NCBI GenBank assembly: GCA_031281945.1
Contig: JAITER010000066.1
Coordinates: forward strand, 1 to 37,707
From: Spirochaetaceae bacterium
GTDB taxonomy: Bacteria > Spirochaetota > Spirochaetia > Treponematales > Breznakiellaceae
DNA: 37,707 nt
Direction: 5' to 3'
The notes under the pieces were generated by a model. That model worked only from the letters and a program-made list of their open reading frames with translations. It made no database searches and was not told the origin of the DNA. How positions within the stretch are numbered: the stretch's first letter is position 1; each line of letters begins with the position of its first letter. Position numbers and translations under genes: made by a program. Shown here piece by piece: positions 1-37,707 of this stretch.

Positions 1-255
1 TTACGCAAGGAGGCGATAAATTGTCGAAATTACTCCAAAATTCAATCAAAAGCGAGGTGTTTTGACATAATCCGGCCTGTTAGAAGTATCCAAAGCTTCC
101 TTTTGCGTAACATGAGTTAATAAAACGGAGTTCAATCGCTTCTGGAAGGCCGTTTTAAAATTCTTAAAAAGCTATAAAAAAATAATCCAAAAACAATACG
201 TTTTGCAACATAATCAGTTAGTTTTGCGCGTAACGCCGCGATTTTCCGGCTTGTA

Positions 256-636
256 TTGCGATCTTTACCGGAGGCGGCGATTTTGATATATTTACAAATG
301 ATAGAAGAAGTCGGCTGTAACTTAGCCGCGAAGCCCCAGCGTATTTTTTGGGAGATGACAAAGATGGCGCGTATAACCGTAATAATCGTTCTGGTGGGGG
401 GGGCGCCCCCCCCCCCCCCCCCCCCGCCCCCCCGGGGGCCGGCCGCCGCCCCCCCACATGAACGATTAATACGGTTATACGCGCCATCTTTGTCATCTCC
501 CAAAAAATACGCTGGGGCTTCGCGGCCAAGCTACGGCCGCTTTCTTCTATCACTTGAACCTGTTCCAAAACTTGCGGTTTTAGAACTATCTCACTTACAA
601 ATATACCAAAATCGCCGCCTCCGGTAAAGATTGCAA
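256..636. repeat. Long imperfect inverted repeat, poly-G/C core
   Basis: The left arm is about 256-403 and the right arm about 450-636. Bases 325-381 and 470-526 are perfect reverse complements over 57 bp. Outside this core the arms diverge by scattered substitutions, and the right arm carries about 41 extra bases (the palindromic element at 550-596). The centre holds G8 (396-403), C20 (406-425), C7 (427-433) and G5 (434-438). The divergence between arms argues for two real copies rather than a simple fold-back artefact, although the homopolymer core would be error-prone in sequencing and assembly. Confidence 0.85.
550..596. mobile_element. Palindromic mini-element with 6-bp duplication
   Basis: Two copies of tcactt (550-555 and 591-596) flank 35 bases containing the dispersed palindrome: gttccaaaac and ggttttagaac are its half-sites. 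The opposite arm of the surrounding inverted repeat lacks these bases and has one related tcattt at the same place, so it represents an empty site. The pattern is what a small non-autonomous insertion with a target duplication would leave. It encodes nothing. Precise deletion from the other arm is the alternative explanation. It belongs to the same family as the palindromes at 6671, 13274, 25037 and 26270. Confidence 0.55.
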
Positions 637-778
637 GCTCACGCCGGAATTCTAACAAATACGGAAGCCTGCGCGCCGCGCCGGCGGCGAAAATCAAGCG
701 GTCTTCTAAAAGTGTGATTTTGCTGTTAAAAACAAATCCCTGTTGATAAACTTTTCGTTATGTAATAAAGTTGGCGGC

Positions 779-3700
779 ATGAATACGGAAGCCTTTAATA
801 AAAAAAATTTACATCTCGGTATTGACGTAGGCTCTACCACCGTTAAAGCAGTTCTAATACACCCGGAAACAAAAGAAATTGTTTTTTCCAGGTACGAACG
901 CCACAACGCTTGTCAAAGCGAAACCGTTCTTGCATTTTTAAAAGAAATCTTTTCAAAATTCCAAGACGCCGCTTTTAAATTGGCGGTCTGCGGCTCTGGC
1001 GGCAGGGTGATAGCAGAAATGATTAACGCCCCCTACATCCAGGAAGTGGTCGCAAACTCAATCGCTGTACGGCGTTTTTATCCAGAAACGAGCGTGGCTA
1101 TAGAGCTTGGCGGGCAGGACGCAAAAATAGTGTTTTTTCACCGCGACCCCCTTTCAAAAAAACTTTCCGCAAGCGATATGCGCATGAATGGAAGTTGCGC
1201 GGGAGGCACCGGAGCTTTTATAGACGAAGTGGCCGCTCTTTTGCGGATAAAACCGGAAGACTTTGAAAGCCTCGCCTGCAAAGGAACCCATGTTTACGAT
1301 ATTTCGGGACGTTGCGGCGTGTTCGCAAAAACGGACATACAACCGCTTCTAAACCAGGGGGCGCTTAAAGAAGATATAGCCCTTTCAACTTTTCACGCCA
1401 TAGCGAAACAAACCATAGGCGGGCTGGCGCAGGGCCTGGAAATAAAGCCGCCCGTTATTTTTGAAGGCGGCCCGCTCACTTTTAACCCAACGTTAATCAC
1501 CGTATTCGGCCAGCGGCTTAACATAAGCGGGGAACAAATTATAAAACCCGATAATTCCGAAATTATGATAGCTTACGGAGCGGCTCTTTCGATAGATGAA
1601 ATGTTTTCGGAATTTCCCCAAAGTTTCAGCCCGGAAGCGGCCCTTACTTCGCTTTCCATGTTCCGCGAGATACTTACAAGCAACCGCAAAAAATTAAACA
1701 AACCTTTTTTTACCACGTTAAAAGAAAAACAGGAATTTCTTGAACGGCATAAAATCATGACTATAAACAGCGGCCCGCCCAGCCTTGAGGAAGAGCCGGC
1801 AAACGAACATTCCTTAAAAAAATCGCAAAACCCTTTACGGGTGTATTTGGGAATTGACGCGGGCTCAACAACCAGTAAATTCGTCTTGATAGACGAAAGC
1901 GAAAACGTGGTGGACAGTTTTTACGCCCCCAACAAAGGAGAGCCGTTAAAAGTTGTGCGCGAGGCGTTAATCAATATATACAAAAAATACACAGACGCCG
2001 GAATAGAACTAAAAATTGAAGGTTGCGGCTCCACCGGTTACGGCGAGCTTCTTTTTGATAAAGCCTTTGGCGCGGATTACCACACGGTGGAAACTGTCGC
2101 GCACGCAGCCGCCGCGCAAAAATACGTTCCTGGCGTCAGCTTCATTCTGGATATAGGCGGCCAGGATATGAAGGCGATTTATATACACGGCGGCGTTGTC
2201 ACCAACATAACGCTAAACGAAGCGTGTTCCTCCGGTTGCGGTTCGTTTTTGGAAAACTTTGCGTCCAATCTGCGTATACCGGTGGACAAAATAGCCGAAT
2301 CCTCGTTTAACGCCGTAAACCCCGCCGAACTCGGCAGCCGTTGCACGGTTTTTATGAACAGCACAATAATCACCGAACAAAAAAACGGAAAAAAGGCGGA
2401 CGATATAATGGCCGGGCTTTGCAGGTCTATTATAGAAAACGTTTTTACAAAAGTCGTGCGTTTTTCCAACATAAATGAACTTGGCGATAAAATAGTAGTG
2501 CAGGGCGGCGCCTTCAAAAACGACGCCGTTCTTCGCGCCCTGGAGCAATATTTAGGCAAGACGGTTGTAAGGGCGCCGTTTCCAGGCGAGATGGGAGCCA
2601 TAGGCATAGCGCTCTTAACAAAGCGTGAAATAAAAGAAAACGGTTACACGTCGCCGCACGGCTCTGAAAACAAAACCCGTTTTATAGGCCTGGAGGCGTT
2701 AAAGAATTTTACATACACGCAGGAAGCAAACCTTGTCTGTAATTTTTGCGCGAACAATTGCAATCGCACGCTGGTGCGTTTTTCCAACGGCTTAACCTGG
2801 GTTACCGGAAACCGGTGCGAGCGCGGCGAAATTATAGGAGACGCTAAAGATCCGGCAATCCGCGATAAAGTAAAGCGCGTCTCCACGCAAATAAATTCAA
2901 CGCCGGACATGGTGAAGATACGTGAAGAATTGCTATTCGCCGATTATCCTTACACGCAGGTTTTACCGGAAAAAGATATAACTATCGGCCTGCCGCGCGC
3001 GCTTGATTTTTGGCGGACTATGCCGTTTTGGAAAGTGTTTTTCCGCGCTCTTGGATTTAAAACCAAGACGTCGCGGCAAAGCAGTAAAAAACTATACGAA
3101 AAAGGCCTGCCTTTTGTGGCTTCGGACACAGTTTGTTTTCCGGCGAAACTCGTTCACGGCCATATCCAAGACCTTATCGCGGAAAATGTAGACCGCATCT
3201 TCCTGCCGCAGCTAAACCGCCTGCCCGCCGAAAACCCGGAAGCCTTTAGCACATTCACCTGCCCCGTATTAAAAAGCTATCCGCTGGTTATAAAATACTC
3301 CGACGCCCCTCAGCGCCGTTCAAACATCCCGTTGGATTCGCCGGTGTTCCACTGGTTTTCAAAACGCGACCGGGACTACCAGTTGCGCCGCTATATGGCG
3401 GATACGTTTAACATTAACGAAGAAGCCTGTAAAAACGCGATAGCGCAGGCGGATGCGGTTCTTGATGTTTTTAAAGACAAACTGCAAAGCGTCGCGCAAG
3501 AAATAATAGACGATGTATCCGCCAACGGATCCTACGCGGTTGTGCTAGCCGGCAGGCATTATCAATTTGACAACGTAATAAATCATAATTTATCGCGTTA
3601 TTTTACAAGCATAGGCATTCCGGTTATCACGCTGGACGCCATGCCGGGCCTAAAAGACGTGCCGCTTCGCAAAACCGCGCTGGACATAACAAACAACAAT

Positions 3701-5212
3701 CACGCAATGCTACTTTCCGGCGCGATTCTGGCCGCGGAAAACAAAAATTTGGAATATGTGCAAATTTATTCATTCGGGTGCGGCCACGACGCGCTTTACA
3801 CGGATGAAGTAACCCGTATTATGAACGAGATTTCCGGTAAATCGCCGCTTATTCTAAAACTGGACGAAAGCGACGTCGCCGGCCCTCTTAGAATCCGAGT
3901 GCGCTCATTTATCGAAACAGTAAATACAAGACGCAAAAAAGAAGCCCATAAACCAAAAAATCTAGACGACCCGTTCCCGGTAAAATTCAGGCGCTCCGAC
4001 CGGAAAAAAACAGTGCTTGTTCCAAATGTAACGCGCGCTTTTTGCCTTATTTTAAGCGCGGGCCTTTCGCGGCAGGGATTCAAAGCCGCGCCCATGGATT
4101 TAGGCGGCAAAGAAGCTATGGCCCTGGGTAAAAAATACGTTCATAACGACATCTGTTTTCCAGCGCAAATGCTTATCGGGGAAGCCCTCGCGGAACTAAA
4201 AAGCGGCAAATACGACATAAACAACGTGGCTGTCGGCACCGGAAAAATCATGTGCGACTGCCGGCTCACCAACTACATGGCGCTCACCCGCAAAGCTTTA
4301 GACGCGGCGGGATTTTCCCAGGTTCCCATAATTTCCACCGACATTTACGATATAAAAAATATACACCCTGGCTTAAAATTTAATTTGCTTACATTCGCCC
4401 GAATTTTATGGGGCCTAATACTGGCCGACGTGCTGGAAGAGTTGCGCCGCAAAATCAGGCCTTACGAAAAAGAAAAAGGCGAAACGGACGCCGTTGTTGA
4501 AAAAGCTTTCGAAGACATAGCAAACGCGCTTCAAAAAGGCGGTATGCCGGCGGCGTTTTTTACGTACAAAAAGGCCGTTAAACGGTTATGCGCCGTGCAA
4601 TACGACCGTTCCCGCCCCAGAGAAACGGTGTTTATCCAGGGCGAATACCTTCTTACTTTCCACCCCGGCTCAAACTACCACATAGAACGGTATTTGGAAG
4701 CAAACGGAATGGAAGTAGCTTTGCCGCGTATGCACGACATCTACCGCCAGCTTTTTGTTATGCATATCGTCTCCGAAATAAAAGACTTTAAAGTGCGCCA
4801 TTCGTTATACGACACAATTTACGGTTTTTTAGGCGACAAATACGTGGATTTAGCGCTGGATATTATAGAAAAACCGGCGAAAAAACACCCTCTTTTTGAA
4901 CCTTGTATGCGTCTGCCGGAAATGGCGAAATTAAGCGATGAAGTTATGCATCATTCGGTTATGTCCGGCGAGTCGTTTATGATAGCCGCCGACATTTTGC
5001 ATAACGCGGCCAAAGGGGTAAAATCATTTGTAATATTACAACCCTTCGGCTGCCTTCCCAACCATATCTGCGGAAGGGGCGTTATAAAACGTATAAAAGA
5101 GTTGCACCCCAACATACAGATTTTACCGCTTGACTACGATCCGGACGTAAGCTTCGCAAACACGGAAAACCGCCTGCAAATGTTGCTTATGAACGCCAGA
5201 GCCAGCGCCTAA
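779..5212 (+). CDS. Fused acyl-CoA dehydratase activase / dehydratase-like protein
   Basis: This 1477-residue protein has two ASKHA-fold activase domains in tandem. The first begins at GIDVGSTTVKAV (about residue 15) and has GGQDAK, NGSCAGGTGAF and GRCGVFAKTD. The second begins near residue 356 with GIDAGSTTSKFV and has GGQDMK, ACSSGCGSF and SRCTVFMNS. The Cys residues in these motifs are where BcrAD/BadFG/HgdC activases hold a shared [4Fe-4S] cluster. A CNFCANNC motif follows near 654, then a DUF2229-like part and a C-terminal HgdB-like dehydratase region ending with PFGCLPNHICGRG. Family members use ATP to drive electrons to 2-hydroxyacyl-CoA or aromatic-CoA enzymes, but the substrate of these giant fusions is not established. 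I chose ATG 779 over an in-frame TTG at 743; neither has a strong SD. It stands alone, with repeats on both sides. Confidence 0.9.
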   Translation: MNTEAFNKKNLHLGIDVGSTTVKAVLIHPETKEIVFSRYERHNACQSETVLAFLKEIFSKFQDAAFKLAVCGSGGRVIAEMINAPYIQEVVANSIAVRRFYPETSVAIELGGQDAKIVFFHRDPLSKKLSASDMRMNGSCAGGTGAFIDEVAALLRIKPEDFESLACKGTHVYDISGRCGVFAKTDIQPLLNQGALKEDIALSTFHAIAKQTIGGLAQGLEIKPPVIFEGGPLTFNPTLITVFGQRLNISGEQIIKPDNSEIMIAYGAALSIDEMFSEFPQSFSPEAALTSLSMFREILTSNRKKLNKPFFTTLKEKQEFLERHKIMTINSGPPSLEEEPANEHSLKKSQNPLRVYLGIDAGSTTSKFVLIDESENVVDSFYAPNKGEPLKVVREALINIYKKYTDAGIELKIEGCGSTGYGELLFDKAFGADYHTVETVAHAAAAQKYVPGVSFILDIGGQDMKAIYIHGGVVTNITLNEACSSGCGSFLENFASNLRIPVDKIAESSFNAVNPAELGSRCTVFMNSTIITEQKNGKKADDIMAGLCRSIIENVFTKVVRFSNINELGDKIVVQGGAFKNDAVLRALEQYLGKTVVRAPFPGEMGAIGIALLTKREIKENGYTSPHGSENKTRFIGLEALKNFTYTQEANLVCNFCANNCNRTLVRFSNGLTWVTGNRCERGEIIGDAKDPAIRDKVKRVSTQINSTPDMVKIREELLFADYPYTQVLPEKDITIGLPRALDFWRTMPFWKVFFRALGFKTKTSRQSSKKLYEKGLPFVASDTVCFPAKLVHGHIQDLIAENVDRIFLPQLNRLPAENPEAFSTFTCPVLKSYPLVIKYSDAPQRRSNIPLDSPVFHWFSKRDRDYQLRRYMADTFNINEEACKNAIAQADAVLDVFKDKLQSVAQEIIDDVSANGSYAVVLAGRHYQFDNVINHNLSRYFTSIGIPVITLDAMPGLKDVPLRKTALDITNNNHAMLLSGAILAAENKNLEYVQIYSFGCGHDALYTDEVTRIMNEISGKSPLILKLDESDVAGPLRIRVRSFIETVNTRRKKEAHKPKNLDDPFPVKFRRSDRKKTVLVPNVTRAFCLILSAGLSRQGFKAAPMDLGGKEAMALGKKYVHNDICFPAQMLIGEALAELKSGKYDINNVAVGTGKIMCDCRLTNYMALTRKALDAAGFSQVPIISTDIYDIKNIHPGLKFNLLTFARILWGLILADVLEELRRKIRPYEKEKGETDAVVEKAFEDIANALQKGGMPAAFFTYKKAVKRLCAVQYDRSRPRETVFIQGEYLLTFHPGSNYHIERYLEANGMEVALPRMHDIYRQLFVMHIVSEIKDFKVRHSLYDTIYGFLGDKYVDLALDIIEKPAKKHPLFEPCMRLPEMAKLSDEVMHHSVMSGESFMIAADILHNAAKGVKSFVILQPFGCLPNHICGRGVIKRIKELHPNIQILPLDYDPDVSFANTENRLQMLLMNARASA

Positions 5213-5234
5213 CCGTTTTGCAGCGTTTTATCAG

Positions 5235-5272
5235 CTTGTTTTGCGTTTTGCTTTACTAAAGCGCAAAACAAG
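5235..5272. terminator. Hairpin after activase gene
   Basis: Eleven-base arms cttgttttgcg (5235-5245) and cgcaaaacaag (5262-5272) pair perfectly, and the loop can pair further (ctttac with taaag). The stem lies 23 bases after the stop of the large fusion gene. No long T tract follows on the plus strand, so it is a weak intrinsic terminator or an mRNA 3' end stabiliser. Confidence 0.45.
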
Positions 5273-5582
5273 TTATGCGAAATTTAGGCCTCAATTTTGT
5301 CAAAAATGAATAATTGGCGCAGCCGGCCTAGGCGAACGGAACCCAGGAGCGACCGAATGTAGCGTAGCATATACAGACCTGTTATGCGCCCCTTGTTCGT
5401 CCGCTAAAAGCGGCTTTCAAAATACGCCCCGTGCTTTGTGGTTTTCAAAATCGAAAATTTTACTTTCAACCTCTAGACGCCGGAAGCCGCGGCCTTTGCG
5501 GTTTGCTTCAAATTTGAGGGTTGGAAGACGCCGCAAGCAAAGCCTTTTATCCATTTTTAGAAAAATCAGCTTTTATATTGTG

Positions 5583-5611
5583 TTGACTTTACTCCGCCTA
5601 ACCGGTATTCT
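5583..5611 (+). promoter_or_regulatory. Candidate rpsB promoter
   Basis: TTGACT (5583-5588) and TATTCT (5606-5611) are separated by exactly 17 bases and match the sigma-70 consensus at 5/6 and 4/6 positions. The predicted start of transcription, near 5618, would put the inverted pair TGTTCC/GGAACA (5619-5632 onward) at the very 5' end of the rpsB mRNA. This is a consensus match by eye only. Confidence 0.35.
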
Positions 5612-5739
5612 TAAAACCTGTTCCGTATAATGGAACAACTAAAATATCCGGTTCACGGCCTTGCGCGGTGAATACGAGAAATATCAGAAGGGTGTTTGTA
5701 AACGGCGGTTTTGGCCGGACAAACAATGTGGAGGAAAAT

Positions 5740-6624
5740 GTGGCGGTAGTTACAATGAAGAGCCTCTTGGAATCAGGGGTTCATTTCGGCCATCAGGTCA
5801 AACGCTGGGATCCGCGTATGAAAAAATATATTTTCGCGGAGCGCAACGGCATACACATCATAGATTTGCAAAAAACCATACAGGCCAGTAAAAATGCGTA
5901 CGACGCCGTACGCAAAGTTATTTCGGATAATAAAAAAGTTCTATTTGTAGGGACTAAAAAACAGGCGCAATTGGCCATTCAAAAAGAAGCGGAACGTTGC
6001 GATCAATTCTACGTAAACCAACGCTGGCTTGGCGGAATGCTTACAAACTTTTCAACAATAAAAAAATCACTTTTACGGCTTAAAAAGCTCGAAAAAATGG
6101 AAGTGGACGGCACTTTCGAAAACCTTACAAAAAAAGAAGTGGCCGCCCTTGGAAAAGAGCGCTCGAAACTGCAAAAAAACCTGGGCGGAATTAAAGAAAT
6201 GAAAGAATTGCCCGGGATTCTTTTTATCATAGATACGCGCAAAGAAGCCATTGCGGTAACGGAGGCGCGGCGCATGGGCATACCGACGGTCGCCGTTGTA
6301 GACACAAATTGCAACCCGGAAGGTATAGATTACCCGATACCGGGCAACGATGACGCAATTCGGGCCATCACTTTATTTACGCAAATTATCGCCAACGCCG
6401 TTGTTGACGGCGACACTGAAGCCGGCCTTAGAGTTGTTGAAAGTTTGGACGGCGAAGACGACATAAACGAAGAAATCCTTACCGACGCCTCCCGTAAAGA
6501 AGAAGACGAAGAAATTGATATAGAAAGTTACAAAGGCGACGCTTCCCCCAAAAATGAATATTCGGAAGGAGACGAAGAAGAAGGAGAACTGCCCATAGCG
6601 GTGGATAAAACTTTCAAAGAATAG
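5740..6624 (+). CDS. rpsB: 30S ribosomal protein S2
   Basis: S2 binds the outer surface of the small ribosomal subunit and is needed for S1 binding and mRNA docking. The protein is 294 residues. It opens with the family hallmark [11 protein letters not shown] and [10 protein letters not shown], then has [31 protein letters not shown] and [23 protein letters not shown]. The start is GTG at 5740, supported by GGAGG at 5730-5734; an in-frame upstream ATG at 5668 lacks such a site. Beyond the conserved core there is a strongly acidic tail of about 55 residues (runs such as EEDEEIDIE and GDEEEGELP) that E. coli S2 lacks. It heads the rpsB-tsf-frr-uppS cluster. Confidence 0.97.
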
Positions 6625-6632
6625 CCGTGTTC

Positions 6633-6654
6633 GGCGGGTTTGTGTAAATCCGCC
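6633..6654. promoter_or_regulatory. Hairpin between rpsB and tsf
   Basis: Arms ggcgggttt (6633-6641) and aaatccgcc (6646-6654) form nine pairs with one G-U and a four-base loop, eight bases after the rpsB stop. There is no T tract. It could act as a leaky terminator, a processing site or a 3' end protector within the cluster. Confidence 0.4.
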
Positions 6655-6670
6655 AAACAGCCGGATTTTA

Positions 6671-6713
6671 ATTGAGGCTGTTCCAAAACCCTGTTAGTTT
6701 TGACAGACTCAAT
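6671..6713. repeat. Dispersed palindrome, copy 2
   Basis: This 43-base near-palindrome has outer arms attgag/ctcaat and inner arms ccaaaac/gttttg. It lies between rpsB and tsf and would form a hairpin in their shared transcript. Related copies lie at 556-590, 13274-13310, 25037-25082 and 26270-26315. Confidence 0.7.
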
Positions 6714-6808
6714 TTTCACTTTAAAAATACAGCCGCCTGGCGCGGCTCTTAAAACAAAAAATAACGGTTTTACTGATTTTTTCAATAAAATTGTTGCAGG
6801 AGATAAAA

Positions 6809-7657
6809 ATGGCAGTTACAGCGGCGGATGTAAAAGCTCTGCGAGAAAAAACGGGCGCGGGCCCGGCGGAATGCAAAAATGCGCTCACCGAAACAAACGG
6901 CGATTTTGAGGCGGCGGTGAAGCTTTTAAAAGAAAAAGGCCTGGCTGCGGCGGAAAAACGCGCTGACAGGGCGACTAACCAGGGCCGTATAGCGGTAAAA
7001 ACAGCGGAAGATGCGGCGGCGCTCGTGGAGCTGGTTACAGAAACCGATTTTGTAGCCAGAAACCCCGAATTTATCGCTCTTGCGGACGAAATCGCGCAAA
7101 CGGTTCTGGATAAACGTATAAAGGAACCCACCGGCGAATTAAACGATATGGTAAAAGCCCTGGCGACCAAAATCCGCGAAAACATGAGCCTTAAACGCAT
7201 TAAGTTGCTGGAAGCCGGTGAAGGCGTTATTCTGGGTTCGTACATACACGGAGAAGGCGCTATCGGGGTTGCGGCGGCTCTTGGCTCGGATAAACCGGAA
7301 GCCTTAAAAACAAAAGAAGCGCAGGATTTAGTTTTTAGCTTGGCTATGCACGCGGCGGCGTTCAATCCGCAGGCTCTTTCCAAGGCGGATATAAAACCGG
7401 AAATTATAAAAGAACAAGAAGAAATCTTCCGCAAACAAATGGAAAAGGACGAAAAATTAAAAGACAAGCCCGCCAACGTACTGGACGGGATACTAAAAGG
7501 CAAAATGAACAAATATCTCGCCGATTTAAGTTTTGTAGACCAGGCTTATCTAAAAAACGAAAAAATTACTGTGGCGAAAGCCCTGGAAGAAGCCGGTAAA
7601 GCCGCAGGGGCAAAATTTGAAATTAAAGATTATGTTTATTTTAAAGCTGGCTGTTAA
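6809..7657 (+). CDS. tsf: Elongation factor Ts
   Basis: EF-Ts is the guanine nucleotide exchange factor that regenerates EF-Tu-GTP. The 282-residue protein begins with the UBA-like N-terminal domain: VKALREKTGAGPAECKNAL, then GDFEAAVKLLKEKG. The core EF-Tu contact motif TDFVARNPEF follows, then IGVAAAL and VFSLAMHAAAFNP, the usual landmarks of the dimerisation and core domains. ATG 6809 is preceded by caggag (6797-6802); a TTG at 6791 would overlap that SD. The gap from rpsB is 184 bases with a hairpin and a palindromic repeat, so rpsB and tsf levels may be separately set. Confidence 0.97.
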   Translation: MAVTAADVKALREKTGAGPAECKNALTETNGDFEAAVKLLKEKGLAAAEKRADRATNQGRIAVKTAEDAAALVELVTETDFVARNPEFIALADEIAQTVLDKRIKEPTGELNDMVKALATKIRENMSLKRIKLLEAGEGVILGSYIHGEGAIGVAAALGSDKPEALKTKEAQDLVFSLAMHAAAFNPQALSKADIKPEIIKEQEEIFRKQMEKDEKLKDKPANVLDGILKGKMNKYLADLSFVDQAYLKNEKITVAKALEEAGKAAGAKFEIKDYVYFKAGC

Positions 7658-7674
7658 ATAGAGTTCATTTGAGC

Positions 7675-7730
7675 GTCCGTCCATAGCAGGTTGCTTTATG
7701 GACGGGCCTTGCGTTTGCGTATGCAAACGT
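7675..7730. promoter_or_regulatory. Twin hairpins upstream of frr
   Basis: Hairpin one pairs 7675-7685 with 7697-7707 (11 bp, including ccgtccata/tatggacgg). Hairpin two pairs cgtttgc (7712-7718) with gcaaacg (7723-7729) over a gtat loop and ends six bases before the frr SD. Together they fill most of the tsf-frr gap and could tune read-through or frr translation. The second is followed by only four T, so termination is uncertain. Confidence 0.45.
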
Positions 7731-7747
7731 ATTTTCAGGAAAATTTT

Positions 7748-8299
7748 ATGTCGGATATAGTAGAAAACACAGAAGAGCGCATGAAAAAAACAATAGCCGC
7801 ATTAAGCGAAGCTTTTGCCGGCATTAGGACTGGACGCGCTTCGGTAACTTTATTTGAAAAACTAAAGATTGATATGTACGGCGCAAAAACGCCGCTCAAT
7901 CAGGCGGCGGCGGTTTCAGCGCCGGAAGCGCGGCTTGTGGTTATACAGCCGTGGGACAAGGCGCTTATTACAGAAATTGAAAAAGCGGTGCGTTCTGAGC
8001 TTTCTTTGAATCCTTCCAACGACGGCAAAGTCATCCGTATAGCGATACCGCCCCTTACGGGGGAACGAAGAAAAGAGCTGGAAAAACAAGCCAGGTCTCT
8101 GGCGGAGCAAAGCAAGGTTGCGTTAAGAAATATAAGACGGGATGGCAACGAAGATATTAAAAAACAACTTAAAGACGATAAAATATCAAAAGACGATACA
8201 GCCAAAACAGAAGATAACTTGCAAAAGCTAACAAACCTGTACACCGCCAAAATAGATAAACTAATGGAAATAAAAGCAAAAGAAATACTTGAAGTTTAA
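7748..8299 (+). CDS. frr: Ribosome recycling factor
   Basis: RRF works with EF-G to split the post-termination ribosome. The protein is 183 residues, close to the family norm of about 185. Motifs include GIRTGRAS near residue 28, the domain II stretch IDMYGAKTPLNQAA, and PPLTGERRKEL followed by the long domain I helix with RNIRRDGNEDIKK. ATG 7748 follows agga at 7737-7740; the longer frame from TTG 7691 runs through the twin hairpins and is discounted. pyrH, which sits between tsf and frr in many bacteria, is absent here. I recall this as also the Borrelia and Treponema arrangement. Confidence 0.97.
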   Translation: MSDIVENTEERMKKTIAALSEAFAGIRTGRASVTLFEKLKIDMYGAKTPLNQAAAVSAPEARLVVIQPWDKALITEIEKAVRSELSLNPSNDGKVIRIAIPPLTGERRKELEKQARSLAEQSKVALRNIRRDGNEDIKKQLKDDKISKDDTAKTEDNLQKLTNLYTAKIDKLMEIKAKEILEV

Positions 8300-8322
8300 A
8301 TTGCCGATAATCTTTGTATCTT

Positions 8323-9078
8323 ATGAAAGAAGATTTATCCGAATTAAAAACAATTCCCGCCCATGTGGGCATAATAATGGACGGGAACGGTAGATGGGCG
8401 AAAAAACGGGGCCAAATGCGGAGTTCGGGCCATCTGGAAGGGCTTAAAGCCGCGAAAAGAATAGCCGCCTTTGCTTCAGATATTGGTGTAAAATATCTTA
8501 GCTACTACGTTTTTTCAACAGAAAATTGGCGGCGGGCTCAAAACGAGGTTGATTTTATAATGGGCCTTGTCATGAAGTACCTGCGGGAAGAATTCGAATT
8601 TTATAAAAAAAACAACATTCGCGTTAGACACGCGGGAGACACCAGCGGCCTAAAACCCGACATCGCCCAGGAAATACGGGATATATCAAAAGAAACCAAA
8701 GATTTTAACGGAATGCAAATTATTCTAGCGTTAAATTACGGGGGGCGTGACGAAATAGTGCGGGCGGTGCGCCGCTTTTTAGTTAGTGAAAGTCATGCAT
8801 CGCCAGAAAAAAAAGCCCTTACCGAAGACATTCTGCGCCGTTATCTGGACAATCCAGATATACCAGACCCCGACCTTATAATTAGGACAGCCGGCGAGCA
8901 ACGCACCAGCAATTTTCTGTTATGGGAGTCGGCCTACTCTGAACTGTACTTTTCCAGAACGCTGTGGCCTGATTTTAGCGAAGCCGATTTTCGCTCCGCC
9001 CTGGAAGCTTACGCAAATCGTGAAAGACGGTTTGGAGCGATAGCTCCGGCGCACATAGAACAGTCAGAGGCCTCTTAA
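8323..9078 (+). CDS. uppS: Undecaprenyl diphosphate synthase
   Basis: UppS is the cis-prenyltransferase that condenses isopentenyl diphosphate onto farnesyl diphosphate to make the C55 carrier for peptidoglycan. The protein is 251 residues. It has MDGNGRWAKKRG (catalytic Asp at residue 20), YYVFSTENW, LALNYGGRDEI and the C-terminal RTAGEQRTSNFLLW with the diphosphate-binding Arg residues. ATG 8323 lies 23 bases after the frr stop without a clear SD, which suggests coupled translation; a TTG nine bases upstream is possible. In spirochaete clusters I recall cdsA following uppS. Here the next gene is fusA after a repeat-filled gap. Confidence 0.95.
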   Translation: MKEDLSELKTIPAHVGIIMDGNGRWAKKRGQMRSSGHLEGLKAAKRIAAFASDIGVKYLSYYVFSTENWRRAQNEVDFIMGLVMKYLREEFEFYKKNNIRVRHAGDTSGLKPDIAQEIRDISKETKDFNGMQIILALNYGGRDEIVRAVRRFLVSESHASPEKKALTEDILRRYLDNPDIPDPDLIIRTAGEQRTSNFLLWESAYSELYFSRTLWPDFSEADFRSALEAYANRERRFGAIAPAHIEQSEAS

Positions 9079-9180
9079 AAAAGACGCCTTCCAGAAAAAA
9101 TACAGATTAACGTTTCCGCCGGCATTATAAAATCAATTTTAGACGAGCGGCGGTTTTTATATTATATTTGTTCAATAGAG

Positions 9181-9295
9181 TTGTTCGGAAACTTCAGTTT
9201 CCGCAAGTTGAACCAAACTCAGACTTAGGTTCAGTCAACTTCCGCTTAAAAAACGACTTGGGCGGCGCCCAACAGGGTTGGCGAACAAGTCCAAT
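9181..9295 (-). repeat. Composite repeat, copy 1 (inverted)
   Basis: Read on the minus strand, this copy starts attggacttgttcgc (9295-9281) and ends cttgcggaaactgaag then tttccgaacaa (9207-9181). The same ends occur in the same order at 13048-13230 and, less well conserved, at 25011-25162. It is the shortest copy (115 bp) and lacks the internal gcaaaatgct block. No coding frame is present. It occupies much of the uppS-fusA gap (9079-9359), in which no gene is seen. Confidence 0.6.
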
Positions 9296-9359
9296 CAACT
9301 TAAACGGCTGATTTTTTGTTTATCCGCCGGACAAACCTATTATTTTAAAAGGATAAATC

Positions 9360-11411
9360 ATGTTAGAAACAATGCGAAACATAGGCATAATGGCGCATAT
9401 TGACGCCGGAAAAACAACCACAACAGAACGAATTTTGTATTATACAGGTAAAAGCCACAAAATAGGAGAAGTTGACGACGGCGAAGCCGTTATGGACTGG
9501 ATGGAACAGGAACAGCAACGCGGCATAACTATACAAAGCGCGGCGACCACCGCTTACTGGGAGCGCGCATGGAAAGGAAAAACTCAAAAATTCCAAATAA
9601 ATATTATCGACACCCCAGGGCACGTTGATTTTACAGCGGAAGTAGAGCGTTCTTTGCGCGTTCTGGATGGAGCGATAGCCATATTTGACGCCGTTCACGG
9701 CGTTGAACCGCAAACAGAAACCGTTTGGAGGCAAGCTGAACGCTACCATTCGCCATGTATAGGATACATCAACAAAATGGATAGAATGGGCGCGGATTTT
9801 TTCTTTGTTTTGGAAGATATACAAAAAAAACTGGGCGCGCTTCCCATAGCGGCGCAGCTTCCAATAGGCAAAGAAAACGGGTTTGAAGGCGTCATAGACC
9901 TTGTTTTAATGCGGGAAATACGTTTTTTGGGTGACGGCGGAGAAACCGTGGAATTTTGCGAAATAGCGCCGGAACGTAAAGAAATCAGCCTCAAATGGCG
10001 CGATAAACTTATAGACGCGCTTTCCGGCGTTTCAGACGCGGTTACGGAGGCGTACCTCGCCGGAGCCGTTGACGAAAATCTTATACGCGAAGAAATGCGC
10101 AAAGCCTGCCTTTCGCGGGCGATACTGCCCATTTTCGCGGGGGCGTCGCGCAGAAACAAAGGCGTTCAACCTTTAATCGACGCCATTGTAGACTACCTGC
10201 CCTCTCCGGTAGAGGCCAAGGAAACCTATGCTTTTCATTTAAAAAAAGAAGAAGAAATCACAATACCATGCGACCCAAAAGGGCCGCCTTTAGGGCTTGT
10301 TTTTAAGATACAGAACGACCGCGAAGCCGGCGGGCTTTGCTACGTGCGTATGTATAGCGGCTCAATCTCGCCCGGAAACCCGGTTTTTAATGTAGGCAAA
10401 AAAAAACGTGAACGGGTAAACCGTATTTTGCGTATGCACTCCAATAAATCGGAGCCGCTGGACGTTCTTTGCGCCGGGGATATAGGCGTAATTATAGGGG
10501 TTAAATTTTCGCAAACCGGAGACACGCTGGGCGTCGAAGGCTTTCCTGTAATGCTGGAAAAAATGCAGTTTCCAGAACCTGTAATAAGCGTTTCTATCGA
10601 ACCAAAAACAGCCAGCGAGCGCGACAGATTAAAAGAAGCGCTGGAAATTCTCTCCAAAGAAGACCCGACATTTACAACAAAAGAAAACCAGGACACAGGC
10701 CAGCTTATAATTTCTGGAATGGGCGAATTGCACATAGATGTGCTTGTAACGCGGATATTAAAAGAATTTAAAGTTGAAGCGTCTGTTGGAAGCCCGCAGG
10801 TAACATACCGCGAATCTGTGAGTTGCGCAGTTAATAAAAAAATGGACTTTTCGCGCACCCTCGCAGGTAAAGAAAATTCCGCTTCGGTAACTTTGCGCAT
10901 AGAAGCGCTGGCTCGTGGAAGCGGCAACCAGTATCACAACGAAGTAAAAGCGCCAAATGTTCCAAAAGAAATTTTTGAGGCTGTAGAACGCGGCGTTACC
11001 GGCAGTTTTTTATCGGGAATAATTTTGGGGTACCCCTGTATAGATGTGGGCGTTACACTCACAGCTATTGGCTTTTCACCGCTCACCGGCACGGAATTCG
11101 CGTTTGAGGCTTGCGCCAGCATTTGTTTTGACGAGGCGGCCAAAGAAGCCGGCCCCGTCCTTCTTGAACCGGTTATGGCGGTTATAATTACATCGCCAAA
11201 AGAATCCCTGGGCGATGTAATAAGTCTTGTAACACAACGCGACGGGCAAGTGGAAAGCCTTAACAACACGGCTAGTCACGAAGAAATAAAAGTAACCGCG
11301 CCTATGTCAAAAATGTTTGGTTTTATGACGCAACTTAGGTCTGTAAGCCAGGGGAGGGCGAATTTTACAATGACTTTTTCTCATTTTGAAAAAAAGGCGG
11401 AAAAAAAATAA
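9360..11411 (+). CDS. fusA: Elongation factor G
   Basis: EF-G is the GTPase that drives ribosomal translocation or, with RRF, recycling. The 683-residue protein has G1 AHIDAGKT (residues 12-19), RGITIQSAA, G3 DTPGHVDF and G4 NKMD, then the usual domains II-V including GMGELHIDV. ATG 9360 follows aaaagga at 9347-9353. Spirochaetes are known to carry two EF-G types, one for translocation and one for recycling. The segment KLGALPIAAQLPIGKENGFEGVIDLV slightly recalls the mitochondrial EF-G2 (recycling) type, but I cannot settle the subtype by eye. It overlaps the next gene by one base (taATG). Confidence 0.95.
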   Translation: MLETMRNIGIMAHIDAGKTTTTERILYYTGKSHKIGEVDDGEAVMDWMEQEQQRGITIQSAATTAYWERAWKGKTQKFQINIIDTPGHVDFTAEVERSLRVLDGAIAIFDAVHGVEPQTETVWRQAERYHSPCIGYINKMDRMGADFFFVLEDIQKKLGALPIAAQLPIGKENGFEGVIDLVLMREIRFLGDGGETVEFCEIAPERKEISLKWRDKLIDALSGVSDAVTEAYLAGAVDENLIREEMRKACLSRAILPIFAGASRRNKGVQPLIDAIVDYLPSPVEAKETYAFHLKKEEEITIPCDPKGPPLGLVFKIQNDREAGGLCYVRMYSGSISPGNPVFNVGKKKRERVNRILRMHSNKSEPLDVLCAGDIGVIIGVKFSQTGDTLGVEGFPVMLEKMQFPEPVISVSIEPKTASERDRLKEALEILSKEDPTFTTKENQDTGQLIISGMGELHIDVLVTRILKEFKVEASVGSPQVTYRESVSCAVNKKMDFSRTLAGKENSASVTLRIEALARGSGNQYHNEVKAPNVPKEIFEAVERGVTGSFLSGIILGYPCIDVGVTLTAIGFSPLTGTEFAFEACASICFDEAAKEAGPVLLEPVMAVIITSPKESLGDVISLVTQRDGQVESLNNTASHEEIKVTAPMSKMFGFMTQLRSVSQGRANFTMTFSHFEKKAEKK

Positions 11412-12934
11412 TGTTGCTGGATTGGTTTTTTTCTATATTTTCATCTTTGGGGAATTCTCCAAGCGCTCTAAAAAAAAACGCGATGCGCCGCATTGCTAAA
11501 GAAATCAAAAAATCTAATTTTTCTAAATTTTATAATCCTTCCAAAAAAATTCTAACCGTTGAATTCGCTTCTTTTTTTTATTCAATTTACTTGCACATAG
11601 AGTCGCATACAAAAATCACAAAGAAATTCAATTCCCTGGAAAGCGCTGTAATTAATTTTTTTTTAAACTCCACGCAAAAAGCTCTTTTAACAGCGATTAC
11701 GTATGAAAGTATAAAAACGCAATCAAAAAAGTTATCGCAAAAACTTCTAAAAGACTCCGTGTTAAAAAATATAGAAAAAGCAAAAAAAATGTTTACGCCG
11801 TCATGGATGGAAAACGTAAATAAATACTACAATCTTATTCTTAATTTTGCGTGGATAGCCTCTTTTGATTTTTTTTCCCTTATTAAATTATTCGACCCAA
11901 ACATTAAAGAAGAAGATTATTTTACAAAACCTTATTTTTCTAAACTTCAGTCCGTTATAGCTTTGGAAAATATAAAAGATTTTCTTGCAATAAGTGTAAA
12001 TATAAATGTTCGTTACAAATGGAGCGTTGTTTTTGAAATACTTTCCGAAATCGATTCAAAAAATTTAGCTTTTGAAAATTGGAATTATATTGTAAGCCAG
12101 TTAACAAAATTGCAAAATTCCAAAATTTTGGAGAATATAATTAAGCATACGGAAGAAAATCCTTACTGGGAAAACAATCCTATACTCTCAAAAGAAAGCA
12201 TTGCGGAAAAATTTATTGCTAAAACAATGAATGACGCGGAAGTGTTTGTGGAAAATATTTTAAAAGAAAGCCAAAACGATCATGTTGATATAATTTTAAA
12301 AAACCTTTACGGCGAAAATTGTAAAAGCTTCGTGTTTTGTAAATATAATTCTAAAGAATCTCTGCTTTTTGAAAATAGAGGATTTAACAGTTTCGTCTAC
12401 TCCGACAAAATAAATTATTCGTACATTTTCTATTATTCATTCTTTGTGGATATAAAACAATTATGCGATATTCTAATTGTCCATGGCGAATGGTCGTCAA
12501 AAGAAACCTGCAACACGCTTTCTTCCGCTTTAGACCAGCTTTCAAATATAAACACATCGTTAACCGCTTTTATACGGAACATGAGCGAAGATGGAATTTT
12601 GCAAACCAAGATGTACGACCTTTTAAACAAATCCAACAAGGAACGCAGGTACAAAGAAGAGTTGCGCAGGCTTATAGCGGATGTTAACTTTCAAGCTAAA
12701 ACAATAGTTGTGGATACAATCAAGAATTTAACTGTTGTTGGAAAAATAATAACGGAGTTGTCGCTGGAAAAATCGACAAAAAAATTAAAAATTATCATTA
12801 ACTGGGCGTTATTGGATGAATATTTGAACGATTCTAGTTTCAATATTTTAGAAGCCGAAAAAAAAATAAACGATTTCCTATTGCTCGTAAGCTGGGACGA
12901 CCCGGAAATCGAAGCTTTGCCCGTATCCGCATAA
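11411..12934 (+). CDS. Unknown AT-rich protein coupled to EF-G
   Basis: I do not recognise this 507-residue protein with confidence; it may belong to a spirochaete-restricted uncharacterised family. It is rich in Lys, Asn, Ile and Phe, predicted mostly helical, with no signal peptide, no clear membrane span and no catalytic motif I can name. The N-terminus is hydrophobic for about 12 residues (LLDWFFSIFSSLG), then basic. Its ATG overlaps the EF-G stop by one base, so translation is probably coupled. Base composition is clearly more AT-rich than the neighbours, with many poly-A and poly-T stretches. The intact 1.5-kb frame argues for a real gene. Confidence 0.8.
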   Translation: MLLDWFFSIFSSLGNSPSALKKNAMRRIAKEIKKSNFSKFYNPSKKILTVEFASFFYSIYLHIESHTKITKKFNSLESAVINFFLNSTQKALLTAITYESIKTQSKKLSQKLLKDSVLKNIEKAKKMFTPSWMENVNKYYNLILNFAWIASFDFFSLIKLFDPNIKEEDYFTKPYFSKLQSVIALENIKDFLAISVNINVRYKWSVVFEILSEIDSKNLAFENWNYIVSQLTKLQNSKILENIIKHTEENPYWENNPILSKESIAEKFIAKTMNDAEVFVENILKESQNDHVDIILKNLYGENCKSFVFCKYNSKESLLFENRGFNSFVYSDKINYSYIFYYSFFVDIKQLCDILIVHGEWSSKETCNTLSSALDQLSNINTSLTAFIRNMSEDGILQTKMYDLLNKSNKERRYKEELRRLIADVNFQAKTIVVDTIKNLTVVGKIITELSLEKSTKKLKIIINWALLDEYLNDSSFNILEAEKKINDFLLLVSWDDPEIEALPVSA

Positions 12935-13047
12935 CCGTTATGCGCATATTTAGCCGCGCCCCGCCGCTAAATCCACAATTCTACCGTATGCGTCATTTTA
13001 AAAAACTTATTCACGCCGCAAACAGCTTTTCGGCGAATGTTTTTAAA

Positions 13048-13230
13048 ATTGGACTTGTTCGCTCGCCCTGGTTGGTTGTCTACTAACCTGCGGGCGAGTT
13101 TGCAAGTCTTGCAAAATGCTTCGCGTTTTGCTGTTTCTTGGCGGTTGTTGCCTGAACCAAGCCAAAATCCGGGCTTGGTAATCAAGCATTGGCTTGATTC
13201 AGCTTGCAGAAACTGAAGTTTCTGAACAAC
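13048..13230 (+). repeat. Composite repeat, copy 2
   Basis: The left end is attggacttgttcgc (13048-13062) and the right end is cttgcagaaactgaag followed by tttctgaacaa, ending near 13230. The internal block gcaaaatgcttcgcg then ttttgctgtttcttggcgg (13111-13145) recurs near 25098-25130 with few changes. Several internal inverted pairs (ctcgccc/gggcgag, aagccaa/ttggctt) predict a branched fold. It encodes nothing evident. It looks like a MITE-type or repeat-RNA element. Confidence 0.65.
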
Positions 13231-13261
13231 CCTGTTTTTTAATAGGGCTGTTGAAAAAGTG

Positions 13262-13270
13262 TGTTATACT
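13262..13270 (+). promoter_or_regulatory. Candidate extended -10 for lipoprotein gene
   Basis: TGT followed by TATACT matches the extended -10 form TGnTATAAT at all but one position. It lies about 107 bases before the lipoprotein ATG, and a palindromic repeat would sit at the 5' end of the transcript. No good -35 element is seen. Confidence 0.25.
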
Positions 13271-13273
13271 TTA

Positions 13274-13310
13274 AATTGAGGCTGTTATAAAACTGAAGTT
13301 TTAGAACAGC
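13274..13310. repeat. Dispersed palindrome, copy 3
   Basis: attgaggctgtt begins the left half and aaaact/agtttt form the central arms, ending agaacagc. The outer right arm is degenerate compared with the copies at 25037 and 26270. Confidence 0.6.
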
Positions 13311-13376
13311 AACCTTAGACTTAATAGAAAAAACGGCGTTTGAGCGCCTTTTCTAAGAGGCTGTTTGGGGGTGATT

Positions 13377-14720
13377 ATGTTTGGCGGAAAGCGCTATGGG
13401 TTTTTAATCCTGTTTATTGTCTTTATTCTTTCTTGCGTTGGAATCGCTTTTTTTTCGTGTGAAGCTCTCAATTTTGAAGGATTGGAAGATGAACCCGAAA
13501 AAAACGGAGAACCCGCCGGCGTAGAGGAAACTGAAACGCCGCCAGATAAAGACGCAAACTTTTTTTTATACCCCCCAGCCATGTTTAAAACAGCGACGTT
13601 AAATTATACGGACGGAAGCGTTCGCGGCGGAATATCTGTACATTCGTCTTCAAAAATCAGTTCCTTTGCCGTTCCAAAAGAAGATCACGAAAAAACAATT
13701 TATAGCATAAGCCTTTATCCTTCCGGCGGCGTAATCCTTTTGGGAAGAAATGCCGGAGAAACAATATCGCTGGAATTCAACCAGGATAAAAAACTTGTCT
13801 TTCGCACAAACCAGCAAGGCTCTTTGCTCAATCCAATTCCCATAGGTTCTTACGAAGAATTGATGTTGCTTAAAGCGGCATTCGATGTAGAAGCTACGCC
13901 AAACCCTCCTGTATATTTGCAGGCGGCTTTTTTACAGGAAGCCGATATAGACCTCTTTGGAGATATTTTTTACAGCTTAAAAGGAATGCGCGTCTTCTGG
14001 ACGCCCATAGGCAAAATAACCCCCGAAGGCAACCCGGAACGGCCTTTTAACGGGATTTATGACGGCGGCGGGAAAAAACTTTACAACCTTACAATAAGCT
14101 CCGGCGAAAAAAACCAAGGCTTTTTCGCCGCGATAGGAGACGCCGGTGTAGTAAAAAACATCAGTTTGAAATTCGCAAGCCTGGAAGCTGGAAACAACAG
14201 CGGCCTTATTTGCGCGTTTAATTATGGAACAATAGAAAATTGCGGCGTTTCCGGCATTTCAAAAAGGGCCTGGGTTCAAGAAGCCGGAGTTAGTTCAGCC
14301 GGAATATGCGGCACAAACAAAGGCTCAATAATCGCCAGTTACTTTATTGGCAACGTTGACGGTGTAGAAAGGCTAGGCGGCGTTTGCGGCGTAAACAACG
14401 GGGAAGTTCAAGCCAGTTTCCACTACGGGTCAATAACAGGCTCCGGCGACGATAATTGCCATATTACAATGGATAACAGCATAGGAACTGTAAGCTCCAG
14501 TTTTTGGTACGATCCTTACGGCGGGGTTCAAGACACGAATGAGACGGGAGACCAATTTGGAGCTTCGTCCTGGCCTGTTTTAACCGAAATTGACCCGCAA
14601 GAAGCATGGTCTACGTACAAGAAATACGGAGACGACGAGGAGAAAGGCCGCTGGAAAACGGCGGGATCGCCTTCCGATACTCCCGCTAACAGCAACCTGC
14701 CAAAACTTTGGTTCGATTAA
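13377..14720 (+). CDS. GLUG-repeat surface lipoprotein
   Basis: This 447-residue protein has an N-terminal lipoprotein signal: KRYGFLILFIVFILSC (Cys20) followed by a second candidate AFFSC (Cys28). Spirochaetal lipoboxes are loose, so either Cys could be lipidated. From about residue 215 it has the beta-helix entry PFNGIYDGGGKKLYNLTI, then GLUG-like turns with repeated N-Y/K/N-G and GG-x-x-G elements (FNYGTIENC, TNKGSI, GGVCGVNNGEV). GLUG domains are found in secreted and surface proteins, some proteases or adhesins. No protease motif is visible here. ATG 13377 is chosen with gggggtg just upstream; GTG 13371 and TTG 13365 are alternatives. It is likely exported and lipid-anchored. Confidence 0.85.
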   Translation: MFGGKRYGFLILFIVFILSCVGIAFFSCEALNFEGLEDEPEKNGEPAGVEETETPPDKDANFFLYPPAMFKTATLNYTDGSVRGGISVHSSSKISSFAVPKEDHEKTIYSISLYPSGGVILLGRNAGETISLEFNQDKKLVFRTNQQGSLLNPIPIGSYEELMLLKAAFDVEATPNPPVYLQAAFLQEADIDLFGDIFYSLKGMRVFWTPIGKITPEGNPERPFNGIYDGGGKKLYNLTISSGEKNQGFFAAIGDAGVVKNISLKFASLEAGNNSGLICAFNYGTIENCGVSGISKRAWVQEAGVSSAGICGTNKGSIIASYFIGNVDGVERLGGVCGVNNGEVQASFHYGSITGSGDDNCHITMDNSIGTVSSSFWYDPYGGVQDTNETGDQFGASSWPVLTEIDPQEAWSTYKKYGDDEEKGRWKTAGSPSDTPANSNLPKLWFD

Positions 14721-15013
14721 AAGTTCAATGTTTTTCCACCGGCAATAAAGGGTATTAATACCGCAGGACAAGCCCTGCACCCGCCGCCTGCGGCGGCTTC
14801 CGCGGCAAGCCGCGGGGGTATTAAACCATAGGCTCTTAGAGCCTCCGTTTCCTCACTCGCTCGATCATGCCCGCGCAAGCACGGTCGCGATCTCGCTCCG
14901 TTCGTCAATAAAATTAAAATCGTCCGCGCCTTGCGTAAAACTTGTAAAATTGTTAATGTTTAACCATTAACGTAACTTGAGCGATTTTTACGCAAGTTGC
15001 GCTTAAGACTCTT
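14721..15013. other. Structured non-coding gap before tRNA-Ser
   Basis: No gene is seen. Inverted pairs include gccgcc/ggcggc and ccgcgg/ccgcgg near 14780-14815, aggctc/agcct near 14830, and the long stem-loop at 14930-14996. Confidence 0.55.
14930..14996. repeat. Long stem-loop beside tRNA-Ser
   Basis: Outer arms cttgcgtaaaa (14930-14940) and ttttacgcaag (14986-14996) pair perfectly over 11 bp. Nested inside is gttaatg/cattaac (14952-14958 with 14965-14971) over a six-base loop. It ends 17 bases before the tRNA. Confidence 0.6.
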
Positions 15014-15101
15014 GGAGCGGTGCGAGAGAGGCCGAATCGGGCTCCCTGCTAAGGAGTTATGCCCCAAAAGGGCATCGGGGGTTCGAATCCCCCCTGCTCC
15101 G
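15014..15101 (+). tRNA. tRNA-Ser (anticodon GCU)
   Basis: The 88-base cloverleaf has acceptor strands ggagcgg (15014-15020) and ctgctcc (15094-15100) with discriminator G. The anticodon stem gctcc/ggagt closes the loop ctgctaa with anticodon GCT. A long variable arm (atgcccc/gggcat) is the class II mark of serine tRNAs. The T arm is ggggg-ttcgaat-ccccc. CCA is not encoded. It reads AGC and AGU codons. Confidence 0.95.
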
Positions 15102-15253
15102 TAATCACGAAACGGCGTTTTAGACGCTGTTTAAACGGTTTTTCCGCATAAAACAGACAGTTTTGCGCAAAACGGCGTATTTTTGACACACTAAACGCGC
15201 CGTTTCACAGCAAACGTATTTCTCTAACAAGTCATATACATTTTCTCAAAACA

Positions 15254-15277
15254 AATAAAGGCGTTGGCGCCTTTATT
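15254..15277. terminator. Hairpin terminator after tRNA-Ser
   Basis: aataaaggcg (15254-15263) pairs perfectly with cgcctttatt (15268-15277) over the loop ttgg. The A/T-rich outer stem suits a bidirectional intrinsic terminator, although only short T runs follow. Confidence 0.5.
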
Positions 15278-15311
15278 CAACCCTTTGTTCGCGGGGAAAT
15301 GTAGTGATTAT

Positions 15312-15369
15312 CACTCTTTCGGGGGCGCTTGTAAAAAGCGCGCGAACACCCTGAAAGAGTGTTTTTTTT
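15312..15369 (+). terminator. Strong intrinsic terminator abutting an SD
   Basis: cactctttc (15312-15320) pairs with gaaagagtg (15353-15361), continued by gggg with cct/ccc pairs. An inner hairpin gcgctt/aagcgc (15325-15330 with 15336-15341) caps the stem. Eight T follow (15362-15369). The sequence aggagg of the next ORF begins three bases later. The position suggests either termination of tRNA-Ser transcription or attenuation of the downstream ORF. Confidence 0.75.
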
Positions 15370-15384
15370 GTAGGAGGAGTAGAG

Positions 15385-15513
15385 ATGTCGTTAAAAAAGC
15401 TTGGGCGGTACAAACACCGCTTATTCGCGTTGCTTGCGTATGTGCGGGATGAGGCGGCGAAATATCCGCGCCCGAAAGTAGAATCCTATGCCTCTAACAT
15501 TACTTTGATTTAA
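15385..15513 (+). CDS. Small 42-residue ORF with strong SD
   Basis: ATG 15385 is preceded by aggaggag (15372-15379), the strongest SD in this part of the window. The peptide starts MSLKKLGRYKHRLFALL and is basic and helical at first, then reads RDEAAKYPRPKVESYA before TAA. I do not recognise it. After TAA the same frame continues (ATG 15520, MDAQPLMAELKRREFKV), so this may be the front part of a longer gene cut by a nonsense change. The following stretch runs into the tail of a convergent gene. It is not shown to be translated. Confidence 0.45.
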   Translation: MSLKKLGRYKHRLFALLAYVRDEAAKYPRPKVESYASNITLI

Positions 15514-15562
15514 AAATATATGGATGCGCAACCGCTTATGGCGGAACTTAAAAGGCGTGAAT

Positions 15563-16636
15563 TTAAGGTTGCTGATACCTGTAAGAAATGCTTATACCGC
15601 TTTCAACTTGCAATATGGCAACCATATACGCAATGCTTATATGGTTTCGGCCAAAGTCAAAAGCGACGCCTATATTTGCCTGTAGGTCTATGGCGTTGCC
15701 ATTGTAGGTTACAGTAATTGCGTCGTTGGTAAGCGTAAGGACGCCGAAAGGTAAAAAATTTTCTATCGCGGTCGCGCTAGTCAACAACTTAGCGGCGTTA
15801 TAACTGGCTATTTTGTTAGAACCGCTTCCGCTCGAACCCCACGCAACGTTTTCGCCCGAAAGAATAAAATCCGTTTTTGTAATGGCAAAACCGCCCCTGG
15901 CTCCTCCGTAAAAAGTAAAACCGTAAAAAGGGAAGCTTTTAGAGAATTCTATTTTTGCGCTGATTACGGTGGCGTTCCAAAGGTATTTTAAGATAGCGTC
16001 TTCTCCGGCGGTGATTCTGCTTCCGCTAGGCCTGCCGCTACTGCTTAACGCGCTTGCAATCACGGCGTCCGCCGCCGGCGTTGAGGTATATCCCCCGTTT
16101 ATCATGTTTACTTCAAAGCCCAAAGAGATTTTAGGGGCTATTCCATAACCAGAGTTTAGCCGCCATCTAAAATCCCCGCCTACAAGCGTCATTTCGTAAA
16201 GGCTTTCGCCAAAAAGAGCCATAGCCGGTATCATTCCAAACTTTACGCCCAGATCGAAGGGCGCCGTTCTAAAGCCGCCTATCCTAAACTCGCCAGCCCA
16301 TAGCGGATTTACTTGTTTGCCGGAAAAAACAGGCTCCATTATTATTTGCATAAAATCATTTAGTTTTTTTAGATTTTCCATTTTTACAGTGGCGAAACCA
16401 AGAGAAACCCCCCCGCCCCAGTGCGGAATTTGGTCAATAAGCGGGCCTATGAAAGCGTCAGACCAAGACAACCCAAGCCCGCTTGTAAGAGCCATTATTC
16501 CGCCCATATCAGTTGCGTATTCATTGAATGTGGTAAAAAACTCTTCTATGGTAGCCGTTTTTGTTGTTTGTGAAAAAGCATTAAAAGAAGTAAAAAAAAA
16601 GAAGAAAACGCCAAAGGCGCGAACACGTAAAAACAT
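15563..16636 (-). CDS. Outer-membrane beta-barrel protein
   Basis: This 357-residue protein has an N-terminal signal sequence (basic RVR, then a Phe-rich core, then FNAFSQ as a likely cleavage region). The body shows alternating hydrophobic strands and Gly/aromatic turns, for example GGGVSLGFATVKM, FPFYGFTFYGGARGGFAI and the C-terminal HISIAYMVAILQVESGISISYRYQQP, which fit an outer-membrane barrel. I do not know its substrate; comparable proteins occur in treponemes. ATG 16636 is preferred, with TTG 16654 as the longer alternative. It lies 122 bases downstream of the OppA-like gene, possibly with its own promoter. Confidence 0.75.
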   Translation of the reverse strand: MFLRVRAFGVFFFFFTSFNAFSQTTKTATIEEFFTTFNEYATDMGGIMALTSGLGLSWSDAFIGPLIDQIPHWGGGVSLGFATVKMENLKKLNDFMQIIMEPVFSGKQVNPLWAGEFRIGGFRTAPFDLGVKFGMIPAMALFGESLYEMTLVGGDFRWRLNSGYGIAPKISLGFEVNMINGGYTSTPAADAVIASALSSSGRPSGSRITAGEDAILKYLWNATVISAKIEFSKSFPFYGFTFYGGARGGFAITKTDFILSGENVAWGSSGSGSNKIASYNAAKLLTSATAIENFLPFGVLTLTNDAITVTYNGNAIDLQANIGVAFDFGRNHISIAYMVAILQVESGISISYRYQQP

Positions 16637-16758
16637 CAGCTTTTTTTTACCCAAAAAGATAAATCCACATTCATTTATCGGTTTTTATAATCCTTAATTT
16701 TAGGAAGTGTTTTAAATAAAAAGATTTTGCGGCGTTTACATCTATTTTGCGTTCGCGT

Positions 16759-18372
16759 CTATTTACTATAAACAACACTTGGCAAAGGGCGGTAATTTTT
16801 AAAAGAAAGATACTTAAATGGATGTATATCCAGCACATTGCGGAACCAACCGTCTATTTCGCTTGTATCTATAATGTTTAACGCATAATTATAGTACAAT
16901 GGCAAAACCGTGCCTCTTTCTAAAAGCAACTGCTCCGCCTTTGCAAGCGTTTCCCACCGGCGCTCGCCTTCCTGCAACATGGAGGCGTCGATTAAAGCCT
17001 CATAATCGGCGTCGTTATGGCGGGCGTCGTTAAGGTTCGAGTCTTTGCGCCACATTTGCAAAAAGGTGTACGGATCGGCGAAATCGCCTATCCACGTAGA
17101 AGCGCCCACATCGTAATCGTCTGCTTTAAGCGCGTTAAAATAATTTTCGTAAGACAAAACCTCAATTTTTGAATTTACGCCCAGCGTTTCTTTCCAGGTT
17201 TTCGCCATAATTCCTCCAATCCGCCCAGCGTCAATCGAAGGTGTAAGCCGTATAACAAGCTCCGGCAAACCCTCCCCGCCGGCGTATCCACTTTCAGCAA
17301 GCAGTTTTTTCGCTTCGTCTCCGTCCGTTTTTTCCAGACCTTCAATTTCTGGATAGCCTGGAATCGGATAAATCAGCGTTTTCGCCGGCAGATTGTATTC
17401 TTTTCGAAGTTCTTCCCAGGGAAGCGTTAAAATAAGCGCCCGGCGCAAACGCCAATCGTTCCATGGTTTTCTTGAGGAACGAACAAAATAGTAATGGGTG
17501 GCGAACATGGCGTTTATTTCTATACCGGAACGGTCTGTTAGGGTTTCCAAATTCACTTCTCCGGCTATCCAGCGGATTTCACCCGAATTCCACATGGCGG
17601 AGGCCTCATCGCCGTCTTCTGTATATTTTACCGTTATTTTTTTTAGCATCACGTTTTCACCGTCCCAGTAAAAATCGTTGCGCGCCAGCACTTTTACCTC
17701 TGGAGCGTTTTCTTCCAAATAAAAAGGCCCGTTTGACACTATTTTTATATTCGACCAGTCGGTCGCATTTAACATGGAGGGGTGTATTGGTGAAAAAGAA
17801 TGATGGCAAAGCACGCTTGGAAAAAAATCCGCGGGGGAAACCAGTTTTACAACAAGGGTGCGGGGAGACGGGGCTTCTATTCCAACTTTAGAAGAGTCCG
17901 GCGCAACGCCCAACCGGTACGCCTGAGCCCCTTCAATTATGTCAAAAAGCGAAGAATACGGCGATGCGGCGCCCATTTCCAACAAAGAAAGCCACGCCGT
18001 TTTAAAGTCTTCAGCCGTTACGGGGTCGCCGTTATTGTAACGGGCGTCTTCGCGTATTGTAAAAGTCCATTGTGTTTTGTCTTCCGAAAGTTTCCAGGAA
18101 CTCGCAGCCGCCGGCACAGGCTCCATTGTAAGCGGGTGATAGGAAAACAAACCCTCGTACAAACCGGTAAAAATCTGGGCTTCGCTTGCAATGTAGGATT
18201 TTCTAAAATCGAATTCCACACTGTTGCCGGAAAGTGAAATGGCAAGTTCTTCCCTGTTCGCCGCGATGGGGCGCGTTTCGGCGTAGGTGTTTTCGCTGGA
18301 TTTTCCAAGCAAGCCAAGCGCGTTTACCATACAGGCGGAGAAAAAAAACAGGCACAAAGCAATTTTATTCAT
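16759..18372 (-). CDS. OppA-like peptide-binding protein
   Basis: This 537-residue protein of the SBP_bac_5 family is the extracytoplasmic substrate receptor of Opp/Dpp-type ABC importers. It has a signal sequence (LCLFFFSACMVNALG, with a Cys that could be lipidated). The family segments are SEAQIFTGLYEGLF, SWKLSEDKTQWTFTIRED, NNGDPVTAEDFKTAW, then WNDWRLRRALIL and DFADPYTFLQMW near the C-terminal lobe. No permease or ATPase genes are adjacent, so it is an orphan receptor or works with a transporter elsewhere. It starts 27 bases after the preceding leftward gene and is probably cotranscribed with it. Confidence 0.92.
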   Translation of the reverse strand: MNKIALCLFFFSACMVNALGLLGKSSENTYAETRPIAANREELAISLSGNSVEFDFRKSYIASEAQIFTGLYEGLFSYHPLTMEPVPAAASSWKLSEDKTQWTFTIREDARYNNGDPVTAEDFKTAWLSLLEMGAASPYSSLFDIIEGAQAYRLGVAPDSSKVGIEAPSPRTLVVKLVSPADFFPSVLCHHSFSPIHPSMLNATDWSNIKIVSNGPFYLEENAPEVKVLARNDFYWDGENVMLKKITVKYTEDGDEASAMWNSGEIRWIAGEVNLETLTDRSGIEINAMFATHYYFVRSSRKPWNDWRLRRALILTLPWEELRKEYNLPAKTLIYPIPGYPEIEGLEKTDGDEAKKLLAESGYAGGEGLPELVIRLTPSIDAGRIGGIMAKTWKETLGVNSKIEVLSYENYFNALKADDYDVGASTWIGDFADPYTFLQMWRKDSNLNDARHNDADYEALIDASMLQEGERRWETLAKAEQLLLERGTVLPLYYNYALNIIDTSEIDGWFRNVLDIHPFKYLSFKNYRPLPSVVYSK

Positions 18373-18399
18373 CGTAGTAAACCCTTTTCAGAAACGCCG

Positions 18400-19770
18400 T
18401 TACGGCGTTGCGACGCCAAGCGCCGCCGCCTGCTCACATTCTTCTTTTATGAATTCATATTCAGCAAGTTTTTTCCCGGCCTGCACATGAATGTTTTTTA
18501 AAGCCGTAAGTTCGGGTTTAATTCCTTTTATTTTTAATTTATCTTTTTCTTTCATCCCATTCTTAAAGAATTCATCCAATCCAAGCAAGGTTTTGTACAA
18601 ATTAAACACATCCTGCAAATTCCGCCGCAATAAAGCAAACAATTGTTCTTCCGGCATAGCTCGAAGTTTTTTCATTCCAATTCCGCCGGCGGTCATAGCC
18701 GAAAAAATTCTATTTTTTTTGTCCACTTCCGCGCAAAACAAACTAAAGTTAAGCTTAAGCGGCGAGACTGTATTTTTTACAGGATCCAACACCATAAACT
18801 CATAAACTACAGTGTTTTTTTCGCCGGAAAAAATGCCGGCCAGTCTTTTAAAAAAAGTCCTGTTGCGGCTCTGCAAAACCGCGTGATTGTTCATCACTTT
18901 TTCCATTATTTCCGGTAAACAAGTGGAAACAGAGCCTATAATGTTTAATCCCTGTATAAGAACCGGTTTAGTTTCAGGCGCTTTTTTTTCAGCTTCCGTT
19001 TTTTTTTCAGGGATTTTAGAAAGGCGCGCTATCAGTTCTCCCTGCAAATTTAAAGCGTCCGGGGACAGGTCTTCCATAATAATTTGTTCTACAAGGTCTT
19101 TGTAAAAAGGCCCGCCCGATGCGTCCTTGCTAAAAACGGCGGCTATGTTTTCCACGGTTTTTTTTTCTGGGGGAAGGCTGTCGCTAACAGTCAACCGAAT
19201 CTGGTATTTGTAATATTCATTTTGGAAATCTTTAATCTCTTTGAGCATACCCAGTATTTTTTCCGTACCGGCGGCGAGCCCGTTAAGAAGTTCGTTCAGT
19301 TGCGATATGGATAAACTATCAACAGAGCCTTGCCTCATCGCCATAATCGTTTCCAGCATCGCTATTGTATTTACGGATTCTGAATCCGGCGTCAAATTCG
19401 CCCATTCCACGTAAAGCACAAGGGCCGTTATTTGATTTATAACGTCATGAGTTAGAACGTCTACGCTTACCGGCATAAAATTACAGATGTAATCAAATTG
19501 ATTGTCCAGGCGGGCGAGCCTTTCCCCCAGCACATTTCGTTTTTTAGTTTCCAGAATAGGCGTTTCGTCGGGTATTTTAATACGGTCTGTTTTGGAGTCG
19601 TTCTTGTAAATGTCGTCGATTATATGGCCTTTAACAACCAAAAGATTATAAAGACCGGAAATTCCATTGCGAAACAGCTTCATTTCGGTTTTCAAGTCTT
19701 GAATGCATATTTTTTCCAGGTATTCTCTTCGTGAATTCAGAGCTTCTTCCAGGTCTTTTAAAAAAGGCAA
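18400..19770 (-). CDS. Unknown helical protein upstream of OppA-like gene
   Basis: I do not recognise this 456-residue protein. It appears cytoplasmic and largely alpha-helical, with heptad-like stretches near both ends (DLEEALNSRREYLEKI and ALKNIHVQAGKKLAEYEF) and no signal peptide or membrane span. TTG 19770 is the start: ggaggg lies eight bases upstream, and no ATG or GTG is in frame near it. The 27-base gap to the OppA-like gene suggests one operon. Upstream to 20075 is an AT-rich divergent region without a second long gene. Confidence 0.8.
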   Translation of the reverse strand: MPFLKDLEEALNSRREYLEKICIQDLKTEMKLFRNGISGLYNLLVVKGHIIDDIYKNDSKTDRIKIPDETPILETKKRNVLGERLARLDNQFDYICNFMPVSVDVLTHDVINQITALVLYVEWANLTPDSESVNTIAMLETIMAMRQGSVDSLSISQLNELLNGLAAGTEKILGMLKEIKDFQNEYYKYQIRLTVSDSLPPEKKTVENIAAVFSKDASGGPFYKDLVEQIIMEDLSPDALNLQGELIARLSKIPEKKTEAEKKAPETKPVLIQGLNIIGSVSTCLPEIMEKVMNNHAVLQSRNRTFFKRLAGIFSGEKNTVVYEFMVLDPVKNTVSPLKLNFSLFCAEVDKKNRIFSAMTAGGIGMKKLRAMPEEQLFALLRRNLQDVFNLYKTLLGLDEFFKNGMKEKDKLKIKGIKPELTALKNIHVQAGKKLAEYEFIKEECEQAAALGVATP

Positions 19771-19896
19771 ACCAACATCCCTCCAACAGTTTTTAGTGTT
19801 GATAATTTATTAAACATATTTAACATATAATAAAAATATTCCACTGTCTAGTTGCAAATCCATACAAAGCCAAAACTTACAAAACGGAAGGCCGTC

Positions 19897-19956
19897 ATGA
19901 GTATTATTGATTTTACACGAATTGCGGCGTTCCCGAAAGGGAATCGGGTTGTTTGA
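19897..19956 (+). CDS. Possible 19-residue leader ORF
   Basis: ATG 19897 has ggaagg five bases upstream and encodes MSIIDFTRIAAFPKGNRVV before TGA. The last codons form a small hairpin, ttccc/gggaa with a gaaa loop (19930-19943). It lies in the divergent gap 19771-20075 and precedes the omptin gene. It may be a leader peptide, a truncated gene start or chance. Confidence 0.2.
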   Translation: MSIIDFTRIAAFPKGNRVV

Positions 19957-20053
19957 AAGCCCAGTCGGTTCCGGCGGAAACCTCCGCGAAAGAATCGCGG
20001 CGGTTCAATTCGCGGGGAGCCGGGCGGCGTCTGATATAAAACGCCGAAAACTG

Positions 20054-20062
20054 TGCTATAAT
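20054..20062 (+). promoter_or_regulatory. Extended -10 of omptin gene
   Basis: TGC followed by a perfect TATAAT (20057-20062) is a full extended -10 element. Transcription would start near 20069, only about seven bases before ATG 20076, giving an almost leaderless mRNA. No SD precedes that ATG. No -35 element is seen. Confidence 0.35.
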
Positions 20063-20075
20063 GTATGGCGAACAA

Positions 20076-21047
20076 ATGAGTCGCGTTTTATCATCGATTT
20101 TCAACAAAAGCGCCAAAATCAAAATTCTTTTTTCCGCAATTTTTATTGTTTTACCGCATATATCGTCCGCCGAACCCGCCACTGTTTTTTCGCTGACGGC
20201 GGATGGCGGCGTTTTTTACGGGCTTGCAAATGAATATGTTTATTATGGCGGCAAAAGAATCAGCCATCTTGAATGGGACGAAAAAAATACGCCGTTCGCC
20301 CGTTTTTCCGCAATATTATCCCTAAAAAATTTTTTTGTACGCGGCGAAGCGCTTTCCGCTTTTGCGTCCAACTCCGGCTTTATACGCGATTACGATTTTT
20401 TAACCGAAAGCGGCGGCGCGGTCTCATCTTATTCGGAACATGACGCGCATATCGATTTTCACAACATATTCGGCCTGGAAGCCGGTTACGCGCTGACTTT
20501 CCGGAACTTTCGCTTTGATTTATCCGCCGGCTTCCGTTACAACGCCAGAAAATGGACTGGCTCGGAGGGCTTTATTCAATATCCGCCATACAACGAACCC
20601 TGGACTGGCGACGAGCCTAAAACAAGCATCTCTGGAGCCGTAATCACCTACGAACAAAAAATTTCAAACCTGTATATACGCTTAAACTGTTCGCGCCAAA
20701 TTTCAAATCAATTTAAAATCGGCGTAACCGGCGAATTTCACCCGTATTTTTGGGTGAAATCGCTGGACTCTCATATCGACCGGAAAAAGCAGTTTTTAGA
20801 CTCAATGCAGGGCGGCTACGGCGGTTCCGCCGGCCTTTACGCGCAATACAAACCATACGCCGCAAGCCGCTGGAACGTTAAAGCGGGCTTTTCGTGGGAA
20901 AAAACAGCCGAAATAAACGGAAGCGCGGCAAGCAGGGAAACGGGCCTCTATCTTGAAGAAAATCCATTTAAAACCGTTAGAAACTACTCTTCCGGTTTTG
21001 AAAGTTTTTTGTTTATTTTTTTCGCCGGAATAACTTTCGAATTATAA
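20076..21047 (+). CDS. Omptin-family outer-membrane protease
   Basis: This 323-residue protein has a signal sequence (KIKILFSAIFIVLPHISSA) and the omptin barrel landmarks: ANEYVYYGGKRISHLEW, RYNARKWTGSEG and a C-terminal aromatic strand ending GITFEL. The catalytic positions of OmpT (Asp83/Asp85 and Asp210/His212 of the mature enzyme) appear conserved as RDYDF (Asp105, Asp107) and LDSHID (Asp231, His233). Omptins cleave extracellular peptides at basic residues; their substrate here is unknown. ATG 20076 is chosen because ATG 20061 overlaps the -10 element. argF follows after 45 bases. The family is best known from Gammaproteobacteria. Confidence 0.8.
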   Translation: MSRVLSSIFNKSAKIKILFSAIFIVLPHISSAEPATVFSLTADGGVFYGLANEYVYYGGKRISHLEWDEKNTPFARFSAILSLKNFFVRGEALSAFASNSGFIRDYDFLTESGGAVSSYSEHDAHIDFHNIFGLEAGYALTFRNFRFDLSAGFRYNARKWTGSEGFIQYPPYNEPWTGDEPKTSISGAVITYEQKISNLYIRLNCSRQISNQFKIGVTGEFHPYFWVKSLDSHIDRKKQFLDSMQGGYGGSAGLYAQYKPYAASRWNVKAGFSWEKTAEINGSAASRETGLYLEENPFKTVRNYSSGFESFLFIFFAGITFEL

Positions 21048-21092
21048 AACGGGGGAATATGAAAACTCCATTTTATGCGCTATTCTTTATAA

Positions 21093-22046
21093 ATGTTGAA
21101 AATAAATCCTATAAAAGGGCGTTCTTTGCTTACCTGGTTAGATTTTTCCCCGGAAGAAATTCGTTATCTTTTAGATCTTTCCAAAGAGGTTAAGGCTGAA
21201 GCTAAACAAGGCGTTGTAAAACAAAGATTTCAAGGCAAAAGCATAGCGCTTATTTTTGAAAAAAATTCAACCAGAACCCGTTCCGCTTTTGAAACGGCGT
21301 TTGGGGAGGAAGGCGGGCATCCCGTTTTTCTTTCGTTAAATGATATACACATTGGAAACGGAAAAGAAAGCATAGAAGATACGGCCAGGATTCTTGGCAG
21401 AATGTATTCCGCCATTCAGTTTCGCGGATTTAAACAATCCACCGTAGAAACACTGGCCGCGTATTCCGGCGTTCCGGTTTTTAACGGCCTCACCGATTTT
21501 TGCCACCCAACCCAGGCCCTGGCCGACGTCATGACGCTTGAAGAAGAATTCGGCTCTTGCAAAGGCAAAAACCTTGTCTTTTGCGGCGACGGGCGCAACA
21601 ATGTAACCCGCTCGCTTTTGGCTATATGCTCAAAACTTGGCGTAAACTTAACTATAATCAGCCCAAAAGGGCTCCAGTTGGAAGAAGATTTTGTAAAAAG
21701 ATGTCGTCCTTGCGGAGAAGAATCCGGCATGAAGTTAGTTATTACAAGCGACGTCAACGCCGTGGAAGGAGCGGATGCGGTGTACACCGATGTGTGGACT
21801 TCCATGGGGGAGGAAGCGCAGAAATCCGCCCGCAAAGAATTGCTTTCCCCGTACCAGGTAAATGCGGCTCTTATGCGAAAAACCCAAAAAAAGGAAACCA
21901 TTTTTTTACATTGCCTCCCCGCGATTAAAGGCGAGGAAGTAACCGCCGAAGTGATAGACGGGGAACAAAGCCGCGTTTGGGACGAAGGCGAAAACCGCAA
22001 GCACACTATAAAAGCGATTATGCTGGCCGCTATGGGCGCTGTTTAA
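21093..22046 (+). CDS. argF: Ornithine carbamoyltransferase
   Basis: The enzyme makes citrulline from ornithine and carbamoyl phosphate, or runs in reverse in the arginine deiminase route. The 317-residue protein has the carbamoyl-phosphate site STRTR (59-63), FRGF, CHPTQALAD, the SMG-loop-containing stretch VWTSMGEE that favours ornithine over aspartate, and the catalytic HCLPA. ATG 21093 lacks a clear SD. No arcA, arcC or other arg gene is in the window, so biosynthetic and catabolic roles cannot be separated. Confidence 0.95.
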   Translation: MLKINPIKGRSLLTWLDFSPEEIRYLLDLSKEVKAEAKQGVVKQRFQGKSIALIFEKNSTRTRSAFETAFGEEGGHPVFLSLNDIHIGNGKESIEDTARILGRMYSAIQFRGFKQSTVETLAAYSGVPVFNGLTDFCHPTQALADVMTLEEEFGSCKGKNLVFCGDGRNNVTRSLLAICSKLGVNLTIISPKGLQLEEDFVKRCRPCGEESGMKLVITSDVNAVEGADAVYTDVWTSMGEEAQKSARKELLSPYQVNAALMRKTQKKETIFLHCLPAIKGEEVTAEVIDGEQSRVWDEGENRKHTIKAIMLAAMGAV

Positions 22047-22436
22047 ATCCGGCGTTAATACGCAAACAGAGCGCCAGCAACGATTAGCCGCCGGTTAACC
22101 GGCTCCTGTTTCGGATGTAAAATCACTTTTTATATTTCAAAATTTGATAGTCGAAAGCGGTTGAATTTCAATTAAACGCCGCTTTACCGCTTAATTTCGG
22201 TTGCAAAAACAAAAAGCCGCCGCCAAATCATTAAATAAATTTAAATCTTTCCAAGACAGAAAGCGCAGCCTCCGGTGTTCCGGGTTTATACGCCGCCGCA
22301 ATCGAAGCTTTCCTGCACCGGCCTACATCCACACGGCGATTCCATTTCGCAACGCTGAAATTCCAGCAAAAATACGCAAGATACCGCGCGTTTTCGCCGA
22401 TAATAATATGAGGTTTGCATATTAAGGAGCGCAAAA
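22047..22436. other. Gap between argF and ompA-like gene
   Basis: No gene is seen in 390 bases. A perfect 12-base palindrome, ccggttaaccgg (22091-22102), lies 45 bases after argF and may be part of a terminator. The last 60 bases are AT-rich and probably carry the promoter of the next gene, but no clear box pair was found. Confidence 0.5.
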
Positions 22437-23723
22437 ATGATGAGCATTTTCCATGCGAAAAAACCCGCCGGGGCGCTAAAAAGGCGGCTTCCCCAAACCC
22501 GTTTTATTTTACGGTTCGGCGGCGTTTTATTTTGCGCGTTATCTTCCTTGCTTCCTTCCCATATTTTTGGACAGGAAGCGGCGCAACTTGACGCCATCTC
22601 CCTGGATTCCGCCTCCGTTGTGGAAAAATCAGATTGGGCGCGTTACGATGACGGCAAATACGTCGGCCACGTGTACAGGGAAGTTCGCTCATCCATAGTC
22701 CCGCTGGAAGAACCTCAGGTAGACGGTTTTCAGGCGTACAGAGGCAACTTTTTTGTTTTGGAAGAAACCTTGCGGGATATGCGTTCCGCGGCCAGGGCGG
22801 TAAACGACGTCGTTCCCGTCCGGTTCAATCTTTCTAAAAACGGAACAATGACGATTGAGCAAGACCGGGGGTTTCCAAGCCTGCGCAACTTTCCATCATA
22901 TTCAAAAAATACGGTATACCCCGGCGACAAATGGACGGCGGCTGGGAAACGCGCCCTAGACCCGTTAAACAATGGCGCCATAGTTTTAACGCCATTTCTT
23001 GCGGAGTATGAATATAAAGGCGTTGAAATTTACAAAGACATTCCCGTACACCGCATAACGGCGCGTTACGCTTCGCGTTACAATTCAGGACGCATGGCGC
23101 CTATAGCCTACGACGGCGCTTTTCCCAAAGCCCAGCCTTTTACAGGGCTTAACGGCAAGCACGAAGTAGACATACTGATTCGGGTTTCCAATGGCATGAT
23201 GCTTTTATCGCGCGACTCCATGGACGAAACCTTTGCTTGGGCGGATGGAAAAACGGTGCGTTTTAAGGGGTTCACCCTTATTTTTGGCGAAGGCTTGCAA
23301 CCTTTAAATCGGGAGGCGCTTGTAAACGACATAACTCCGCAAATAACAGATGCGGACGTTCAGGTGGCCAAGGTGATGGAAGGCGTAAGGCTTACCATTC
23401 AAGACTTACAATTTAAGCCCGATTCCGATGAACTTCTACCAGGTGAAGTGCAACGATTGGAAGTTATAGCCGATTCGCTTAAAAAAATACCAGACCGCAC
23501 ATTTTTGGTGGAAGGCCACACCGCGGCGGCAGGATCCAGCGAAACCGATGTTGAATTATCAGTGGCGCGGGCCAAACGCATAGCAAGCGAATTAAGCGTC
23601 CGCGGCATAAACGCCAGCCGTTTTATTTACAAAGGGTGGGGAAGCTCCCGCCCTGTTGCGGACAACTCTACAGAAGACGGGCGCAAAAAAAATCGCCGCG
23701 TAGAAATTACAATTATTGAATAA
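22437..23723 (+). CDS. OmpA-family envelope protein
   Basis: This 428-residue protein has a basic N-terminus and a hydrophobic export signal (FILRFGGVLFCALSSLL, then SHIFGQEA). The large middle part is not recognised. The last 115 residues form an OmpA/MotB-like peptidoglycan-binding domain: LQFKPDSDELLPGE, FLVEGHTAAAGS and LSVARAKRIASEL, ending KKNRRVEITI. Such domains anchor the outer membrane or periplasmic proteins to the cell wall. ATG 22437 has aaggag at 22424-22429. hisD starts four bases after its stop, so the two are probably cotranscribed though functionally unrelated. Confidence 0.88.
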   Translation: MMSIFHAKKPAGALKRRLPQTRFILRFGGVLFCALSSLLPSHIFGQEAAQLDAISLDSASVVEKSDWARYDDGKYVGHVYREVRSSIVPLEEPQVDGFQAYRGNFFVLEETLRDMRSAARAVNDVVPVRFNLSKNGTMTIEQDRGFPSLRNFPSYSKNTVYPGDKWTAAGKRALDPLNNGAIVLTPFLAEYEYKGVEIYKDIPVHRITARYASRYNSGRMAPIAYDGAFPKAQPFTGLNGKHEVDILIRVSNGMMLLSRDSMDETFAWADGKTVRFKGFTLIFGEGLQPLNREALVNDITPQITDADVQVAKVMEGVRLTIQDLQFKPDSDELLPGEVQRLEVIADSLKKIPDRTFLVEGHTAAAGSSETDVELSVARAKRIASELSVRGINASRFIYKGWGSSRPVADNSTEDGRKKNRRVEITIIE

Positions 23724-23727
23724 CGAG

Positions 23728-25011
23728 ATGCGAGTAATAAAACAATCCGCCAAAAGCGCCTTTTCTTTTAACGCCGGTCTTTCACGCAAGGTTTCACGCA
23801 TACTTGCAAAAGTAAAAAAAGGCGGCGAAGCGGCGGTGCTAAAATTTGAAAAAAAATTTAGCGGCGCAAACCTTAAAACGGTTTCTGTAAGCAAGGCGCG
23901 GATAAAAGCCGCATACAACCTGCTTAACAGCGAAACTATAGACGCGCTTCATTTTTCAGCGGGCCGTATTTTAGAATTCGCAAAAAAACAAAAAGAATGT
24001 ATACTTCCGCTAAATTATCAAAGTTTAAACGGCGCGATGGAATTAGGCCACAGCTTAAGGCCTGTGGAGCGTTGCGGCTGTTATGTGCCGGCTGGCCGCC
24101 ATCCTTTGCCAAGTTCCGCCCTTATGAGCGTAATAACGGCTAAAGCCGCCGGAACTCCGTATGCGGCCGCTTGTTCGCCGCCTTTTTCGGGGAACAGCCC
24201 GGGCGGTTGCGACATTCACCCGGCGGTTCTTGCGGCCCTGGATATAGCCGGCGCGGACGAGGTGTTTTGCATGGGCGGGGCTCAAGCAGTCGCGGCTTTT
24301 GCTTACGGGGCGGGCCCTGTTCCGGCGGTTGATTTAATAGCCGGCCCCGGCAACCGTTTTGTAACGGAAGCCAAACGCCAAATTCTGGGAATCGCCGGCA
24401 TTGACAGTTTAGCCGGCCCCAGCGAGGTGCTGATTATCGCGGACGAGAGCGCCCGCGCCGATTTTATTGCAGCCGACCTCCTTGCGCAAGCGGAACATGA
24501 CAGCGCGGCGATTGCAACGCTTGTTACAACCAGCCTGGATTTAGCGCGTGAAGTTGAGCGGCGAATTGAAGAGTCGGCCCTCACGGTTGACGCTAGCGGA
24601 ACCGCCAGCCGTTCCTGGCGGGAAAACGGCGGGATTTTACTTGCGGATAGCATTGATGAAGCGATTGAGTTTGCGAACGCCGCCGCGCCGGAACATCTTG
24701 AATTACAAGTAGCCCCCGGAATTGAAAAAGAAACGGCGCAAAAATTAAAAGCTTATGGTTCTTTATTCGCCGGACATTACGCGCCCACCGCTTTTGGAGA
24801 TTTTGTTTCCGGCACAAACCACATATTGCCTACCATGGGAGCGGCTCGATTTTCCTCCGGCCTGTGGGTTGGTTCTTTCTTGCGCGTCCAGTTCAATCAA
24901 TTTGTTTCATGGCAAGCCTGCGAAAAGCTAGCCGGCCCCTGCGCCGCCTTCGCCAATATAGAAGGCCTTAACGCGCACGCCGAATCGGTAAAAATACGCC
25001 GCCAACCATGA
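23728..25011 (+). CDS. hisD: Histidinol dehydrogenase
   Basis: HisD performs the last two steps of histidine synthesis, oxidising histidinol to histidine with two NAD. The protein is 427 residues. The residues matching E. coli zinc ligands Gln259, His262, Asp360 and His419 are visible in QAEHDS, FGDFVSGTNH and GLNAHAESV, and the catalytic pair Glu326-His327 in APEHLEL. Other signatures are VPAGRHPLPSSALM and GPGNRFVTEAKRQ. The ATG at 23728 follows the OmpA-family stop by four bases; a TTG at 23716 would overlap it. No other his gene is adjacent. Confidence 0.95.
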   Translation: MRVIKQSAKSAFSFNAGLSRKVSRILAKVKKGGEAAVLKFEKKFSGANLKTVSVSKARIKAAYNLLNSETIDALHFSAGRILEFAKKQKECILPLNYQSLNGAMELGHSLRPVERCGCYVPAGRHPLPSSALMSVITAKAAGTPYAAACSPPFSGNSPGGCDIHPAVLAALDIAGADEVFCMGGAQAVAAFAYGAGPVPAVDLIAGPGNRFVTEAKRQILGIAGIDSLAGPSEVLIIADESARADFIAADLLAQAEHDSAAIATLVTTSLDLAREVERRIEESALTVDASGTASRSWRENGGILLADSIDEAIEFANAAAPEHLELQVAPGIEKETAQKLKAYGSLFAGHYAPTAFGDFVSGTNHILPTMGAARFSSGLWVGSFLRVQFNQFVSWQACEKLAGPCAAFANIEGLNAHAESVKIRRQP

Positions 25012-25162
25012 TTGGACTTATTCAAAAACATGACTGATTGAGGCTGCTCCAAAACACGGTTGGTTTTGAAACAGTCTCGATTGCTAAATAAATCTTGCAA
25101 AATGCTACGTATTTTGCTGTTTTTAAGCGGTTGTTGTTCAAAAATTGAAGTTTCTGAACCAA
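25011..25162 (+). repeat. Composite repeat, copy 3
   Basis: It starts attggacttattc directly at the hisD stop codon and ends ttgaagtttctgaacc. The internal block cttgcaaaatgctacg then tattttgctg (25094-25118) matches copy 2. A complete palindromic repeat (25037-25082) lies inside it, where copies 1 and 2 have other sequence, which suggests insertion of one repeat into another. Confidence 0.6.
25037..25082. repeat. Dispersed palindrome, copy 4
   Basis: attgaggctgctcc and its mirror acagtctcgat bound the centre ccaaaac-acggttg-gttttgaa. It lies within composite repeat copy 3, between hisD and the SPFH gene. Confidence 0.7.
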
Positions 25163-25187
25163 TCCATTAAAATTTAAGGAGTTTGCG

Positions 25188-26039
25188 GTGGGTAAAAAAT
25201 GTTTTGCGGCGTTCCTTTTTATGGCGTCCGTTTTGTTTGTTTCGTGTAGTATTGTCGGCCCTACAGAACGCGGCGTCAAAGTTTCCATGGGAAAGCCCCA
25301 GGATGGGGTTTTGGGCCCCGGCGTGTACGGGATTTTGCCATTTTTGTCTGTAATTGAAAAATACGATTTAACGCCGGAAAGAATAGATGTATCTTTTCCG
25401 GTAGGGCAAAGCGGGGCCATATCCAAAGATAATCAAACCATAGGTTTTAGAGCGGAAGTTTTTTACCGTTATCAAGAAACCTCGATTATGGACGCCGTAA
25501 GGGATTGGTCTTCCAAACGCCGCTTGAATGAACGCATAACTTCCGATGTAGGCGGCGCTTTTAAAATTGTTATAGGCCAGTACAGCATATATGACGTCGC
25601 GGCCCAGCAAGGCGAGATAACACAAAAAGTAAAAAACGCGATAATCGAAAAATCAACCGCTTTACCTGTAGAAATCACGCAGGTGAATATTTCCAACTGG
25701 GATTGGCCGGATTCTTTTGACGATCAAATTCAAGCTACTATGGAAATGGCTCAACAGGCAAGAAAAGCCGAGCAGGAACTAAAAGTGGTTGAACAGCAAA
25801 GCCAAAAAAAAGTGCTGGAAGCGGAGGCTGAGTTAAAAAAAGCGAAACTCCTTGCGGACGCCGAGATAGAAAGCGCACGCGGCAAAAACGAAGCGAACCG
25901 GCTTATCGCGCAAAATCTTAATGTTGAAGTGCGCTTAAAAGAACTGGAAATAGAAAAAATAAAGGCGGAAAAATTTAACGGACGGCTTGTTCCGGACGTC
26001 CAGTATGCGCCGTTGCCTCTTGATATACGGGGCAATTAA
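25188..26039 (+). CDS. SPFH/prohibitin-family lipoprotein
   Basis: This 283-residue protein has a lipoprotein signal ending LFVSC (Cys20). The SPFH (band 7) domain spans about residues 22-190, including TERGVKVSMGKPQDGVLGPG, GFRAEVFYRYQ and VEITQVNISNWDWP. A long charged coiled coil follows, about 185-260 (QARKAEQELKVVEQQSQKK). SPFH proteins form large membrane-bound rings, often with proteases or as microdomain scaffolds. GTG 25188 follows aaggag (25176-25181) by six bases. A 52-residue membrane protein starts two bases after its stop and may be a partner. Confidence 0.88.
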   Translation: MGKKCFAAFLFMASVLFVSCSIVGPTERGVKVSMGKPQDGVLGPGVYGILPFLSVIEKYDLTPERIDVSFPVGQSGAISKDNQTIGFRAEVFYRYQETSIMDAVRDWSSKRRLNERITSDVGGAFKIVIGQYSIYDVAAQQGEITQKVKNAIIEKSTALPVEITQVNISNWDWPDSFDDQIQATMEMAQQARKAEQELKVVEQQSQKKVLEAEAELKKAKLLADAEIESARGKNEANRLIAQNLNVEVRLKELEIEKIKAEKFNGRLVPDVQYAPLPLDIRGN

Positions 26040-26041
26040 AT

Positions 26042-26200
26042 ATGCTAAGAATTTTACTTTTCGCCGTTTTTTTATTCGCTTTTTTGCCGCTAGTCATTTT
26101 TTTACTTATACGGTGGTTTAAATTTTTATACAGTTTAATCAAAAAAGAACTAAAACCGGAGAATCCTGACGAACCGAAAATCAGGCGCGTAGAAGACTAA
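26042..26200 (+). CDS. Small membrane protein, likely SPFH partner
   Basis: ATG 26042 lies two bases after the SPFH stop. The 52-residue product has one strong hydrophobic span (LLFAVFLFAFLPLVIFLLI, about residues 5-23), then RWFKFLYSLIKK and an acidic/basic tail PENPDEPKIRRVED. Its position and length suggest a membrane accessory of the SPFH lipoprotein, cotranscribed and perhaps translationally coupled. I do not recognise a named family. Its short length could lead it to be overlooked. Confidence 0.7.
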   Translation: MLRILLFAVFLFAFLPLVIFLLIRWFKFLYSLIKKELKPENPDEPKIRRVED

Positions 26201-26269
26201 CGCTAACAAGCCGCTAAAAACAGCGGCGGAAAGCGTTTTATTGCGGACAGATGAGTTTAAAACCCCAGA

Positions 26270-26315
26270 CAATTGGCTGTTTTCAAAACCCGGTTGGTTT
26301 TGAAACAGCCTCAAT
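26270..26315. repeat. Dispersed palindrome, copy 5
   Basis: The best-preserved copy: ttcaaaacc-cggtt-ggttttgaa in the centre with ggctgt/acagcc outside. It lies between the convergent SPFH operon and the phosphofructokinase gene. Confidence 0.75.
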
Positions 26316-26321
26316 TACTAA

Positions 26322-26363
26322 AAGGGCCAATTTTTGCGCGTTTGACGGCAAAAATCGGCCCTT
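26322..26363. terminator. Bidirectional terminator, convergent genes
   Basis: aagggcc (26322-26328) pairs with ggccctt (26357-26363), and atttttgc (26330-26337) with gcaaaaat (26348-26355), with one A-C mismatch. It lies between the rightward SPFH pair and the leftward phosphofructokinase gene, where a shared terminator is expected. Confidence 0.75.
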
Positions 26364-26391
26364 GTTCTAGAAAGACGGAAAGGCGTTACGC

Positions 26392-27780
26392 CTAAATGCT
26401 ATTCGGCCTTGCGGTTTCCCGCACTTGGCCAGTACGAAAATCCTTACCCGCCGCCGCATTCGTCATAAGTATGGGCTGATGAGTTGCGTCTAGAGTGTCG
26501 CGCCAAAGGCTGGATTCCGGATCCACATGACTGCGCCTGGAAACAGCCGCTTTAATTGGCAGATGCACAAAATGCCCGTTTACAAGGCCTATAACAAGCT
26601 TTGTTTTTCCAGACATAGCCGCATGGACGGCGGCGTTGCCCAACCTGTCGCAATAAATTGAATCCACGGGAACCGCCACCGCGGAACGCACCTGATAGCT
26701 TGGGTCTATATATTTTAGCGTAATTTCCATGCCTATTTTCTTAAAATGGGCTTCTATACGGTCGCGCATATACGCGCCTACATCGCCAAATTTTTTATTG
26801 CCGCCGGCGTCAACCCCGTTGTTTTTAGCCAGCTCATCCTGCAAAGCGCCTTCCGCCACGATAATCACCGCGTGTTTTCGGCGTAAAAGGCGCCTTTCAA
26901 GATGTTCCAGAAAACCGTTGGGGCCGTCCAGATCGAAAGGAACCTCCGGCACAAGCACAAAATTAACTTCGTGGCTTGCAAGCGCGGTATGCACCGCTAT
27001 AAAACCAGATTCGCGTCCCATCAGTTTCACCAGACCGATGCCGTTAATCTGCGAATTCGCCTCCATGTGAGCCGACGCAACCACGTCTACGGCGCGCGCC
27101 ACAGCAGTATCAAACCCAAAAGAACGTTCAATAAACGAAAAATCGTTGTCTACAGTTTTAGGAATGCCCACGCAGGCGATTTTAAGGTTGCGGCGTTCAA
27201 TTTCATTTGCTATATCCAAGCTTCCCCGTTGCGTTCCGTCCCCGCCTATAGTAAACAGCATATTCAAATTGAGCTGTTCCATAGCGTTTACTATTTTTTC
27301 CACCTCTTTGCCGCCGCCGCGAGCGGAACCAAGAACAGTGCCGCCTATTTTGTGTATGTTATCAACCCAATCCAGCGTAAGCTCTTGCGTTGGATACCTA
27401 TATTCAGGCAAAAAACCTTTATAACCGTAACGAATTCCTGTAATGCGGCGCACACGGTAGTGGTACCAAAGACACCGCACAATAGAACGAATTACATCGT
27501 TAATACCGGGACAAAGACCGCCGCAGGTAACAATACCCGCATGAACGTGCTCCGGCATAAAATAAATTTGTTCACGCGGGCCAGCCCGTTCCAGCAATTG
27601 GGATTTGTCCAATTCTGGAACGTCGTCTAAGTGAACTTCGGAAGAAAGCATTACAAAGTCTTCATCACTAACATAGTTTGCGATAAAATCACCTTTGCTT
27701 TTAGACATTGTAATCGGCGAGCGTATTTGACGCGGGCCTAATTCTTCGATAGTAAAATCGAGTTTTTCAGAGTTTCCCAT
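26392..27780 (-). CDS. pfkA: 6-phosphofructokinase, ATP-type motif
   Basis: The enzyme phosphorylates fructose 6-phosphate in glycolysis. The 462-residue protein is longer than E. coli PfkA (about 320) and belongs to the long clade that includes PPi-type and trypanosomatid ATP enzymes. It has [23 protein letters not shown] (179-186) and PKTVDND (207-213), then MGRESGF. Gly at the position that is Asp in PPi-dependent enzymes favours ATP; the PKTVDND Lys is shared with PPi types. ATG 27780 is preceded by aggtg; GTG 27786 is possible. It is divergent from the sugar kinase gene. Confidence 0.9.
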
Positions 27781-27851
27781 AAACACCTGCCATAAAAACC
27801 GGCTAAAACGCGGCCCCGCCGCGCTGTTTCAGAAAAATATGAAGCTTTTAG

Positions 27852-27880
27852 ACAATAGCTAATTTTCAATATTTTAACAA
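27852..27880 (-). promoter_or_regulatory. Candidate phosphofructokinase promoter
   Basis: On the minus strand TTGTTA (27880-27875) and TATTGT (27857-27852) are 17 bases apart, each matching 4/6 consensus positions. The leader to ATG 27780 would hold a cgcgg/ccgcg hairpin near 27811-27828. Confidence 0.22.
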
Positions 27881-28018
27881 GACAAAGCCGGCCTAAAACA
27901 GCCGCCTTTATAATAAAAGGGCTAAAACAAAACGGTTGCGCTATTATTAAAGCGCGGCGGGCGGGCTTTTCAAAACAGGTATGTGCAAAAGGCGTCAATA
28001 ATGGCATTATACACCATA

Positions 28019-28051
28019 CGTCAAAATTGACGGCATATTGGCGGACGCCAA
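28019..28051. promoter_or_regulatory. Two operator-like palindromes before sugar kinase
   Basis: cgtcaa-aa-ttgacg (28019-28032) and ttggcg-ga-cgccaa (28038-28051) have the same 6-2-6 layout, five bases apart. The second ends four bases before the SD. They could be repressor sites or mRNA hairpins masking the SD. Confidence 0.35.
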
Positions 28052-28068
28052 AATTAAGGAGTTTTGAT

Positions 28069-29157
28069 ATGGGAAAAGTAGTTACATTCGGCGAAATTAT
28101 GATGCGCCTTCAAACTAAAGCCGGTAGAAAATTCAGGCAAAGTTTGCCGGGCGATTTAGAAGCGATTTTTGGTGGAGCTGAAGCTAATGTCGCAGCCTCC
28201 ATAGCTCTTATGGGTGGCGAGAGCGCTTTTGTTAGCGCCGTTCCTGACAACGCCATTTCTGAAGCCTGCCTTGGCGCTTTACGCGGCCTTGGCGTAGATG
28301 TTTCCGGGGTTGTTAAATCCAAAAAAGGCAGGTTGGGAATATATTTTGCCGAAGCGGGTGCGAATCAGCGCCCCAGCAATGTAATTTACGACCGCGACTA
28401 TTCTTCGATAGCGCAGGAATCAAATTATAAGTGGGCGGAGATTTTTAAAGGGGCGAGCTGGTTTCATATAACCGGAATAACGCCTTCACTTTCAAAGACC
28501 GCCGCGGAAGCCTCCATTTCCGCCGTAAAAGCGGCTAAAGATGCGGGCGTTACAATTTCCACAGACCTTAACTTTCGAAAAAAACTATGGCGCTGGGAAG
28601 AAGGCGTAGACCCCAATTCTCTCGCCGCAAAAACCATGAAAAAATTGCTCCCCTATGTTGATGTAATGATAGCCAACGAGGAAGACGTGGGAGATGTGCT
28701 GGGCATTAAAGCGGGGAATTTAGACTGTTCTTCCGGAGCGATTGACGTAAAAAAATACCCGGATATAGCCAAGCAAACAGCCGCGTTATTCCCAAACATA
28801 AAAAAAATCGCGATAACTTTGCGCGAAAGCATTTCAGCTACACACAATAACTGGGGCGCCATGCTGTACGATACAGCAAGCGGAAAAAGCGTGTTCGCTC
28901 CGCAAAACGGCGGAGAGTACAAACCCTATCAAATAACTGACATTGTAGACAGGATTGGCGGCGGCGATTCCTTTGGCGCAGGCCTTATTTACGCTTCGTT
29001 AGACCCGGATTTGTCAAAAAATGATGCTGATGTTCTTGCTTTTGCGGTCGCCGCTTCCTGCCTTTGCCATTCAATTTACGGCGACTTTAACTACAGTTCA
29101 AAGGCGGAAATTCTTAATTTAATGAAAGGTTCAACTTCCGGCCGCATAGTCCGTTAA
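28069..29157 (+). CDS. kdgK: PfkB-family sugar kinase, likely KDG kinase
   Basis: PfkB kinases phosphorylate sugars; 2-keto-3-deoxygluconate kinase feeds the Entner-Doudoroff or pectin/uronate routes. The 362-residue protein has FGEIMMRL, FGGAEANVAASIALMGG, STDLNFRKKLW (a segment I associate with KDG kinases) and the catalytic GGGDSFGAG with Asp at about residue 300. ATG 28069 follows aaggag (28056-28061) by seven bases. It diverges from the phosphofructokinase gene, so both hexose and uronate-derived carbon may be managed here. Fructokinase or another PfkB substrate is the alternative. Confidence 0.8.
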   Translation: MGKVVTFGEIMMRLQTKAGRKFRQSLPGDLEAIFGGAEANVAASIALMGGESAFVSAVPDNAISEACLGALRGLGVDVSGVVKSKKGRLGIYFAEAGANQRPSNVIYDRDYSSIAQESNYKWAEIFKGASWFHITGITPSLSKTAAEASISAVKAAKDAGVTISTDLNFRKKLWRWEEGVDPNSLAAKTMKKLLPYVDVMIANEEDVGDVLGIKAGNLDCSSGAIDVKKYPDIAKQTAALFPNIKKIAITLRESISATHNNWGAMLYDTASGKSVFAPQNGGEYKPYQITDIVDRIGGGDSFGAGLIYASLDPDLSKNDADVLAFAVAASCLCHSIYGDFNYSSKAEILNLMKGSTSGRIVR

Positions 29158-29199
29158 TTCAGGACGCTATCGGCCCAAACGGGCGGAAACAGCGCTAAA

Positions 29200-29261
29200 A
29201 ATTGCGGAGGAAAGCAAAAGCCATTCTTTGAAGACGCCTTTGCTTTCCTTCGTACGCAATT
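29200..29261. terminator. Terminator between kinase and purE
   Basis: Outer arms aattgcg (29200-29206) and cgcaatt (29255-29261) and inner arms aggaaagcaaa (29208-29218) and tttgctttcct (29239-29249) form a long interrupted stem between two convergent genes. It probably serves both strands. Confidence 0.7.
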
Positions 29262-29275
29262 CAACTTTTACAGTT

Positions 29276-29797
29276 TTATAAGGCGAATTTTTGCGAATGC
29301 TCTTTATCTGCTTCTAAAACGGCTTTCGTCATTTCTTTTTTTTTGGACATTAACGCGGAAGCGGTTTTTTCATCGCTTACGGACAAAATTTGAGCCGCAA
29401 AAATAGCTGCGTTTTCCCCGCCGTCCAAAGCAACGGTCGCAACTGGAACTCCGGAAGGCATTTGTACGCAAGAAAGCAAGGCGTCAAGCCCGTCCAGAGC
29501 CCCTCCTTTGCATGGAACGGCAATCACCGGCAAAGTTGTTTGCGCGGCTATCGCCCCGGCCAAATGCGCCGCCATCCCCGCAAAGGCTATAATCACGCCA
29601 AAACCTTTTTTCCGGGCGTTAAGCGCAAAAGAAGCGACTTCGGAAGGCGTGCGGTGGGCGCTTAAAATACGCACTTCAAATGGTAAATCCAGGGATTTAA
29701 GAACCGCAGCTGATTTTTCGGCTATTTGTAAATTGCTCGCGCTACCCAAAACAAGGGCTATCTTTTTACAAGGCTTAACTGCGGCTGCTTCCGGCAT
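29276..29797 (-). CDS. purE: N5-carboxyaminoimidazole ribonucleotide mutase
   Basis: PurE makes 4-carboxy-AIR in purine synthesis: class I isomerises N5-CAIR, class II carboxylates AIR directly. The 173-residue protein has GSASN (18-22), SAHRTP with His48, GMAAHLAGAIAA and LLSCVQMPSGVPVATVA. The usual GSxSD motif has Asn in place of Asp, a position that contacts the substrate in class I enzymes, so activity or subtype may differ. No purK is adjacent. ATG 29797 overlaps the reductase stop by one base (taATG); ATG 29809 is possible but its SD is too close. Confidence 0.88.
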   Translation of the reverse strand: MPEAAAVKPCKKIALVLGSASNLQIAEKSAAVLKSLDLPFEVRILSAHRTPSEVASFALNARKKGFGVIIAFAGMAAHLAGAIAAQTTLPVIAVPCKGGALDGLDALLSCVQMPSGVPVATVALDGGENAAIFAAQILSVSDEKTASALMSKKKEMTKAVLEADKEHSQKFAL

Positions 29798-30948
29798 TAT
29801 TCTATCCATCCTTTTAATTTTTCGTGAGCGATTTTTAGCTGCTCTGGAATTTCTATATGTTGCGGACACTTTTCTTCGCACAAACCGCATTCAACGCAGA
29901 AAGAAGCGTCCGATTTCGCCGCCGTAGAAAAAGAATAGGCGCGGCTAGGCTGGTCAAAATTTTCAAAAGCCATGCCGTCATTGTACAACGAAAAAGCGTT
30001 TGGAATTTGCACATTTTGCGGGCAAGGAAGACAGTATTCGCAACCGGTGCAGGGTATTGAACGCACCGATTCGTAGCTCTGGCGCACTTTCGCTATCAAG
30101 GCTTTGTCCGCCTCGCTAAGGCAACCGGGTACGGCGTCTTTTTCGGAAAAGATTGCTATGTCGTCTTTTAACTGCTCCATTGTGCTGACGCCGCTTAAAA
30201 TACAGCTAACCTCGGGGTAATTTATCAAATGGCGGAACGCCCACTCTACAGGGCGGCGTTTTACAGGGTATGCGTCGTACAGGCCGGCAACCGCTTTTGC
30301 GGGGTTGGCAAGGCCGCCGCCGCGTAAAGGTTCCATAATTACAAGAGCGCAATTTTTTTTACCAGCTTTAAATATGGCTTTTTCAGTAGCCTGACTGTTA
30401 ACGTCCAGCAAATTTTGTTGAATTTGGCACATATCCCAGTCGTAGTAGTCAAGAACTTCATTAAAACATTCCGCGCCGCCATGATAGGAAAAACCTATCG
30501 CTTTAATTAAGCCCTCGCTTTTAAACTTTTCCCACTCGCCTATTAAATTGCGCCGTTTAACTTCTTCCCAGCTATTAGGCCCAATATTATGAATAATATA
30601 GACGTCTATCCAGCTTGTACGCAGTTTTTTAAGCGTAAGTTCAAGGTTTTTGCGCGTACCGGCGTTTTCAGGCGCGGCCTGAACAGGTTGTTTAGTCGCT
30701 ATTTTTACTTTTGCGCGCCTGCCGTTTTCTTCCAAAGCCTCGCCTAAAATCTCCTCGCTGGTTTTGTGATGGTATCCCCAAGCCGTATCAAAATACGTTA
30801 CGCCGTTATCGGCGGCGTAACGTAAAATTTCGTACGCTTTTTCACGGTTTACTTTGCTTTTGTCGCCGTCCTCTCTAGGCAAGCGCATACATCCTACTCC
30901 AAAAGCTGAAACCTCATATCCAAGTTTTCCGTACTTACGATATTGCAT
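29797..30948 (-). CDS. Aldo/keto reductase with ferredoxin-type domain
   Basis: This 383-residue protein joins an NADPH-linked aldo/keto reductase barrel to a C-terminal iron-sulfur region. The AKR tetrad is visible: Asp54 and Tyr59 in FDTAWGY, Lys86 in ATKQP, His120 in IIHN. The C-terminus has CTGCEYCLPCP and CVECGLCEEKCP, two 4Fe-4S cysteine motifs. Such fusions are common in anaerobes, but their substrates are mostly unknown. ATG 30948 has aggagg just upstream. The stop overlaps the purE start by one base. Confidence 0.9.
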   Translation of the reverse strand: MQYRKYGKLGYEVSAFGVGCMRLPREDGDKSKVNREKAYEILRYAADNGVTYFDTAWGYHHKTSEEILGEALEENGRRAKVKIATKQPVQAAPENAGTRKNLELTLKKLRTSWIDVYIIHNIGPNSWEEVKRRNLIGEWEKFKSEGLIKAIGFSYHGGAECFNEVLDYYDWDMCQIQQNLLDVNSQATEKAIFKAGKKNCALVIMEPLRGGGLANPAKAVAGLYDAYPVKRRPVEWAFRHLINYPEVSCILSGVSTMEQLKDDIAIFSEKDAVPGCLSEADKALIAKVRQSYESVRSIPCTGCEYCLPCPQNVQIPNAFSLYNDGMAFENFDQPSRAYSFSTAAKSDASFCVECGLCEEKCPQHIEIPEQLKIAHEKLKGWIE

Positions 30949-30970
30949 ATAACCTCCTGTTATAGACCCG

Positions 30971-31014
30971 TCCAAAAACCAATTGATTGCACTATTAAAG
31001 CCTACGGTTTTGGA
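30971..31014. terminator. Hairpin between DUF4340 and reductase genes
   Basis: tccaaaa (30971-30977) pairs with ttttgga (31008-31014), plus cc/gg. It follows the leftward DUF4340 gene and precedes the reductase SD, so it could end the ABC operon transcript or sit in the reductase leader. Confidence 0.4.
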
Positions 31015-31030
31015 TGCGCACAGATACGGC

Positions 31031-32029
31031 TTATTTTTGAACCATATCTTCGTAATTTTTTAGCAACTGATTAACCGTCCATCCGGAAAGGCTGTAAACA
31101 TAATCGCGTCCGGTAACAACCGCCATGTTCTTGCCGTCCGTTTTTTCGGGAGATACCGTAATACGATATTCTTTTCCGTAGCCGGTTTGTACGGAAACTC
31201 CGCCGGAAAGGGCCGCGTCTTTTGCTTCCTCCGCAAAAGGCGTTTCTGCGAAAACAAAATCATCGGCCCTGGCGTCCAAAACGGCCCTAACGTAATTTTC
31301 CGCCTGAACCGCATCTAGTTTTACATCGTCTTTACCTTCAACCCGCCATTCTTTACCGTTGCGAACAAGAACCCACGGCTCAAAAGTTTCGTCCGCCGGC
31401 GATGCTGGATCTACAGGAAGCGGCTGTATCAAGATTCGCTGGACGTCCTGCACAGTGTATTTTTTTTCACCGTTTTGCGGAAAAATGGAAAGATCATAAT
31501 ACCCCGGAAGATAAGTTCCCCAAGAACGAAGGCCGTCTTCACCAGACCTCACTTCAGGCAAGCCGTTTTTACGCATATATTTTTTTCCGGTTGTATCCGT
31601 ACCGCCAACAAGCAAATCCAGCAAAACAATTCCTTCGGCCCCATATATTTGAATACGTTTTTCGGCGTCTTCCTTTACGCCTAATTTTTCATGGGCGGCT
31701 TCCGTTCTGGAGCGTATTGGATAAGGTTTTGATGTGGACAATTCTTTTAATAAATCGTCTACAAACTCAATTTTTGCGGGATACTCCTTGCCTTCATTTA
31801 TAACGACCCATCCGGCGTCCCTCTTTTCCAAACGCGCTTCTTTTAGACCGTCGTTCATTGTGCTTACTTTTATAGAGCGGGCCGCTTGCGCGTCCTTTGT
31901 GGAAAGCCATGTGTAATAAGAGTCGCGGGCGTTTTTATTCTGAGAATCAAATAAAAAAGTAATCGCGTAAACCAGCCCCAGAAAAACCACGGTTCCGCTT
32001 AATATGTATACTTTTTGCTTATATTTCAT
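31031..32029 (-). CDS. DUF4340 membrane-anchored protein
   Basis: This 332-residue protein has one N-terminal membrane span (about residues 8-26, ILSGTVVFLGLVYAITFLF) and an extracytoplasmic body of the DUF4340 type. It is the last gene of a four-gene leftward operon after ATPase, permease and GldG-like genes, an arrangement I recall in spirochaetes and other phyla. DUF4340 function is not known. ATG 32029 is preceded by ggagga within the end of the GldG-like gene, five bases upstream of which it ends. Confidence 0.85.
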   Translation of the reverse strand: MKYKQKVYILSGTVVFLGLVYAITFLFDSQNKNARDSYYTWLSTKDAQAARSIKVSTMNDGLKEARLEKRDAGWVVINEGKEYPAKIEFVDDLLKELSTSKPYPIRSRTEAAHEKLGVKEDAEKRIQIYGAEGIVLLDLLVGGTDTTGKKYMRKNGLPEVRSGEDGLRSWGTYLPGYYDLSIFPQNGEKKYTVQDVQRILIQPLPVDPASPADETFEPWVLVRNGKEWRVEGKDDVKLDAVQAENYVRAVLDARADDFVFAETPFAEEAKDAALSGGVSVQTGYGKEYRITVSPEKTDGKNMAVVTGRDYVYSLSGWTVNQLLKNYEDMVQK

Positions 32030-32034
32030 TTTTT

Positions 32035-33633
32035 TTATTTATCCTCCATTGCTTTTTGAGATTTTTTCTTGCGATTATACGCAAATATAAATCCCGCAGC
32101 CAAAACCGCCGCCGGAATCAGCAAAGTGTTTAAAATACGAGCGAAAGCCATCGCCGCAAGCCGCTTTTCTTGATCTATAATTTTTTCCAGACGCCCGGTT
32201 TGCGGGGCGCGGCTTCGTATCCCAATAATATCGTCATCGTTGGAGAGCCAGTCGCAAGCCGCGATTATAAAAGCGTAGTTTTTGTCGCCCTGATTAAATT
32301 GATTTCCAGCGAATTCCGCGTTTCCAACCACTACGATGCGGGACTCTTCGGTATTTTCTGGAAGGTCTGGAAGAATTTCACCAACATTTTCACGTTCCGG
32401 CTTGGCTTTGCCTCGAAAAAAACTTCTTTGTTTGCCGGAAAGTGAAACGGCGAGAAGGCGCTCCCCGGTTGTGGCTTCGCGCTCGGCGGTAAAAGCGTAG
32501 GCCTGGTCAGGATTTATGTTAAAGTTTTCGGTTTGAAGCCACGCTTCAGGCGTGCTTGTAAAGAGAGTGGTTACGGTTATTTCATCTCCGGTGGTTATTT
32601 CCAGCGGGTTAGGCCAAAAAAGGTCGACGCCGTTAAAACCGCCTGTAATTGGGTGTTCCGCGTTGCCGTACTGAGGCAAAACGCTAACCCAAAACGGGTA
32701 ACGGATAAGTTTAACCAATTGCGCCCCGCCGGGCCCCGTTGAATTGAATGTAGTTGTAAGCGATGAGGGGTCCAATAAAAATGAATCTTTTATACCCGCG
32801 CCATACGCGGCTATCATATCCAAAAGTCCGGTTTTTTCCGGTTTGCGCACGTTAAGCCCTTGCATTAAATCGGGAACTACGTTACTTACCGCAAAAAACA
32901 CCTTGCCGCCCTGTTGAATATAACGGTCTATTCTATACAAAGCCCAATCATCAAAAAAATCAGGCCCGCCAACAACGATAAGAAGCGGTAGCGTTTCCGG
33001 AATCTCTTCGCCTATTCCAAAAGGGCGTATTTTATAACCGGACAGCGTCAGGGCCCGGTTAAGTCCGTCAAAATCGTTTTCCAGCGTCTTGGCGGCGTCC
33101 GCGATAAGGATTCCCGCCTGCCGGGTTGTTTCCCGAATCAAAGAGCGAATACGGCTTGTAACGTCATATTCCAGCGTATCTATGGAAAACACAACCGGCA
33201 AAACATCGTAACGCTCAAGGTATTCAATTAAAATACCGGAATAAACCATAGAAATAGCCGCCTCATTTCTTTCCACCACCTGCATTTGCTGGGCGGGAAT
33301 TCCCAACTGTTGCATACGGTCTTCAAGGCCGGATTTTACAGGATCCATCACGGTAAAACGTATTTTACCTTTGGAATAAGTAGTATACTCGCGCAAAAGG
33401 TCTTCAATTTCGCCGGGAGCGGGGTACAATTGTTTAAGTTTGGCGGAAACAAAATAAGTTATTTCAACCTGTTCTGGAATTTCCGCGCCCAAATTTCGAG
33501 ACGTACTTGATATTGTATACGCTTTTGTTTTACTTAAATCAGCGCGCAACAAAATTCTTGCGCTCACCAAAAGCGCGAGAACAAGAACAGCCGTCGTCAA
33601 CACGCTTATTACGATGGTTTGTTTTTTGTTCAT
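32035..33633 (-). CDS. GldG-like ABC transporter auxiliary protein
   Basis: This 532-residue protein has an N-terminal membrane span (IVISVLTTAVLVLALLV) and a C-terminal one (NTLLIPAAVLAAGFIFAY), with a large extracytoplasmic region between. The region ILIADAAKTLENDFDGLN onward and LPLLIVVGGPDF fit the ABC_transp_aux/GldG family. Family members act with an ABC-2 permease. In Bacteroidetes GldG is needed for gliding, but here no gliding role can be assumed. ATG 33633 follows aaggaag. The gap to the permease is ten bases. Confidence 0.87.
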   Translation of the reverse strand: MNKKQTIVISVLTTAVLVLALLVSARILLRADLSKTKAYTISSTSRNLGAEIPEQVEITYFVSAKLKQLYPAPGEIEDLLREYTTYSKGKIRFTVMDPVKSGLEDRMQQLGIPAQQMQVVERNEAAISMVYSGILIEYLERYDVLPVVFSIDTLEYDVTSRIRSLIRETTRQAGILIADAAKTLENDFDGLNRALTLSGYKIRPFGIGEEIPETLPLLIVVGGPDFFDDWALYRIDRYIQQGGKVFFAVSNVVPDLMQGLNVRKPEKTGLLDMIAAYGAGIKDSFLLDPSSLTTTFNSTGPGGAQLVKLIRYPFWVSVLPQYGNAEHPITGGFNGVDLFWPNPLEITTGDEITVTTLFTSTPEAWLQTENFNINPDQAYAFTAEREATTGERLLAVSLSGKQRSFFRGKAKPERENVGEILPDLPENTEESRIVVVGNAEFAGNQFNQGDKNYAFIIAACDWLSNDDDIIGIRSRAPQTGRLEKIIDQEKRLAAMAFARILNTLLIPAAVLAAGFIFAYNRKKKSQKAMEDK

Positions 33634-33643
33634 ATATACTTCC

Positions 33644-34381
33644 TTATTTATATTTCCTGAAAAGCAAAACCCGTGTGTTCAAAAAAAGAAACAGCACGGT
33701 GGTAATAATAAAAAACAGCAAATCTCTGACGTCTAAAAGGCCTTTGGCAAAACTTTCAAAATGAAAATTAAGAGATATAAAATTAAAAAACCTGGAAACA
33801 ACGGATGGAATAGCCGATGTAAACTGCACCTGGTTTATAAGCATAATTAAAAGCAGAGTCGCCGCGCCGCCCAAAAAGGCCGCTATTTGGTTTTTTGAAA
33901 CGGAAGAAAGCAAAAGACCAAGCGCCGTAGCGGAGGCGCCCAAAAGAATTGCGCCTAAATATTCACAAAAAATTATCCCAACGTCAAAATCGCCTAAAGG
34001 AAACAGGCTTAACGGAACGGGAAGGGTTAACGCTATCAACGACAAAAGCACGGCGAAAGCGGCGCAAAATTTTCCAAGCGCCAGCTCCCATTCCGAATAA
34101 GGCATTGTAAGCAACAGCTCAAGGCTGCCCATTTTGCGCTCCTCCGCCCAGCTTTTCATTGTTATTCCAGGAATCACCAAAATAAACACAAGCGGAAAAC
34201 CAGCGAAATACGGGCGCAAAACCGCCATATTACGGGCGAAAAAATTTTGAAAATTAAAAAGCCAAATTGATGTGAAAATCAAAAAGAAAAGAGCTATACC
34301 GTAAGTCGCCGGACTTATAAGGGCTCCAAAAATTTCTTTTCGCGCCAAAGCCGTGATTTTCTTACAGTTTAATTTGTTCAT
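33644..34381 (-). CDS. ABC-2 type permease, GldF-like
   Basis: This 245-residue integral membrane protein has about six hydrophobic segments (for example SPATYGIALFFLIFTSIWLF, FPLVFILVIPGI, FAVLLSLIALTLPVPL and AAFLGGAATLLLIMLI). ERKMGSLELLLTMPYSEWE is the conserved cytoplasmic loop typical of ABC-2 permeases. ATG 34381 follows aaggag. It is the membrane partner of the ATPase encoded just upstream. Confidence 0.88.
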   Translation of the reverse strand: MNKLNCKKITALARKEIFGALISPATYGIALFFLIFTSIWLFNFQNFFARNMAVLRPYFAGFPLVFILVIPGITMKSWAEERKMGSLELLLTMPYSEWELALGKFCAAFAVLLSLIALTLPVPLSLFPLGDFDVGIIFCEYLGAILLGASATALGLLLSSVSKNQIAAFLGGAATLLLIMLINQVQFTSAIPSVVSRFFNFISLNFHFESFAKGLLDVRDLLFFIITTVLFLFLNTRVLLFRKYK

Positions 34382-34406
34382 AAACGTCTCCTTGTTTTGT
34401 TATGTG

Positions 34407-35369
34407 CTATTTCGTAAGGCGCACAAAGATGTCTTCCAGGCTGAGTTTTTTGCGATCCATACGCAAAATTTTTAGATTATGTGATATAGCCCAGTCAAAA
34501 ATGCGCTCTCCTGTTTCGGTTTCTCCGGCTTTTGTTTGAGACGGAATAAAAAAAGCCGCGCTCACAAGGCCTTCGCGCTTTTCTTCGAGAGCGTTTATTT
34601 TAAGGGCGCCTTCAAAAACAGCGGCGCTAAATTTTTCGAGTTTTGAACGAATTTCATCCAAAGACGCGCCTTTAAGCCGTACATCCCAGTTTTCGCCGCC
34701 TTTCATCGTAGCGGCTATTGCTTCCGGCGTTCCTTGCGCGGCGATTCTGCCTTCATTTAGGATTAGCACGTTGGAGCAAACCGCTTCAACTTCTTGTAAT
34801 ATGTGGGTGGATAAAATAACGGTTTTACTTCGCCCAAGTTCCGTAATAAGTTTGCGGATTTCTATAATTTGATTTGGATCCAGACCCGTGGTCGGTTCGT
34901 CCAAAATAAGTATTTGAGGATCGTGAATTATAGCCTGAGCCAAGCCAGTCCGTTGCTTGTAGCCTTTTGAAAGCGTTTCTATTTTGTTTGATCTTTTAGC
35001 TTTAAGCCCGCAAGCCTCCAGAGCCTCGTTAATTTTGGATTTTCTTTGTTTAACCGGAATCTCGCGGGCGGCGGCTATAAAATTCAGATATTCATCAACA
35101 GTAAGCTCGCCGTACAAAGGCACGCCTTCCGGCAGATAGCCTATTTGTTTTTTTACGGAAACCGGATCTTCCTGCACGGAGACGCCGCCAATAAAAGCCG
35201 TTCCGTCCGTTGGAAAATGAAAACCGGTGAGAATTTTCATAATCGTAGTCTTTCCGGCTCCATTGGGGCCTAAAAAGCCTAAAACCTGCTCTGTACCAAC
35301 AGAAAAAGAAACATCATCCACAGCCTTAAAATCACCGTATCTTTTTGTCAAGTTCTGTACTTCTATCAT
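34407..35369 (-). CDS. ABC transporter ATPase, GldA-like
   Basis: This 320-residue ATPase has Walker A GPNGAGKTT (about 34-42), signature LSKGYKQRTG, Walker B LILDEPTTGLDP and a His switch STHILQE. A C-terminal extension (about 215-320) resembles the DUF4162-type tail of ABC-2 exporters. ATG 35369 follows ggagg. It heads the ATPase-permease-GldG-DUF4340 operon. The substrate is unknown. Confidence 0.93.
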   Translation of the reverse strand: MIEVQNLTKRYGDFKAVDDVSFSVGTEQVLGFLGPNGAGKTTIMKILTGFHFPTDGTAFIGGVSVQEDPVSVKKQIGYLPEGVPLYGELTVDEYLNFIAAAREIPVKQRKSKINEALEACGLKAKRSNKIETLSKGYKQRTGLAQAIIHDPQILILDEPTTGLDPNQIIEIRKLITELGRSKTVILSTHILQEVEAVCSNVLILNEGRIAAQGTPEAIAATMKGGENWDVRLKGASLDEIRSKLEKFSAAVFEGALKINALEEKREGLVSAAFFIPSQTKAGETETGERIFDWAISHNLKILRMDRKKLSLEDIFVRLTK

Positions 35370-35585
35370 AGTTCCTCCATTTTATTTTATAGCGGCGACA
35401 GTGTTAAGGAAGCTCGAGGCTAAAAAGCCGCAAAAGTACGCGGCCAAAATCGCGCCTTAATTTAAAACGCTTTCCGCGCTAATTAGCGTATCTGTCCGCA
35501 AAAAGGAAGGGTTTATGAACGAACCCTAATTAAGCGTTAATTAAACGGACTATCCGTTTAAAAGTTACAGTTTTAGCGTGCGCTT
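35370..35585. terminator. Hairpins between methyltransferase and ABC operon
   Basis: taaacgga/tccgttta (35542-35549 with 35553-35560), 25 bases beyond the leftward methyltransferase stop, is a likely terminator. gggtt/aaccc (35509-35526) and the palindrome cgctaattagcg (35477-35488) also lie here. No gene is seen. The ABC operon promoter must lie in this gap, but no clear pair of boxes was found. Confidence 0.5.
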
Positions 35586-36755
35586 TTACACAATAAGAGC
35601 CCCTGATTTTTTATCGTAATCCTTTTTCTGCGGAAACTCACGATAAATAAGGTCTCCAGAAACAGGACTCCGCGCATTTTCGCGATCCAAAGCAAGAACA
35701 AGGCCGTGTTTTGAACAGCAGTACACCCCTGAAACCGCGCCGGAAAGCCGTATTGACCCGGAAATGACCCGCAAAGCCGTAAGATTCCGGTTTCGGGAGG
35801 CCGGAATCTTATTTTTTGAGTTTTTTTCAGCATACAAGAAACTAACTGTAGCCTTCTCTTTTTCCAGCGAAGCTTCCCTGGAAACGGCCTGGAGTGCGGC
35901 GGGGGCCTCATCCACGGGAAAAACAAAATGACACCACTTAGCCCCTTTTTTACCGCCCGGAGCCGGACAACGGCCGTCATGCGCGCAAGGCAGTTTTATT
36001 GAATAACCTGAATTTATAAAAACCGTCCGTAAAAGGCTTAAAAACTGGCCGGAACGCGGGATTCCGGGTTCAGCTATCAGGACGCCGCCACCTTCTTTTA
36101 AGGCCGGTGAAAGCTGATTTTTTGTTTTTTGGGCGAACAATTCCATAGCCGCCAAATCGCCTTGTTTAACCGCGCCAAACAACTCGTTGTACAAATTAAA
36201 CGCGGTTATTAAATCCGCCTTTTGCGGCAATTTAAATCTGAAAACATTGGTTTTTACCGGTTTTATAGTCCATAAAAGCGGTTTTTCTTTGTTTTTATCA
36301 GTTGTAAACGCATTAAACAAAGTTATTCCGTCTTCAAGGGCTTTGGCGCAGGAATCTAAACAATAAAAAACAAGAGGCGTTTCCCTAAGTTGCGGAAAAC
36401 ATATCCACAAAGCAAGCGGCGTAGTCAAAGTTCCAGAACCTAAATCGGCGCAAACCCCGTTTTTAGGCGGATTTATGGGAAACACACGGTTTTCGCCGTC
36501 TTTTCCGGCAAAAAGTTTACATAAACGAAAAACATTCCAGGGTAGGAAAAAACGCAGGTAAGCGGAACGAAAATTCGCCCGCCCTAAATAACCGGCGTCC
36601 CGTTCACTACGGGCGCTGGTTAAAAGACGCGAAAGCGCGGCTATTTCGGCGCCTAAATGCGGCGCAAATCTTTTTGGAACGGGAAACGTCTTGTTTATGC
36701 AAACAATCAAGTCTTCCAGCCCGCAACGGACGTAATCAGGCAAAACGCCAAACAT
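35586..36755 (-). CDS. Rsm22-family methyltransferase-like protein
   Basis: This 389-residue protein belongs to the Rsm22/METTL17-like family, linked to small ribosomal subunit assembly. It has the SAM-binding-like DLGSGTLTTPLAL (about 104-116). The segment KLPCAHDGRCPAPG with AKWCHF provides Cys257, Cys263 and Cys275, at positions that bind an iron-sulfur cluster in METTL17; a fourth ligand is not clear to me. ATG 36755 begins one base after the preceding stop, with gaagg upstream; GTG 36782 would overlap the previous gene by 26 bases. Whether it methylates RNA is unknown. Confidence 0.82.
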   Translation of the reverse strand: MFGVLPDYVRCGLEDLIVCINKTFPVPKRFAPHLGAEIAALSRLLTSARSERDAGYLGRANFRSAYLRFFLPWNVFRLCKLFAGKDGENRVFPINPPKNGVCADLGSGTLTTPLALWICFPQLRETPLVFYCLDSCAKALEDGITLFNAFTTDKNKEKPLLWTIKPVKTNVFRFKLPQKADLITAFNLYNELFGAVKQGDLAAMELFAQKTKNQLSPALKEGGGVLIAEPGIPRSGQFLSLLRTVFINSGYSIKLPCAHDGRCPAPGGKKGAKWCHFVFPVDEAPAALQAVSREASLEKEKATVSFLYAEKNSKNKIPASRNRNLTALRVISGSIRLSGAVSGVYCCSKHGLVLALDRENARSPVSGDLIYREFPQKKDYDKKSGALIV

Positions 36756-36756
36756 A

Positions 36757-37707
36757 TCAGCCTTCGCTCCATATCTTTTCACCGGCTTTCCGCATCAACC
36801 CGGCCGCTGAATGTTCACCATGGACGGGCGCTCCCGCCGCAGACGGCGCCGCCGTAGCGGCGGCGGAAACAGCCGGAGACAGCGCCGCCGTAGCGGCGGA
36901 CTCTGGCGGCGGCACGGATGCGGTGGAAACAGCCGCAGATCCTGGCGCTAAAGCCGCCGCGGGCGGGGGGGCTGGCGGCGGCGCAACGAGAACAGACGCA
37001 GACGCGGAAATAGCAGAAGACGGCGGAACAGCCGACTCGGCGGCTTGCGCCGCAACAACGGTCGCAGACGGCGGCACGGATGCGGCGGAAATAACAGGCG
37101 CCGCTGGCTCGAAAACCGGTGCGGGCCGGAGTTCTGGCGGAGGCGCAACGGGGACAGCCGCGAGCGCAGAGATAGCAGAAGACGGCGACCCTGCCGACTC
37201 GGCGGCTTGCGCCGCAACAACGGTCGCAGACGGCGGCACGGATGCGGCGGGAATAACAGGCGCCGCTGGCTCGAAAATAGGCACGGGCCGGGGGGGTGGC
37301 GGCGCCGCAACAACGGACGCAAACGGCGGCACGGACGCGGTGGAAACAGCCGCAGATCCTGGCGCTAAAGCCGCCGCGGGCGGGGGGGCTGGCGGCGGCG
37401 CAACTGGGACAGACGCAGACGCAGAAATAGCCGAAGACGGCGGAACAGCCGACTCGGCGGCTTGCGCCGCAACAACGGACGCAGACGAAGGCACGGATGC
37501 GGCGGAGACAGCCGCAAGCCCGGACGCTAAAGCCGCCGCAGGCAGGGGCTCTGGCGGCGGCGCAACGGGGACAGCCGCGAGCGCGGAGACAGCCGAATAC
37601 GGCGCACCAGCCAACTCAGCGGCTTGCGCCGCAACAGCGGGCGCAGACGGCGCCCCCGACAACTCGGCGACTCGCGCCGCAACAACAGACACCGGCCCGG
37701 ATGCGGC
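36757..37707 (-). CDS. Pro/Ala/Val-rich repeat protein, partial
   Basis: The frame is open to the window edge, so the N-terminus is missing. At least 316 residues are almost all Ala, Pro, Val and Ser, with repeated blocks such as VVAAQAAESA and VPVAPPP. The block tctcgg-type anchor at 37034, 37196, 37451, 37613 and 37661 is spaced 162, 255, 162 and 48 bases, all multiples of three, so the frame is preserved. The last 24 residues (APVHGEHSAAGLMRKAG then EKIWSEG) are not repetitive. It could be a flexible linker of an envelope protein. Other frames are also open because the DNA is so G/C-rich. Confidence 0.6.
   Translation of the reverse strand, partial: AASGPVSVVAARVAELSGAPSAPAVAAQAAELAGAPYSAVSALAAVPVAPPPEPLPAAALASGLAAVSAASVPSSASVVAAQAAESAVPPSSAISASASVPVAPPPAPPPAAALAPGSAAVSTASVPPFASVVAAPPPPRPVPIFEPAAPVIPAASVPPSATVVAAQAAESAGSPSSAISALAAVPVAPPPELRPAPVFEPAAPVISAASVPPSATVVAAQAAESAVPPSSAISASASVLVAPPPAPPPAAALAPGSAAVSTASVPPPESAATAALSPAVSAAATAAPSAAGAPVHGEHSAAGLMRKAGEKIWSEG

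Follow-up and report, generated by a model that had tools for sequence, protein, structure and literature searches.

The closest described relatives of the element reported here are the type II prokaryotic MITEs, exemplified by QMITE1 of Coxiella (39–400 bp) and Chunjie of Geobacter, which are non-coding, carry terminal inverted repeats like those of insertion sequences (IS), are flanked by target duplications and occur as many intergenic copies, with IS likeness confined to the ends (PMC10969869). RUP of Streptococcus pneumoniae is an intergenic element of ~100 bp, presumed to be mobilised in trans, with ends that match IS630-Spn1 and insertion at TA (PMC2229807). Short intergenic palindromes, either single or as paired inverted hairpins around a spacer, are also formed by the REP and REPIN sequences that go with RAYT transposases (PMC3733652, PMC3116915), REPs being marked at one of their ends by an unpaired GTAG (or CGTC) tag (PMC3733652).

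Here we describe a 37-bp palindrome in a spirochete contig of 37,707 nucleotides (the whole stretch analysed, hereafter the window), which is very probably a very small non-autonomous transposable element, belonging to an IS-derived type II MITE family that would be mobilised in trans and having inserted into a gene leader that is itself repeated, in one of the copies. The family shares with QMITE1 and Chunjie the traits listed above, and differs from them in sequence and host, in having the ends of a DUF772/DDE IS of termite Treponema, and in that a large fraction of its copies measure 36–40 bp and are nearly ends only. With RUP it has in common the intergenic location, a length of ~100 bp, IS-matching ends and presumed trans mobilisation, but it shows a 4-bp target duplication and the ends of a DUF772/DDE IS. 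Unlike REPs and REPINs, it lacks the GTAG/CGTC tag, has a 4-bp duplication and takes its ends from an element whose transposase is of the DDE, not the tyrosine, type. As far as our searches show, the family is new by sequence and host and ordinary in kind, MITEs being already known; a literature search found no paper on MITEs in termite Treponema.

Results and Discussion

The window corresponds to contig C61 of a genome of 2.49 Mb (99 contigs, 94.9% complete), and near the start of this contig lies an inverted repeat with arms at 281–417/434–570 (137 nt, 85% complementary) and 256–301/591–636 (46 nt, 89%). The first-pass annotation had described the two arms as differing by about 41 bases, and this is borne out by alignment, with the palindrome present in the right arm and absent from the left. 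In the right arm TCACTT (550–555) is followed by GAACCTGTTCCAAAACTTGCGGTTTTAGAACTATC and then by a second TCACTT (591–596), whereas the left arm holds one AAATGA (296–301), that is, TCATTT on the opposite strand. The limits of the element follow from an alignment of family copies to the filled right arm, and the 41 extra bases consist of the 37-bp element and a 4-bp duplication, ACTT (Table 1). The flanking letters had been read correctly, but the 6-bp target duplication deduced from them has to be shortened to these 4 bp: the repeat seems six letters long because CTC closes the element itself and, on the left, TC happens to precede ACTT, and duplications of 5 and 6 bp show no enrichment at the family boundary. 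When the window was shuffled 100 times, the palindrome core was never matched by chance, and an Rfam search of the window gave no match.

Table 1. Positions of the element, its flanks, its host leaders and further family copies in the window
Position	Strand	Feature	Basis
256..391	+	empty copy of the repeated gene leader, target AAAT at 296–299	leader copy comparison
392..455	.	G/C homopolymer centre (GGGGGGGGCGCCCC...) between the empty and the filled leader, perhaps an assembly join	like junction in C57
456..638	-	repeated gene leader, filled copy, comprising the upstream region, a GGGAG ribosome-binding site and the MARITV... start	matches C46, C23, C54, C55, C99 copies
552..555	.	target duplication ACTT (4 bp), left copy	sequence; exactly-4-bp enrichment at boundary
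556..592	.	solo MITE, a palindromic mini-element of 37 bp with ends GAACC... / ...TATCTC	family alignment, boundary statistic, DNA hairpin fold z = -3.5
593..596	.	target duplication ACTT (4 bp), right copy	sequence; exactly-4-bp enrichment at boundary
6674..6711	+	family copy between ORFs 5668–6624 and 6791–7657	
13278..13313	+	family copy between ORFs 11411–12934 and 13365–14720	
25040..25078	+	39-bp solo copy, exact 4-bp duplication GATT (25036–25039, 25079–25082)	
26297..26312	-	single element end, 1 mismatch to consensus	

The family was counted by pattern searches and in retrieved stretches of the genome. The 16-mer end GAGGCTGTTCCAAAAC has, at ≤3 mismatches, 198 matches in the genome versus 27 for the reversed control, and 44 matches (E ≤ 0.01) are obtained with the full-length element as query. 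Copies fall into two size classes, solo palindromes of 36–40 bp and longer elements of ~100–140 bp (most commonly 119–120 bp), both with GAG(G/C)CTGTT(C/T)CAAAAC at either terminus as terminal inverted repeats. The long copies are built as end hairpin, middle hairpin and end hairpin, and the solo copies have two centre types that resemble the two end hairpins of the long ones. The earlier impression that the copies sit only between genes holds up, with 0 of 11 lying mostly inside an ORF across contigs that total 354 kb and are 85% ORF by a simple proxy.

Exact duplications are enriched at the GAG.../...CTC boundary, and at a length of 4 bp only: they flank 5 of the 20 solo copies (0.95 expected from the shuffled mean; p = 0.0012), 9 of the 19 long copies (1.57 expected; 0 of 20,000 shuffles as high) and, in other genomes, 23 of 62 long copies (1.0 expected; 0 of 20,000 shuffles), with AT-rich sequence (ATTT, AATT, GATT, TATT) in many of the 37 duplications. 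This enrichment supports the insertion with target duplication proposed in the first-pass annotation and, together with the filled and empty copies, argues for a mobile family. Against this, three quarters of the solo copies have no exact duplication, several of them being degenerate or resembling an end hairpin left from a longer element in decay.

The leader that hosts the insertion belongs to a gene family and is found in C61 (twice), C46, C23, C54, C55 and C99, several of these copies being cut by contig ends. Five leader copies cover the insertion site, four filled and one (the left arm) empty, and these are paralogous repeat copies, not alleles. Outside the insert the filled copies are 2–7% apart and the empty copy lies 10–14% from them; this greatest divergence, seen in the empty copy, favours a single insertion that would have taken place after the empty copy split off, with the filled leader duplicated afterwards. 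The relatives searched gave no outgroup leader, and in same-genus genomes, checked for orthologous empty sites, DNA identity is ~70% and synteny is broken. In the two arms, the starts of two leaders are opposed on either side of GGGGGGGGCGCCCCCC...; this tail-to-tail inverted repeat may be an assembly join, because the same palindromic G-run/CG/C-run (window 396–425) recurs in contig C57 (L151 574–596), at a break between GC-rich and AT-rich sequence, and the remaining leader copies pass through a plain C-run into the body of the gene. Junctions of this palindromic type are possibly chimeric assembly joins. The comparison of filled and empty copies is unaffected by such a join, because two leader copies suffice for it.

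The gene family that the leader precedes is lipoprotein-like (MAYTTVINVQDPPPPP...SVFLFFACASPE) and has a C run just past the start; its loci are L149 38–90 (C55), the end of C99, L001 (C46, reverse strand) and the two leaders in Table 1. The C run is in frame in C55 and C99 (16 C), whereas the run of C46 is longer and out of frame; as far as can be told from the reading frames, this suggests that these genes are switched on and off by slippage in the run.

In related spirochetes, these ends lie on either side of a DUF772/DDE transposase (~380 aa, in an IS of ~1.2 kb), and a DUF772 plus DDE_Tnp_1 transposase (~370–400 aa) or its remnants occurs in 33 of 120 same-family genomes, the genome of the window not being among the 120. 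Ends with 0 mismatches to the degenerate consensus lie beside transposase copies or remnants at L212, L218, L219, L221, L225, L256 and L257, and the retrieved transposase loci hold 72 end-like matches versus 2.3 expected, some overlapping loci being counted twice. In the complete genome G045 the IS copies measure 1,217 bp and have the ends GAGCCGATTTCAAAATC, two of the four being flanked by exact 4-bp duplications (TCTA, TTAA). MITE and IS have only their ends in common, as in type II. This exact match of the ends in relatives makes a DUF772/DDE IS the likely source of the family. The putative parent transposase resembles the IS1182 and IS5 families in its DUF772 and DDE_Tnp_1 domains, with the IS1182 model NF033551 as best NCBIfam match (83.9 and 80.2 bits versus a 270-bit cut-off) and IS5 models also matched, but every NCBIfam score is well under the curated cut-off and the transposase is best viewed as a relative, without family assignment.

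The first-pass annotation saw no transposase that would move the palindrome, and this extends to the genome at large: no intact transposase of the DUF772/DDE type turned up in its 99 contigs (94.9% complete), whether searched for with PF01609, with PF05598 or directly by protein sequence. The sole DDE_Tnp_1 remnant, C57:915-1247, was rejected as mobiliser, being a stop-riddled pseudogene with a lone, partnerless end-like match on the far side of a homopolymer junction. Autonomous elements were also sought in loci of other MAGs as ends paired 700–2600 bp apart; no matching duplication was seen among the best 45 of 66 pairs, and none of the ORFs inside six such pairs, read by eye, is a DUF772/DDE transposase.

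Being short, palindromic, intergenic and present in many copies, the element could be taken for a REP moved by an IS200-like, REP-associated tyrosine transposase, and one Y1_Tnp gene is indeed present in the genome (G000:C57:18078-18413). It is the single Y1_Tnp match, is broken by 3 stops and leaves no intact RAYT match, which answers the call in the first-pass annotation for a REP-associated transposase; with symmetric GAG/CTC ends in the aligned copies in place of an unpaired GTAG/CGTC tag, and with a 4-bp target duplication, we find this explanation extremely improbable. It is also very improbable that the palindrome is an immobile regulatory hairpin, retained by selection as a terminator or RNA processing site. 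The hairpins are strong and in the solo copies departures from consensus are mirrored between the arms beyond shuffled pairings (2 of 5000 shuffles), which may reflect hairpin selection, templated repair or common subfamilies, but hairpin-templated repair could account for the mirroring, the window copies that were read have no T-run after the stem, and neither precise 4-bp duplications nor an empty site would be expected of such a hairpin.

Two further alternatives accept a MITE and concern its history. Palindromes with short flanking direct repeats are known sites of replication slippage, and the insert could be ancestral to the leader family, with the empty arm a secondary empty site from which the palindrome was lost by precise deletion between the 4-bp repeats. 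That four of the five leader copies covering the site are filled agrees with such a loss; the divergence of the empty copy fits an early split before insertion, and we judge the loss unlikely. The solo palindromes could, with somewhat less than even likelihood, be remnants of the ~119-bp MITE, shortened by loss of the interior once they had inserted; either end of the 119-bp form is itself a solo-like hairpin. The hairpin, middle, hairpin order of the long copies and the likeness of the two solo centre types to their end hairpins point this way, as do the QMITE1 copies, reported to be 39 to 400 bp long and better conserved in their ends and repeats than elsewhere (PMC10969869). Yet solo copies are common and uniform in length, and since 5 of 20 have an exact 4-bp duplication, independent shrinkage would need a precise internal deletion each time. 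The reverse proposal, which is tentative and rather doubtful, is that the unit which transposes is the 37-bp palindrome itself, made of back-to-back inverted repeats with a centre of a few bases, and that pairs of such palindromes would capture DNA and give the ~119-bp miniature composites. A transposition unit of 37 bp stands at the very low end of MITE sizes.

Among named genomes, matches to the element pattern are mostly in Treponema/Spirochaetaceae MAGs, the sample codes of which we take to be those of termite-gut metagenomes. Peribacillus/Bacillus (L078, L085, L092, L124) and planctomycetes (L073, L087, L112) also have elements that are similar in length and closely resemble the family in their ends, and because these phyla are unrelated this end type may be widespread. 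The window also holds a second hairpin repeat family (9176–9203 and 25097–25168), GTTGTTC..GAAACTTCAGTTTC..GAAC near CGCTTAAAAA, with matches of 75–97% identity in same-genus genomes.

Conclusions

Like MITEs, the family has terminal inverted repeats, target duplications, short and numerous copies without a transposase gene, and ends in common with an autonomous IS. The 37-bp element would amount to little beyond the two terminal inverted repeats of a ~1.2-kb DUF772/DDE IS, the transposase of which, we infer, recognises GAG(G/C)CTGTT(C/T)CAAAAC ends (also written GAGSCTGTTYCAAAAC) in trans. Insertion at a staggered 4-bp cut would have left ACTT on either side, in one leader copy that then presumably carried the element to several loci, with the other leader copy in the window remaining empty. 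These data document a MITE family in termite-gut spirochetes with its ends, its duplication length and its probable parent transposase. The solo copies of 36–40 bp raise the question of the minimum size for a DDE-mobilised element and, if the palindromes are themselves the unit that moves, a DDE-type mobile element could be as small as ~37 bp.
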